Source: Roseicella sp. DB1501 (GTDB lineage Bacteria > Pseudomonadota > Alphaproteobacteria > Acetobacterales > Acetobacteraceae). From it: a stretch of 53,406 bases of DNA. The notes beneath the pieces are model-generated. The model saw only the letters and a list, made by a program, of their open reading frames with translations. It searched no databases and was not told the origin of the DNA. Of the stretch, positions 1 through 53,406 are shown one piece after another. The stretch is taken from assembly GCF_013112485.1 (NCBI RefSeq), contig NZ_JABFHG010000022.1:1-53406 (forward strand), written 5' to 3'. Position numbers and translations under genes: made by a program. Every line of letters begins with the position of its first letter. Position 1 is the stretch's first letter.

Positions 1-123
1 CCTGCCGGCCGTGCGCCGCGCCATTATGGCGCGGCTGCTCGCTGAGCTTGTCCCACCGATCTGCTGTCCGCATTGCCGACGCCGGTTCCGACCGCCACCA
101 GATCGAATACTGCCCAGGTAGTG
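1..123. repeat. Terminal inverted repeat, left copy
   Basis: Bases 1-123 are the exact reverse complement of 53280-53402; base n pairs with 53403-n and the match stops at 124. Read inward, one frame is open from the window edge to a TAG at 119-121 and includes the peptide CCPHCRRRFRPPPDR. The repeat could therefore be the 3' end of a multicopy gene such as a transposase, but I do not recognise the family. The simplest reading is a multicopy repeat at which the assembly ended. Confidence 0.9.
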
Positions 124-130
124 CTATGAC

Positions 131-559
131 GTGTTCAAGACCGGCGCCGTTGCGGCGCGGGAGGAGGTGGACGACACCGTCGTGCCGGATGCCGTCACGA
201 CGACCCTCGGCAGCGGCAGCGACACGCTGGTGCTGAAGATCTCGCAGGAGGCCTATCAGGGCAGTGCCCAGTATACCGTCGCGGTCGACGGCAAGCAGAT
301 CGGCGACACCCAGACCGCCGGCGCCCTCTATGGCAGCGGCGGCGACACGATCACCTTGCTGGGCGATTTCGGAGCGGATGCGCATACGGTCACGGTGACC
401 TTCCTCAACGATGCCTGGGGCGGCTCCGCCGACAAGGACCGCAACCTGCATGTCGATGGCATCACGCTGAACGACACGGAAGTCGAGGGCGCCGTCGCAA
501 CCCTCGGCACGACCGGCTCGACGAGCTTCACCGTGAAGGCGGCGACGCGCACCGCCTGA
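131..559 (+). CDS. C-terminal fragment with a CBM60/CBM36-like carbohydrate-binding module
   Basis: The 142 codons hold one recognisable module. From about residue 25 (SDTLVLKISQEAYQG) through VDGKQIGD and GDFGADAHTVTVTFLNDAW to DRNLHVDGITLN it matches the calcium-dependent xylan-binding CBM36/60 pattern. Proteins with this module usually carry a catalytic or RTX-type partner upstream, which is missing here. The nominal GTG start has no Shine-Dalgarno, and an in-frame TAG lies at 119-121 inside the terminal repeat. I therefore read this as the 3' end of a longer secreted-protein gene cut by the repeat or by the assembly break. Module identity is from pattern recall; the truncation is inferred from the missing start and partner domain. 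Confidence 0.65.
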   Translation: MFKTGAVAAREEVDDTVVPDAVTTTLGSGSDTLVLKISQEAYQGSAQYTVAVDGKQIGDTQTAGALYGSGGDTITLLGDFGADAHTVTVTFLNDAWGGSADKDRNLHVDGITLNDTEVEGAVATLGTTGSTSFTVKAATRTA

Positions 560-690
560 TACCGGGGGTGGCGAGCCTGGTGCATCGCCGCCCCTTCGCT
601 CCTGCCAACAATGCCATGGCCGCCGTCGCAAGAACCGTCACGACGGCGGCTGGAGTTCCATGCGGCACGCGACGGATCGGTCGCCTGCGG

Positions 691-1776
691 TCAGGATGCA
701 TCATCCGGCTTACGACCGAAGACGCGGCCGGTGACGTTGTTGCGCCAGAGATCCTCCGGCCGGAGATAGCCCAGCGCGACCTCGCTGGATTTGTGCCGGG
801 TCTGCCGCATGAGATCGGCAAGGCCCGCCCCCGCCTCGGCCGCCGCAGTCGCCAGCCCGGCCCGCAGGCTGTGTCCGGAATAGCGGCCGGGATCCGGCAG
901 GCCGCCCTCGGCGGCCGTGCGCTTCACCAGCCGCCAGACCGCCTTGTCGGACAGGCCGGCGCCGGTCACCTGCCCGCGCCGCGTGATGGCGCAGAAGAGG
1001 GGACGCTCGGCATCGCTGTCGCTGCGCGTCAGGTCCGGCGCCTGGCGCCGCACCGCCAGCCAGCGCGTCAGCGCGGCGACCGGGCAGAAGGCGCTGTCCT
1101 GCGGATTGGCGCAGACCGCGACCTCCTGCCCGCTGCCGCGTGGATCGGTCTTCGATCGGCGCAGGAGGACGCGCAGCCCACGGCCCGGGACCATCTCGAC
1201 ATCGCCGAGCGCGAGGCTCGTCACCTCGCTGCGTCGCAAGGCCGCGGCGAAGCCGAGCAGCAGCATGGCCCGGTCGCGCGCACCACGTGCCGTCGTGTCG
1301 GGCGCGCAGGCGGCCAGCATGAGGCGCAGGGCCTCCGGCCCCGCTGCCGCGGCCCGGCGACGCGGCCTTAGGCCCTTGCTGCGGGTGATGCCCTCCATGA
1401 CCATGCCGAGGCGCGGATCCCGAGGATCGAGCGACAGGCCGGCCAGCCGGTGCGCGGCCTGGATCGCGGCGAGATGCACGCGCAGGCTCGCCACCGAGAG
1501 GCCGTCATCGGCGCGGCGCACGGCATACATGGCGATGGTCTCGGCATCGCCGGCGAGCGGGTCGCGGCCGAGGCTCCGGCACCAGGCGGCATAGGCCTGC
1601 CAGGCGGAACGGTAGGCGCGGCGCGTGCCCTCGCTTCGGGCCCGCGTCGCATAGAGGGCGGCGCGGGTGGCCAGGTCCCGCAAGGTCTCGGCGCGCGCTG
1701 CGCCCTGCGGCACGACGAGCGTGCCGAAGAGATCGGTCTCGAGCGACAGGTCATCCTTGTCGGCAGGGCAGCTCAT
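691..1776 (-). CDS. Tyrosine recombinase / site-specific integrase
   Basis: A 361-residue phage-integrase-family recombinase that would cut and rejoin DNA through a covalent 3'-phosphotyrosine. The N-terminal SAM-like core-binding domain covers about residues 25-130. The catalytic domain shows the full set: Arg181 in ALRRSEV, Lys209 in RRSKTD, His302 and Arg305 in GHSLRAG, His328 in RHKS and nucleophile Tyr337 in GYLRP. It is therefore probably active. It resembles XerC/D in length but lies beside the contig-end repeat and a broken gene, which suits the integrase of a mobile element or genomic island. No adjacent tRNA or att site is visible. The SH3-domain gene ends about 60 bp upstream of its start. 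Confidence 0.88.
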   Translation of the reverse strand: MSCPADKDDLSLETDLFGTLVVPQGAARAETLRDLATRAALYATRARSEGTRRAYRSAWQAYAAWCRSLGRDPLAGDAETIAMYAVRRADDGLSVASLRVHLAAIQAAHRLAGLSLDPRDPRLGMVMEGITRSKGLRPRRRAAAAGPEALRLMLAACAPDTTARGARDRAMLLLGFAAALRRSEVTSLALGDVEMVPGRGLRVLLRRSKTDPRGSGQEVAVCANPQDSAFCPVAALTRWLAVRRQAPDLTRSDSDAERPLFCAITRRGQVTGAGLSDKAVWRLVKRTAAEGGLPDPGRYSGHSLRAGLATAAAEAGAGLADLMRQTRHKSSEVALGYLRPEDLWRNNVTGRVFGRKPDDAS

Positions 1777-1837
1777 GCATCCTCATGCGGCATCCGACGC
1801 ATCGCGCAGCCCACAGGGCGTCGATGCGGCTCTTGGC

Positions 1838-2740
1838 CTATTCCATCACCTGCACCAGGCTCGCATGCACCCAGCCGAGCGAGGCCGGATCGCCGACGCG
1901 CATCCAGCCCCCGGGCGCCCGCTCGAGGACATCGAGGGTCTTGCCGCGCGGTAGCACGCCGATGACCGAAGCGCCGCCCCCCGGACCGGTGCGCAGGTTG
2001 ACCGGCGAGCGCACGGCGATCCGGCCGAGGACCAGTGCCGGCGGGGAGGAGGCCGGGCGGAGGTTGCCGCCGCCCTCGGCAGGCACCGCGGCCGGCGCGC
2101 CGGAGGTCCCCGTCGGCATCGCCGAGGCGGGCGGCGCAGGGGCCTGCGCGGTAGGGGGCGCAGCCAGGCGTGGGGCAGGCGATGGATCGCGGACGGGCGC
2201 AGGCTGGACGGGCGCCGCGGGGGAGGCCGTTCCGTCGCGGCAGAAGCGCTGGCGCGCCAGGTACAGCGCGCGCATGCCGCCGGGCCCCTCGGCCAGGAAG
2301 ACCTCGGTGCTGGTCACCGCCGGACGGCTGCCGCTCGCCGCGCGCTCCAGCCGCACGCGGACCGCGAAATCCGTCCAGCTCCCGCCGGTGCGGGGACCGG
2401 CGAGGACGCGGCCGCAAACCCCGCGCTCATCATCAAGAGCATTGTTGTACTGGTAGACGGCCATGTCGCGCCATTCCGGCTCCTGCTCGCCGGCGGGCAA
2501 GGCCTGGGCAACGGCCTGCTGGCCAACTCTCTCAGCGGTCGCCGACCAATCGGCGGCCGACCCGGAGCCGGCGATGCGGAGGATGGCGAAGCCGGCCAGG
2601 ACGGCAAGGGCGAGTGCCGCGACCAGCCAGGCCGCGGACAGCCGGCCACGACGGGCGCGCGCTCTGCCCTGGCTGGTTGTGCCCTGGCTGGTTGTGCCCT
2701 GACTGGTTGCGCTCTGACTGGCCGTAACCACCTTCGCCAT
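1838..2740 (-). CDS. Membrane-anchored bacterial SH3-domain protein
   Basis: Start chosen at 2740 because GAGGAGGCGGC lies just before that ATG; the frame stays open 28 codons further upstream without a good ribosome site. The 300-residue product has a short cytoplasmic segment with a repeated SQGTT motif (residues 8-25) and one transmembrane helix at about 34-55. An envelope domain with two cysteines (VCGR, RFCRD) follows, then a Pro/Ala-rich linker of about 60 residues. A C-terminal SH3b domain (about 239-300, VNLRTGPGGGASVIGVLPRG) ends the protein. SH3b domains usually bind peptidoglycan or protein ligands. No enzymatic domain is visible, and the role is probably cell-envelope related. Confidence 0.75.
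   Translation of the reverse strand: MAKVVTASQSATSQGTTSQGTTSQGRARARRGRLSAAWLVAALALAVLAGFAILRIAGSGSAADWSATAERVGQQAVAQALPAGEQEPEWRDMAVYQYNNALDDERGVCGRVLAGPRTGGSWTDFAVRVRLERAASGSRPAVTSTEVFLAEGPGGMRALYLARQRFCRDGTASPAAPVQPAPVRDPSPAPRLAAPPTAQAPAPPASAMPTGTSGAPAAVPAEGGGNLRPASSPPALVLGRIAVRSPVNLRTGPGGGASVIGVLPRGKTLDVLERAPGGWMRVGDPASLGWVHASLVQVME
2666..2725. repeat. Four 15-bp tandem repeats inside the SH3-domain gene
   Basis: Units gccctggctggttgt at 2666-2680 and 2681-2695 are identical. Units at 2696-2710 and 2711-2725 are degenerate copies. Being 15 bp long they keep the frame and encode the repeated SQGTT peptides ahead of the membrane helix. Such arrays can change copy number by slippage. Confidence 0.85.
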
Positions 2741-3006
2741 GCCGCCTCCTCGGATGCCACGCGGCGTCCATGCCGCAAGGGATTGCGGCGCCACGCCCGC
2801 AGCCCCGACGCGCCGATGACGCAATGACTTCTCTGCGGCGCTTTCCGCGGCGAAAAGGGCAAGGCGAGGAAGATTATACAGCCAGGGCGTTGGGGCACGG
2901 TAGCCTGGGGCAGCAAGGCCGGGGCGTCACGGGCGGGTTGAACAGCGGATTGTTGATGCTGGCGATCGTTGTGGTGCCGCATCCTGCGGCGCGGCCCTGG
3001 CGCAGG

Positions 3007-3459
3007 TCAGGCATGGACATGCAGGTGCCGATGCGCGCCGGCGCCGTGGTCGTGCCGTGTCTCCTCCAGCTGGGCCGGCACGAGATGCAGGGCGTGGTGT
3101 CGGACGCCGCGCTGGCTGGTGATCGAATCCGCGAGCCGCCTGACGGCGCCCGAGGGTCCGCGCAGCACGGCGATCTCGAGCCGGGCGTGGTGATCGAGCT
3201 GCAGCTGCTGGGTCGTCACCGCCAGGTCGTGATGATCGTGATAGGTCCGGGCCAATCGCTGCGCCAGGCCCCGCACGGCGTGGTCATAGACATAGGACAG
3301 GGTGGCGATGCAGGGCCGCTCGGGCGTGGTCTCGCGCTGCGTCGCCGCGCGCACCAGGTCCCGGACGGCTTCCGACCGGCTGGCATAGCCCTTCCGCGCC
3401 ACCAGGCTGTCGACCATCGCCAGAAGCTCTTCATCGATCGTGATGGTGATGCGGTCCAA
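3007..3459 (-). CDS. NikR-like ribbon-helix-helix regulator lacking most canonical nickel ligands
   Basis: Start set at the TTG at 3459, preceded by GGGAGG at five-base spacing, giving MDRITITIDEELL, which aligns with the E. coli NikR N-terminus; an in-frame ATG lies at 3498. Residues 1-45 form the ribbon-helix-helix DNA-binding domain (SRSEAVRDLVR). Residues 50-125 form the ACT-like metal-sensing domain (LSYVYDH, LEIAVLRG, SQRGVRH). Aligned to E. coli NikR (numbering recalled), His76 is kept as His74, but His87, His89 and Cys95 are Gln85, Gln87 and Arg93. The tail runs about 18 residues beyond E. coli NikR and is rich in His (RHDHG, HRHLHVHA). It may sense nickel by another geometry, sense another signal, or be metal-blind. 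No nickel-import gene adjoins it; urease is about 28 kb away. Confidence 0.8.
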   Translation of the reverse strand: MDRITITIDEELLAMVDSLVARKGYASRSEAVRDLVRAATQRETTPERPCIATLSYVYDHAVRGLAQRLARTYHDHHDLAVTTQQLQLDHHARLEIAVLRGPSGAVRRLADSITSQRGVRHHALHLVPAQLEETRHDHGAGAHRHLHVHA

Positions 3460-3562
3460 GGCCGCCTCCCGCAAGCGCAAGAGCGGCATCCTGTCCACGC
3501 GCCCGCCCGCACGGCAAGCGGCGCCTAGGCATCGGAGGGCCGCGGCGGCGACCGGCCTGGCG

Positions 3563-4699
3563 CTAGGCCCGGCCCGCGCGGTGGAGCTCGACGAGGAAAT
3601 CCGTCGTGATCTCGTTATAGCCCCAGAAATTCCGCAGCGAGAGCCGCAGCGTGTTGGGCGGGCGGCGAAAGCGGGTGCCGCAGCGTCGGGTCACGGGCAG
3701 GACCGGCGCGAGCGCATCCCGCCAGAAATCCGTCTCGAAGCAGGCATCGTAGATGCCGAGATGCTGGGCGGGATGCGGCTCCCGCGACCCTTCGGCGAAA
3801 TCGAAGGGCGGCTTGCCCAACATGATGGCCTGCTTGCCGAAGAAGCCCGCCTCGATCAGGACGCTCGAGCTGATGCTGATCACCCGGTCGATGTTCTCCT
3901 GCGCGAGCAGCGCATAGACATTCGTCGAGGTCCAGTGCAGCGCGCGGTGAGGCAGGCCGATATCGTACAGGCCGAAGGGCGCCTGGTTGTAGGGATGCGG
4001 CTTGAACAGGATCTGGTCCTGGCCCTGGAGCAGGGACCGCAACCTCTCCGCGTGATGCCCGAAGTTCTGCAGGACGCCCGCCGAGATCAGCGACCGGTCG
4101 ACATTCGTCTGGCCGATCAGGAGCGCCGTGTCCCTGGCGACGGAGGGCTGCGGCAGCCGCACCACCGAGGCCGACAGCAGATCCGCCCAATCCCGGAAAC
4201 TGGCGCTGGGCATGTCGTGCGCCTGCATGGCGTGGAAGATCTCGGCGCGGTTCGTCTGGATCGCGAAGAAGACGTCCGGGAGAAACCGGACGGGATGGAT
4301 GACGACGTCGATGAAGGGGATGCGCAGATGGCTCAGGATGCGCTTCACGCTCTCGGGTAGCTCGAAGGAGATGACGAGCGAGGCGCGGAAGACGCTTTCG
4401 ATATGCCGCACCGCCTCGGCGGGAACCTCGAGCATCGAGCAGGCCTCCGCCCAGCCGGATATGCTGCGGTCGAGTTCGAGCAGGCGATAGAGCAGGGGCG
4501 TGTCGATGCCCTTGCCCCAGGCCCTGACCTCGCAGCCGAGCCCCGTGGCCTCGGCGAGACGGCGGCGCATCAGGCGGTGGAACCAGGCGATGTTCTCCGT
4601 CTGCGACGGGCGGAAGGCCGCCTGGCCGGACAGGCCGAGACCATCGGCGCCATCGAGCGGACGCAGGAAATCGCCCGTGAAGATCACCCGTTCGATCAC
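3563..4699 (-). CDS. Capsule/surface-polysaccharide synthesis protein with KPHP motif
   Basis: A 378-residue protein with a GTG start and no signal peptide or clear membrane helix. The C-terminal half carries LFKPHPYNQAPF (about residue 250) and ISISSSVLIEAGFFGKQAIML (about 295). These motifs occur in GT-B-like capsule proteins (KpsS/LipB and polysialyl- or glycerol-phosphate-transferase type). I infer a cytoplasmic transferase or lipid-linked glycan processing role; the substrate cannot be read from the sequence. It is the last gene of a three-gene minus-strand set, 69 bp after the hypothetical gene and downstream of the dual glycosyltransferase, which supports a joint role in one surface glycan. 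Confidence 0.6.
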   Translation of the reverse strand: MIERVIFTGDFLRPLDGADGLGLSGQAAFRPSQTENIAWFHRLMRRRLAEATGLGCEVRAWGKGIDTPLLYRLLELDRSISGWAEACSMLEVPAEAVRHIESVFRASLVISFELPESVKRILSHLRIPFIDVVIHPVRFLPDVFFAIQTNRAEIFHAMQAHDMPSASFRDWADLLSASVVRLPQPSVARDTALLIGQTNVDRSLISAGVLQNFGHHAERLRSLLQGQDQILFKPHPYNQAPFGLYDIGLPHRALHWTSTNVYALLAQENIDRVISISSSVLIEAGFFGKQAIMLGKPPFDFAEGSREPHPAQHLGIYDACFETDFWRDALAPVLPVTRRCGTRFRRPPNTLRLSLRNFWGYNEITTDFLVELHRAGRA

Positions 4700-4768
4700 G
4701 GCGTCACGGGTCCAGCCTTGGCGGCCTCCGCAGCGGGGCGGCGAACGGTGAGGATGCGGGCCATGGCG

Positions 4769-5551
4769 CTAGGCGGCCGAGGCTTCCGCACCGTCCTCGA
4801 TCCTGCTGAGGATGAGCTTGTGAAGCCCGAGGCCGAGATGCCGCGATTCATGCGCCGGGCGTCCGTTGGTCAAGCTCGCGGTCATCGTCTGCAGCACCAG
4901 GGCGAAGCTGCCGGACCCGTCATCCTCCGGTAGTTCGACGATGCCCGTGAAATGGCCGCCCGAACCCTGGACGCGGGTGGGCAGGAGTTCGAGCGCCCGG
5001 TCATTCGCCAGCGCCAGCATCGGCTCGGCCGGGAAGGCTTGCTGGAACGGCAGCATCAGCACCAGCTTCAGGCTGAGGCGCCCCCCGCCCAGGCTCGGCA
5101 GCACCACCGAGGCGCGCGGGCCGAATCCGCTCCAGCGCCAGGTGAAGCCGTCCTTGCTTTCCGCGTTATGCCAGCCGGTTCCCTGGAAGGCCGGCGAGTT
5201 CGCCCGCAACTCGAATTGCCGCGGCACCTCCGCCGCGGCCGATCGGCGGGTCTCGGCGATCAGCGGCAGCGGATCGAGGCGAATCAGCTCGGCGCGGCTG
5301 CGCGTCGCATGGTCGAGCCGCTGCTGCACGGCATCGAGCTGGGCCGACAGCCGCGCCACGGCCTTCAGGATGGTCTCGACGATCTGCCTGGCTTCCGGGT
5401 CGGCCAGGGCATCGAGCTGACCGACCTCCTTCGTCAGGGCGGCCCGATGGGCGAGCAGCAGGGCGTCCGACACCAGGGCATCGGCCTTGGCGCCGGCCGT
5501 GAGGTCGATGGCGTCCGCGGCGGAGGGGATGCGTGTTGCCATGTCCGTCAT
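4769..5551 (-). CDS. Hypothetical protein in the surface-glycan operon
   Basis: I do not recognise the family. The 260-residue product has no signal peptide. Residues about 30-90 are helical and coiled-coil-like (LTKEVGQLDALADPEARQIV, LSAQLDAVQQRLDHATRSR). From about residue 115 the composition turns beta-rich with many aromatics and glycines (GTGWHNAESKDGFTWRWSG), like a jelly-roll or carbohydrate-binding fold. The start codon overlaps the stop of the dual glycosyltransferase by four bases (ATGA), implying translational coupling. Helical stalk plus beta domain, together with the neighbours, suggests a glycan-associated accessory protein, but that is inference only. Confidence 0.6.
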   Translation of the reverse strand: MTDMATRIPSAADAIDLTAGAKADALVSDALLLAHRAALTKEVGQLDALADPEARQIVETILKAVARLSAQLDAVQQRLDHATRSRAELIRLDPLPLIAETRRSAAAEVPRQFELRANSPAFQGTGWHNAESKDGFTWRWSGFGPRASVVLPSLGGGRLSLKLVLMLPFQQAFPAEPMLALANDRALELLPTRVQGSGGHFTGIVELPEDDGSGSFALVLQTMTASLTNGRPAHESRHLGLGLHKLILSRIEDGAEASAA

Positions 5552-7923
5552 CGCAGGGTCTCGGGCGCCAGGCGGGCGCCGCGCGTATGGCCGATCGGCG
5601 CCGGCAGGCGCAGGCGGGGCGCGGGGCAGGATGCCTCCGTCTCCGGCGCGGCGCGCAGCATCGCGGCCATGGTGGCGATCGCCGGCCGCATCGCGGCGCT
5701 GGCGAAATGGCGCCGGCCGAAGGTGAAGGCGCGCTCGGAGAGAGACTGCCGAAGCGCCGGGTCGCGCAGCAGGCGGTCGAGATGCTCGACGAAGCCGGCA
5801 CGCGACCGCGCCAGCAGATAGGCCTCGCCCTCGCCGTCATCGATGCCGAAGACGGCTTCCAGGGTGAGGACGGAAGGGATGCCGTAGCAGAGATATTCGA
5901 CGGTCTTTATCTTCAACCCCCCGCCGTAATAGACCGGATTCACGGCGATGTCGGCGGCGCTGAGGAAGGCCGGAAGGTCGTCGACGCGGCCATGCCGCAC
6001 GACGTCCGGGCCGGCATCCGCCAGGGCGTTGCAGACCGCGCCGGCCACATGCAGCTCCGCGCCATGGCGCCCGAGACAGGGCCAGACCTGGGCGAGGAAC
6101 CAGGCCAGGCCGTCGCGGTTCATCGGGTTGTCGCCGCCGACGAAGACGACGCGCAGCGGCTCCGCCCGCACTCGCCGCCGCGCGACGCTCGGGATCGCGT
6201 GCGGCAGATGCAGGACCGCATTCGGGAACAGCGCATGCAGGTAGCGATATTCATGCGCCTGGATGGCGAGGGAGAGGCTGAAGCCGGACAGGATGCCGAG
6301 CTCCTCCCGGGCGCTGACCTGGATGAAGTGCTTCTTGCCGAAGCGGCTGAAGGCCTCCACGCGCATCGACATGATGTCGTGCAGGTCGATGATGCGGAGG
6401 GCCGGGGCGCGGCGGGCATGGCGCAGGTAGGAAAGGCGGAGATATTCCAGCAGCAAGCCGCTGTAGCGATGCTTCTGCAGATGCTCCTCCAGCGCCGTGA
6501 AGGCGCCGCGATGGAAGCTGCGCCGCTCGAAGCCCGAGAGGCTGGGCGAGGATTCGATCCAGGAGGGCTGCGTCCGATGCGCCCCGGGATAGGCGCTGTG
6601 CACGAAGACCCGCCCGCGGGCGCCGAGGACCTGCTGCGCCGCCGCCTTCTCCGCCGCGGACAGGCTTCGGAGCATGAAGAGGTCGATATCCGCCTCACCG
6701 CGCAGGCCCCGGATCAGCCCGGCGATCCGGGCCTGGTTGCCGAGGCATTCCTGCCAGAAGGCGATATCGGTGACGAGGAGCATCCGCGGACGCCGCGCGC
6801 GGACCCGCAGGGCGTCGAGGTCCCGGAACATGGCGTACTGCGCCTCGACGCGCCGGCGATAGCGCTCGAAGACGCGCCGGCTGGCCTCTGCGACCCGGAG
6901 GCGGAACTCCGGCTGTTCGGCGAAGCGCATGACAAAACCGGCCAGCTCGGCCGGCGAGGCCGCCGCATGGAAGACCTCCTCGGCATCGAGTCCGAGGAAG
7001 GCGTCGCCCGTTCCCATCACCGGAACGCCGTGGGCGAGCGCCTCGATCGTCTTGATCTTCAGGCCGGTCCCACCCTCATGCGGATTGATGGCCAGGGCGA
7101 GCGAGCCGTAGAATTCGTCGATCCTCTCGACCCGGCCGATCCGCTCGACGAAAGGGGCGTCCCGCCCGACCTCCGCCGGGATGCCGCCGGCGATGCGGAG
7201 CCGCAGATCCGCCGCGGCGAGGCGCCCGGGATCCATCGCCTCGATGCAACGCCCGATGGCCCGCGCATTCAAGGGGTTCGGACTGCCGATATAGCCGATG
7301 CTGCGGGCGTCCTCGCCCTGGGGCGGCGCTGGCGCGATGCCGGGCGGCAGGTGACCCAGCGTGACGACCGCGGCGCGCGTCATCGCCTGCAAGGCGGTGG
7401 CTTCCTCGTCCTGGATGGCGAGAACGAGATCGGCGCGATCGAGGCCCCGCGCCTCCTCGGCGCGGGTCGTGAAGAAGAAGCCGGGCGTCAGCCCCAATTC
7501 CTGCAGGCGGAGATGGCGATCGCTGAAGACGTCATGGGTGTCGATGACCTTCAGCACCGCATCGTCGAAACAGCCGAACGCCCGGCTGCAGAAGACGTAT
7601 TCGGCGATCACGACGTCCGGGCGTTCCAGCGCGGCGAGCCGCTCGATGCCCGCGACCAGCGAGGCCGGGAACCAATCGTCGATGCCGAAGACCGCGCCGA
7701 GGCTCTTCCGTTCCTCGCTGCGGTCGTAGGGCAGGACGGTCAGCTGGCCCCAGTCCTGCTGCATCTGCCGCAGATGCGCCTCCTCCACCGCCTCGCGCGC
7801 GATGAAGCAGAGATGCAGCTCGTGGCCGTATTGCCGCAGCCGGTGCAGCAGCGCGAAAATGCGCTGCCGGTTTCCGGCATCCTGTGGGTGCGTCGGCGTC
7901 GGCGATACGACAAGGACCTTCAC
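5548..7923 (-). CDS. Tandem fusion of two GT-B (GT4-like) glycosyltransferases
   Basis: A GTG start after GGAGACGCC gives a 791-residue protein made of two homologous halves. The N-terminal half (1 to about 375) begins MKVLVVSPTPTH, has IDTHDVFSDRH near residue 128 and a donor-site loop GGTGLKIKTIEALAHGVPV near 288. The second half (about 380-780) begins RPRMLLVTDIAFW, has IIDLHDIMSMR and the equivalent loop GGGLKIKTVEYLCYGIPSV near 660. Both GT4-type loops are intact, so two transfer activities in one chain are likely, such as two consecutive sugar additions to one glycan. It is the first gene of the operon, overlapping the next by four bases, and is transcribed divergently from the solute-binding protein. 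Confidence 0.85.
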   Translation of the reverse strand: MKVLVVSPTPTHPQDAGNRQRIFALLHRLRQYGHELHLCFIAREAVEEAHLRQMQQDWGQLTVLPYDRSEERKSLGAVFGIDDWFPASLVAGIERLAALERPDVVIAEYVFCSRAFGCFDDAVLKVIDTHDVFSDRHLRLQELGLTPGFFFTTRAEEARGLDRADLVLAIQDEEATALQAMTRAAVVTLGHLPPGIAPAPPQGEDARSIGYIGSPNPLNARAIGRCIEAMDPGRLAAADLRLRIAGGIPAEVGRDAPFVERIGRVERIDEFYGSLALAINPHEGGTGLKIKTIEALAHGVPVMGTGDAFLGLDAEEVFHAAASPAELAGFVMRFAEQPEFRLRVAEASRRVFERYRRRVEAQYAMFRDLDALRVRARRPRMLLVTDIAFWQECLGNQARIAGLIRGLRGEADIDLFMLRSLSAAEKAAAQQVLGARGRVFVHSAYPGAHRTQPSWIESSPSLSGFERRSFHRGAFTALEEHLQKHRYSGLLLEYLRLSYLRHARRAPALRIIDLHDIMSMRVEAFSRFGKKHFIQVSAREELGILSGFSLSLAIQAHEYRYLHALFPNAVLHLPHAIPSVARRRVRAEPLRVVFVGGDNPMNRDGLAWFLAQVWPCLGRHGAELHVAGAVCNALADAGPDVVRHGRVDDLPAFLSAADIAVNPVYYGGGLKIKTVEYLCYGIPSVLTLEAVFGIDDGEGEAYLLARSRAGFVEHLDRLLRDPALRQSLSERAFTFGRRHFASAAMRPAIATMAAMLRAAPETEASCPAPRLRLPAPIGHTRGARLAPETLR

Positions 7924-8124
7924 GGCGTCTCCGCTCTCGGCCGCAACAACGATGCCTCAGGGAAGGATCCATCATGGCGGCCGGCCGATCCGGATCCGGC
8001 TCGATCGGGTCGCTTCCTGCCCAGGCCTGACCTGCCCTGTCGCAGGCTCGGCCGATTGCGCGACTGAAAAATGAATGCCGCTTCCGCCGTTGGCATGGGA
8101 CGGCTTCGCGGGCAGGCTGGGGCC

Positions 8125-9708
8125 ATGCCCGACCGTCGCAGCCTTCTCGCCGGCGCCGCCGGCCTGCTCGCCGCGCCAGCCCTGGCGCAGCCCGGGGCGG
8201 CGGCGACGCTCCGCATGGTGCCCCAGGCCGATGTCACGGTGCTCGACCCGCTGGCCACCACCTCCTACGCCGTGCGCAACCACGGGCATCTTTGCTGGGA
8301 CACGCTGTACGGTCTCGATGCCGGCTATCGGCCGCAGCCGCAGCTCGCCGAGGGGCATGTCGTCGAGGATGCGGGCAGGCGCTGGATCTTCACCCTGCGC
8401 AACGGCCCGACCTTCCATGACGGGGAGCCGGTCCGGGCCGCCGATGCCGTTGCCTCGATCCGCCGCTGGATGGGGCGGGATACGCATGGGCAGACCCTGG
8501 CCGCGCGGCTCGACGCCGTCGCGGCCCTCGACGACCGGCGGTTCGAGATCCGGCTGCGCCAGCCCTTCGGCGTCATGCTGGACGCGCTCGGCAAATCCTC
8601 CTCCTATCCCTGCTTCATCATGCCGGAGCGCTTCGCCGCCCGCCCGGCGGCGGCGCCGCTGACCGAGATCGTCGGCTCCGGCCCCTATCGCTTCGAGGCC
8701 GCGGAGCGGCGGGCCGGCGAGCAGCTCGTCTACCGTCGCTACGACCGCTACGTGCCGAGCCCGGTCGGCCTGCCGGCGGTGACGGCCGGCCCGAAGCTCG
8801 CGCTCTTCGAGCGGCTGGAATGGCGCATCCTGCCCGATGCCGCGACCACCGCCGCCGCCCTGCAGGCCGGCGAGGTGGATTGGTGGGAGCGCGTCACGCC
8901 CGACCTGCGGCCGCTGCTGGCGCGGCGGCGCGACCTGGTGCTGGACCGGGTGGAGACGCTCGGCACCATGGCCATGCTGCGGCCCAACCACCTGCACCCG
9001 CCCTTCGACGATCCGGCGGTGCGGCGGGCCGTGCTGCCGGCGTTGTCGCAGGCGGATTTCATGGCCGCGCTGTTCGGCGACGAGCGCAGCCTGTGGCGGG
9101 ATGGCGTCGGCTGCTTCCCGCTCGGCAGCGCCCTTGCCTCGGAGGAGGGGCTGGCGGCGCTGACCGGGCCGCGCGACCTCGGCCGGGCCCGCGCCGCGCT
9201 GGCGGCGACCGGCCAGGCGCGGGCGAGACTCGTCATGCTGCATCCGGCGGATCAGCAGACCAACAGCGCCCTCACCATGGTGGCCGACGACCTGCTGCGG
9301 AAGATCGGCTTCGAGCCGGAGGACGCGACCTCGGATTGGGGCACCATGCTGCAGCGCCGCGCGAGGAAGGAGCCGCCCGCGCAGGGCGGCTGGAATGCCG
9401 TGGTGGTGTTGTTCGGCGCCGAGGACCTGCTGAACCCGGGCGGCCATCCGCTGCTGCGCGCCAATGGCGGCGATGCCTGGTTCGGCTGGCCGAGCAGCCC
9501 GGCGCTGGAGGCGCTGCGCGATGACTGGCTCGCGGAGTCGGACCTGGCGGGGCAGCAGCGGACGGCGCGGCGTATCCAGGCCCAGTTCTTCACCGACCTG
9601 CCCTATTGGCCGCTCGGCCTCTATCAGGTGGACAGCGCCTATCGCCGCGGCCTGAAGGTCGAGCGGCGCGGCCTGGCCCTGCCGCTGAACGTCCGCCGGG
9701 AGGTGTGA
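8125..9708 (+). CDS. ABC transporter substrate-binding protein, family 5 (peptide/opine type)
   Basis: The start at 8125 puts the signal peptide first (MPDRRSLLAGAAGLLAAPALA, Tat-like twin arginine); the frame is open 18 codons upstream. The mature protein of about 500 residues has the family-5 layout: early VTVLDPLATTSYAVRNH, LRNGPTFHDGEPVRAADAV near residue 110, VGSGPYRF near 190, and a C-terminal RIQAQFFTDLPYWPLG. It should bind peptides, nickel chelates or other solutes in the periplasm and deliver them to an importer. No permease or ATPase gene adjoins it, so it either works with a distant transporter or is an orphan. Substrate not predictable. Confidence 0.82.
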   Translation: MPDRRSLLAGAAGLLAAPALAQPGAAATLRMVPQADVTVLDPLATTSYAVRNHGHLCWDTLYGLDAGYRPQPQLAEGHVVEDAGRRWIFTLRNGPTFHDGEPVRAADAVASIRRWMGRDTHGQTLAARLDAVAALDDRRFEIRLRQPFGVMLDALGKSSSYPCFIMPERFAARPAAAPLTEIVGSGPYRFEAAERRAGEQLVYRRYDRYVPSPVGLPAVTAGPKLALFERLEWRILPDAATTAAALQAGEVDWWERVTPDLRPLLARRRDLVLDRVETLGTMAMLRPNHLHPPFDDPAVRRAVLPALSQADFMAALFGDERSLWRDGVGCFPLGSALASEEGLAALTGPRDLGRARAALAATGQARARLVMLHPADQQTNSALTMVADDLLRKIGFEPEDATSDWGTMLQRRARKEPPAQGGWNAVVVLFGAEDLLNPGGHPLLRANGGDAWFGWPSSPALEALRDDWLAESDLAGQQRTARRIQAQFFTDLPYWPLGLYQVDSAYRRGLKVERRGLALPLNVRREV

Positions 9709-9726
9709 CGCCGGGCGTGCGCCCTC

Positions 9727-9875
9727 ATACCTGGTGCGCGAAGTAGCGACCTACGGCCCGCAGGGCCGAGCGCCCGAATGGGCGCCGCGGCTTATGCCGC
9801 GAAGCCAAGCAAACCGGAGGTTTGCGCCCGGCGTTTGAGGCGCGCGAAGGTGAAACCTTCGCGCGCTTGGTATCA
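9727..9875 (+). repeat. Multi-hairpin intergenic repeat, copy A1
   Basis: Five consecutive hairpins fill this gap: 9755-9767 (GGCCC stem), 9770-9785 (GCGCCC stem, GAAT loop), 9787-9800 (GCGGC stem), 9809-9825 (GCAAACC stem) and 9841-9865 (11-bp CGCGCGAAGGT stem, GAA loop). The ends, 9727-9743 and 9857-9873, are an imperfect inverted repeat matching at 14 of 17 positions. The hydrolase stop TGA (9875-9873) is its right edge. Related copies are at about 19334, 23015 and 37133. Confidence 0.85.
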
Positions 9876-10784
9876 GGTCCCGGCGCCGGCATCCAGCGGC
9901 GGCGAGAAGGCTCCGAGGAAGCGCCGCACCGCCGCGGCGCCGCGTCCCGCTGGGTCGTTGCCCAGCACCGGATGCCCGACGCCCGGCAGCAGCAGGAATT
10001 CGGCCGGCCCGCCGGCGGCGGCGGCCACGCGCCGGCCATGGTCCGGCGGGATCAGGTCGTCCGCCTCGCCATGCAGCACCAGCAGCGGCACGCGCACCTC
10101 CGGCAGGCAGGCCATGCTGTCGAAGCGGTGCCGCAGCAGGGCGCGGGCCGGCAGCCAGCGATACATGGCGGCGGCGAGGTCGGCGATCGAGGTATAGGGC
10201 GCGTCCAGCACCAGGGCGCGGGCCGGCCGCTCCTTCGCCATGCGCACGGCGACGCCCGAGCCGATGCTCTCGCCGCAGAGGATCGGCGCCGACTCGCCCC
10301 AGCTCGCGGCCACCCAGTCGAGATAGGCGCGAGCATCCTCGAGGAAACCGGTCTCGGAAGGCGTGCCGGGATTGCCCGCATAGCCGCGATATTCGGCGAG
10401 CACCATGCCATGGCCGGCCTCGGCGAAGGGCGCGAGCAGGGGCGAGCGATCCGCGGCATTGCCGACATTGCCGTGGAAGACGACGAGGACCGGATAGCCC
10501 GGCAGGGGCGGCGCGGCCCAGAATTGCAGCTCGAGGCCATCCGCGGTGCGCAACCGCTCCAGGGCGAAGCGGCAGGCGGCGAGGCTGGGCGGGACGGGGC
10601 CGAGCGGCCGCGCATCGGGCCGGAAGATCAGCCGCTCCTGGCGTCCCCAGACGATGGCGACGGCGCCTAGCCAGACCAGCGTCGACAGGCCGGCGATGCC
10701 GAGCAGCGCCTGCAGCAGCGGGGCGGGGGAGAAAGCCGGCAAGGCATCGAGCGGCACGCGTGCGACCCTCCGGCCCGCAGGCAT
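9873..10784 (-). CDS. Membrane-anchored alpha/beta hydrolase (BEM46-like)
   Basis: The frame is open to a TTG at 10898; I favour the ATG at 10784, although neither start has a strong ribosome site. The product of about 303 residues begins with a hydrophobic helix (LLQALLGIAGLSTLVWLGAV), then a serine-hydrolase core: oxyanion region VVFHGNVGN, nucleophile elbow CGESIGSG, acid in HGEADDLIPP and catalytic His in GVGHPVLG. This order matches the BEM46/YfhR-type hydrolases, whose substrates are poorly known. The catalytic set is complete. Its stop codon is the edge of repeat A1, whose hairpins would form in the 3' end of its mRNA and could terminate transcription. Confidence 0.8.
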   Translation of the reverse strand: MPAGRRVARVPLDALPAFSPAPLLQALLGIAGLSTLVWLGAVAIVWGRQERLIFRPDARPLGPVPPSLAACRFALERLRTADGLELQFWAAPPLPGYPVLVVFHGNVGNAADRSPLLAPFAEAGHGMVLAEYRGYAGNPGTPSETGFLEDARAYLDWVAASWGESAPILCGESIGSGVAVRMAKERPARALVLDAPYTSIADLAAAMYRWLPARALLRHRFDSMACLPEVRVPLLVLHGEADDLIPPDHGRRVAAAAGGPAEFLLLPGVGHPVLGNDPAGRGAAAVRRFLGAFSPPLDAGAGT

Positions 10785-10928
10785 TGCGTGGCGAGGGCGC
10801 GCCCGGACCGCTCGCCGCCCGGAATGCCGCGCGGGCTGACGGCGATGCCTGGCTGGTGCGGGAACGATGCCAAAGTGGGTTTCGTTCTGGCTATGCAATT
10901 TGTTTTGATGGCGGGTCGATGGAGCGGC

Positions 10929-11936
10929 TCAGCGCGCCCCGCCGAGCAGGGCGGCGAGCTGCGCCTCGGTGAGCACGCCCGTCGCGGCCTCGCCGCGGCT
11001 CTCCTGGAAGGATTGCACCGCCGCCACGGTCCGCGGGCCGGGAAGGCCATCCGGCGCGCCGACGCGATAGCCGCGGGCGCCCAGCGCCTCCTGCACGCGC
11101 GCGAGGGCCGGATCGCCCGGCACGACCGCGGCCGCCGGCCGGGGCGCCGCGGGGCGCGCGCCAAGGGCCTGCTGCTCGAGCCGCGCGATCTCCTCGGCGA
11201 AGACCTCGTGGTGCGGCGCATCCGCGGCCGCCGGATCGGCGCCCGCCCGCAGCGCCGCCGGCCGCGCGAGGCTGACCTCGGTCAGCACGAACTGCCAGTC
11301 CCGGGCATCGCGGCTGAACCCGCCGAGGCGCCGCAGCAGCCGGCCGGCCGCGCCTGCCGGCGCCGGATCCAGCTTGGCGCAGCTTGCCTCCGGCTGGCGC
11401 CAGCTCCGCCAGGGCGGCAGCCCATCCTCCTTCGGCCCGGTCAGGAGGAGGATATCGGCCATGCGATCCTCTGCCCGGAAGAGCTCGGCGGCGCCGTCCC
11501 CCATCAGCGGGGCGCCGCGCAGCCGGAGCGCCAGGCCGATCGCCCGCACCGCCAGCGGGCCGGTATTCGCTAGGTCGAGGCAGAGCGCCGGATCGCCGGC
11601 CGCCCAGCGCTCGCCGGGCCGCGTCGACAACCGCAGGTAGCGCTGGCGGTATTCGGTGGCGAGGGTCTCGCCGAGGGCCGCGCGCGTCTCGGCCAGGAAG
11701 GCCTCCGCTTCCCGGCTCTGGCGGCTGGCGGCCTCCACCATGGGATCCTCGGCCTTGGCGCCGGCCTCCCGCAGCGCCTGGACGGCATCCCGCGCCGCCT
11801 TTGCATCCCGCGCCGCCTGCTGGAAGGCGGCTTCGGCGGCGGCGCGCGGCAGCGGCTCGGCCCTTGCGCCGGGCGGACCAGCGAGAAGCAGCAGCGCCAG
11901 GAGGGCGCAGGACCAAGAGAGCCATGGTTGTGGCAT
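10929..11936 (-). CDS. Secreted protein with C-terminal peptidoglycan-binding domain
   Basis: A 335-residue protein. Residues 1-26 are a Sec signal peptide (LLALLLLAGPPGARA). A long helical segment follows (about 30-95, with repeated AARDAKAARDAVQALREA). A middle domain of unknown fold (about 105-235) contains CLDLANTGPLAVRAIGLALRL. The last 60 residues form a peptidoglycan-binding-1 repeat (RVQEALGARGYRVGAPDGLP, then GPRTVAAVQSFQES). It is probably a periplasmic wall-associated protein; no hydrolase domain is visible. It is transcribed away from murJ, sharing a 355-bp divergent region. Confidence 0.72.
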   Translation of the reverse strand: MPQPWLSWSCALLALLLLAGPPGARAEPLPRAAAEAAFQQAARDAKAARDAVQALREAGAKAEDPMVEAASRQSREAEAFLAETRAALGETLATEYRQRYLRLSTRPGERWAAGDPALCLDLANTGPLAVRAIGLALRLRGAPLMGDGAAELFRAEDRMADILLLTGPKEDGLPPWRSWRQPEASCAKLDPAPAGAAGRLLRRLGGFSRDARDWQFVLTEVSLARPAALRAGADPAAADAPHHEVFAEEIARLEQQALGARPAAPRPAAAVVPGDPALARVQEALGARGYRVGAPDGLPGPRTVAAVQSFQESRGEAATGVLTEAQLAALLGGAR

Positions 11937-12176
11937 TCTGCCTCAACTCCACCCTGCAGATGCGGGCCAGCATGGCGCGAAGGCCTCACCGAAGCCCTAA
12001 CCGGCAACGGCGCATGGCAGCGGGGCCGGCATTTACCCCTTGGCAGGGGTTCGGCGCTCTATCGCTCTCCGAAGGGCAGGCGGCCATCCCCGCGAGGCGC
12101 TGGCCCTGGCGGGTTGCGCCGGCGCCCCGCGACGAAGAGCACCGGAGAGGTGTTTCCAGCCGGACCGATGCCGGGC

Positions 12177-12227
12177 CAGAGCAGATCGCCGCGGGGCGGA
12201 ATCGCCCGGAGGCGAGACTCTGCTCTG
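12177..12227. repeat. Palindromic element upstream of murJ (AGAGCAGA type)
   Basis: CAGAGCAGA (12177-12185) pairs with TCTGCTCTG (12219-12227), with an inner TCGCC/GGCGA extension. A partial relative, CTAGAGCAGATCGCC, occurs near 20827. The rest of the 11937-12291 gap, apart from the next palindrome, holds nothing I recognise. Confidence 0.7.
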
Positions 12228-12239
12228 CAAACAACGAGA

Positions 12240-12281
12240 TAGAGCGCATTCCGCTGTTCCAGTCAGAGGGAATGCGCTCTA
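12240..12281. repeat. Perfect 13-bp stem-loop just upstream of murJ (AGAGCGCATTCC type)
   Basis: TAGAGCGCATTCC (12240-12252) pairs exactly with GGAATGCGCTCTA (12269-12281) around a 16-nt loop and ends ten bases before the murJ ATG. It has no U-tract. It looks like an interspersed palindrome of the kind common in alphaproteobacterial intergenic DNA, but its position means it could also affect murJ translation initiation. Confidence 0.8.
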
Positions 12282-12291
12282 GAGGGCGCGC

Positions 12292-13854
12292 ATGCTCAAG
12301 GGTGTCCTCACCGTCGGCGGCTGGACCATGGCCAGCCGCGTCCTCGGCTTCGCGCGCGACATGCTCATCGCCGCCCGGCTCGGCGCCGGGCCGATGGCGG
12401 ATGCCTTCTTCGTCGCCCTCAAGCTGCCGAACCTGTTCCGCCGGCTGTTCGGCGAGGGCGCCTTCAACGCCGCCTTCGTCCCGGCCTTCGCCGGGACGCT
12501 GGCGGTGCAAGGGCCGCGCGTCGCGCAGCAGCTCGCCGAGCGGATGGCGGCGCTGATGACGCTCTGGCTGTCGCTGCTGGTGGTGCTCGGCATCCTGGCG
12601 ATGCCGCAGCTGATGACGGTGCTGGCCCCCGGCTTCACCGACGACCCGGCGAAATTCGCCCTCGCCGTCGAGCTGACGCGGATCACCTTTCCCTATCTGT
12701 TGCTGATCTGCCTCACCGCCCTCGTCTCCGGCGTGCTGAACGGGCTGGACCGCTTCGCCGCCGCCGCGGCGGCGCCGATCTTCTTCAACCTGCTCTCCAT
12801 GGCCTCGCTCATCATGCTGGCGCCCTTCGTGGCGACGCCGGCGCATGCGCTGGCCTGGGGGGTGACGGCCTCGGGCGCGGTGCAGCTCGGCCTCGTGCTC
12901 TGGGCCTGCGCCCGGGCCGGCATGGCGCTGCATTTCCTGCGCCTGCCCTCGCTGGCGCCCGAGGTGCGGCAGGTGCTCCGGCGGATGATCCCCGGCATCA
13001 TCGGCGCCGGCGTCACCCAGCTGAACCTCGCCGTCGATGTCATCATCGCCAGCTTCCTGCCGGCCGGCGCCGTCTCCTACCTCTACTACGCCGACCGCGT
13101 CGGCCAGCTTCCGCTCGGCGTCATCGGCGCCGCGGTGGGCACGGCGATGCTGCCCCTGCTCTCGCGCCAGGTGCGCGCCGGCGAGACGCTCTCGGCCCAT
13201 CGCACCATGAACCGCGCCATGGAGATGTCCCTGCTGCTCTGCCTGCCGGCGGCGGCGGGGCAGGCGGCGGCGGCCTGGCCGATCGTGCAGGTGCTCTTCG
13301 TGCGCGGCGCCTTCGGGCCGGCGGAGGCGAGCGCGACCGCCGCGGCGCTCGCCGCCTATGCCGTCGGCCTGCCGGCCTATGTGCTGGTGAAGGTCTACGC
13401 CCCCGGCTTCTTCGCCCGCGGCGACACGGCGACGCCGGTGAAGGTGGGCCTCGCCGCGGTGGCGCTGAACCTGGCGCTGAACCTCCTCCTGACCCGCTAT
13501 CTCAGCCATGTCGGCGTGGCGCTGGCGACCGCGCTTTCCGCCTGGTTCAATGCCGGCATGCTGGGCTGGCTGCTGAACCGGCGCGGCCAGATGATCCTCG
13601 ACCGCCGGCTGCGCCATGCCGTGCCGCGCCTGCTGCTGGCGGCGGCGCTGATGGCCGTGGTGATCCTGACCCTGGAGCGGATGCTCTTCCCGGTCGCCGG
13701 GCTGCTGCGCTTCCTGGCGCTGGCGGTGCTGGTCGGGGCCGGAGGCGCGGTCTATTTCGCCACGGCGCAGCTGCTCGGCGCCATACGGCTGCAGGAGCTG
13801 CGCGGCATGCTGCGGCGGCGGCGCAAGCTGCCGGCGACGGCCGGCTCGGCCTGA
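12292..13854 (+). CDS. murJ: Lipid II flippase MurJ
   Basis: A 520-residue polytopic inner-membrane protein of the MOP superfamily that flips lipid II to the periplasmic face for peptidoglycan synthesis. The N-terminus carries the diagnostic SRVLGFARDMLIAARLG and KLPNLFRRLFGEGAFNAAFVP segments, including conserved charged residues of the central cavity. About fourteen hydrophobic segments follow, and the C-terminus ends in a short basic tail. Length is typical. trpS follows 86 bp downstream on the same strand, the usual alphaproteobacterial pairing. As I recall it, glnD usually precedes murJ in this group, but here glnD is about 35 kb away beside mutS. A perfect stem-loop lies immediately before the start. 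Confidence 0.95.
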   Translation: MLKGVLTVGGWTMASRVLGFARDMLIAARLGAGPMADAFFVALKLPNLFRRLFGEGAFNAAFVPAFAGTLAVQGPRVAQQLAERMAALMTLWLSLLVVLGILAMPQLMTVLAPGFTDDPAKFALAVELTRITFPYLLLICLTALVSGVLNGLDRFAAAAAAPIFFNLLSMASLIMLAPFVATPAHALAWGVTASGAVQLGLVLWACARAGMALHFLRLPSLAPEVRQVLRRMIPGIIGAGVTQLNLAVDVIIASFLPAGAVSYLYYADRVGQLPLGVIGAAVGTAMLPLLSRQVRAGETLSAHRTMNRAMEMSLLLCLPAAAGQAAAAWPIVQVLFVRGAFGPAEASATAAALAAYAVGLPAYVLVKVYAPGFFARGDTATPVKVGLAAVALNLALNLLLTRYLSHVGVALATALSAWFNAGMLGWLLNRRGQMILDRRLRHAVPRLLLAAALMAVVILTLERMLFPVAGLLRFLALAVLVGAGGAVYFATAQLLGAIRLQELRGMLRRRRKLPATAGSA

Positions 13855-13940
13855 CCCGCCGGCGCAGGCCGGCTCCGCTTGACCCGCTGACTTGACCCGC
13901 TGGCCGGTCCGGGCAATCACGCGTTCCCTTCCCAACCGCG

Positions 13941-14957
13941 ATGGTCTCCACCCCCATGCAGCGCGTCTTCTCGGGCATCCAGCCCTCCGGCATCCCGACC
14001 CTCGGCAATTACCTCGGCGCCATCCGCAATTGGGTGCCGCTGCAGGACACGCATGACGCGATCTATTGCGTGGTCGACCTGCACGCCATCACCGTCTGGC
14101 AGGACCCGAAGGCGCTGCAGACCCAGACGCGGGAGATGGCGGCGACGCTGATCGCCTGCGGCCTCGACCCGGCGCGCTGCATCCTCTTCCTGCAGAGCCA
14201 TGTGCACGCGCATGCGCGGCTGGCCTGGATCTTCAACTGCGTCGCCCGGCTCGGCTGGCTGAACCGGATGACCCAGTTCAAGGACAAGGCGGGGAAGGAC
14301 CGGGAGGCGGCGAGCGCCGGCCTCTATGTCTATCCGAACCTGATGGCGGCCGACATCCTGGCCTACAAGGCCACGCTGGTGCCGGTCGGCGATGACCAGA
14401 AGCAGCATCTCGAGCTGGCCAATGACATCGCCGAGAAGTTCAACCACGATTACGGCGTGCCGGACTTCTTTCCGCGCATCGAGCCGCTGATCCAGGGCGT
14501 CGCCGCCCGCGTCATGTCGCTGCGCGACGGCACCAAGAAGATGTCGAAGTCGGACCCCTCCGACCAGTCGCGCATCAACCTGAACGACGACCACGACGCC
14601 ATCGCGCTGAAGATCCGCCGCGCCAAGACGGATCCCGAGCCGCTGCCCGAGCATGTCCAGGGCCTGGAGGCGCGGCCCGAGGCACGCAACCTGGTCGGCA
14701 TCCTCGCCGCCATCACCGGCACCCTGCCGGAGAACGTGCTGCGCGAGCATGGCGGCAAGGGCTTCGGCAGCTTCAAGGAGGTGCTGGTCGAGGCGCTGGT
14801 CGCGCATCTGGCGCCGATCCAGGCGGAGACGCGCCGCCTGCTGGACGACCAGGCGGCGCTGGAGGCGCTGCTGCGGCGCGGCGCCGAGCGGGCGGCGGCC
14901 ATCGCCGAGCCGATCGTCACCGAGGCGGAGCGCGTCGTCGGCTTCCTGCCGCGCTGA
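13941..14957 (+). CDS. trpS: Tryptophan-tRNA ligase
   Basis: A class I aminoacyl-tRNA synthetase that charges tRNA-Trp in the cytoplasm. The 338-residue protein has the HIGH-type signature as [17 protein letters not shown] (residues 10-26) and a perfect KMSKS in [10 protein letters not shown] near residue 197. DLHAIT and the region [19 protein letters not shown] are typical of bacterial TrpRS. Two possible starts, MVSTPMQRV and the internal MQRV, differ by five residues. It follows murJ and is closed by a strong GC-rich hairpin. Confidence 0.97.
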
Positions 14958-14964
14958 TGATTGT

Positions 14965-14995
14965 CCCCGCGACGTTGCTGCGCGGCGTCGCGGGG
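14965..14995 (+). terminator. Terminator-like hairpin after trpS (family B, copy 1)
   Basis: CCCCGCGACG (14965-14974) pairs perfectly with CGTCGCGGGG (14986-14995) over an 11-nt loop, seven bases after the trpS stop. There is no run of T. Close relatives follow the dioxygenase gene (25934) and lie between xdhB and glnD (47557). Confidence 0.7.
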
Positions 14996-15090
14996 GCCCT
15001 GTCACTGGGCGGCAGCTGATTCCGCTTGCGCCGGCCGTCGCCCTGCGCCTACCCTGCCGGTTCGGCCAATGCGAGGACAGGAGGGCAGGC

Positions 15091-15192
15091 ATGGATACCG
15101 TCTATCGTCTGCAAATGCCTCCGCCATCGCGGCAGGATCGGGCCAGCTTCCGTGATCACGGGCATCCGGCCAGTCTCCACATGCGCCGTTAG
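15091..15192 (+). CDS. Possible small ORF (33 aa) with strong ribosome site
   Basis: In the 369-bp gap between trpS and the ABC exporter, ACAGGAGGGCAGGC precedes an ATG at 15091. The reading frame MDTVYRLQMPPPSRQDR... runs 33 codons to a TAG at 15190-15192. Nothing in the peptide is recognisable and it has no membrane or signal segment. It could be a small protein, a leader peptide or chance. The Shine-Dalgarno match is the only support. The rest of the gap holds the trpS hairpin and nothing else I recognise. Confidence 0.3.
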   Translation: MDTVYRLQMPPPSRQDRASFRDHGHPASLHMRR

Positions 15193-15326
15193 GTCCGCCG
15201 CGGCTTAGGCCGCCGACCTCTCTCCCGCCTTTCCCATCTCCGGTTCCGGCCGTGCGCCGCGGGCTCATGTCCGCTTGGCTGCACGCGGCCGGCCCGTCGT
15301 CAGCGCCGCCCTCAGGGGTGGCCGGG

Positions 15327-17135
15327 ATGCCGATCGTGACCGCCCAGACTCCCCGGCGCGCGGAGCCCTTCCGCGCCGTCCTCGCCTTTCTCTGGCGCCA
15401 TTGGTGGCGCCATCCCGCCCTGCTGGCTGCCATCCTGGCCGGCATGACGCTCGCCACCCTGGCCGATGTGCTGGTGCCGGTCTTCGCCGGCGCCCTGGTC
15501 GAGGCCGTCGCCAGTGCCGAGCCTGGCGACCGGGCAAGGGCGCTGGACGCCGCGCTGCGGGCGCTCGGCCTGCTCGCGCTGCTGGGGCTGGCCGTGCTCC
15601 TCGGCCGCGCCTCGGCCATCCTGGCGATCATTGCCCTCACCCTCCGCCTGATGGCGGCGAGCGGCGCCGAGGCCTTCCAGCGGGTGCAGCGCTTCTCCGC
15701 CGACTGGCACGCCAACAGCTTCGCCGGCTCCACCGTGCGCAAGATCAGCCGCGGCATGTGGGCGATCGACCTGCTGAACGACACCATCCTCATCGCCCTG
15801 CTGCCCTCGGCGCTGATGCTGCTCGGCGCGACGCTGCTGCTCGGCGCGCGCTGGCCGCTGATGGGGGCGCTGGTGGCGGCGGGCGGCGTCCTCTACGTCG
15901 TACAGACCGTCCTGCTCTCGCTGCGCTGGGTGGCGCCGGCAGCCCGCCTCTCCAATGCCTGGGACACAAGGCTCGGCGGCGCCATGGCGGATGCGGTCGG
16001 CGCCAATGCGGTGGTCAAGGCCTTCGGGGCGGAGATGCGGGAGGATGCCCGGCTCGCCTGGCTGATCGGCAAGTGGCGGCGCCGCACCGCGCGCAGCTGG
16101 CATCGCGGCACGGTCGCCGAGGCGGCGCAGATCGTCACCATGACGCTGCTGCGGATCGCCATCCTCGGCGCGGCGCTCTGGCTCTGGTGGCACGGCGAGG
16201 CGAGCCCGGGCGACCTCACCACGGTGCTGACCATGTTCTTCATGGTGCAGGGCTACCTGCGCGATGTCGGCTACCACATCAGCAACCTCCAGCGCGGGGT
16301 GAACGAGATGGAGGAGCTGGTGGCGCTGCATGCAACGCCGCTCGGCATCGAGGACGCGCCCGGGGCCCGGCCGATCGCCGTCGGCCGCGGCGAGATCGCC
16401 TTCGAGCGCGTCACCTTCCGCTATGGCGGGCATGCGGAGCCGCTCTACCGCGACCTCGACCTGCGCATCCGGGCCGGCGAGAGCGTCGGCCTGGTCGGGC
16501 CCTCGGGCTCGGGCAAGACCACGCTGGTCAAGCTGATCCAGCGCCTGCACGACGTGACGGAGGGCCGCGTCGTCATCGACGGGCAGGACGTGCGGGGCGC
16601 CAGCCAGGCCTCGCTGCGGGCGCAGATCGCCATCGTCCAGCAGGAGCCGGTGCTGTTCCACCGCTCGATCGGCGAGAACATCGCCTATGCGAGGCCGGGT
16701 GCGACCATGGCGGAGATCCGGCGCGCCGCCGAGTTGGCCAATGCCGACGACTTCATCCGCCGCCTGCCGCGGGGCTACGGCACGCTGGTCGGCGAGCGAG
16801 GGGTGAAGCTCTCGGGCGGGGAGCGGCAGCGGGTGGCGCTGGCCCGCGCCTTCCTCGCCGATGCGCCGATCCTGATCCTGGACGAGGCGACCTCGGCCCT
16901 GGATTCCGAGAGCGAGGCCGCGATCCAGGAGGCGATGGGCCGGCTGCTGCACGGGCGCACCGCCATCGTCATCGCCCACCGTCTCTCCACGGTGCGGGCG
17001 ATGGACCGGATCCTGGTCTTCGACCGGGGCCGGATGGTGGAGGAGGGCACACATGCGGCGCTGGTCGCGCGGCCGGGCGGACTCTACCGGCGCCTGTTCG
17101 AGCGGCAGGCGCTGGAGCTGACGGCGGGGGCCTGA
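15327..17135 (+). CDS. ABC exporter, fused permease-ATPase (MsbA/lipid-type)
   Basis: A half-transporter with its own nucleotide-binding domain that would act as a homodimer in the inner membrane. I chose the ATG at 15327 (MPIVTAQTPRR); earlier in-frame starts at 15252 and 15267 are possible. Residues about 15-320 form a six-helix ABC transmembrane domain. The ATPase follows: Walker A GPSGSGKTT near residue 392, Q-loop IVQQEPVLF, signature LSGGERQRVALARAF near 495, Walker B ILILDEATSALD and the H-loop VIAHRLSTV. All catalytic motifs are intact. Lipid, polysaccharide or drug export is possible; neighbours give no substrate. Its stop faces the metallopeptidase gene 13 bp away, a convergent arrangement. 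Confidence 0.88.
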   Translation: MPIVTAQTPRRAEPFRAVLAFLWRHWWRHPALLAAILAGMTLATLADVLVPVFAGALVEAVASAEPGDRARALDAALRALGLLALLGLAVLLGRASAILAIIALTLRLMAASGAEAFQRVQRFSADWHANSFAGSTVRKISRGMWAIDLLNDTILIALLPSALMLLGATLLLGARWPLMGALVAAGGVLYVVQTVLLSLRWVAPAARLSNAWDTRLGGAMADAVGANAVVKAFGAEMREDARLAWLIGKWRRRTARSWHRGTVAEAAQIVTMTLLRIAILGAALWLWWHGEASPGDLTTVLTMFFMVQGYLRDVGYHISNLQRGVNEMEELVALHATPLGIEDAPGARPIAVGRGEIAFERVTFRYGGHAEPLYRDLDLRIRAGESVGLVGPSGSGKTTLVKLIQRLHDVTEGRVVIDGQDVRGASQASLRAQIAIVQQEPVLFHRSIGENIAYARPGATMAEIRRAAELANADDFIRRLPRGYGTLVGERGVKLSGGERQRVALARAFLADAPILILDEATSALDSESEAAIQEAMGRLLHGRTAIVIAHRLSTVRAMDRILVFDRGRMVEEGTHAALVARPGGLYRRLFERQALELTAGA

Positions 17136-17148
17136 CCCCCGTCGGCGG

Positions 17149-17871
17149 TCAGCCGACCCGCAGCAGGGCCGGCCCGTTCTGCCGCAGCCACTCCACCGCC
17201 GCGTCGCGGTGGGGCGTCAGGCGCTCGACATGCGCCCAGAAGCGCGGGGAGTGGTTCAGCTCCTTCAGATGCGCCACCTCATGCGCCACGACGTAGTCGA
17301 GCACCCAGTCGGGCGCCATCACGAGGCGCCAGGAGAAGGCGAGGGTGCCGTCCGGGGCGCAGGACCCCCAGCGGCTGCGGGTGTCCTTGAGCCGGATGCC
17401 GCGCGGGGCGACGCCGAGCAGCGCCGCATGGCCGGCGGCCAGCACGCGGATGCGCCGCTGCGCCTCGGCCTTCAGGAAGGCGGCGAGCTGGGCGCCGACC
17501 TTGCCCTCCGGCCCGCCGACCAGGATGGCCCCGGCCGCGAGGGTCACGCCCGTCATCTCCGGGTCGTGGCGAATGACGTGCCGCAGCCCGCCGAGCGGCA
17601 ATTCCGAGCCGGGCAGGAGCGGGATGTGCGGGGCGAGGGCGGCGAGGCGCTCGCGCACCCAGGCGGCATGGGTCGCCAACAGCGCCATGCCGGCGCGGCG
17701 GCGGGCCCGCGGTGGGAGGGTCACCACCACCTCCCCGGCGCGGGCATCGATGCGAAGGCTGACCCGGCGGGCGCGGTTGGAGCGGCGCCAGCGCACCGGG
17801 CAGGCCATGGCCTCGGCCGCCCCGGCCAGGGCGCCAGGCAGGGCAATGGTCTCCGCTTCGGTCTGATCCAT
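17149..17871 (-). CDS. YgjP/DUF45-family metallopeptidase-like protein
   Basis: A 240-residue protein of the SprT-like/YgjP (DUF45) family. The zinc site is visible as HEVAHLKELNHSPRFW in the C-terminal third, with HExxH supplying two His and the catalytic Glu and the downstream His a third ligand. RSRWGSCAPDGTLAFSWRL just before it is the other hallmark of the family, and the N-terminal RRSNRARRVSLRID is also typical. Cellular substrates of this family are not established. No signal peptide is present, so it is cytoplasmic. It converges on the ABC exporter gene. Confidence 0.87.
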   Translation of the reverse strand: MDQTEAETIALPGALAGAAEAMACPVRWRRSNRARRVSLRIDARAGEVVVTLPPRARRRAGMALLATHAAWVRERLAALAPHIPLLPGSELPLGGLRHVIRHDPEMTGVTLAAGAILVGGPEGKVGAQLAAFLKAEAQRRIRVLAAGHAALLGVAPRGIRLKDTRSRWGSCAPDGTLAFSWRLVMAPDWVLDYVVAHEVAHLKELNHSPRFWAHVERLTPHRDAAVEWLRQNGPALLRVG

Positions 17872-18006
17872 GGCCTGGAAGATGCAGTCGCCATGGGGTC
17901 AGGTTCAACGGCTTGACATGGATCGTTGCGGAATGACCTGGCAATGTCAGGGCTGGGCGCCGCCTGGCGCCCGGAACGTTCTGCCCCATCCGGCTTCGTT
18001 GCCTCT

Positions 18007-18348
18007 TCAGCCAGGCAACGACTTCAGCTCGGTCTCGACGAAGGAGAGCGGCGCCGTCCCGGCATTGACGACGTTGTGCTCCGTTCCCGCATCCCGGCTA
18101 TAGGACAGGCCGGCCTTCAATTCGGCGGTCATGGTCTGGCCACCCGGCAGTTCGAGCAGCAAGGTCCCGTCGGTCACCGGCACCACCACATAGAGCCAGC
18201 CATGCCGGTGCCAGCCGGTCTCCGCGCCGGGGTTGAAGTCCCAGCGGGTGACTTTCACATGTTCATTGTCGAGCTGCACCGTGCCGGTCGCCGGCTCACG
18301 GCAGCGGAGGGGGCCGCCATCCTGCGGCAGGCCGGAGGTGGCGCTCAT
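18007..18348 (-). CDS. Cupin-domain protein
   Basis: A 113-residue single-domain cupin. Motif 1 is present as PGAETGWHRHGWLYVVVPVTDG and the second motif region as GLSYSRDAGTEHNVVNAG. Histidines in both could bind a metal, and AGTEHNVVN supplies the usual second-motif His. Start ATG overlaps the stop of the DapA-like gene by four bases, so the pair is translationally coupled. Small cupins of this kind often act as isomerases or ligand-binding accessory proteins of a sugar-acid pathway. Coupling to the aldolase suggests a shared pathway, but the reaction is unknown. Confidence 0.78.
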   Translation of the reverse strand: MSATSGLPQDGGPLRCREPATGTVQLDNEHVKVTRWDFNPGAETGWHRHGWLYVVVPVTDGTLLLELPGGQTMTAELKAGLSYSRDAGTEHNVVNAGTAPLSFVETELKSLPG

Positions 18349-19286
18349 GCCGCGTCCCGCTTCGCCGGGGTGAGGCCGGGCAGCGGCAGAGCCCCGGCCT
18401 TCTGCCAGGCGGCCCAGACTGCCTCAGCCTGCTCGCGCGTCAGCTTCAGATGCGGCGGGCGGATGGTGCGCCAGCTATCGTCGCCGGTGGAGCGGGCGAT
18501 GATCTCCCGCAGCCCGGGGATCAGCGGTACCGAGGTCGCCGCCCGGCGGGTCGCGGTCAGCACGGCCTGCGCCGCATCCGCCTCCGGCCCGGTCCGCTTC
18601 GCATAGACGATGCCGCCCCAGTGGCTGTTGGCGTTGGAGGCCGCGGTGATGCAGCCGGCGCCGCCCTCGGCGAGGATGCGCTGCAGGTACTCGTCCGAGC
18701 CGGAATAGACCTCGAAGCCGTCGCGGGCGAAGGCGTCGATCATCGCCTTCATGTTGGCATGGTCGCCGCTGGAATCCTTCACGCCGCGGATGGTGCCGGG
18801 ATAGGCCTTCAGCAGCCGCTCGATCAGGGCGAGGCTGAAGGGCACCGCCGATTGCTGAGGGAAGTTGTAGAGATAGAGCGCGATGCCGCCGCCGACGCGC
18901 TGGATGACCTCGGAGAAATAGGCGAACAGCCCGTCATCGCTCGGGGCCTTGTAGTAGAAGGGCGGCAGGACCAGCACACCGCGGCAGCCCTGGGCCTTGG
19001 CGTGCAGCGTCAGCTCGACCGTGTCGGTCAGGTTGGCCGTGCCGGTGCCCGGCATCAGCACTGTGGCCGGGACGCCCTGGGCGATCAGCCCTTCCAGCAC
19101 CTGCTTGCGCTCCTGCAGGCCGAGGCTGTTCGCCTCGCCGGTGGTGCCGAGCACGCCGAGGCCGTTGCAGCCATGCGCCAGCAGCCACCGGGCATGCGCC
19201 GCCATGCGCACCGGATCCGGCGAGAGATCGGGCGTCATGGCCGTCAGGATGGCGGCGTTCACGCCGCCGAAGAGGGCGTCCTGCAT
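18345..19286 (-). CDS. DapA/NanA-superfamily aldolase (dihydrodipicolinate synthase-like)
   Basis: Start placed at 19286 (MQDALFGGVNAAILTAMTPD), where family homology begins; the frame continues upstream through repeat A2. The 313-residue TIM-barrel protein has GVLGTTGEANSL at residues 44-55, the tyrosine strand LYLYNFPQQSAVPF, and Schiff-base Lys170 in GVKDSSGDHANM. The superfamily condenses or cleaves pyruvate with an aldehyde. The presence of a cupin partner rather than lysine-pathway genes suggests a catabolic aldolase, such as 2-keto-3-deoxy sugar acid or hydroxyproline type, rather than true DapA. Substrate not determined by visible residues. Confidence 0.83.
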   Translation of the reverse strand: MQDALFGGVNAAILTAMTPDLSPDPVRMAAHARWLLAHGCNGLGVLGTTGEANSLGLQERKQVLEGLIAQGVPATVLMPGTGTANLTDTVELTLHAKAQGCRGVLVLPPFYYKAPSDDGLFAYFSEVIQRVGGGIALYLYNFPQQSAVPFSLALIERLLKAYPGTIRGVKDSSGDHANMKAMIDAFARDGFEVYSGSDEYLQRILAEGGAGCITAASNANSHWGGIVYAKRTGPEADAAQAVLTATRRAATSVPLIPGLREIIARSTGDDSWRTIRPPHLKLTREQAEAVWAAWQKAGALPLPGLTPAKRDAA

Positions 19287-19333
19287 GAGCTTGTCCTTGT
19301 ACAACGGCCGTTGATGGTGACCCAGCAACAGCC

Positions 19334-19436
19334 CCCATTGGTGTCGCCTTGGCGCCGGGCGCAACCTCCGGTCTGCTTGGCTGCGCGACAGATGCCGCGG
19401 GCCTCGGACCGGTCGGGCGGCCGGTCCGTTGTCCTT
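19334..19436 (-). repeat. Multi-hairpin intergenic repeat, copy A2 (diverged)
   Basis: Read on the minus strand it shares the core AGCCAAGCAGACCGGAGGTT followed by GCGCCCGGCG with copy A1, preceded by GGTCCGAGGCCCGCGG as in copy A3. It lies between the CPBP protease stop (19500) and the DapA-like start. The hairpins are less perfect than in A1 and A4. Confidence 0.6.
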
Positions 19437-19499
19437 ATGCGCCGGCCTCGCGGCCTTCGTCGCGCGCTCCGGCATGGGCGTCAACCATGCGAGCTACTC

Positions 19500-20279
19500 T
19501 CAGCCGAGGCCGAGCTTCAGGCTGGCGCTCATCACCGCGCCGCAATTCCAGGCCGCATGCATCGCGATGCCCAGGCGCGGCGAGCCGCTGCGCTCGCGTG
19601 CCCAGCCGAGCAGCAGCGCCATGGGCAGGAGGGCCAGCATGCCGAGCGGGCCGCGCAGATGCGAGGCGATCCAGAGCCCGCCGGTCGCCACGCCGCGCAG
19701 CGCCGCGGACCGGGATCCGAGCCGGCGCCAGAGCCAGTGGCGGAAGAACAGCTCCTCGCCGACCGGTGCCAGGACGACCACGACGGCAAGGCTGAGGATC
19801 GAGGCGAGCGCGGCCAGGCCCGGATGCGCCATCGCCTCCCGAATGACGGTGCCGGGGGACGGCGCCGCGGTCGGCCCGGGCACGGGAGTGGGCACGGGGG
19901 TGGGCATCGGGTCCGGCCTGGAGGATGGCGCCGGTTGCGAGACCGGGAATGACCAGGTGAGGTGCACCAGGCCCGCGCCGCCGACCAGGCAGAGCAGCAC
20001 CAGGGCAAGGCCGGGGAGCCAGCCGAGGCCCGGCGCGGGCGCGGCGGGCGGCAGGCGCCGCAGCCCGCGCCAGGCCGCGACGAGCCAGACAATCTGGCCG
20101 ATTGCGATGCCGCTGCCCGAGGCGAGCGCGGCGCCGATCAGCGGCGGCACGCCCAGCCGACGCAGCAGCGCACCGGCCAGCCACATGGCCAGCGACACGG
20201 CGAGGATCGCGGCGAGGAGCCAGGCGAGGCAGCTGCCGATGATCCGCCAGACCGATTCCGGCGCGGCCGACCGGCTCAT
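19500..20279 (-). CDS. CPBP-family intramembrane metalloprotease
   Basis: A 259-residue multi-pass membrane protein; start placed at MSRSAAPESV (20279), although GGAGG abuts that ATG so closely that the exact start is uncertain. Motif 1 of the CPBP (CAAX protease/bacteriocin-processing, Abi) family is GEELFFRHWLWRRL. Motif 2 is IASHLRG, and HAAWN supplies the last metal-site residues. An unusual periplasmic or cytoplasmic loop is Pro-rich (PMPTPVPTPVPGP). Family members process prenylated peptides or act in immunity and signalling; nothing here indicates which. It follows the YcgN-like gene by 55 bp on the same strand. Confidence 0.82.
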   Translation of the reverse strand: MSRSAAPESVWRIIGSCLAWLLAAILAVSLAMWLAGALLRRLGVPPLIGAALASGSGIAIGQIVWLVAAWRGLRRLPPAAPAPGLGWLPGLALVLLCLVGGAGLVHLTWSFPVSQPAPSSRPDPMPTPVPTPVPGPTAAPSPGTVIREAMAHPGLAALASILSLAVVVVLAPVGEELFFRHWLWRRLGSRSAALRGVATGGLWIASHLRGPLGMLALLPMALLLGWARERSGSPRLGIAMHAAWNCGAVMSASLKLGLG

Positions 20280-20334
20280 CCTCCGGCCCGCAACGGCCTC
20301 GGCCGAGCCGGGCCGATGCGCGCCGGGCGGGCGG

Positions 20335-20817
20335 TCACGGCGTCTCCGGCGGCGTGCTGCGCTTGCCGCGCGGCACCTGTCCGGGCCAGCGGACGATGTG
20401 GTCCTCGAAGGCGCCGGCATCGCGCTCGCGGACCGCCTTGCCGCGCACCGAGACGCCGGCCTCGTGCACCGTTTCGGGATCGCCGGAGATCAGCGGGTGC
20501 CACCAGGCGAGATCCTTGCCCTCCGCCACCAGGCGGTAGGCGCAGGTCGGCGGCAGCCAGTCGATCCGGCGCAGGCGGCGCGGCGTGAGCTTGACGCAAT
20601 CCGGCACCCAGGCCTGGCGGTTCGCGTAGTCGGCGCAGCGGCAGGTCGGAATGTTCAGTAGCCGGCAGGCGACGTTGGTGAAGGCGATCTCATCGGTCTC
20701 GTCGTCGCGCAGCTTGTGCAGGCAGCAGCGGCCGCAGCCGTCGCACAGGCTTTCCCATTCGCTGCGCGCCATGCGCTCGAGCGGCTTGGTCTTCCAGAAG
20801 GGCTTGGGCTCGGACAC
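20335..20817 (-). CDS. YcgN/UPF0260-family cysteine-cluster protein
   Basis: A 160-residue cytoplasmic protein beginning [16 protein letters not shown], the usual YcgN N-terminus. The cysteine-rich signature [14 protein letters not shown] lies at about residues 25-38. Further conserved cysteines are in [21 protein letters not shown] and PTCAY, and [11 protein letters not shown] is a family motif. The cysteine pattern suggests an Fe-S or zinc cluster; the function of the family is not established. Length is typical (about 150-160). Same strand and close to the CPBP gene, so possibly co-transcribed. Confidence 0.9.
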
Positions 20818-20884
20818 GGGGCCAGCCTAGAGCAGATCGCCGGCCGGCGCGAACGTCCGGCCTGGCCGGATGCCGTCCGGAGGA

Positions 20885-21130
20885 TCACTCCTCGGTGCCG
20901 GGCGAGCCGGACCCGCCCCCTGCCGATCCGGGGCAGACATCGGGTCGCGGCCGGCTACGCTGGGCGGGCGGCACCTTGCAGTCATTCACCCGTTGCTCGT
21001 CCGCGCCCTTCCCGCCCAGGCGCTCCTTTCCGGTGCGCAGGGCAGGGTGCCCGGCCGGGGACGGCGATGCGGCAGCCAGAAGGGCGGCCACCGGGGACAG
21101 GATCAGGACGCGGCGGCGCGGCATCGGCAT
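20885..21130 (-). CDS. Small secreted hypothetical protein
   Basis: The start at MPMPRRRVLILSP (21130) follows GTGGGGGA. The product of about 81 residues has a Sec-type signal (VLILSPVAALLAAASPSPA) and a short mature part with GGKGADEQRVNDCKVPPAQR and a second cysteine near the end. That could allow one disulfide in the periplasm. I do not recognise the family. The orderly signal peptide and plausible ribosome site favour a real gene over a chance frame. It lies 67 bp before the YcgN-like gene on the same strand. Confidence 0.5.
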   Translation of the reverse strand: MPMPRRRVLILSPVAALLAAASPSPAGHPALRTGKERLGGKGADEQRVNDCKVPPAQRSRPRPDVCPGSAGGGSGSPGTEE

Positions 21131-21211
21131 TCCCCCACGGGTCGGGCCGCAGCCTTCCATGGTCGCGCGCCGCCCGCCATCCGCCCGTTGCGGCGATCCG
21201 CGGTCGCGGCG

Positions 21212-22042
21212 TCAGCGCCGCGGGCCGGCGATCGGCGGCAGAGGGCTGCTCTGCACCGCGCCGGCACCCGCGGCGGGGCGCTCCGCCGGCAAGGCGGCCG
21301 GCGAAGCGGGTGGCGAAGTGGGCGGCGCCTGGGCCGACGCTGCGCCCTCCGGCGTGCCGAAGCGCATCAGCATCGCCCGCAGCGGATCGGCGCCGGGATT
21401 GTGCGCCTGCATCGCCACCACGATCTGCCGCGGCGAGACCTCCTGCCGGTAATAGGCCCGATTCAGCTCGCTGCGGGCCGAGAGCAGCGAGCCCTCCAGC
21501 GCGATGCCGGCGAAGAGGCCGCGGCTGCGGGCGAAGGCGATGATGTCGGCGCCGGCGGCCGCGGTGGTCGAGCCCTCGACGCCGGCGCCGATGGTGGCGA
21601 CGGCCATGGCGGCATCGGCGCCGAACTTGAACTGGCTGTCCATCAGCGCGGTCAGCGCCCGGTCGGACATGATCAGCATCAGCACCTGCATGTCCTGCAC
21701 GCCGATCTGCAGACCGAGGCTGCCCGAGGCCATGCCGTAGAAGGCCGGTGAGGACCAGGAGCCGGCGGCGTCGCGGCCGAGCAGCACGCAGCCGCCGCCC
21801 TCGCCGCCCAGGATGAAGCCGGCGCGGAAGACGCGCGGGCAGATCATGGCGGCGCGGGCGCGGCGGAGGAAGCGCTGCGCATCGGCGATCGCCTGGGCGT
21901 CGCCGGTGGTCAGCAGCTCCTGCACCGTCAGCGCGCTGCGGTCGACCAGCTCCTGCGCCTCGCCGGCATCCTGTGCCCAGGCTGGAGACAGGCCTGGCAA
22001 CAGGCCAAGCAGCAGGAGCAGCCCGGCGAGCAGGCGCCGCAT
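21212..22042 (-). CDS. SYLF (Ysc84) domain protein, secreted
   Basis: A 276-residue protein with a cleavable Sec signal (LLAGLLLLLGLLPGLSPAWA). One SYLF/Ysc84 domain covers about residues 25-215, including FLRRARAAMICPRVFRAGF, GGEGGGCVLLGRD, GSWSSPAFYG, LGLQIGVQDMQ and EGSLLSARSELNRAYY. A Pro/Ala-rich tail follows. SYLF domains in other organisms bind phosphoinositides or actin; bacterial versions are exported proteins of unknown role. Its start overlaps the stop of the upstream paralogue (TGATG), so the two are coupled. Identity with the neighbour is high over the whole domain, indicating tandem duplication. Confidence 0.86.
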   Translation of the reverse strand: MRRLLAGLLLLLGLLPGLSPAWAQDAGEAQELVDRSALTVQELLTTGDAQAIADAQRFLRRARAAMICPRVFRAGFILGGEGGGCVLLGRDAAGSWSSPAFYGMASGSLGLQIGVQDMQVLMLIMSDRALTALMDSQFKFGADAAMAVATIGAGVEGSTTAAAGADIIAFARSRGLFAGIALEGSLLSARSELNRAYYRQEVSPRQIVVAMQAHNPGADPLRAMLMRFGTPEGAASAQAPPTSPPASPAALPAERPAAGAGAVQSSPLPPIAGPRR

Positions 22043-22863
22043 CAGCGGAGCGGCGGCAGGGTCGATTGCTGCACCGGCCCACTGCCGAGCGTCTGGCCGG
22101 GCGTGATGCCGGCCGGGTTGCCGTTGGCCTGAGCCGGGGTCATCGCAGGGGCCGCCGCGCTGCCGCCCGGGCTGCCGAAGCGCATCAGCGCCGCCCGCAG
22201 CGGATCGGCGCCGGGGTTGTAGACCCGCATGGCGACGACGATCTCGCGCGGCCCGACCTCCTGCCGGTAATAGGCGCGGTTCCACTCGCTACGGGCCGAG
22301 AGCAGCGAGCCTTCCAGGGTCAGGCCGGCAAAGAGGCCGCGGGCCCGGGCGAAGGCGACGATGTCGCCGCCGACCGCCGTCGTGGTCGCCCCCGAGACCG
22401 AGCCGCCGACGGTGGCGACCGCGATGGAGGCATCGGCGCCGAGCTTGAGCTGGCTGTCCAGCACCGCGTTCAGCGCCCGCTGGTTCATGATCAGCATCAG
22501 CACCTGCGCATCCTGGATGCCGGCCTGCAGGCCGAAGCTGCCGGAGCCGATGGTGTAGAAGGCCGGCGAGGACCAGGAGCCGGCGGCGTCGCGGCCGACG
22601 AGCACGCAGCCGCCGCCCTCGCCGCCGAAGAAGAAGCCGGCGCGGAAGATGCGCGGGCAGATCATGGCGGCGCGGGCGCGGCGCAGCAGGCTCTGGGCGT
22701 TCAGCTTGTCGTTGCCCTCGCCCAGGATCTCCTGGATGGAGAGGGTGGCGCGGTCGACCAGCGCCTGCTCCTCCCCCGCGCTTGGCGGGCTGCTGGCGCA
22801 GCCGGACAGGGCGGCCAGCACGAGGCCCAGCGCCGCCAGACGCCGCTTGATGAGACGCCGCAT
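22042..22863 (-). CDS. SYLF (Ysc84) domain lipoprotein
   Basis: Start ATG at 22863 follows AGGGGGTGTTC. The 273-residue precursor has a lipoprotein signal ending in LAALSGCASS, so Cys20 should be lipidated and the protein anchored to a membrane. The SYLF domain spans about residues 30-215 (LLRRARAAMICPRIFRAGF, GGEGGGCVLVGRD, SFGLQAGIQDAQ, LEGSLLSARSEWNRAYY). A low-complexity tail rich in Pro, Ala, Gly and Gln follows. Together with the secreted paralogue downstream it forms a coupled pair, one lipid-anchored and one soluble, perhaps partners in one envelope assembly. The upstream gap contains repeat A3. Confidence 0.87.
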   Translation of the reverse strand: MRRLIKRRLAALGLVLAALSGCASSPPSAGEEQALVDRATLSIQEILGEGNDKLNAQSLLRRARAAMICPRIFRAGFFFGGEGGGCVLVGRDAAGSWSSPAFYTIGSGSFGLQAGIQDAQVLMLIMNQRALNAVLDSQLKLGADASIAVATVGGSVSGATTTAVGGDIVAFARARGLFAGLTLEGSLLSARSEWNRAYYRQEVGPREIVVAMRVYNPGADPLRAALMRFGSPGGSAAAPAMTPAQANGNPAGITPGQTLGSGPVQQSTLPPLR

Positions 22864-23014
22864 GAACACCCCCTGACAAACCCCCGGAATTGACGCGACG
22901 TTACCGGGTCGGCGCCGACTCTCCAAGGGTTGTGGGCCCGGCGTTGCGGCAGGCGCTGCCGATTTTGGCGCCAGGCCAACTTCTGCTGACGCTTCTGACG
23001 CGTAACCGCATCAG

Positions 23015-23133
23015 GGGCCCTTCAGACGCCAAGCGCAAACCTCCGGTTTGCCTGGGCCTTCGCCGCGCTTGCGGCGGGCCCCATTCGGGGCCTCGGACCG
23101 ATCCGTTGGGATTATTCCCAGTGGGATTATTCC
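23015..23133 (-). repeat. Multi-hairpin intergenic repeat, copy A3
   Basis: On the minus strand: two copies of TGGGAATAATCCCA, GGCCCCGAATGGGGCC, GCCGC/GCGGC, then GCAAACCGGAGGTTTGC and GCTTGGCGTCTGAAGGG. The GAAT-loop hairpin and the GCAAACC hairpin correspond to those in A1. The histidine-phosphatase TAA stop lies inside the first TGGGAATAATCCCA unit, so again the gene ends inside the element. Confidence 0.75.
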
Positions 23134-23765
23134 CAATCAGGCGGGGTCCAGGGCTCCTCGTTCACCGCGGCGATGCGCCAGTCCGCCCCGACCCGTTCCA
23201 GCCGCGTCAGGCCGAGGTTGCGGATGGAGAAGGCGAGCGCCTGGTGGCCGGTCAGGCCGAGCGCATGGGCGAGGGAGGCGCGGATCGAGCCGCCATGGGC
23301 GACAATCACCACATCGCCGCCGGCATGCGCCGCCACCAGCCGCTCGAGCGCCGCGCCGACCCGCGCCTGCAGGTCGGCGAAGCTCTCGCCGCCGGGCGGC
23401 GTCTCCTCGGCGGCATGCGGCCAGAAGGGGTGCGGCGCGTGGCGCAGCCGGACGGCCAGCGCCTCATGCGCGATGCCCTGCCACTCGCCGAGATGCTGCT
23501 CCGCCAGGTCGGGCTCGATCTCGAGCTCCTGCTCGGGATAGCCGGCGGCGAAGATGGCGGCGGCGGTGGCGCGGGTGCGGGCGAGGTTGGTGACGACCCA
23601 ATGCGCCGGCCGCGGCAGGCGGAAGGCGAGCCAGCGATAGAGCGCCGCCTCCTGCCGCAGGGCGAGGTCGCAGAGGGCGACATCCAGGCTGCCGTAGAAG
23701 GTGGCGCGCGCCGAGGGCTCGACGAGGGCGTGGCGGATGAGGAAGAGGCGGGTCGGGTCGGGCAC
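23127..23765 (-). CDS. Histidine phosphatase (phosphoglycerate mutase-like)
   Basis: A 212-residue cytoplasmic enzyme of the histidine-phosphatase superfamily. The N-terminal phosphohistidine motif is LFLIRHALVEP (RHA instead of the usual RHG) at about residues 7-17. TNLARTRATAAAI follows, then the acid GEWQG near 93, the second His in VIVAHGGSIRASL near 155, and GGESFADLQARV. The active-site set is complete. Relatives dephosphorylate small metabolites, including alpha-ribazole phosphate (CobC) and sugar phosphates; no cobalamin genes are nearby. The last codons run into the TGGGAATAATCCCA unit of repeat A3. Confidence 0.85.
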   Translation of the reverse strand: MPDPTRLFLIRHALVEPSARATFYGSLDVALCDLALRQEAALYRWLAFRLPRPAHWVVTNLARTRATAAAIFAAGYPEQELEIEPDLAEQHLGEWQGIAHEALAVRLRHAPHPFWPHAAEETPPGGESFADLQARVGAALERLVAAHAGGDVVIVAHGGSIRASLAHALGLTGHQALAFSIRNLGLTRLERVGADWRIAAVNEEPWTPPDWE

Positions 23766-23811
23766 GCCCGCGATGTAGCAGGGTCGCGCCCGGCGCCATA
23801 GCGGCGGCGCG

Positions 23812-24783
23812 CTACTCCACCCGGATCCCCTGGACGCGGATGATCTCGCCCCAGCGCTCGCGCTCCGCCGTCACCCGGCGGGCGAAGGCGCCCGGCGCGT
23901 TGGGCAGGGTGATCAGCCCCTGAGCGGCGAGGAAGCGCTGTGTCTCCGGCAGGTCGGCGACGCGCGTGTATTCCGCATGCAGGCGCTGCAGCACCGGCGC
24001 CGGCGTGCCGGCGGGCGCGATCACCGCATACCAGGTGGAGACGTCGATATCGGGATAGCCGGCTTCCATCAGCGTCGGCACCTCGGGAAGCTGCGGGACC
24101 CGCACCGGCGTGGTGACGGCGAGCGGCCGGACGGCGCCGGAGCGGATCTGCGGCAGCATCAGCGGCAGCGTGTCGAACATCGCCTGGATGTCGCCGCGCA
24201 TCATGGCGGGCAGGCTCTCATTGGTGCCACGGAAGGGCACGTGCTCCATGGCGATGCCGTCGCGCTGGCGGAACATCTCGAAGATCAGGTGCTGCGCCGT
24301 GCCGACGCCGACGCTGGCGTAGTTGGAGCGGTCCGGACGGGCGCGCACCCAGGCGATGAACTCCGGCACGCTGCGCGCCGGCACGTCATTGGCCACCACC
24401 AGCACGAGGGGCGAGGCGGCGAACATCACCACCGGCACCAGGTCCCGCCCGGCATCGTAGGGGATGTCCTTGAAGAGGTGCGGGAAGATGGTCAGCGGGC
24501 CGAGATTGCCCATGCCGATGGTGTAGCCGTCCGGCACGGCGCGGGCGACCTCGGCGACGCCGATGCGGCCGCCCGCGCCGGCCTTGAAGTCGTTGACGAT
24601 GGGCTGGCCGAGGGCGCGCGAGACCGGGTCGTTGAAGGCGCGCGCGATCAAGTCGTTCAGCCCGCCCGGCGGCCAGGGGACGACGAAGCGGACCGGGCGG
24701 TCGGGCCAGGAACCGAGCGAGGCGGGTTGCGCCCGCGCGGCGAGCGGCAGGAGGGAGGCGGCGAGCAGGGCACGGCGATGCAT
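23812..24783 (-). CDS. Bug/TctC-family tripartite tricarboxylate receptor
   Basis: Start at 24783 gives the signal peptide MHRRALLAASLLPLAARAQ. The 323-residue precursor has the Bug hallmarks: WPDRPVRFVVPWPPGG at the N-terminus, KAGAGGRIGVAEVARAVPDGYT, YASVGVGTAQHL, VPFRGTNESLPAMMRGDIQAMF and the C-terminal ERERWGEIIRVQGIRVE. Bug proteins bind carboxylates or similar small solutes in the periplasm, often for sensing or TctAB uptake. No tctAB genes are present, which is normal for this expanded family. Substrate unknown. It is divergent from the dioxygenase gene with 100 bp between. Confidence 0.9.
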   Translation of the reverse strand: MHRRALLAASLLPLAARAQPASLGSWPDRPVRFVVPWPPGGLNDLIARAFNDPVSRALGQPIVNDFKAGAGGRIGVAEVARAVPDGYTIGMGNLGPLTIFPHLFKDIPYDAGRDLVPVVMFAASPLVLVVANDVPARSVPEFIAWVRARPDRSNYASVGVGTAQHLIFEMFRQRDGIAMEHVPFRGTNESLPAMMRGDIQAMFDTLPLMLPQIRSGAVRPLAVTTPVRVPQLPEVPTLMEAGYPDIDVSTWYAVIAPAGTPAPVLQRLHAEYTRVADLPETQRFLAAQGLITLPNAPGAFARRVTAERERWGEIIRVQGIRVE

Positions 24784-24883
24784 TCGCCCATCCTGCGGGG
24801 CGGCGCGGCCCCTGCCAAGCGGCAGCGCAACGAGACAGGCTCGATGGGGCGCGCTATCCTCGCGCCGAGGAGGCCCCGCCCGC

Positions 24884-25927
24884 ATGACGCTCCAGACCCT
24901 CTCCCGCATCGGCGGCCGCGCCGCCTGGACCGGCGCCGATCTCGCGCGCGATTCCGGCTGGATCATGCCGCTGCCGCCCGGCGCGGCGCGGGAGATCGAG
25001 GCGGCGCTGGACAGCCTCGGCGAGCGGGCGCCGCCGCGCTTCGGGGCGCCGGACTTCCCGCTGCCGGAGACCGCCGGCTTCCTGGCGCGGGTCGCCGAGG
25101 AGCTGGAGCATGGCCGCGGCCTGGTGCGGCTGACCGGCCTCGACCCGGCGCGCTACGCGCCGGCCGATCTGAAGCGGGTCTTCTGGGGGCTGATGTGCCA
25201 TCTCGGCACGCCGCTGCCGCAGAACACCACGGGCGAGATCCTGGCCGAGGTGAAGGACGAGACCGGCAGCGGCGCCGCGGTCTCGGCCGGCACGGCGCGG
25301 GCGCGCAGCCGCTCCACCGGCCCGCTGCGCTGGCATACCGACAAATGCGACCTGCTGGCGTTGCTCTGCGCCTCGAACGGCATCGCCGGCGGCGTCTCGC
25401 GCATCGTCTCGACGGTCGCCATCCAGGATGCCATGGCGGAGCGCTGCCCGGATCTCCTGGCCACGCTCTACGAGCCGTTCTGGCGCGCCCGCCCGGCCGA
25501 CGAGGAGGGCGAGGGCATGGCGGCGAAGCCCTTCCCCATGCCGGTCTTCGCCCGTGGCCCGCAGGGCGACTTCACCAGCCAGTACAGCCGCACCTATGTC
25601 GAACTGGCGCAGGGCCAGCCCGGCGTGCCGCCGCTGACGGAGCGGCAGGTGGCGGCGATGGACAGGCTGGCGCAGGTGGCGGACGAGCTCTGCATCGAGA
25701 TGCCCTTCGAGCCGGGGCAGATCCAGCTCATGAACCAGCACGTCACCTATCACGGCCGCACCGCCTATGCGGATGGCGCCGGCGGGCGGCGCAACCTGCT
25801 GCGCATCTGGCTGGCGAGCCCGCTGAGCCGCGCCCTGCCGGCGGGCCATGCCGGGCAATGGGGCGATGTGCGGGCCGGCGCGTTGCGCGGCGGCGCGATG
25901 CCGGGCCGGAGCGCGCTGGCGGCCTGA
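24884..25927 (+). CDS. TauD/TfdA-like Fe(II)/2-oxoglutarate dioxygenase
   Basis: Start ATG at 24884 is preceded by GAGGAGG at a rather long 12-base spacing. The 347-residue protein has the facial-triad motif HTD at His151-Asp153 (RWHTDKCD), the distal His in YHGRTAY (His290) and the 2-oxoglutarate Arg in LLRIWL near residue 308. All iron and cosubstrate ligands appear intact. Central LCASNGIAGGVSRIVS is typical of the TauD-like fold. Such enzymes hydroxylate sulfonates, carnitine precursors, herbicides or other acids; no pathway gene indicates the substrate. The neighbouring divergent Bug receptor might supply it. Confidence 0.85.
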   Translation: MTLQTLSRIGGRAAWTGADLARDSGWIMPLPPGAAREIEAALDSLGERAPPRFGAPDFPLPETAGFLARVAEELEHGRGLVRLTGLDPARYAPADLKRVFWGLMCHLGTPLPQNTTGEILAEVKDETGSGAAVSAGTARARSRSTGPLRWHTDKCDLLALLCASNGIAGGVSRIVSTVAIQDAMAERCPDLLATLYEPFWRARPADEEGEGMAAKPFPMPVFARGPQGDFTSQYSRTYVELAQGQPGVPPLTERQVAAMDRLAQVADELCIEMPFEPGQIQLMNQHVTYHGRTAYADGAGGRRNLLRIWLASPLSRALPAGHAGQWGDVRAGALRGGAMPGRSALAA

Positions 25928-25933
25928 TGATAT

Positions 25934-25964
25934 CCCCACGACGTCGCTGCGCGCCGTCGCGGGG
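25934..25964 (+). terminator. Terminator-like hairpin after the dioxygenase (family B, copy 2)
   Basis: CCCCACGACG (25934-25943) pairs with CGTCGCGGGG (25955-25964) with one A-C mismatch. Both this copy and the one after trpS begin with the stop context TGATGAT directly followed by the stem, so the similarity includes the stop codon. Confidence 0.65.
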
Positions 25965-26000
25965 GCCCCGGTGAATCCCTTCAAGCCCGAGGGGTGTCAC

Positions 26001-26029
26001 GCCCTGCCGCGGCGAAGCCGCGGCAGGGC
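26001..26029. terminator. Strong 13-bp hairpin between convergent genes
   Basis: GCCCTGCCGCGGC (26001-26013) pairs perfectly with GCCGCGGCAGGGC (26017-26029) over a GAA loop. It lies between the dioxygenase stop and the puuE stop and could terminate both transcripts. No U-tract is present. Confidence 0.75.
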
Positions 26030-26041
26030 ATCAGGACGGCG

Positions 26042-26965
26042 CTACTCGTTCAGGCCCTTGCCCGGATAGGGGTGGGCGGCGATCCAGTGCCGGGCGATGT
26101 CGGCGCGGCGAGTGATCCAGACATCCCGGCGCGTCAGCATGTGGTCGAGCAGCCGCTGCAGCCCGGCGGCGCGCGCCGGATGGCCGATCAGGCGCATGTG
26201 CAGCCCGACGGACATCATCTTCGGCGTCGTCGCCCCTTCCTCGTAGAGCATGTCGAAGGCGTCGCGGATGAAGGCGAACCACTCGTCGCTGGTGCCGACC
26301 CAGCCGGCATATTTGCCGTCGTTGTTGGTCAGCGAATAGGGCACGACGAGTTGCGGCCGGCCTTCCACCGTCACCCAGAAGGGCAGCTCGTCGCCGTAAT
26401 AGTCGCTGTCATAGAGGAAGCCGCCATGCTCGACGACCAGGCGGCGGGTGTTCTCGCTCGGCCCGTAGCGGCAATACCAGCCCTCCGGCTTGCGGCCGGT
26501 CATGCGCTCGATGCTGGCGACGGCGCGGGCGATGTGCTCGCGCTCCGCCGCCTCGTCGAGCTCGAAATGCTTTACCCAGCGCCAGCCATGCGAGCAGATG
26601 TCGTAGCCCGCCTCGCGGATCGCCGCCGAGGCCTCGGGATTCGCCTCCAGCGCCAGGCCGCAGCCGAAGATGGTGAGCGGCAGGCCGCGTTCCTGGAACA
26701 GCCGGTGCAGCCGCCAGAAGCCGACGCGCGAGCCGTATTCGAACATGCCCTCGGCGGCGAGGTCGCGGCCTGACTTCAGCTGGTTCAGCCCGTGCGATTC
26801 CGTCAGCCCGGTCTCGGTGACGCCGTCGCCCAAGGCGAAGGAGGGCTCGGAGCCTTCCTCATAGTTGATGACGAAATTCACCGCCAGCCGGGCGCCGTCG
26901 GGCCAGCGCGGGTCCGGCGGTTTCGCCCCGTAGCCACGGAAATCGCGCCGCACCTCGTAAGCCAT
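26042..26965 (-). CDS. puuE: Allantoinase PuuE (polysaccharide-deacetylase fold)
   Basis: Cofactor-light allantoinase that opens the hydantoin ring of allantoin to allantoate. Start ATG at 26965 follows GGAGGGGACC. The 307-residue protein has the hallmark N-terminus (DFRGYGAKPPDPRWPDGARLAVNFVINYEEGSE), GLTESHG, VGFWRLHRLF, SHGWRW, WYCRYGPSENTRRL, YDSDYYGDELPFW and MSVGLHMRLIGHPAR. These distinguish PuuE from metal-dependent amidohydrolase allantoinases. It is the last gene of a six-gene operon after allA (26-bp gap). With allA beside it and urease divergent, its product would feed a pathway ending in urea and ammonia. Allantoicase, the step between, is not in the window. Confidence 0.92.
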   Translation of the reverse strand: MAYEVRRDFRGYGAKPPDPRWPDGARLAVNFVINYEEGSEPSFALGDGVTETGLTESHGLNQLKSGRDLAAEGMFEYGSRVGFWRLHRLFQERGLPLTIFGCGLALEANPEASAAIREAGYDICSHGWRWVKHFELDEAAEREHIARAVASIERMTGRKPEGWYCRYGPSENTRRLVVEHGGFLYDSDYYGDELPFWVTVEGRPQLVVPYSLTNNDGKYAGWVGTSDEWFAFIRDAFDMLYEEGATTPKMMSVGLHMRLIGHPARAAGLQRLLDHMLTRRDVWITRRADIARHWIAAHPYPGKGLNE

Positions 26966-26991
26966 GCCGGTCCCCTCCCGATCGCCGTCCA

Positions 26992-27465
26992 CTACAATTC
27001 CACGCCGAATTCCGGCACCTCGACGAATTCCTCGTCGCCCTGGCTGCCGTCGCGCCACATGAGGATGACGAAGCGTGCCTCCCGGTCCAGCACCGTGAAG
27101 GGGTGGTGCCAGACATCGGCGCCATAGGTGACGCCCTGGTCGGGCCGGGCGAGGAAGGCGCGGGCGCGCGCCATGTCCGGCCCGCCGCCGGCGGCATGCG
27201 GCGCGACGATGGCGAGCCAGCGCCCGCCCTCCTGCGGGATGAAGGATTGCGAGGAGAATTCGTGCCGCTCCATGGTGGTGGAGCGCAGCGGCAGCGCGGC
27301 GAGCGGCGCCTTCACGGTGAGCGAGATGCTCGGCCGCGCCTTGGGCCGCAGATTGGCGAGCGCATCCTCGAAATAGGTGCGGCCCGGGATCCGCGGGCAT
27401 TCGATGACCTCGCCGAAGGGCAGGAAGGCGGCGGAGGTCAGGGGTTCGGCCTTCAGGAACATCAT
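26992..27465 (-). CDS. allA: Ureidoglycolate lyase
   Basis: Cleaves ureidoglycolate to glyoxylate and urea. The 157-residue cupin-fold protein begins with MFLKAEPLTSAAFLPFGEVI. It has the family segments SISLTVKAPLAALPLRSTTMERHEFSSQSFIP, RWLAIVAPHA and DVWHHPFTVLDREARFVILMW, as in AllA. HPF/WHH residues sit in the active-site region of the family. The start is one base after the stop of the second permease gene, so it is read from the transporter mRNA. The urea it releases can be split by the urease encoded divergently about 4 kb away. Confidence 0.92.
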   Translation of the reverse strand: MMFLKAEPLTSAAFLPFGEVIECPRIPGRTYFEDALANLRPKARPSISLTVKAPLAALPLRSTTMERHEFSSQSFIPQEGGRWLAIVAPHAAGGGPDMARARAFLARPDQGVTYGADVWHHPFTVLDREARFVILMWRDGSQGDEEFVEVPEFGVEL

Positions 27466-27466
27466 G

Positions 27467-28288
27467 TCAGCCCCGCATGCGGCGCGTCAGGCCGGTGAGC
27501 CGCTCCATCACCAGCATCAGCAGGAAGGCCACGAGCACGAGCGTGCCGGAGACGGCGGCCACCCGGACATCGAGCGTGCTTTCCATCATGCCCCACATCC
27601 GGATCGGCAGCATGTCCGTCCGTGCCGAGGAGAGGAAGAGGGAAACCGGCACGTTGTCGACCGAGGCCATGAAGGCGAGGAAGGCGCCGGCCGCGATGCC
27701 CGGCGCGATCAGCGGCAGGGTGACGCGGCGGAAGCCATGGAGCGGGCTGGCGCCGAGGCTGAGCGAGGCATCCAGCAGCGCCGGGTCGAGCTGCGAGAGG
27801 GAGGCGCCGACGGTGCGCAGCACGAAGGGCGCCACCACCACCAGATGCCCGGCGATGATGAGCCCGAGCGAGGGACGGAAGCCGAGCAGGGTGAAGTACA
27901 TCAGCGCCGCCAGGCCGAAGGCGAGGCCGGGCAGCACCAGCGGCGACATCAGGAAGGCATCGGCCGCCCGACCGGCCCGCCCGGCCAGGCGCGACAGGCC
28001 GAGCGCCGCCGCCGTGCCGAGCAGCGTGGCGAGGCCGGCCGAGACGAGCGCCACATGCAGCGTGTTGCCGGCGGCACGATGGATCTGCCGCGACCGGCTG
28101 CCATCCAGCAGCAGCTCGTACCAGCGGATCGAGAAACCCTCCGGCGGGAAGCGGATGGAGCGGCTGTCGGTGAAGGAGGTTGCCAGCACCACCAGCACCG
28201 GCCCGACCAGGATGAGCAGGGCGAGGATCGCCAGCCCGTTCATGACGAGGCTGTAGGACAGCTCGCCCGTGCTGCGCCGCTTAGCCAT
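27467..28288 (-). CDS. ABC importer permease, PotC-type
   Basis: A 273-residue inner-membrane permease with about six helices. The cytoplasmic coupling motif ASPLHGFRRVTLPLIAPGI (EAA-loop equivalent) is in the C-terminal half, and LGASPLHGF is well conserved. The start, at 28288 or 28294, overlaps the end of the first permease gene, and the stop is one base from allA. PotC-type permeases normally serve polyamine or small organic solute uptake. Being sealed into an operon with allA and puuE, this system is more likely to import allantoin, another ureide or a purine derivative. That substrate is inference. Confidence 0.85.
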   Translation of the reverse strand: MAKRRSTGELSYSLVMNGLAILALLILVGPVLVVLATSFTDSRSIRFPPEGFSIRWYELLLDGSRSRQIHRAAGNTLHVALVSAGLATLLGTAAALGLSRLAGRAGRAADAFLMSPLVLPGLAFGLAALMYFTLLGFRPSLGLIIAGHLVVVAPFVLRTVGASLSQLDPALLDASLSLGASPLHGFRRVTLPLIAPGIAAGAFLAFMASVDNVPVSLFLSSARTDMLPIRMWGMMESTLDVRVAAVSGTLVLVAFLLMLVMERLTGLTRRMRG

Positions 28289-29189
28289 GCGCATGCCCCG
28301 CGGCGACGCGGCCGGCATAGGCGATCACCGCGATCACCGCCGAGACCGAGACGAGAAGCGCGATGGCGGCTGTCGCGGCGAAGGGCCAGTTCGCCACCAC
28401 CATGGCCTGCTGCCAGATCATCGCCGGCAGGTAGACCAGCCGCCCGCCGCCGATGACCGACTGGCTGATGAAGGCGGTGGTCGAGGAGGCGAAGACCAGC
28501 AGGCAGCCGGCCGCCAGTCCGGGTGCGGCGAGCGGCAGGGTCACGCGGAACAGCGTCCGCCAGGGCGAGGCGCCGAGTGAGGCGGAGGCGTCGAGCAGCC
28601 GCGGGTCGATCCGGGCCATGACCGAGAGCAGCGGCAGCAACAGCAGCGGCATCTCGATCTGGGTGAGGGCGATCACCAGGCCGAGCTCGGTCTGCAGCAG
28701 CCGCAACGGCTCCGCCGCCAGGCCGAGGCCGAGCACGAGCTGGTTCACCACCCCCTCGCGCCCGAGGATGACGATCCAGGCGAAGGTGCGGACGACGACG
28801 CTGGTCAGCAGCGGCATGACCGCGACGAAGAGCAGCGCGCGCTGCCAGCGTGGCGAAGCGCCGCGGTAGAGCAGGGCGAGCGGGAAGCCGAGCAGGGTGG
28901 TCGCGGCAACCGATTTCAGGCCCAGCAGCAGCGTGTCGGCCACCACCTTCCAGTGGAAGCTGTCGAGGAGGAAGCGCTGCCACTGGTCGAGGCCCCAACG
29001 CGTCATGCGTTCATCGGCATAGAAAGAGACGGCAAAAAGCATCAGCAGCGGCGCGACGAAGAAGCCCGCATAGGCAAGGCCGAGCGGCGCCGCCAGCCCC
29101 CAGGTGGTCAGGCGGCGGGATCGCAAGGGTGCGGCGGCACCCGTGATGGTCCCTGGGGCGGGCGCCGCCGGGGCCGCCGCGCCGCTCAC
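28281..29189 (-). CDS. ABC importer permease, PotB-type
   Basis: Start chosen at the GTG at 29189, which overlaps the solute-binding-protein stop as GTGA. The 302-residue protein starts with an Ala/Pro-rich leader, then about six transmembrane helices beginning WGLAAPLGLAYAGFFVAPLLML. The EAA-type loop LGASPWRTLFRVTLPLAAPGL lies near residue 220, and VVVRTFAWIVILGREGVVN is typical of PotB-like permeases. It pairs with the next permease, whose start overlaps its stop, to form the channel. Confidence 0.86.
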   Translation of the reverse strand: MSGAAAPAAPAPGTITGAAAPLRSRRLTTWGLAAPLGLAYAGFFVAPLLMLFAVSFYADERMTRWGLDQWQRFLLDSFHWKVVADTLLLGLKSVAATTLLGFPLALLYRGASPRWQRALLFVAVMPLLTSVVVRTFAWIVILGREGVVNQLVLGLGLAAEPLRLLQTELGLVIALTQIEMPLLLLPLLSVMARIDPRLLDASASLGASPWRTLFRVTLPLAAPGLAAGCLLVFASSTTAFISQSVIGGGRLVYLPAMIWQQAMVVANWPFAATAAIALLVSVSAVIAVIAYAGRVAAGHAHG

Positions 29190-30220
29190 TTCGCCATCTC
29201 GCGGTTGAAGCGCTCGATCCACTGGCCGCGGAGCGGGTTGATCTTCGCCCAGTCATGCGTGACGAAACCCGACATCTCGTCGAGGCTCTTCATCGGCAGG
29301 TTGGGCGAGAGGGCGATGTCCTTGTTCACCGGCACCAGATTCGCCGGCGGCTTGGTCAGCGCCTGCTGCACCGGCGCGCTCAGCACGGTGTCGATGTACT
29401 TGTAGGCCGCCTCGGCATTCTCGCTGCCCTTGGCGATGTGCAGCGTGGTGAAGAAGGCAACGGCGCCCGTCCTCGGCGTGGCGAATTCGATGTCGACGCC
29501 GCGATCCTTCAGCGCCATCACCGTCTGGGTATTGGTGTACATGACGTCGCACTGGCCCTGCTGGAACAGGCCCGGCATCGCCGCCGGGGTGCCGACGGCG
29601 GCGATCTTCGGCAGCACCTTCTTCAGCTCGGCCAGGGCCGGCTCGACATTGGTTTCGCCGCCGCCGAAGACCTTGGCCAGCTCGATCAGGCTGACCGTGC
29701 CGAAAGTGGTGCCGAAGCCGGTGAGGCCGAGGCGGGAGACCCAGGGCTCCTTCAGCAGGTCGTCCCAGCCGCCGGGCTTCGGCACCTTCTTCGGGTTGTA
29801 GGCGATGCCCACCACCTGCGCGGCGCAGCCCGCGCCCCACTGATCGACGAGCTGCGGCGGCAGCTTCGTCAGGGTGGTGAGCTTCCCGCCGTCGAAGGGT
29901 TCGAACATGCCGCGCTCGATCGCGGTGATGCGCGGGCCCGGATCGAGCACGAAGGCGTCGAAGGGCGGCGCGCCGCGCGAGGCGGCGAATTTGGCGATCT
30001 GATCGACGGCGAAGAGCGCCTGGAACTCGACCTCGACGCCCTTGGTCTTCAGCGCGGCCGGGGCGACGATCTCGCGGAAGCTGTCGTCCCAGATGCCGGG
30101 ATAGGTGGTGGCGACCAGGCTGCCGCCCTTCTGCGCACGCGCGGCGCGGAGCATCGCCGATGGCGCGGCGAGCGCCGCGGCGCCGGCCAGCAGGGCGCGG
30201 CGCGGGAAAGCCAGGGACAT
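29186..30220 (-). CDS. ABC importer solute-binding protein, family 1 (PotD-like)
   Basis: Start ATG at 30220 follows GGAGGA at ideal spacing. The 344-residue precursor carries a Tat-like signal (FPRRALLAGAAALAAPSAML). The mature part shows the PotD/AfuA layout: ATTYPGIWDDSFREIVAPAA, FDAFVLDPGPRI, VVGIAYNPKKVPKPGGWDDLL, GTTFGTVSLIELAKVFGGGE and AMPGLFQQGQCDVMYTNTQ. It should capture the solute in the periplasm for the two permeases. The receptor is the component that sets specificity. Operon context with AllA and PuuE points to a ureide, but polyamines or other solutes remain possible. Confidence 0.87.
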   Translation of the reverse strand: MSLAFPRRALLAGAAALAAPSAMLRAARAQKGGSLVATTYPGIWDDSFREIVAPAALKTKGVEVEFQALFAVDQIAKFAASRGAPPFDAFVLDPGPRITAIERGMFEPFDGGKLTTLTKLPPQLVDQWGAGCAAQVVGIAYNPKKVPKPGGWDDLLKEPWVSRLGLTGFGTTFGTVSLIELAKVFGGGETNVEPALAELKKVLPKIAAVGTPAAMPGLFQQGQCDVMYTNTQTVMALKDRGVDIEFATPRTGAVAFFTTLHIAKGSENAEAAYKYIDTVLSAPVQQALTKPPANLVPVNKDIALSPNLPMKSLDEMSGFVTHDWAKINPLRGQWIERFNREMAK

Positions 30221-30222
30221 GC

Positions 30223-31347
30223 TCAATCCTCCTCGGAGTCGGGGCGTGGGAAGAGGGCGGGCCGGGCGCCGGGAGCGAGGCCGCAGAAGGCCCGCTCCCC
30301 AAGCTCGCGGATCGCACCGAGGCGGGGTTCGGTCAGGCGCAGCGCGGTGCCGTCCGCCAGAAGCGCCTCGCGGATCGCCTGGCCGCCGAGCGGCAGGGCG
30401 AGGCCGAGGGCGACAGGAAAGCGGCCGGGGCCGCCGGCATCGTGCAGGACGAGCTGCTCCGGCCGCACCGTCAGCAGGGCCGGGCCGGGCGGCGCCTCGC
30501 CCGGCAGGTCGAGCGCGGTGCCGTCGGCGAGGCGCAGCGCCACCCGCCCGCCCTCCGACCGTTCGACGGTGCAGGGCAGGCGGTTGGTGGTGCCGATGAA
30601 GCCGGCGACGAAGAGGCTGGCCGGCTGGTCATAGACCTCGACCGGCGTGCCGAGCTGCTCGATCCGGCCGCGGCGCATCACCGCGATCCGGTCGGCGACG
30701 CTCATCGCCTCGTCCTGGTCATGGGTGACGAGGATGGCGGTCAGGCCGAGCTGGCGCTGCAGCCGCTTGATCTCGATCTGCATGTCGAGGCGGAGCGAGC
30801 GGTCGAGCGCGGCGAAGGGCTCGTCGAGCAGCAGGATCGAGGGCTCGATGGCCAGCGCCCGGGCCAGGGCGACGCGCTGCTGCTGGCCGCCGGAAAGCTG
30901 GCCCGGCCGCCGGTCGCGCAGCGGGCCGAGCTGCACCATCTCCAGCAACTCGGCGACGCGCGGGGCGATGCGCGCCCTGGCCTCGCCGCGAGCCCGCAGC
31001 CCGTAGGCAACATTCTCCGCCACCGACATATGCGGGAACAGCGCGTAGTTCTGGAAGACGATGCCGACGCGGCGGCGGTTGGGCGGCAGGTCGTCGATGG
31101 CGCCGCCATCGATCAGCACCTGGCCGGCATCCTGCCGCACGAAGCCGGCGACGGTCCGCAGCAGCGTCGTCTTGCCGCAGCCCGAGGGGCCGAGCAGCGC
31201 CAGCACCTCGCCCGCCCGCACCGATAGATCGACGGCATCGAGAGCGGTGAAGCCCCCGTAGCGCACGCCGAGCCCGAGCACGTCGAGCGTATGGCCGCGC
31301 AGCGAGGCCGCCTGGCCCGGGGCCGGCGAAGAGGGACGAAACAGCAC
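30223..31347 (-). CDS. ABC importer ATPase, PotA-like
   Basis: Start placed at the GTG at 31347, preceded by GGAGA at six-base spacing; that agrees with a start site about 18 bases upstream predicted by the sigma-54 motif. The 374-residue ATPase has Walker A LLGPSGCGKTTLL, Q-loop VFQNYALFPHM, signature LSGGQQQRVALARAL, Walker B ILLLDEPFAALD, the H-loop VTHDQDEAM and a C-terminal TOBE regulatory domain from about residue 255. All motifs are intact. It is the first gene of the six-gene ureide operon and is separated from the solute-binding-protein gene by two bases. Confidence 0.9.
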   Translation of the reverse strand: MLFRPSSPAPGQAASLRGHTLDVLGLGVRYGGFTALDAVDLSVRAGEVLALLGPSGCGKTTLLRTVAGFVRQDAGQVLIDGGAIDDLPPNRRRVGIVFQNYALFPHMSVAENVAYGLRARGEARARIAPRVAELLEMVQLGPLRDRRPGQLSGGQQQRVALARALAIEPSILLLDEPFAALDRSLRLDMQIEIKRLQRQLGLTAILVTHDQDEAMSVADRIAVMRRGRIEQLGTPVEVYDQPASLFVAGFIGTTNRLPCTVERSEGGRVALRLADGTALDLPGEAPPGPALLTVRPEQLVLHDAGGPGRFPVALGLALPLGGQAIREALLADGTALRLTEPRLGAIRELGERAFCGLAPGARPALFPRPDSEED

Positions 31348-31376
31348 AGGCGTCTCCGGTTTGGAATGACGCGAAC

Positions 31377-31391
31377 GCAACCCGCATGCCA
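31377..31391 (-). promoter_or_regulatory. Sigma-54 (-24/-12) promoter of the ureide operon
   Basis: Read on the minus strand: TGGCATGCGGGTTGC, matching the consensus TGGCACG-N4-TTGC at all but one base, with invariant GG and GC correctly spaced. The predicted start near 31365 leaves an 18-base leader containing the GGAGA ribosome site of the GTG at 31347. The motif is not palindromic, so it is not explained as a terminator. Confidence 0.7.
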
Positions 31392-31393
31392 GC

Positions 31394-31430
31394 GCATGGC
31401 CCTGCCTTGACGCGGGACGCGGGGCCATGC
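31394..31430. promoter_or_regulatory. 9-bp inverted repeat in the ureide/urease divergent region
   Basis: GCATGGCCC (31394-31402) and GGGCCATGC (31422-31430) are perfect inverted half-sites 19 bp apart, adjoining the -24 element. It could be an operator or enhancer-binding site for an activator, or chance in GC-rich DNA. It does not match a binding site I know well. Confidence 0.35.
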
Positions 31431-31517
31431 CTGGTCAATCCGGCGGCAGGATGCCCGCGAGGCATGCAGCGGCTGGGGTGGTTCCGTGCCGTTGCGCCCC
31501 ATGCCATGGTCCGGTCG

Positions 31518-32381
31518 ATGCCGCGCGACCTCCCGGCCCTGACCAGCCGCCACCAGCGCGCCGATGGCGCCTTCGACCTGGTCTTCGGCACGGCCTCCCG
31601 CGGTGCCGCGGCGCCGGCGACGGTGTTGCGGCACCTCTACCAGCAGGCGCCGCTGCGCATCCTCTTTCCCCGCCCCGAGCCGGGGGAGCCGCCGACGGCG
31701 GCCTTGCTGAACTGCGCCGGCGGCCTCGCCGGGGGCGATGCGCTGCGCCAGGCGGTGCGGCTCGAAGAGGGCGCCTGCGCGACGCTCTCCACCGCGGCGG
31801 CGGAGAAGGTCTATCGCAGCCTCGGTCCCGAGACGCGCATCGAGAGCCATCTCGCGCTCGGCTCCGCGGCGCGGCTGGAATGGCTGCCGCAGGAGACGAT
31901 CCTCTTCGACGGGGCGCGGCTGGACCGGCGGATGCGCGTCGACCTCGCGCCGGGGGCGGTGCTGCTGGCCACCGAGATGCTGGTCTTCGGCCGCGTCGCC
32001 CGTGGCGAGCGGATGGCGGCGGGAATGCTGCGCGACCGCTGGCGGCTGCACAGGCCGGATGGGGCGCTGCTCTGGGTTGATGGCCTTGTCCTCGAAGACG
32101 GGATGCCGGCGGCCGAGGCCGATCCCTTCGGCTTCGCCGGGGTGGAGGCGCTCGGCACGCTGCTGCTCGCCGGCGGCGCGGCCGAGGCCATGCGGGACCT
32201 GCTGCGCGGCCTGCCCGCCCCGGCGCCGGGCGCCGCCACCCTGCCGCACCCCGGCCTGCTGCTCGCCCGCTGGCTCGGCCCCGCCGCGGCGGTGCGCGCG
32301 GCGCTCGGCGCGGCGATCCCGGCATTGCGCGCGGCGGCGCTCGGCCTGCCGCCCCGCCTGCCGCGGCTCTGGACGACATGA
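31518..32381 (+). CDS. ureD: Urease accessory protein UreD
   Basis: Scaffold for urease activation that binds apo-urease and recruits UreF and UreG. I chose the ATG at 31518 (MPRDLPALTSRHQRADG); one four codons earlier (31506) is possible. The 287-residue protein has the family segments LRILFPRPEP, LLNCAGGLAGGDALRQAV, TAAAEKVYRS, LEWLPQETILFDGARLDRRM and VFGRVARGERM. It opens the urease cluster, divergent from the ureide operon across 170 bp. There is a 42-bp gap before ureA. Confidence 0.93.
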   Translation: MPRDLPALTSRHQRADGAFDLVFGTASRGAAAPATVLRHLYQQAPLRILFPRPEPGEPPTAALLNCAGGLAGGDALRQAVRLEEGACATLSTAAAEKVYRSLGPETRIESHLALGSAARLEWLPQETILFDGARLDRRMRVDLAPGAVLLATEMLVFGRVARGERMAAGMLRDRWRLHRPDGALLWVDGLVLEDGMPAAEADPFGFAGVEALGTLLLAGGAAEAMRDLLRGLPAPAPGAATLPHPGLLLARWLGPAAAVRAALGAAIPALRAAALGLPPRLPRLWTT

Positions 32382-32423
32382 ACGCCGCCACCGCATGATC
32401 CCGCATCCCGCCCGAGGCCCTGC

Positions 32424-32726
32424 ATGAACCTGACGCCCCGCGAGAAGGACAAGCTGCTGATCGCCATGGCCGCGCAGGTGGCGCGCCGGCGGTTGGAACG
32501 CGGCGTGAAGCTCAATCACCCGGAAGCCGTCGCGCTGATCACGGATTTCGTGGTCGAGGGCGCGCGCGACGGCCGCAGCGTCGCCGAGCTGATGCGCGAC
32601 GGCGCGACGGTGATCACCCGCGCGCAGGTCATGGAGGGCATCGCCGAGATGATCCACGAGATCCAGGTGGAAGCGACCTTCCCCGATGGGACGAAGCTCG
32701 TCACCGTGCACGAGCCGATCCGATGA
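32424..32726 (+). CDS. ureA: Urease gamma subunit
   Basis: A 100-residue gamma subunit, typical length, beginning [58 protein letters not shown] and [20 protein letters not shown] are near-invariant family segments. It assembles with UreB and UreC into the (abc)3 enzyme that splits urea into ammonia and carbamate. Its stop overlaps the ureB start by four bases (ATGA), coupling translation. Confidence 0.97.
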
Positions 32727-33027
32727 TCCCCGGCGAGGTGCTGCCCGCGAGCGGCGAGATCGAATTGAATGCCGGCCGCGATTCCATCGAGTTGTCGGTG
32801 GCGAATACCGGCGACCGGCCGGTGCAGGTCGGCAGTCACTACCATTTCGCCGAGACCAACCCGGCGCTGGATTTCGACCGGGCGCAGGCCCGCGGCCGGC
32901 GGCTGGACATCCCGGCCGGCACCGCGGTGCGCTTCGAGCCGGGGCAGAGCCGCAAGGTGCGCCTCGTCGCCCTGGCCGGCGCCCGGCTGGTGCACGGCTT
33001 CCGCGGCGAGACGGAGGGACAGGTCTG

Positions 33028-33028
<1 letters not shown>
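32723..33028 (+). CDS. ureB: Urease beta subunit
   Basis: A 101-residue beta subunit beginning [16 protein letters not shown], with [47 protein letters not shown] and [11 protein letters not shown] as in canonical UreB. It forms the structural collar around the active-site subunit. Its start overlaps ureA and its stop TGA overlaps the ureC ATG (TGATG), so ureABC are tightly coupled. Confidence 0.97.
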
Positions 33029-34740
<1,712 letters not shown>

Positions 34741-34749
34741 GACACCGGC

Positions 34750-35277
34750 ATGACCGAGACCCTGCCCCGCGCCACGCAAATCCTGCCCAAGGGCGGCTGG
34801 GTGGAGCGCACCGCGAGGCATGTCGTCACCCTCGACTTCGACGACCGGTTCCGCCGCCGGCGGCGCTACGTGGCCGAGGGCGGCTTCGCCTTCCTGCTCG
34901 ACCTCGAGGCGGCGGTGGCGCTGCGCGACGGCGACGGGCTGCTGCTGGAGGAGGGCGGGGTGATCCTGGTGCGCGCGGCGCCGGAGCCGCTGGTCGAGGT
35001 GCGGGCCGCGACGCCCGAGCGGCTGATGCGCCTCGCCTGGCATCTCGGCAACCGCCACCTGCCGACCGAGATCGGGACCGACCGGCTGCTGATCCGCGAC
35101 GACCATGTCATCGCCGCCATGCTGCGCGGCCTCGGCGCCGAGCTGCGGCGGGTGGACGCCCCCTTCAACCCGGAGGGCGGCGCCTATGACGAGCACAACC
35201 GCCCGCCGGGGCACCATCACCACGGCGACGGGCACGGCCATTCCCATGACGGCTGCGATGGCCATCACCACGACTGA
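34750..35277 (+). CDS. ureE: Urease nickel metallochaperone UreE
   Basis: A 175-residue dimeric nickel carrier that hands metal to the UreD-UreF-UreG-urease complex. An N-terminal peptide-binding-like domain (about 1-75, DFDDRFRRRRRYVAEGGFAF) is followed by the metal-binding domain with LAWHLGNRHLPTEI and the dimer-interface His in RDDHVIAAMLRGLGAEL. The last 21 residues include ten histidines and one cysteine (HHHHGDGHGH, then HDGCDGHHHD), a nickel-storage tail as in the Klebsiella protein. Its 3' end overlaps the ureF start by about 20 bases. Confidence 0.95.
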   Translation: MTETLPRATQILPKGGWVERTARHVVTLDFDDRFRRRRRYVAEGGFAFLLDLEAAVALRDGDGLLLEEGGVILVRAAPEPLVEVRAATPERLMRLAWHLGNRHLPTEIGTDRLLIRDDHVIAAMLRGLGAELRRVDAPFNPEGGAYDEHNRPPGHHHHGDGHGHSHDGCDGHHHD

Positions 35278-35968
35278 GATCGAGCCGTTGGCGACCGGGG
35301 CGCTGCACCGGCTGCTGGCCTGGCTCTCCCCTGCCTATCCAGTCGGCGCCTACAGCTACAGCCACGGGCTGGAGATGGCGGTGGAGGAGGGGCGGGTGAC
35401 CGACCGCGCCACCCTCATCGCCTATGTCACGACCGTGCTGCGCGCCGGCGCCGGCCGGATCGACGGGGCGCTGCTGGTGGCTGCCTGGCGCGCCGCCGCG
35501 GCGGGGGAGGCGGCGCGGCTCGACGAGCTCACGGCGCTTGCCGCCGCCTGGCGCGGCACGGCCGAGACGGCGCTGGAATCCCTGGCCCAGGGCCAGGCCT
35601 TCGCCGCGGTGACCCAGGCGGCCTGGCCGGAACCGCGCTTCGCCGCCTTCGTCGCCCGGCATCCACGGGCGCTGACGCATGCCCTGGCCTTCGGCGCCGC
35701 CGCCGGCTTCCAGGGGGTGCCGCTGCGGCCGGCCCTGGCGGGTTGGCTCGCTGGTTTCGCCGCCAGCCTGGTCTCGGCCGGGATGCGGCTGGTGCCGCTC
35801 GGCCAGACCGACGGGCAGGTGGCGACGGCCGCGCTGCAGCCGGTGGTGGAGGCGGCGGCCGATGCGGCGCTCGCCGCCGAGCTGGAGACGCTCGGCACCG
35901 CCGCGCCGTTGCTCGATCTCCTCTCGATGCGGCACGAGACGCAATATACGAGGCTGTTCCGATCATGA
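35258..35968 (+). CDS. ureF: Urease accessory protein UreF
   Basis: Start taken at MAITTTEIEPLATGALHRLL (35258); an ATG four codons earlier also overlaps the ureE tail. The 236-residue all-helical protein has LLAWLSPAYPVGAYSYSHGLE at the N-terminus, typical of UreF. GFQGVPLRPALAGWLAGF, RLVPLGQTDGQ and the C-terminal LDLLSMRHETQYTRLFRS are also typical. UreF binds UreD-urease and gates GTP hydrolysis by UreG. Its stop overlaps the start of the ureG remnant as ATGA, the normal ureF-ureG junction. Confidence 0.95.
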   Translation: MAITTTEIEPLATGALHRLLAWLSPAYPVGAYSYSHGLEMAVEEGRVTDRATLIAYVTTVLRAGAGRIDGALLVAAWRAAAAGEAARLDELTALAAAWRGTAETALESLAQGQAFAAVTQAAWPEPRFAAFVARHPRALTHALAFGAAAGFQGVPLRPALAGWLAGFAASLVSAGMRLVPLGQTDGQVATAALQPVVEAAADAALAAELETLGTAAPLLDLLSMRHETQYTRLFRS

Positions 35969-36105
35969 GCGGACCATTCAGGCCGGGGATCGGCAGCCAA
36001 CGGCCGTTCATCGTCACCACTCTCAAGGAGGACAAGGGCATGGCGAGGATTGCGGACATCACCCTGGCGCAGGGCGGCATCGCGGGGCAGGAGCGCGCGG
36101 CATGA
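35965..36105 (+). pseudogene. ureG: ureG remnant: in-frame internal deletion leaving 46 codons
   Basis: UreG is normally a GTPase of about 200 residues essential for nickel insertion into urease. Here the ureF stop overlaps an ATG in the usual way. The peptide begins MSGPFRPGIGS, like a UreG N-terminus up to the P-loop glycines. It then passes directly to QRPFIVTTLKEDKGMARIAD and LAQGGIAG, the UreG C-terminal pattern (RPFxxTxLKxxxGxxxI...QGG). The P-loop GKT, switch regions, CPH metal site and NKxD are absent, so about 150-160 codons are missing without a frame change. It cannot be a working GTPase. Recognition rests on recalled family pattern at both ends plus perfect gene position between ureF and hupE/ureJ. 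Confidence 0.75.
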
Positions 36106-36641
36106 ACCGCCCGCTCAGGTCTCTCGCCGCCGCGGCGCTCATCCTGGCGCCGCTGCCGGCCCTCGCGCATCCAGGGCATATGGAGGGGGCCGGCCTCCTC
36201 GCCGGCCTCCTGCATCCGCTCAGCGGCATGGACCACCTGCTGGCCATGCTGATGGTGGGCCTCTGGGCCGGGCTGCAGGGCGGAAGGGCGCGGCTGGCGC
36301 TGCCGGCCGCCTTCCTCGCCACCATGCTGGCCGGCTTCGGCCTCGGCGCCGCAGGCCTCGCCATGCCCGGAATGGAGACGGGCATCCTCGCCTCGGTCGT
36401 CGTGCTGGTGGCGCTGGCGGTGCTGGCGGTGCCGCTGCCGCTCTGGGCCGCCACCGGGATCGTCGCCCTCGCCGGCCTGCTGCATGGCCAGGCGCATGGC
36501 GTGGAGGGCCTGGCGCAGCCGGGCTTCGTCCTCGGCGTCCTGGCGGTGAGCGCGGGGCTGATGGGCCTGGGCCTGGCCGTCGCCACGGTCCTGCGCCGGA
36601 TCGGCCTCGGCACCGGCCTGCGCCGGGCCCGCGCGGCCTGA
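36102..36641 (+). CDS. HupE/UreJ-family nickel/cobalt permease
   Basis: A 179-residue membrane protein whose ATG overlaps the ureG-remnant stop (ATGA). It has a signal-like first segment ending ALAHPGHMEG, then about six short helices. The family signature HPLSGMDHLLAMLMVGLWAG (His and Asp likely metal ligands) and GLLHGQAHGVEG are present. HupE/UreJ proteins supply nickel for urease or hydrogenase. Position at the end of the urease operon supports the UreJ role. Downstream lies a broken MFS gene. Confidence 0.88.
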   Translation: MNRPLRSLAAAALILAPLPALAHPGHMEGAGLLAGLLHPLSGMDHLLAMLMVGLWAGLQGGRARLALPAAFLATMLAGFGLGAAGLAMPGMETGILASVVVLVALAVLAVPLPLWAATGIVALAGLLHGQAHGVEGLAQPGFVLGVLAVSAGLMGLGLAVATVLRRIGLGTGLRRARAA

Positions 36642-36653
36642 GGCAGGGGCGGC

Positions 36654-37131
36654 GCCCGGTCCGCCGCCGCGCTGCACGACGGGGCGATGTCGACGCTCTA
36701 CCCGGTCTGCGCGGCGCATGCGCATGACCGCATGCCGGCCAACCGCGTGATCGCGGTCAGCGCCAACCTGATCCTGATCAGCGGCATCGACCCGATGCTC
36801 GGGACCAGCGCCATGGGGTGGTTCGGCCTCGACGGGCTGCTCTGGACCATGATCCGCTCACACAGGGGCGCGGATCATGGTCCAAGCCGTCGTTTGATGG
36901 CGTAATTCACGTTTTTCGGTGAGTCCGCCTCAAGCGATCACGCTCTAAGGCATGGCGGCGGTGGCGCTGCCGATCGGCGCGGTCGCGCTGCTGACGAGCC
37001 TGGGCCGCGCCGCGCCTCTTCGCCTCACGCGGCCCATCGCCATTCCTGGCCCCGGACGCTTGCCGCTGGCGCATGACCCGCGGGCGGACGAGGCGCCCCG
37101 ACGGCGGTCGGCGTCATGCCGAGCAATATGA
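36654..37131 (+). pseudogene. MFS transporter remnant split by a palindromic element
   Basis: The left fragment (about 36654-36845) encodes GAMSTLYPVCAAHAHDRMPA, then NRVIAVSANLILISGIDPML and FGLDGLLW. This pattern belongs to the C-terminal half of YcaD-like major-facilitator proteins. The right fragment (36952-37131, in a different frame) reads MAAVALPIGAVALLTSLGRA, then RPIAI and PLAHDPRADEAP, a plausible last helix and tail of the same protein. Between them lies the palindrome at 36844-36950. Everything 5' of the left fragment is missing. I infer a once-complete transporter that was truncated and then interrupted. The family call is from pattern recall. Confidence 0.6.
36844..36950. repeat. 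Palindromic element inside the MFS remnant
   Basis: GGACCATGATCCGC (36844-36857) pairs perfectly with GCGGATCATGGTCC (36870-36883) over 12 nt. An AT-richer tail follows (GTTTTTCGGTGAGTCCGCC) and ends GCGATCACGCTCTAAGG. The stem plus GATCACGCTCT end resembles interspersed palindromic elements of alphaproteobacteria as I recall them. Exact borders are uncertain; GCTCT occurs on both sides. Confidence 0.65.
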
Positions 37132-37132
37132 G

Positions 37133-37264
37133 GTTCCGGCCTGCGACCCGCAGAGCCGAGCGCCCGAATGGGCGCCGCAGCTCGTGCTGCGAAGGCCCAG
37201 GCAAAAAGGTTTGCGCCCGGCGTCTGAGGGGCACGAAGGTGGAACCTTCGTGCACGCAGTATCA
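37133..37264 (+). repeat. Multi-hairpin intergenic repeat, copy A4
   Basis: Aligns with A1 over its length: GCGCCC/GGGCGC with GAAT loop (37160-37175), GCAGC/GCTGC (37177-37190), a degenerate GCAAA/TTTGC hairpin, and GCACGAAGGT/ACCTTCGTGC (37231-37253). Two stems differ from A1 by paired changes (G-C to A-T) that keep pairing. The cynS stop codon forms its right edge, exactly as the hydrolase stop does for A1. Confidence 0.85.
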
Positions 37265-37708
37265 GTAGCGTTTGTACGGCAGGAACTTGCCGGACATGGT
37301 GATCTTCACCCGGTCGCCCTTCTGGTCGGGCTGGCGCTCGAGCGTCATGTCGTAGTCGATCGCCGACATGATGCCATCGCCGAACTCCTCCTGGATCATC
37401 TCCTTCCAGCTGGTGCCGTAGACCAGCACCAGCTCGTAGAAGCGGTAGATCAGCGGGTCGGTCGGCGGCATGGGCTGGGCGCCGCGATAGGGGATCTCGC
37501 AGAGCAGCGCCGCCTCCTCCTCGTCGAGGCCGAGCAGCTCGGCGATGCCCTTGGCCTGGGCCGGCTCGGCGCTCATCTGGCCCATGCACATGGCGCAGGT
37601 CCAGACCGGGCTCATGCCGATGCGAGCGGCGATCTCGATCCATTTGAGGCCCTTCGCCCGCTTCAGGCCCAGGATCTTGCGGCCGAGCGCGGTCTTCGGG
37701 TCGTTCAT
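37262..37708 (-). CDS. cynS: Cyanate hydratase (cyanase)
   Basis: Decomposes cyanate with bicarbonate to ammonia and carbon dioxide. The 148-residue protein has the N-terminal helix-turn-helix-like domain (KILGLKRAKGLKWIEIAARI) and the C-terminal catalytic domain. Residues Arg89 and Glu92 (IYRFYELV) and Ser115 (GIMSAIDYD) correspond to the known cyanase triad, and KFLPYKRY is the typical C-terminus. Three cysteines in PVWTCAMCMGQM are a small peculiarity. SD GGGAG precedes the ATG. A perfect -24/-12 motif lies 41-55 bases upstream. The stop codon adjoins repeat A4. Confidence 0.96.
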   Translation of the reverse strand: MNDPKTALGRKILGLKRAKGLKWIEIAARIGMSPVWTCAMCMGQMSAEPAQAKGIAELLGLDEEEAALLCEIPYRGAQPMPPTDPLIYRFYELVLVYGTSWKEMIQEEFGDGIMSAIDYDMTLERQPDQKGDRVKITMSGKFLPYKRY

Positions 37709-37748
37709 GCGGCATCTCCCGGACGAGGCAGTGGTGCCGCAGCGGCTG

Positions 37749-37763
37749 GCAACCCGCGTGCCA
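37749..37763 (-). promoter_or_regulatory. Perfect -24/-12 (sigma-54) motif before cynS, or terminator hairpin
   Basis: The minus strand reads TGGCACGCGGGTTGC, an exact consensus match. The predicted start near 37737 gives a 29-base leader before the cynS ATG. The same stretch also forms GGCTGGCA/TGCCAGCC around a short loop, just after the stop of the upstream Bug gene, so it could be that gene's terminator. Both roles are possible. Confidence 0.5.
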
Positions 37764-37781
37764 GCCGCGTGGCCGGCGCCG

Positions 37782-38765
37782 CTACTCCAGCCGGATGCCG
37801 GCCCGGCGGATCACCTCGCCCCATTTCCGGTGCTCGGCGAGGATATGCGCGCGATAGGCCTCCGGCGTCCCGGGCAGTGGCGTCGCGCCGAGCTCGGCCA
37901 GCCGGCGGCCTGCCTCCGGCATGGCGAGCATCCGCACCAGCGCCGCATTCGCCCGGGCGACGATCGGCGCCGGCGTGCCCTTCGGGGCCAGCAGCCCGAA
38001 CCAGGCGGTGACCTCGTAGCCCGGCAGGGTCTCGGCGATGGCCGGGATCTCCGGCGCGCCGGACCAGCGCTGCCGGCTGGTCACGCCGATGGCGGTGAGG
38101 GCGCCGGAGCGGATATGCGGCAGGATGGAGGGCAGGTTGTCGACGCCCCAGGCGATGCGGCCGGGCAGCAGGTCCCCGAGCATCGGCGCGCTGCCGCGAT
38201 AGGAGACGTGGTCGCCCTCGATCCCCGCCTGCAGCCGGAAGAGCTCGGCGGCGAGATGCGTGCTGCCGCCGATGCTGGTCTCGCCATAGGCAAGGCGCCG
38301 CTGCTTCGCCAGCGCGATCAGCGCCGCCGCGTCGCGGGCGCCGAGGGAGGGATGCGCCGCCAGCAGGTTCGGCACCTCGGCGACGAGGGAGATCGGCGCG
38401 AAATCCTCGATCCCGTCATAGCCCGGATCGGGATAGAGATGCGCGTTGATCGCCTGGGTGCCGGGCGAGCCCATCAGCAGGGTGTAGCCATCCGGCTGGG
38501 CGCGGGCGACGGCGGCGGCGCCGATATTGCCGCCGGCGCCGGAGCGGTTCTCCACGACGAAGCTCTGCCCCAGCACCTCCTGCAGCCAGGCGGCGGTGAG
38601 GCGGGCCATGATGTCGACGGTGCCGCCGGGCGGGAAGGGCGCGACGATGCGGACGGGGCGCGCCGGCCAGGGCTCCTGCGCAAGGGCCGGCAGGGGGGCT
38701 GGCAGGGGGGCTGGCAGGGCGGGCGCGAGGGCGGCGAGCGCGGCGAGCAGCGGGCGACGGCGCAT
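37782..38765 (-). CDS. Bug/TctC-family periplasmic receptor
   Basis: Start taken at the ATG overlapping the thioesterase stop (TGATG); a GTG one codon earlier is possible. The 327-residue precursor has a signal peptide with a threefold PAPL/PALA repeat (ALPAPLPAPLPALAQ). The Bug segments follow: WPARPVRIVAPFPPGGTVDIMAR, ENRSGAGGNIGAAAVARAQPDGYTLL, VSYRGSAPMLGDLLPGRI and EHRKWGEVIRRAGIRLE. It binds a small carboxylate-like solute of unknown identity. Coupling to the thioesterase suggests the pair serves uptake and CoA-ester metabolism of one acid. Confidence 0.9.
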   Translation of the reverse strand: MRRRPLLAALAALAPALPAPLPAPLPALAQEPWPARPVRIVAPFPPGGTVDIMARLTAAWLQEVLGQSFVVENRSGAGGNIGAAAVARAQPDGYTLLMGSPGTQAINAHLYPDPGYDGIEDFAPISLVAEVPNLLAAHPSLGARDAAALIALAKQRRLAYGETSIGGSTHLAAELFRLQAGIEGDHVSYRGSAPMLGDLLPGRIAWGVDNLPSILPHIRSGALTAIGVTSRQRWSGAPEIPAIAETLPGYEVTAWFGLLAPKGTPAPIVARANAALVRMLAMPEAGRRLAELGATPLPGTPEAYRAHILAEHRKWGEVIRRAGIRLE

Positions 38766-39202
38766 CACGCGATCTCCTCCGCGGGGGCGAGCGCGGCGAA
38801 ACCCTCGCGCAGCGCCGCCGGGATCGGGGTTGGCCGGCGCGCCGCCGGGTCCAGCATCACCATCACGGCGCGCGAGGTGGCGAAGCAGGCCCCGCCGTGG
38901 AACAGCCCCTGCTCGACGGTGAGGCTGCTCTCGCCGAGCCGCGTCACCGCCGTGCCGATGCGGACCTGGCCGGGGAAGTGGATCTCGGCGCGGTAGTCGA
39001 TCTCGACCCGGGCGACGACCATGCGCACCGGGCTGTCCTCCGGCGGGCCGGCGACGGCGCGCATCACCTCGACCCGCCCGGCCTCGCAGAAGGCGCCGAT
39101 GGCGCCGTTGTTGACATGGCCGTTCATGTCCGTGTCGGCGATCCGCAGCTTCTCCTCCGTCCAGAAGGGGAAGCGTGCGGGCGCGGGCGGTGGCGGCGGC
39201 AT
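38765..39202 (-). CDS. Acyl-CoA thioesterase, 4HBT hotdog family
   Basis: Start at 39202 follows GGAGGATCC. The 145-residue protein is a single hotdog fold: FPFWTEEKLRIADTDMNGHVNNGAIGAFCEAGR contains the Asp-containing DTDMNGHVNN motif of 4-hydroxybenzoyl-CoA/YbgC-type thioesterases. VEIDYRAEIHFPGQVRIGTAV and SRAVMVMLDPAARRPTPIP complete the fold. It would hydrolyse acyl- or aroyl-CoA in the cytoplasm. It is first of a two-gene unit, with the Bug receptor start overlapping its stop. Confidence 0.87.
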   Translation of the reverse strand: MPPPPPAPARFPFWTEEKLRIADTDMNGHVNNGAIGAFCEAGRVEVMRAVAGPPEDSPVRMVVARVEIDYRAEIHFPGQVRIGTAVTRLGESSLTVEQGLFHGGACFATSRAVMVMLDPAARRPTPIPAALREGFAALAPAEEIA

Positions 39203-39266
39203 GGGCGGGGATCCTCCGGGCTTTGGCCCGAGGCTCCCGGCCGCGCCGCCGCGCGTCAAGCCGGGC

Positions 39267-39974
39267 TCAGCGCTTCTTCTCGGCCTCGTAGCGCGCCTTG
39301 TTCTCGGCATTCGGCGGGTAGAGGCCGGGCAGCTTCTCGCCCTGCTCGACCTTGCTGACGATCCAGGCCTCGAGCCGCTCCTGCTCCGTGCCGCCGGCCA
39401 GCACCTCGTCGAGGAAGGCGGCCGGGATGCAAACCGCGCCATCGTCGTCGGCGACGATGATGTCGCCCGGGAAGACCGCGACGCCGCCGCAGCCGATCGG
39501 CTCCTGCCAGCCGACGAAGGTGAGACCGGCGACCGAGGGCGGCGCCGCCCCGCCGCGGCACCAGACCGGCATGTCGGTGCCGACCACGCCGGCGACATCG
39601 CGCACGCAGCCATCGGTGACGAGGGCGGTGACGCCGCGCTTCATCAGCCGGGCGCAGAGGATGTCGCCGAAGATGCCGGCATCGGTGACGCCCATGGCAT
39701 CGGCGACGGCGATGACGCCTTCCGGCATGTCCTCGATCGCGGCGCGGGTGGAGCGGGGGGAGGACCAGCTCTCGGGCGTCGCCAGATCCTCGCGCGCCGG
39801 GACGAAGCGCAGCGTGAAGGCCGGGCCGACCAGCCGCTTGCCCTTGGCGGTCGGGGTGAAGGGCTGCGGGCCGCGCATCCAGATGTTGCGCAGGCCCTTC
39901 TTGAGCAGAAGGGTGGTGATGGTGGCGGTGGAGATGGTCTCCAGCATCGCGCGGGCGGTGGGGTCGAGGGACAT
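39267..39974 (-). CDS. RraA-family protein (HMG/CHA aldolase-like)
   Basis: Start at 39974 follows CAGGAGCGCCGC. The 235-residue protein has the RraA/DlpA fold signatures: ISTATITTLLLKKGLRNIWM, GPAFTLRFVP, AVADAMGVTDAGIFGDILCARLMKRGV, TDGCVRDVAGV and GDIIVADDDGAVCIP. The set GD(I/L)LC...R and DG.VRD matches the 4-hydroxy-4-methyl-2-oxoglutarate/4-carboxy-4-hydroxy-2-oxoadipate aldolases as well as RraA. The longer C-terminal tail favours a metabolic aldolase or hydratase over the RNase E regulator. Substrate unknown. About 165 bp of gene-free DNA precede it. Confidence 0.85.
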   Translation of the reverse strand: MSLDPTARAMLETISTATITTLLLKKGLRNIWMRGPQPFTPTAKGKRLVGPAFTLRFVPAREDLATPESWSSPRSTRAAIEDMPEGVIAVADAMGVTDAGIFGDILCARLMKRGVTALVTDGCVRDVAGVVGTDMPVWCRGGAAPPSVAGLTFVGWQEPIGCGGVAVFPGDIIVADDDGAVCIPAAFLDEVLAGGTEQERLEAWIVSKVEQGEKLPGLYPPNAENKARYEAEKKR

Positions 39975-40140
39975 GCGGCGCTCCTGATCGTCTGCCACAG
40001 GCATAAACCCGGCCCGCTCGCGCAGCCAGCCGACGCCGCCATGCCGCGGCCCGGCCGACCCGTGGGTAACTAATCCATAAGTTGTGATGTATTCTCTTGT
40101 CTCTACCTTACTGCGATGAGACCAAGAGGCAGACCGAGTC

Positions 40141-41040
40141 GTGGAAAACGCGAGACCTGTCGCGGCCATCTTCTGCAAGAGCTTCCGCCCGGATTTCGAG
40201 CGCCTGGAGCGTCTCGTCGACAGCGTCGAACGCTTCGTGGAACCCGATATCTGCTTGCTTCTCTCCGTCCCTGCGGAGGACCGGCGAGCTGCCGATGCCC
40301 AGTTTGGCCGCAACGGGCGGGTGCAGATCGTCTGCGACGAGGACTATGTCCGGAACGGCACGACGAAAGGCTGGGTCGGCCAACAGATCTGCAAGATGAA
40401 CGTCTTTCGGACCGGCTTCGCGGACCTCTACTTCGCCATCGATTCGGACAGTTACTTCATAAGGCCATTCGGGTATGCCGATTTCCATGATGAGGGCGGC
40501 TGTCCGAAGGTGATCGCCTCGCCAGTCTTCACTGGCTACGAGGACTGGAACACGCGCCTCAAGGCGTTGCTTGACGGTGCCGAACCACCCCCGCTTCCCA
40601 TCATACGACCCGAAGGGTCGCGGCCCCGGCTTGATCTGTCCGGGCTGCGGACGGCCAACCTCGCCACCCTGTCCGCCGGCGAGCGCGAACCTCTGCTGGA
40701 ATTGGTCTTCGGCCGGCAGACGCGTGGGCTGGCATTCCAGCCTTGCCAATTCCTTGCCGCGGCTGTGTTGCGAAGCCTGGAGGAGGATCTCCTTGCGCAG
40801 GACGTCAGCTTGCACGATGCGCTGCACATGGTGCCGTGGGAGTACAACTGGTACGGCAGCTACTGCCTGCATTCACGGCCCATCGCCCTGGCGCTGGTGA
40901 CTTCACCGACGATCATGTTCGCCACCCTGAACGCGGTCGAGAATGCGCGGCAGCGCGACCTCACGCATGCCGTGCTGGCGCGGCACTTCGCCGCGGTGCA
41001 GATGGCAGCGCGGCATCACGATACCCTGAGTCTGGAGTAA
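40141..41040 (+). CDS. DUF6492-type putative glycosyltransferase
   Basis: A GTG start gives a 299-residue cytoplasmic protein. AAIFCKSFRPDFERLERLVDS at the N-terminus, YFAIDSDSYFIRPF (a DxD-like metal site near residue 101) and WEYNWYGSYCLHSRP match the family I recall as DUF6492, a nucleotide-diphospho-sugar-transferase-like group found with surface-glycan genes. The gene and its upstream region, which contains ACTAATCCATAAGTTG, are less GC-rich than the surroundings. Together with the convergent glycosyltransferase it looks like a transferred pair. No acceptor or donor can be inferred. Confidence 0.65.
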   Translation: MENARPVAAIFCKSFRPDFERLERLVDSVERFVEPDICLLLSVPAEDRRAADAQFGRNGRVQIVCDEDYVRNGTTKGWVGQQICKMNVFRTGFADLYFAIDSDSYFIRPFGYADFHDEGGCPKVIASPVFTGYEDWNTRLKALLDGAEPPPLPIIRPEGSRPRLDLSGLRTANLATLSAGEREPLLELVFGRQTRGLAFQPCQFLAAAVLRSLEEDLLAQDVSLHDALHMVPWEYNWYGSYCLHSRPIALALVTSPTIMFATLNAVENARQRDLTHAVLARHFAAVQMAARHHDTLSLE

Positions 41041-41050
41041 TGGAATCCAC

Positions 41051-41076
41051 GGCGCGGCCGATGCATCGGCCGCGCC
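41051..41076. terminator. Perfect 26-bp palindrome between convergent genes
   Basis: GGCGCGGCCGATG (41051-41063) is followed immediately by its exact reverse complement CATCGGCCGCGCC (41064-41076). It lies between the stops of the two convergent glycan genes and probably acts as a shared terminator. Confidence 0.7.
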
Positions 41077-41091
41077 GCCAGTTCGTCGGCG

Positions 41092-42120
41092 TCAGGCCGC
41101 CGCCATCTCCACCATATGCTGCGCGGCTTCCAGCAGGCGATGCGCGCCATGCTCGCGCTGCGCGAAGCGGCGCCCCTCCTCGCCGAACTGCCGCAGGCTG
41201 CCCGGGTCGCCCAGCAGGCCGGCGACGGCCGCTTCCAACTCGCCGGTGCCGACGAGACGGACACCGGAGCCTTCGCCGAAGCTGCCCTGGATGGCGGCGG
41301 CATGCGCGACCACCGGGGTGCCGCAGGCAAGGGATTCGATCAGGGCGCGGGGAACACCCTCCCAGAGGGAGGAATGCACCATGAGGCGCGCTCGCCCGAG
41401 CTGGGCCAGGACATCGGCATTTGGCAGCGCACCTAGGAGGCGGATGCGGTCGTGCCCCGCCGCCGCGGCAGCCACCTCATCCTGCATCTCGCCGCTGCCG
41501 ATCATGGCGATGCTGAAGCGCCCGAAGAATGGGCGCAGCGCGATCTGATTTTTTCGCGCCTCGAAGGTGCCGACATTGATGATGTCGTAATGTGGGGCGT
41601 GGCCCTGGCGCTCGGCATGCACCCGGTCGGCGACGGTCCAGTCGATGAATTTGGGCAGGATCCGGCAGGCGACCCCATCTCCGGCAGCGGTCCTGACCGC
41701 CGCCATCTGGCTCCCGCTCTCCGCGAACACGAAGCGGGCCGCCGCGAGTTCGGGCTCCACGGCATTGCCGCCGAGGATAAAGCCGATCTTCGGGCGGGAT
41801 GCCGCCAGGGCGGCGAGGATGAACGGGACGATGTCGTAGCCTATTCCCTTGAAGACGATGGCATCCGGCCTGTCCGCGGCCAGTGCGTCGCGCAGGGCGG
41901 TGGAAACGCTGCGGTGCGGTGCGGCGGAGCGATCATCGGCCGGAAAATAAACAACCGGGACAGTGTCGGCGAAGACGTCGCGCTTGAAATCGCTCCCGCC
42001 GTAAACCCGATAGATGGCGGCGTCATGTCCCTGCCGAACGAGCTCCTGCGCGATTACAGCTTCCCGGATTTCACCAAAGAGCTCCGACGCAGGATGGGAC
42101 AGAATGATTCGGATTTTCAT
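41092..42120 (-). CDS. GT4-like glycosyltransferase
   Basis: Start at 42120 (MKIRIILSHPASELFGEIRE); the frame is open ten codons upstream without better support. The 342-residue GT-B protein has an N-terminal domain with GHDAAIYRVYGGSDF and IVFKGIGYDIVPF. The donor-binding half carries INVGTFEARKNQ, MIGSGEMQDE and the EX7E-type motif HSSLWEGVPRALIESLACGTPVV. It transfers an unknown sugar. The gene start and upstream DNA are AT-rich for this window. It converges on the DUF6492 gene across a perfect palindrome. Confidence 0.83.
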   Translation of the reverse strand: MKIRIILSHPASELFGEIREAVIAQELVRQGHDAAIYRVYGGSDFKRDVFADTVPVVYFPADDRSAAPHRSVSTALRDALAADRPDAIVFKGIGYDIVPFILAALAASRPKIGFILGGNAVEPELAAARFVFAESGSQMAAVRTAAGDGVACRILPKFIDWTVADRVHAERQGHAPHYDIINVGTFEARKNQIALRPFFGRFSIAMIGSGEMQDEVAAAAAGHDRIRLLGALPNADVLAQLGRARLMVHSSLWEGVPRALIESLACGTPVVAHAAAIQGSFGEGSGVRLVGTGELEAAVAGLLGDPGSLRQFGEEGRRFAQREHGAHRLLEAAQHMVEMAAA

Positions 42121-42160
42121 GGGGCCGGCGCGATTGTTTATTCTTATCAATCAGCAATCT

Positions 42161-42667
42161 TTATAATAGTTTATTAATCGCCGCTTCCACCAGAACCTCC
42201 GGCGCCGCCTCCACCGACAGTTCGATCACCCCCTCCTCCGCGCCCGGCAACTCAAACGTCGCGAACTGGCTCGCCATCAGGCTCGGCGGCATGAAATGCC
42301 CCGGCCGCGCCGCCTGCCGCGCGCCGATCAACGCCGGGTCGCCCACCAGGTGCAGCAGCCGCAGCGCCGGCCGCCCGGCCCGCAGCCGGTCGCGATAGAT
42401 CCGCTTCAGCGCCGAGCAGGTGACGACGCCGCCCAGCCCCGCGCCGCTCCGCGCATCCACCCAGGCGCCGATCGCGTCCAGCCAGGGCCAGCGATCCGCA
42501 TCGACCAGCGCCTCGCCGCGGCTCATCTTCGCGATGTTGGCCGGCGGGTGGAAGGAATCGGCATCGGCGAAGGCGACGCCCAGCCGCGCCGCCAGCAGCG
42601 TGCCCACCGTGCTCTTGCCGGCCCCGGAGACGCCCATCACCAGGACCAGCGGCTTCGCCTCCACCAT
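42161..42667 (-). CDS. gntK: Gluconokinase
   Basis: Phosphorylates gluconate to 6-phosphogluconate. The 168-residue P-loop kinase has Walker A VMGVSGAGKSTVG at residues 10-22, FADADSFHPPANIAKMSRGEAL, VVTCSALKRIYRDRLR and GHFMPPSLMASQFATFE, all typical of thermosensitive-type GntK. It lies ten bases after gnd, so the two are co-transcribed and their reactions are consecutive. The last five codons (AAT AAA CTA TTA TAA) are strikingly AT-rich, as if the 3' end joins foreign DNA. Confidence 0.93.
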   Translation of the reverse strand: MVEAKPLVLVMGVSGAGKSTVGTLLAARLGVAFADADSFHPPANIAKMSRGEALVDADRWPWLDAIGAWVDARSGAGLGGVVTCSALKRIYRDRLRAGRPALRLLHLVGDPALIGARQAARPGHFMPPSLMASQFATFELPGAEEGVIELSVEAAPEVLVEAAINKLL

Positions 42668-42677
42668 GCCCGGCGTC

Positions 42678-43682
42678 TCAGCCCTTCGCATCGGCCGGCT
42701 TCGGCGGCTCCAGATGCCCGCCGAAGCCCTTGCGCTGGGCGGAGAGCACCTTGCCGGAGAAGCGCGCCTCGTCGCGGCTGGCGAAGCGGGCATAGAGCGC
42801 CGCTGAGAGCACCGGCGCCGAGACCGCCGTCTCCACCGCCGCCTGCACCGTCCAGCGGCCCTCGCCGCTGTCGCTCACATGGCCGGAGAAGCCGGCCAGC
42901 TCCGGATCGCTGGCCAGGGCCTGCGCCGTCAGGTCGAGCAGCCAGCTCGCCACCACGCTGCCGCGGCGCCAGGCCTCGGTGATGTCGGCGAGGTTGAGGC
43001 TCAGCCGCTGCTCCGGCGGCAGGGACTCGCTATCGGCATGCTTCAGGATGTCGAGCCCCTCGGCGAAAGCCTGCATCATCCCGTATTCGATGCCGTTATG
43101 GACCATCTTGGTGAAATGCCCGGCGCCGTTCGGCCCGGCATGCACATAGCCCTCCTCGGGCCGCGGATCGGCGCCCTCGTCCCGGACCCGCCCGGGCGTC
43201 GGCGCCGCCGCCGCCTTGCCCGGCACCAGCGCGGCGAAGATCGGGTCCAGCCGCCGCACCACCTCGGCCTCGCCGCCGATCATCAGGCTGTAGCCGCGCT
43301 CCAGCCCCCAGACGCCGCCCGAGGTGCCGATATCGAGGAAATGCAACCCCCTGGCGCGCAGCATGGCGCCACGGCGGACGCCGTCCTTCCAGAAGCTGTT
43401 GCCGCCATCGATCAGCACGTCGCCCGGGGCGAGCAGCCCGGCGAGCGTCAGCAGGGCCGCCTCGGTCGCCTCGCCCGCCGGCAGCATCACCCATACGGCG
43501 CGCGGCGGGGCGAGGGCGGCGACCAGCGCCTCCAGATCCGCCACGGCCTGCGCCCCCTCGGCGGCCAGCACCCGGCCCGGGGCCGGGTCGCGGTCGAAGG
43601 CGATGCAGGCATGCCCCGCCCGCAGCAGCCGCCGCACGATGTTGCCGCCCATCCGGCCGAGGCCGACCATGCCCAGCTGCAC
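42678..43682 (-). CDS. gnd: 6-phosphogluconate dehydrogenase, decarboxylating (short type)
   Basis: Converts 6-phosphogluconate to ribulose 5-phosphate and carbon dioxide, forming NAD(P)H. Start is the GTG at 43682 (MQLGMVGLGRMGGNIVRR). The 334-residue length and layout match the short YqeC/Gnd type rather than the 470-residue enzyme. The Rossmann motif is GLGRMG, the substrate loop IDGGNSFWKDG, GTSGGVWGLERG follows, and the catalytic Lys and His lie in HFTKMVHNGIEYG. The gntK-gnd pair would channel gluconate into the pentose phosphate pathway. Confidence 0.93.
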   Translation of the reverse strand: MQLGMVGLGRMGGNIVRRLLRAGHACIAFDRDPAPGRVLAAEGAQAVADLEALVAALAPPRAVWVMLPAGEATEAALLTLAGLLAPGDVLIDGGNSFWKDGVRRGAMLRARGLHFLDIGTSGGVWGLERGYSLMIGGEAEVVRRLDPIFAALVPGKAAAAPTPGRVRDEGADPRPEEGYVHAGPNGAGHFTKMVHNGIEYGMMQAFAEGLDILKHADSESLPPEQRLSLNLADITEAWRRGSVVASWLLDLTAQALASDPELAGFSGHVSDSGEGRWTVQAAVETAVSAPVLSAALYARFASRDEARFSGKVLSAQRKGFGGHLEPPKPADAKG

Positions 43683-43759
43683 CCGGTGATCCTTTCCGCA
43701 ACGGTGGCGAGAAAGGGGTGTGTAGCCCCGGCCGGTCGGGTCGGGGAAGCGGGCGGCGC

Positions 43760-43773
43760 GGCACGGAAATGGC
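43760..43773 (+). promoter_or_regulatory. Weak -24/-12-like motif upstream of xdhA
   Basis: GGCACGGAAATGGC keeps GG and GC at the spacing required by sigma-54 and the CACG block, but has TGGC instead of TTGC. A start near 43785 would leave a 34-base leader before the xdhA ATG. Suggestive only because of the nitrogen context. Confidence 0.35.
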
Positions 43774-43818
43774 TAAGCTCAATCCTATGAAAGGCGGAGC
43801 CATGCGAGACTGCGACCC

Positions 43819-45207
43819 ATGAGCGACCGCATCGGCTTCCTGCTCAACGGCGCGCCGGTCAGCCTGCCGGCCGGCACCTCGCCGACCATGACCCTGCTCG
43901 ACTGGCTGCGCGGCCCGGCCGGCCTCACCGGCACGAAGGAGGGCTGCGCCGAAGGCGATTGCGGCGCCTGCACGGTGGTTCTGGAGGCGGCGGATGGCGG
44001 CCGGGCGCCGATCAATGCCTGCCTCGCCATGCTCGGCCAGATGCATGGGCGCGCGATCCGCACGGTGGAGGGGCTGCGCGGCGAGGAGGGCGGGCCGCAT
44101 CCGGTGCAGCGCCGCCTGGCCGAGGCGGATGCCACGCAATGCGGCTTCTGCACGCCCGGCATCGTCATGGCCGCCTGGGCGCAGGCGCGCGAGGGCGGCG
44201 ACCCGCATGAGGCGCTGGCGGGCAATCTCTGCCGCTGCACCGGCTACCGGCCGATCCTCGACGCCCTCGCCGCCATGCAGGATGACAGGGCGCCGCCGCC
44301 CGTGCTGCCGGTGGCCGGCACGGCGTGTTTCACTGCCGAGGGCCAGGTCTTCCACCACCCGGCGAGCCTCGCCGAGCTGCTGCGGCTGCGGGCGGCGCAT
44401 CCCGCGGCGCTGCTGCTTGCCGGCGGCACCGATCTCGGCCTGCTGGCGAGCGAGCACCGCCAGCGCCCCGCCGCCGTCATCGCGCTCGACGCCGTGCCGG
44501 AATTGCAGGCTTGCACGGGCGATGCGGCGGGGCTGAGCATCGGCGCGGCGCTGCCCTATGGGCGGCTGCTGCCCTGGCTCGATGGCGGGCTGGCGCCCTT
44601 CGCCGCCCTGCTGCGCCGCCTCGGCTCGCGGCAGATCCGCAGCCTCGGCACGCTCGGCGGCAATCTCGGCACCGCCTCGCCCATCGGCGATGCCCTGCCG
44701 GTGCTGCTGGCCCTGGGCGCCGGGCTCCGCATCGCCTCGGCACGGGGGGAGCGGGCGTGCGCGGTGGAGGAGTTCCTCACCGGCTATCGCCGCACCACGC
44801 TGGCGCCGGACGAGGTCATCCTGGCCATCCGCCTGCCGCGCCCCGCCGCGGGCGAGATCCTCGTCTGCGAGAAGCTGTCGAAGCGACACGACCAGGACAT
44901 CGCGGCGGTGAGCGGCGCCTTCCTGCTGCGCGTCGAGGCGGGGCGCGTGGCCGCGGCCCGGCTCGCCTTCGGCGGCATGGGGCCAATGGCGGCGCGGGCC
45001 CGGGCGGCCGAGGCGGCGCTGACGGGGGCGCCCCTGGCACGTCCTGCCTTCGAGGCCGCGGCGGCGGCGCTGGCGCAGGATGTCGCGCCGCTCTCCGACT
45101 GGCGCGGCAGCGCCGCCTATCGCCTCGCCGCGGCGCAGGGGCTGCTGCGCCGCCTGCACTGGCGCATCGCCCGCCCGGACCTGCCGCTCGAGGTCCACGC
45201 GCTGTGA
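43819..45207 (+). CDS. xdhA: Xanthine dehydrogenase small subunit (Fe-S and FAD)
   Basis: A 462-residue electron-transfer subunit. Residues 1-85 hold the plant-type 2Fe-2S cluster (Cys43, Cys48, Cys51, Cys68; CAEGDCGAC). Residues 90-165 hold the second 2Fe-2S cluster (Cys108, Cys111, Cys138, Cys140; CGFCTPG, LCRCTGY). The FAD domain follows from about 180 (LLLAGGTDLGLL, SLGTLGGNLGTASPIGD) with the CO-dehydrogenase flavoprotein C-terminal domain. Electrons from hypoxanthine or xanthine oxidation pass through it to NAD. It overlaps xdhB by GTGA. A molybdopterin-inserting xdhC is not found in the window. Confidence 0.95.
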   Translation: MSDRIGFLLNGAPVSLPAGTSPTMTLLDWLRGPAGLTGTKEGCAEGDCGACTVVLEAADGGRAPINACLAMLGQMHGRAIRTVEGLRGEEGGPHPVQRRLAEADATQCGFCTPGIVMAAWAQAREGGDPHEALAGNLCRCTGYRPILDALAAMQDDRAPPPVLPVAGTACFTAEGQVFHHPASLAELLRLRAAHPAALLLAGGTDLGLLASEHRQRPAAVIALDAVPELQACTGDAAGLSIGAALPYGRLLPWLDGGLAPFAALLRRLGSRQIRSLGTLGGNLGTASPIGDALPVLLALGAGLRIASARGERACAVEEFLTGYRRTTLAPDEVILAIRLPRPAAGEILVCEKLSKRHDQDIAAVSGAFLLRVEAGRVAAARLAFGGMGPMAARARAAEAALTGAPLARPAFEAAAAALAQDVAPLSDWRGSAAYRLAAAQGLLRRLHWRIARPDLPLEVHAL

Positions 45208-47498
45208 CGGCGCATCCCGCACCCCCGCAGGCCGCCGCGCGCGGCATGGGCGCCGCGCTGCGGCAGGACAGCGCGCTGAAGCACGCGACCGGCGAGGCCC
45301 GCTTCCTCGACGACCTGCCCGAGCCGCCCGGCCTGCTGCATGCGGCGCTCGCCCTCTCCCCGGTCGCGCATGGCAGGCTGGCGCCGCTCGACCCGGCGCC
45401 GGCCCTGGCCCTGCCCGGCATCGTCGCGGTGCTGCGGCCGGGAGACATTCCCGGCCGCAACGACATCGCCTCAGCCGGCAGCAACGAGCCGCTGCTGGCC
45501 GAGGGCATGGTGGAGCATGCCGGGCAGCCGCTCGCCATCGTGGTCGGCATGACGCGCGACGCTGCGCTGGCCGGCGCCGCGGCGCTGCGGCCGGAGATCG
45601 CGCCGCTGCCGGCGATCCTCAGCCTCGAGGAGGCGATCGCCCGCGAGGCCTGGGTGATGCCGCCGCAGGAGATCCGCCGCGGCGATGCCGCCGCCGCCCT
45701 TGCCGCGGCGCCGCACCGGCTCGCGGGCGAGTTCCGCGCCGGCGGGCAGGAGCATTTCTATCTCGAGGGCCAGATCGCCCTCGCCTTGCCGGGCGAGGAT
45801 GGCGAGATGACCATCCATTCCTCCACCCAGCACCCGACCGAGGTGCAGCACATCGCGGCCCGCGTGTTGGGCTGCCCCTTCAGCCGCGTCACCGCGGTGA
45901 CGCGCCGCATGGGCGGCGGCTTCGGCGGCAAGGAGAGCAATGCGAGCTGGGTGGCCGCGGCGGCGGCGCTGGCGGCGCGGCATACCGGGCGGCCGGTGAA
46001 ATTGCGCCTGTCCCGCAAGGCGGACATGGCGGCGACCGGCAAGCGCCACCCCTTCCTCTATCGCTGGCAGGCCGGCTTCGACGGCACGGGCCGAATCCTG
46101 GCGCTCGACGCCACCCTGGCGGCGGATGCGGGCCACAGCCTCGACCTCACCGCCGGCGTCGTCTTCCGCGCCATCACTCATGCGCTCGGCTGCTGCGACG
46201 TGCCGGATGTGGCGCTGCGGGCGCTGGCCTGCCGGACCAACACCGTCAGCCACACCGCCTTCCGCGGCTTCGGCGGGCCGCAGGGGGCGCTGCTGATCGA
46301 GGATGTGGTGCACCGGGTGGCGGGCGCGCTCGGCCAGCCGCCGGAGGCGGTGCGGGCGCGCAACTTCGCCGGCGGCGAGAACGGCGCCGAGACGCCCTAT
46401 GGCCAGGCGCTGGAGGGGGCGCTGATCCGCCGGGTCTGGGCCGAGGCGCAGCGGGATGCGGACTGGTCGGCGCGGCGGCGGGAGATCGCCGCCTTCAACG
46501 CCGCGCATCCGACGCTGCGCCGCGGCCTCGGCAGCATGGTGCTCGCCTTCGGCATCTCCTTCGGCCAGATGCACATGAACCAGGCCGGCGCGCTGGTGCA
46601 TGTCTACACCGACGGCTCGATCCGCCTGAACCATGGCGGCACGGAGATGGGGCAGGGGCTCTTCATCAAGGTGGCGCAGGTGGTGGCCAGCGTCTTCGGC
46701 GTCGATGTGGACCGCATCGCCCTCTCCGCCACCAGCACGGCCGAGGTGCCGAACACCTCGCCCACCGCGGCCAGCACCGGCAGCGACCTCAATGGCTGGG
46801 CGGCGCATGCGGCGGCGAGCGCGATCCGCGGCCGAATGGCGGCGGTGGCGGCGGCGGAATGGGGTGTGCCGGCCGAGGAGATCGCCTTCGCCGAGGGCCA
46901 GGTGACGGCCGGCGGCAACCGCGCCATGGAATTCGGCGAACTCGCCCGGCTCGCCTACATGCAGCGGGTCTCCCTCTCGGCGACCGGCTTCTACCGCACC
47001 CCCGACATCCACTGGGACCGCGCCGCCATGCGCGGCGAGCCCTTCTTCTACTTCTCCTACGGCGCCGCGGCGGTGGAGGTGGCGGTCGACCTGCTGACCG
47101 GCGAGCATCGCTGCCTCGCCGCGCATCTGGTGCAGGATTGCGGCCGCAGCCTCAACCCGGCGGTGGATCTCGGCCAGGTGGAAGGCGCCTTCGTCCAGGG
47201 CCTCGGCTGGCTGACCTGCGAGGAGCTGTGGTGGGATGCCGAGGGACGGCTGCGCACCCTCGGCCCCTCCACCTACAAGATCCCGGGCAGCCGGGACGTA
47301 CCGCCGGTGCTGCGGGTGCGGCTGCTGGAGGGGGCGCCGGCGCGCTCGGAGACCATCTTCCGCTCGAAGGCGGTGGGCGAGCCGCCGCTGCTTCTGGCGA
47401 CGGCGGTGTGGAACGCGCTGAAGGATGCGATCGGCACCGACCGGCTGGACGCGCCGGCGACGCCGGAGCGGGTGCTGATGGCGATCCGCGGGGGCTGA
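45204..47498 (+). CDS. xdhB: Xanthine dehydrogenase large (molybdopterin) subunit
   Basis: Start is the GTG at 45204 overlapping the xdhA stop. The 764-residue protein belongs to the Mo-hydroxylase family: N-terminal hammerhead domain with ALKHATGEARFLDDLPEPPG, then the Mo-cofactor domain with MGGGFGGKESNASW, TAFRGFGGPQGALL and LNHGGTEMGQGLFIK. NTSPTAASTGSDLNG, CGRSLNPAVDLGQVEGAFVQG and the catalytic Glu in SKAVGEPPLLLA follow. It oxidises hypoxanthine and xanthine to urate, feeding the ureide steps encoded by puuE and allA in the same window. Confidence 0.96.
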   Translation: MTAHPAPPQAAARGMGAALRQDSALKHATGEARFLDDLPEPPGLLHAALALSPVAHGRLAPLDPAPALALPGIVAVLRPGDIPGRNDIASAGSNEPLLAEGMVEHAGQPLAIVVGMTRDAALAGAAALRPEIAPLPAILSLEEAIAREAWVMPPQEIRRGDAAAALAAAPHRLAGEFRAGGQEHFYLEGQIALALPGEDGEMTIHSSTQHPTEVQHIAARVLGCPFSRVTAVTRRMGGGFGGKESNASWVAAAAALAARHTGRPVKLRLSRKADMAATGKRHPFLYRWQAGFDGTGRILALDATLAADAGHSLDLTAGVVFRAITHALGCCDVPDVALRALACRTNTVSHTAFRGFGGPQGALLIEDVVHRVAGALGQPPEAVRARNFAGGENGAETPYGQALEGALIRRVWAEAQRDADWSARRREIAAFNAAHPTLRRGLGSMVLAFGISFGQMHMNQAGALVHVYTDGSIRLNHGGTEMGQGLFIKVAQVVASVFGVDVDRIALSATSTAEVPNTSPTAASTGSDLNGWAAHAAASAIRGRMAAVAAAEWGVPAEEIAFAEGQVTAGGNRAMEFGELARLAYMQRVSLSATGFYRTPDIHWDRAAMRGEPFFYFSYGAAAVEVAVDLLTGEHRCLAAHLVQDCGRSLNPAVDLGQVEGAFVQGLGWLTCEELWWDAEGRLRTLGPSTYKIPGSRDVPPVLRVRLLEGAPARSETIFRSKAVGEPPLLLATAVWNALKDAIGTDRLDAPATPERVLMAIRGG

Positions 47499-47556
47499 GC
47501 CCGGCCCGCAGGACGCCCGCCGGGACGTGCTTCGGGCCCCGAGGCGAATCCCGGGC

Positions 47557-47587
47557 CCCCACGAGGCCGCGCAGCCGCGTCGTGGGG
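47557..47587. terminator. Hairpin between convergent xdhB and glnD (family B, copy 3)
   Basis: CCCCACGA (47557-47564) pairs with TCGTGGGG (47580-47587). Read on the minus strand the segment closely matches copy 2, including the trailing GGGGGCCC and GGATT. It lies just after the glnD stop and faces xdhB, so it could serve both. Confidence 0.65.
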
Positions 47588-47590
47588 AGG

Positions 47591-50416
47591 CTACGCCCGA
47601 TCGGCCGCCGCACGCGGGGTCGGCATCACCGCGCCGCCGCCCTCGCCCGGCGGCGCCAGCGCCGCCTCCATGGCCAGGCGCAGGGCGCCGAGCTTGCGCT
47701 CGTTCTCGACCTTCAGGCCGAACACGTCCTTGACGTAGAAGACATCGACCGCCCGCACGCCATAGGTGGTGATGTGGGCGGAGCCGATCTGCAGCCCCTG
47801 GTCGCTGATCGCGGCGGTCACGTCGTGCAGCAGGCCCGGCCGGTCGCGGCCGTTCACCTCGATCACCGTATGGGTGTTGGAGGCGTGGTTGTCGAAGACC
47901 ACCCGCGGCGGCACGGTCACGGCGCGCAGCCGCGCCGGCTCCCGCCGCACCTTGCGGATCTCGTCCTTCAGCCGCAGCCGGCCCGACAGCGCCTGCTCGA
48001 TCAGCACCGAGAGCCGGGCAAGGCGGTGCGGCGCGTCGAAGGCGCCGCCGGCGGCGTCCTGCACCCAGAAGGTGTCGAGCGCCATGCCGTTGGTGAGCGT
48101 GTGGATGCGGGCATCGACGATGGAGGCGCCGGCGACGGCGAGCGCCCCGGCGATGCGGCTGAACAGGCCGGGATGGTCGGCGGCGTAGACGGTGATCTCG
48201 GTCACCGCCCGGCTCTCCAGCACCCGGGTCTTGACCGTGAGCGGCGCCTTGCAGGCCTCCGCCTCGCGGATCAGCTCGGCATGGCGGGCATGCGTCTCGG
48301 CATCGAAGGAGAGCCAGTAGCCGGGATAGCCGAGGCCGAGGAAATGCCCGCGGTCCGCCTCGGGCCAGCCCGCCAGCATGGCCGCCGCCGCCTCCCGCGC
48401 CCGGGCGACGCGCACGTCGCGCTCGGGCACGGAGAGCCCGCCGGCCAGCACCTCGGCCACGCGCCAGTAGACCTCGCGCAGCAGGGTCGCCTTCCAGCCG
48501 TTCCAGACCTTGGGCCCGACCGCCCGCATGTCGCAGACCGTCAGCACCAGCAGCAGCCGCAGCCGTTCGGGCGACTGCACCAGGTCGGCGATGTCGAGGA
48601 TGGTCTTCGGATCCTCGATGTCGCGCTTGAAGGCGGTCTGGCTGATCAGCAGGTGGTGCAGCACCAGCCAGGAGACGGTCTCGGTCTCCTCCGGCGTCAG
48701 GCCGAGCCTGGGGCCGAGCTCGCTGGCGATGCGGGCGCCGAGCTCCGAGTGGTCGCCGCCGCGGCCCTTGGCGATGTCGTGCAGCAGCGTCGCCATGTAG
48801 AGCGCCCGGCGCGACTGCAGCTGGCTGATCAGCTCGGAGGCGACCGGCGCCGCCTCGGCCAGCTCGCCGCGCTCGACCTGCTGCAGCACCCCGATCGCCT
48901 CGATGGTGTGCTCGTCCACCGTGTAGACATGGTAGGTGTCGAACTGCATCAGCCCGACGATGCGGCCCCAATCGGGGATGAAGCGGGTGAGGAAGCCCGT
49001 CTCGTTCATCAGCCGCAGCCAGGTGGCGGCGTCGCGGCCGGTCAGCAGGTCGAGGAAGAGGGTGTTGGCCTCCGGCGTGCCGCGCAGCTCGATCGCGTGA
49101 TGGGCGTTGCGGATCAGGGCGCGGATGGCGAGGGGGTGGATCTCCAGCTTGCGGTCCCGCGCCGCCTTCAGGATCCGCAGCATCAGGATCGGCTCGCGGG
49201 AGAAGTCGCGGTTCGGCGGCGCCGCCACCAGCTTGCCGTCGGCGAAGGCGAGGCCCGCCTCGGCCAGCGCCGCATCGCCCTGCCGCCGGGTGGCGGGCGG
49301 GCCGAGCGATGCCCGCTCGATCGCCGGCTCCAGCACCCGGGTCAGGCGGAGCACGTCCCGCACCGTCAGGAACAGGTGCTTCATGAAGCGCTCGACGCCG
49401 TCCTGCCGGCCGCGCGGGGTGTAGCCCATGCGGGCGCCGACCACGGGCTGGAAGTCGAAGGTCAGCCGGTCCTCGGCGCGGCCGGCGACGTAGTGCAGGT
49501 GGAAGCGGACGGTCCAGAGGAAGTCCCAGGCGCGGCGGATGGCGCGCGCCTCGTGCTCGGTCAGCAGGCCGCCGCCGGGGCTCTCCGGCCCGACAAGATC
49601 TGGCATGCGCTGGGTGTTGAAGGCGTAGCGGGCCAGCCAGTAGAGGGTCTGCAGGTCGCGCAGCCCGCCGCGTCCCTCCTTGACGTTCGGCTCCACCAGA
49701 TAGGGGCTGTCGCCGTAGCGCGCATGCCGGGCGGCGCGCTCGGCCCGCTTGGCGGCGAGGAAGGGGCCGAGGCCGCGCTGCTCGCGCATGCGGGCGAAGG
49801 TCTCGGTGAAGCGGTCGAAGATCGGCCGCTCGCCGGCCAGGAAGCGCGCATCGACCAGGGCGGTCATGATGGTCGCGTCCTTGGTGCTCTCGTCCAGGCA
49901 GTCCTGGATGCTGCGGGTGGCGTGCCCGACCTTCAGCCCGAGATCCCAGAGCAGGTAGAGCACGAACTCCACCACCCGCTGCGCCCGCGGACCGGCCGTC
50001 CGGTCGGAGAGGAAGAGCAGGTCGATGTCGGAATAGGGCGCCAGCACGCCGCGGCCGTAGCCACCGGTCGCGACCAGGGCGAAGGGCGGCTCGGCCAGCT
50101 CCGCGGCGCCGCGCGCCGGCACCATCGCCAGGGCGTAGTGATGGATCGCCAGCATCAGCCCGTCGCTCAGCGCCGCCAGCCAGCGGGCGGCGGCGAGGCC
50201 GGAGAGCTCATGCGCCTCGAAGCTCTCCTGCACCGTGCCCTGGATACGGCCGAGATGCCGCCGCAGCGTGTCGAGCGCATCCTCCCGGCGGATCGGGCCT
50301 CCTCCGGCTTCCCCGGTCAACTCGGCGATCAGGTCCGGGATGACACTCGGCATCTCGGCCAGCACCGGATGGCGCTGGGCGTTGGCCCGGGCGGGAAGAG
50401 CGGAGGCGGCGGTCAT
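47591..50416 (-). CDS. glnD: Bifunctional PII uridylyltransferase/uridylyl-removing enzyme
   Basis: The primary nitrogen sensor: it uridylylates PII when glutamine is low and removes UMP when it is high, thereby setting NtrB/NtrC and glutamine synthetase activity. The 941-residue protein has the nucleotidyltransferase motif GGYGRGVLAPYSDIDLLFL at residues 118-136 and a PII-UTase helical linker. The HD phosphohydrolase site is LLHDIAKGRGGDHSELG near 545, and two ACT domains lie near 735 and 840 (DHPGLFSRIAGALA, DRPGLLHDVTAAI). All parts are intact. It follows mutS by 20 bp on the same strand. Confidence 0.97.
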   Translation of the reverse strand: MTAASALPARANAQRHPVLAEMPSVIPDLIAELTGEAGGGPIRREDALDTLRRHLGRIQGTVQESFEAHELSGLAAARWLAALSDGLMLAIHHYALAMVPARGAAELAEPPFALVATGGYGRGVLAPYSDIDLLFLSDRTAGPRAQRVVEFVLYLLWDLGLKVGHATRSIQDCLDESTKDATIMTALVDARFLAGERPIFDRFTETFARMREQRGLGPFLAAKRAERAARHARYGDSPYLVEPNVKEGRGGLRDLQTLYWLARYAFNTQRMPDLVGPESPGGGLLTEHEARAIRRAWDFLWTVRFHLHYVAGRAEDRLTFDFQPVVGARMGYTPRGRQDGVERFMKHLFLTVRDVLRLTRVLEPAIERASLGPPATRRQGDAALAEAGLAFADGKLVAAPPNRDFSREPILMLRILKAARDRKLEIHPLAIRALIRNAHHAIELRGTPEANTLFLDLLTGRDAATWLRLMNETGFLTRFIPDWGRIVGLMQFDTYHVYTVDEHTIEAIGVLQQVERGELAEAAPVASELISQLQSRRALYMATLLHDIAKGRGGDHSELGARIASELGPRLGLTPEETETVSWLVLHHLLISQTAFKRDIEDPKTILDIADLVQSPERLRLLLVLTVCDMRAVGPKVWNGWKATLLREVYWRVAEVLAGGLSVPERDVRVARAREAAAAMLAGWPEADRGHFLGLGYPGYWLSFDAETHARHAELIREAEACKAPLTVKTRVLESRAVTEITVYAADHPGLFSRIAGALAVAGASIVDARIHTLTNGMALDTFWVQDAAGGAFDAPHRLARLSVLIEQALSGRLRLKDEIRKVRREPARLRAVTVPPRVVFDNHASNTHTVIEVNGRDRPGLLHDVTAAISDQGLQIGSAHITTYGVRAVDVFYVKDVFGLKVENERKLGALRLAMEAALAPPGEGGGAVMPTPRAAADRA

Positions 50417-50436
50417 TCCCGCCAGAGTAGCCGCAC

Positions 50437-53154
50437 TCAGTCGCCGGGGACAGCACCATCCAATAGGCTTTTAAGGTGATACAGCGCCTCCTGCGCCTCC
50501 CGCGGCGAGAGCGCGTCGGGATCGAGCGCCGCCAGCGCGGCCAGGGCGGGATGCGTCGCGGGAGGGGTTGCGGGCGGCATCGGCGCATCGCCGGCGCCGG
50601 CCGCGGCAGGCCGGGCAAAGAGCGGCAGCTCGTCCGAGAGCGGGTCGAGGCCCTTCGCCCGCGCCTCCAGCGCCGCCAGCACCTGCGCCGCCCGTGCCAG
50701 CACCGCGCGCGGGACGCCGGCGAGCTTCGCCACATGCAGGCCCCAGGACCGTTCGGCGGTGCCGGGCGCGACGCTATGCAGGAAGACCACCTCGCCTTTC
50801 CATTCCTTCGCACGCATCGTGGCGGGCGCGAGTTCGGGCAACTTGCCGGCGAGCGCGGTGAGTTCGTGAAAATGCGTGGCGAAGATGGTGCGGCAGCGGG
50901 TGCGGTCGTGCAGCGCCTCGAGCGCCGCCCAGGCGATGGCGAGCCCGTCCCAGGTCGCGGTGCCGCGCCCCACCTCGTCCAGCACCACCAGGCTGCGCGG
51001 CCCGGCGAGGTTCAGGATCGCCGCCGTCTCCGCCATCTCCACCATGAAGGTGGAGCGGCCGCCGGCCAGGTCGTCCGAGGCGCCGACGCGCGAGAACAGC
51101 CGGTCCACCAGGCCGAGCCGGGCGCTCTCGGCCGGCACGAAGAGCCCCGCCTGGGCCAGCACCGCGATCAGCGCATTCTGCCGCAGGAAGGTGGACTTGC
51201 CGGCCATGTTCGGGCCGGTGAGCAGGCAGATCCGCCGTCCCGGCGAGAGGTCGCAGTCATTCGGCACGAAGGCGGGGCCGCGGTTGCGGGCGAGCGCCGC
51301 CGCCACAACCGGATGGCGGCCGCCCATGATGCAGAACTCCGGCCGCGCCGTGATCTCCGGCCGGGACCAGCCGCCCTCGGCGGCGAGCTCGGCGGCGGCG
51401 GCCTGCAGGTCGATCTCCGCCAGCGCCGCGGCCGCCTCGGCGATCCCCGGCGCGGCGGCGAGGCAGAGCCCGCGCAGGTGCCGGGCGATCGCCTTCTCCC
51501 GCCGCGCCGCTTCCGCCGCCGCCTCGGACAGGCGGCGGTCGAGGGCGGCGAGGCTGGCGCAGGTGAAGCGCACGCCATTCGCCATGGTCTGGCGGTGGAT
51601 CGGGGCGAAATCGCCCGTGGCGCCGGCGGGTGGGTTGCGCAGCAGCGCCTCGCCGGCGGCGGCCGGCAGCTCGGCGAGATAGCCGAATTGCTGGTGGTGG
51701 CGGACCTTCACGCTCGCCACCCCCCAGGCCTGGGCGAGGTCGAGCTGCAGCGCGGCGATGGCGCCGCGAGCGTCGTCGCGCAGCCGCCGCAGGCCGTCGA
51801 GCTGCCCGTCATAGCCCGGCGCCACGATCCCCGGATCGTCGAGCCGCGCCGGCAGGGTCTCGGCCAGGGCGCGGGCGAGCTCCGGCGAGGGATCCTCGGC
51901 CGGGCGCAGCGCCCGGGCGCAGCCGGCGAGCAGGGGCGGGACCGGCACCAGCCCCTCCGGCTGCGCCAGCGCCTCGGCGATGGCGGCGCCGCGCGCCAGC
52001 CCGTCGCGGATCGCCGCCAGGTCGCGCGGCGCGAAGCGGTCGAGCGCCAGCCGGCCAAGGGCGCGGGCCATGTCCGGCATGCCCTTCAGCCTGGCCCGGA
52101 TCGTGGCGCGCAGCGCCGGCGCCGCCAGCAGCGCCGCCACCGCATCGTGCCGCGCCGCGATCGGCCCTGGCTCGGCCAGCGGGCAGCCGAGCCGGTCGGC
52201 GAGCAGCCGCGCCCCGGCGGCGGTCACGCTGCGGTCGACGGCGCCGAGCAGGCAGTCGCGCCCGCCGCCGCGCTCGCTTTTCAGGATCTCGAGGCTGCGG
52301 CGGGTCGCGGCATCCATCTGCAGCACGCCGCGGCCGCCGCGCGGCACCGGGCGGGAGAGATGCGGCAGGGCGCGGCCGGCCTCGCCCTTCTGGGTGGCGC
52401 GGACATAGTCGAGCGCCATCGCCGCCGCTGCCGTCTCGGCCGGCGAGAAGCTGCCGAAGCCATCCAGCGTGGCGACGCCGAAGGCCTCGGCGAGGCGCCG
52501 GGCGCCGTCGCGCGGCGGGCTCGCCTCCACGGCGCCAGGGAGCGCCGCTGCCAGCGCCGCCGGCGCCAGCACCTCGGCCGGCTCCAGCCGCGCCAGCAGC
52601 GCCGGCAGCTCGCCCGCCGCCAGCGCCTCGGTCTCGAAGGCGCCGGTCGAGAGGTCGAGCCAGGCGGCGCCGAGCCGCTCGCCCTCCTTCTCCCCCGACC
52701 TGTCTCCCTCCGGCGCCAGGGCCAGCAGCCAGGCCGGCCGCGCCGCGTCCAGCAGTGTCTCCTCGGTGACGGTGCCGGGGGTGACGAGGCGCACCACCTC
52801 GCGCCGCACCGCGCTCGCCTTGCGCCGCTTCGCCTCCTCCGGCGTCTCCATCTGCTCGGCGATGGCGACGCGGAAGCCGCGGCGGATCAGCCGTGCCAGG
52901 TAGCTCTCATGGCTGTGCGCCGGCACGCCGCACATCGGGACGCGCTCACCTTGGTGCTCGCCGCGATAGGTGAGGGCGATGTCGAGCGCCTCGGCCGCCG
53001 CCTCGGCATCGGTGAAGAACAGCTCGTAGAAATCGCCCATGCGGAAGAAGAGCAGCGCATCCGGATGCGCCGCCTTCAGCCCGAACCACTGCGCCATGGC
53101 GGGGGAGGCGCCGGCGGCGCTGGGCAGCCGGGCGGAATCGAGGGCCTGGTCCAT
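50437..53154 (-). CDS. mutS: DNA mismatch repair protein MutS
   Basis: Recognises base mismatches and small loops and starts methyl-directed or nick-directed repair. The 905-residue protein has the mismatch-reading Phe-x-Glu at Phe42 and Glu44 (FRMGDFYELFF). Connector, lever and clamp domains follow, then the ABC-type ATPase with Walker A GPNMAGKSTFLRQ near residue 647, the signature-region STFMVEMAETAAIL, Walker B LVVLDEVGRGT and ATHFHELT. The C-terminus carries the dimerisation tail ending HPALAALAALDPDALSPREA. The gene is complete. Its 5' side adjoins the right-hand terminal repeat. Confidence 0.97.
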   Translation of the reverse strand: MDQALDSARLPSAAGASPAMAQWFGLKAAHPDALLFFRMGDFYELFFTDAEAAAEALDIALTYRGEHQGERVPMCGVPAHSHESYLARLIRRGFRVAIAEQMETPEEAKRRKASAVRREVVRLVTPGTVTEETLLDAARPAWLLALAPEGDRSGEKEGERLGAAWLDLSTGAFETEALAAGELPALLARLEPAEVLAPAALAAALPGAVEASPPRDGARRLAEAFGVATLDGFGSFSPAETAAAAMALDYVRATQKGEAGRALPHLSRPVPRGGRGVLQMDAATRRSLEILKSERGGGRDCLLGAVDRSVTAAGARLLADRLGCPLAEPGPIAARHDAVAALLAAPALRATIRARLKGMPDMARALGRLALDRFAPRDLAAIRDGLARGAAIAEALAQPEGLVPVPPLLAGCARALRPAEDPSPELARALAETLPARLDDPGIVAPGYDGQLDGLRRLRDDARGAIAALQLDLAQAWGVASVKVRHHQQFGYLAELPAAAGEALLRNPPAGATGDFAPIHRQTMANGVRFTCASLAALDRRLSEAAAEAARREKAIARHLRGLCLAAAPGIAEAAAALAEIDLQAAAAELAAEGGWSRPEITARPEFCIMGGRHPVVAAALARNRGPAFVPNDCDLSPGRRICLLTGPNMAGKSTFLRQNALIAVLAQAGLFVPAESARLGLVDRLFSRVGASDDLAGGRSTFMVEMAETAAILNLAGPRSLVVLDEVGRGTATWDGLAIAWAALEALHDRTRCRTIFATHFHELTALAGKLPELAPATMRAKEWKGEVVFLHSVAPGTAERSWGLHVAKLAGVPRAVLARAAQVLAALEARAKGLDPLSDELPLFARPAAAGAGDAPMPPATPPATHPALAALAALDPDALSPREAQEALYHLKSLLDGAVPGD

Positions 53155-53279
53155 GCCGGTCTCTACCCCGTCCGCCGCCCCGGCGGCAGCCCCGGAGGCA
53201 GGTTGCTCGTTTTCGCCCGGAAACGATGCTTCGCGGCGGCGAAGCGCCCGCCTTCACGGCGGCGGCGGGGGCTGCCTAA

Positions 53280-53402
53280 CACTACCTGGGCAGTATTCGA
53301 TCTGGTGGCGGTCGGAACCGGCGTCGGCAATGCGGACAGCAGATCGGTGGGACAAGCTCAGCGAGCAGCCGCGCCATAATGGCGCGGCGCACGGCCGGCA
53401 GG
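53280..53402. repeat. Terminal inverted repeat, right copy
   Basis: Exact reverse complement of bases 1-123. With the last four bases the copy is 127 nt to the window edge, a length typical of the k-mer overlap left by short-read graph assemblers. The 125 bp between mutS and this repeat hold no gene. Confidence 0.9.
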
Positions 53403-53406
53403 CTCG

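Follow-up and report, generated by a model that had tools for sequence, protein, structure and literature searches.

A urease operon with a ureG remnant and a foreign ureG on another contig suggest reciprocal loss between two urease systems in Roseicella sp. DB1501

The resident urease operon and its ureG remnant

The window analysed here (53,406 nucleotides) is a complete contig, C15, of the 6.0-Mb genome of Roseicella sp. DB1501, which is assembled in 47 contigs and is 98.4% complete. A urease operon extends over window positions 31386-36641; its ureD, A, B, C, E, F and hupE each match a Pfam family, in keeping with the initial annotation of this DNA, which had described the operon as intact apart from ureG. 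The genes are:

31386-32381, plus strand: ureD (PF01774, residues 107-301, E = 3e-51); the start is that of the listed open reading frame, and the true one possibly lies downstream
32424-32726, plus strand: ureA, urease gamma subunit (PF00547; PRK13241 above cut-off)
32723-33028, plus strand: ureB, urease beta subunit (PF00699; PRK13203 above cut-off)
33028-34740, plus strand: ureC, urease alpha subunit (TIGR01792, 982.8 bits against a cut-off of 680)
34750-35277, plus strand: ureE (PF05194, PF02814)
35258-35968, plus strand: ureF (PF01730)
35965-36105, plus strand: ureG remnant of 46 codons, recognised by alignment to the ureG of the sister genome; it matches no family and drifts
36102-36641, plus strand: hupE/ureJ family gene (PF04955), overlapping the stop codon of the ureG remnant

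A profile search of the whole genome found no UreC above the family cut-off other than the one encoded here. Upstream of ureD, on the minus strand (27467-31428), lie what appear from their open reading frames to be the genes of an ABC transporter (two permeases, a binding protein and an ATPase), and on the other side a cyanate lyase gene (PF02560, PF21291; 37262-37708, minus strand) adjoins the operon. Between the two, after hupE, an open reading frame at 36687-36905 reads like the terminal part of a transporter and extends into a palindromic repeat; it may be gene debris, since it matches no Pfam family. A tRNA scan detected no tRNA genes in the window.

We compared the operon with those of four other members of the genus (Roseicella/Paracraurococcus; G001-G004), which we take to be Roseicella aerolata, R. 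frigidaeris, Paracraurococcus sp. LOR1-02 and P. ruber, with the second of these (G002, taken as R. frigidaeris NZ_QLIX01000001.1) as the sister genome. The sister genome carries a ureG of 207 amino acids in the slot that is occupied here by an open reading frame of 46 residues (35965-36105), whose start falls within the final bases of ureF and whose end overlaps the start of hupE. Aligned with the sister gene at both of its ends, the short frame keeps the first 10-11 or so and the last 34-35 codons, and 161 codons (483 bp) are gone in frame. The P-loop, switch II and CPH motifs all fall inside the missing 161 codons and are absent from the remnant. Hence the earlier reading of this frame as a 46-codon, in-frame remnant of ureG is borne out by the alignment to a relative that had been proposed as its check, and the deletion, put at about 150-160 codons, measures 161. 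Because the 46 residues match no Pfam or NCBIfam family at an E value of 1, TIGR00101 included, the identification comes from position and DNA alignment rather than from a profile. Such a slot is unusual: among the best 80 of 350 confirmed ureF-bearing loci, a complete and uninterrupted ureG directly follows ureF in 78, the two exceptions being a contig end (L081) and a gene with a stop only near its C-terminal end (L110). Around the deletion junction (35900-36160) only short, weak repeats were seen, and a clear deletion mechanism was not found there.

To describe how the remnant has evolved, we counted changes in its alignable codons. Against R. frigidaeris there are 1 synonymous and 14 non-synonymous changes in 44 codons. 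Polarisation by the three other genus members is possible for 39 codons and leaves small counts, with 11 changes on the remnant's own branch, none of them synonymous, and 1 on the sister branch; counted by residue, the numbers are 9 and 1 (p = 0.02). The seven other operon genes carry 52 non-synonymous and 62 synonymous changes on the same branch (1584 codons), as against 11 and 0 in the remnant (Fisher p = 0.0006, with synonymy scored per whole codon and therefore slightly rough). The complete lack of synonymous changes among the 11 lies at the edge of chance under neutral drift (p = 0.04). These results indicate that the remnant drifts as sequence free of the constraint on UreG, and the accumulation of 11 changes on its own branch implies that the loss of ureG is not recent on this branch.

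The same substitutions bear on whether a normal ureG in fact stands at this place, removed from view by assembly collapse or sequencing error. There is a precedent, in that a published assembly is reported to have lacked a ureG that was present in the reads and in other assemblies (PMC6999849). Here, the junction is far from either end of a 53-kb contig, a ureG of the resident type is found nowhere else in the genome, and the 11 substitutions of the remnant are absent from all four genus members compared and would not be created by the collapse of an intact gene; an artefact is therefore hardly credible. Nor do the substitutions favour the suggestion that the 46-residue peptide has been put to another use, such as that of a small partner of UreF, or that its frame is kept to couple the translation of ureF and hupE. 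The frame is uninterrupted and shares bases with the gene on either side, but the chance that it would stay open after 11 random changes is 0.81, and all 11 changes on its own branch, like 14 of the 15 differences to the sister, alter the protein. Another use for the peptide, which the initial annotation had allowed, finds no support because the peptide drifts like unconstrained sequence, and we regard retention for a job of its own or for coupling as very unlikely.

For the genes that remain, the values of dN/dS to the sister are 0.094 for UreC, 0.050 for UreA, 0.245 for UreF, 0.410 for UreD and 0.366 for UreE. Across the 1584 codons of the seven genes, 35 private amino-acid changes are counted here and 36 in the sister, with the HupE comparison made without P. 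ruber, which gave no match. The resident operon thus appears to be under purifying selection, with no relaxation in the rest of the operon after the loss of ureG. Since that loss is not recent and the other operon genes are not accelerated, the urease has stayed under selection, and the earlier suggestion that it is inactive becomes the less likely one.

A foreign ureG amid the debris of a second urease cluster

Searched with the UreG profile, the genome gives one match, on another contig than the operon (G000:C1:305341-305988). The encoded protein, 216 residues long, reaches 315.8 bits with TIGR00101 (cut-off 204.2) and carries the P-loop GPVGSGKT, the CPH metal site, the ESGGDN switch II and the NKxD motif, which PMC3792862 describes. 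It can be aligned with the UreG structures 5xkt and 4hi0, and none of the 120 columns invariant among eight other UreGs is altered in it. A genome search for another ureG or hypB had been proposed at the outset, and it returned this single ureG and no HypB. The result for HypB comes from the PF02492 (CobW/HypB/UreG) and UreG profiles: PF02492 matched only the C1 UreG and three longer proteins, which we take, from a motif, to be CobW-like, and the UreG profile, which also matches in E. coli (presumably via HypB), matched once in the source genome. HypB as a substitute for UreG, another of the options first put forward, was rejected on these searches.

The C1 UreG is only 66-67% identical to the UreGs of the four genus members, and it is 92% and 89% identical to those of G236 and G020, two members of the family that are the only others among 397 family genomes to match it at an E value of 1e-95. 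Its identity to plasmid copies from Shinella and Pandoraea is 84%. We placed it in a quick tree of 71 UreGs, drawn from 44 of the 80 ureF-bearing loci, 15 of 30 family loci, 7 class loci and 5 sequences of the foreign type. The five foreign-type UreGs fall on one side of a branch with an SH-aLRT support of only 80, which rises to 96 for an enclosing set of seven, and they stand apart (97) from a set of 51 that are mostly labelled Acetobacteraceae, Roseomonadaceae or the same family. By these comparisons the C1 UreG appears to be of a foreign lineage, with a discordant phylogeny.

The gene cluster to which this lineage belongs is intact in G236, where a yut-like gene, ureC, ureB, ureA and ureD lie on one strand and ureE, ureG and ureF on the other. 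Within 19.5 kb around the foreign ureG, 7 of these 8 genes are broken or undetected. What remains, by comparison with the G236 cluster, is 88 nt of ureC beside 74 nt of ureD, and a piece of ureF from whose interior about 295 bp have been lost; ureE was undetected at the locus, with a score at the level of shuffled sequence. The spacer is also recognisable: it is similar to the one between ureD and ureE in G236 (171 of 315 aligned columns identical; score 78, against a maximum of 42 in 300 shuffles) and shows no resemblance to the spacer of G020 (score 32, shuffle maximum 45). The GC content of the second-cluster stretch is 63.6%, compared with 71% in its 19.5-kb surroundings and 72% in the window. 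The debris became visible only through comparison with a donor-type cluster; when the resident urease proteins were searched against the locus with tblastn, ureG alone stood out among the matches listed. Synteny with R. frigidaeris is kept downstream (a gene about 90% identical), with the boundary some 200 bases past the ureF debris, and a clean empty site for the second cluster was not found in the sister genome. Given the debris of ureC, ureD and ureF, the spacer, the low GC content and the foreign lineage, the C1 ureG appears to be the sole gene left intact from a urease cluster that was acquired horizontally and has otherwise decayed. G236 and G020 each have one UreG match and one UreC above the cut-off, the divergent cluster being their only urease, and this type of cluster may therefore have fully supplanted the resident operon in other members of the family.

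Both loci also contain a palindromic repeat, GGACCATGATCCGC...GCGGATCATGGTCC followed by a tail, with one copy a few bases from the ureC debris on C1 (L005:8758-8792) and another downstream of hupE (window positions 36842-36950, approximately). With up to one mismatch allowed in the 20-base core, the genome contains 82 matches to it (42 on one strand, 40 on the other), against 6 in R. frigidaeris and none in three other genus members, which suggests an expanded element of the REP or MITE type.

The foreign ureG is not only complete but appears to be constrained. It differs from the G236 gene by 65 synonymous and 23 non-synonymous changes (dN/dS 0.087), and its dN/dS to G020 is 0.144. Polarised by G020, its branch carries 10 non-synonymous and 20 synonymous changes and that of G236 carries 11 and 35 (p = 0.44). 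Its non-synonymous rate (10 changes in 484 sites) is below that of the remnant (11 in 117; p = 0.0006), with the reservation that the two branches may span unequal times, and the contrast weakens to p = 0.07 when every one of the 23 non-synonymous differences from G236 is assigned to the foreign ureG. The pattern is that of an intact gene under purifying selection. A promoter scan of the surroundings of the gene (L005:8850-10500) found no sigma-70-like promoters, which counts against a role for it in trans.

The debris itself looks partly young: the ureF piece has a dN/dS of 0.36 in a gapped codon comparison, and there are 4 non-synonymous and 9 synonymous changes in the ureD piece and 10 and 5 in the ureC piece. 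The decay of the second cluster may therefore be recent, in which case the constraint on the foreign ureG may partly predate it and stem from the time of the whole cluster. This would agree with a purely passive survival, in which activation of the resident urease has ceased and the foreign ureG is simply the last gene of the second cluster that has yet to decay, as the ruin of 7 of its 8 genes might also suggest. Lower urease activity through a ureG mutation is, moreover, reported to have favoured growth of Synechocystis on urea (PMC5991728). However, the foreign ureG is intact and constrained, and the resident genes show no increase in rate and a dN/dS of only 0.094 for UreC, although their own ureG was lost some time ago; we consider passive survival unlikely.

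Reciprocal loss and UreG acting in trans

We propose that the two loci are probably the outcome of a reciprocal loss between two urease systems, and that the foreign UreG now matures the resident urease in trans. The genome would once have held both the resident ureDABCEFG-hupE operon and an acquired divergent cluster, with yut-ureCBAD on one strand and ureEGF on the other as in G236. The resident operon then would have lost the core of its ureG, and the acquired cluster everything except its ureG, leaving one complete set spread over two loci: resident UreABC, UreD, UreE and UreF together with a foreign UreG. Loss of the resident ureG probably came first, at a time when UreG was still supplied by the second cluster, whose other genes would have decayed later. 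The foreign UreG would dock on the resident UreF and UreD and deliver nickel with hydrolysis of GTP, as studied UreGs do, while the remnant peptide is probably inert, its open frame at most keeping translation running from ureF into hupE. The main support for such service in trans is that the resident operon stayed constrained after the loss of its own ureG. Among the options first raised for this locus, we thus favour that of a second ureG as the substitute, on the strength of the single UreG match on C1 and the purifying selection on the operon.

In Helicobacter pylori, UreF and UreH are reported to recruit UreG, CPH motifs bind nickel at the face of the dimer, and GTP hydrolysis by UreG releases the nickel to urease (PMC3792862). 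Deletion of ureG is described as abolishing urease in Aspergillus fumigatus (PMC10100864). In a ureG point mutant of Synechocystis, a plasmid-borne ureG lifted urease activity about 3-fold, and UreG can therefore act in trans (PMC5991728).

A further step would be to see in these proteins a natural chimeric machine for nickel insertion, in which the resident UreD, UreE and UreF work with a foreign UreG that is about two-thirds identical to the UreG of the genus and was kept after reciprocal loss. We lean towards this reading with some caution. The foreign ureG now lies directly behind the old divergent spacer, its own ureE gone. Private changes that equal the donor residue number 0 of 6 in UreF, 2 of 14 in UreD and 0 of 5 in UreE, which is not meaningful. 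If the reading is true, it would mark UreG as the component of the urease activation complex that can be swapped. The accessory proteins on which urease maturation depends form a tightly knit complex and are as a rule encoded side by side; since the GTPase here seems to have given way to a distant homologue while UreF, UreD and UreE were retained, the specificity of their contacts with UreG becomes testable. The two loci also carry a warning for annotation: the absence of an essential gene from an operon does not prove that the pathway is dead, nor does an accessory gene found alone have to be debris.

Comparison with known systems

As a protein, the C1 UreG shares all the motifs of its family (TIGR00101; PDB 4hi0, 5xkt) and is a full member. 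It differs from the usual UreG in being encoded away from its presumed target urease and in belonging to another lineage, with the local ureG reduced to a remnant. Soybean UreG reportedly complements, in part, a ureG mutant of Klebsiella. The remains on C1 have the same orientation as the clusters on plasmid p1 of Shinella zoogloeoides and plasmid pPO70-1 of Pandoraea oxalativorans, in which ureC, B, A and D lie on one strand and ureG on the other. In these plasmid clusters ureCBAD and ureG are intact, with ureE and ureF elsewhere or not listed, whereas on C1 only ureG is intact, and the closest full layout to the C1 remains is that of the G236 cluster.

The replacement of a resident gene by a foreign homologue is termed xenologous gene displacement. 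The present case probably shares with it the takeover of a resident gene's function by a foreign homologue located elsewhere: the resident ureG is inactivated, and the foreign homologue has a discordant phylogeny and the signature of purifying selection. It differs in that both scars are still visible, and in that the exchange would have taken place within a multi-protein maturation complex. A natural split urease of such a kind was not found in the open-licence literature searched.

The genomes of Brucella likewise contain two urease operons of different lineages (ure1 and ure2), with ureG genes that are 54% alike, and deletion of ureD and ureA of ure1 is reported to have abolished urease (PMC1983905). 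Two sets in one cell thus need not be interchangeable, as far as the deletion of ureD and ureA can tell, and this speaks against the proposal. By the same account both operons of Brucella are full and only ure1 is active (PMC1983905), whereas in Roseicella sp. DB1501 the two sets would have been whittled down to one.
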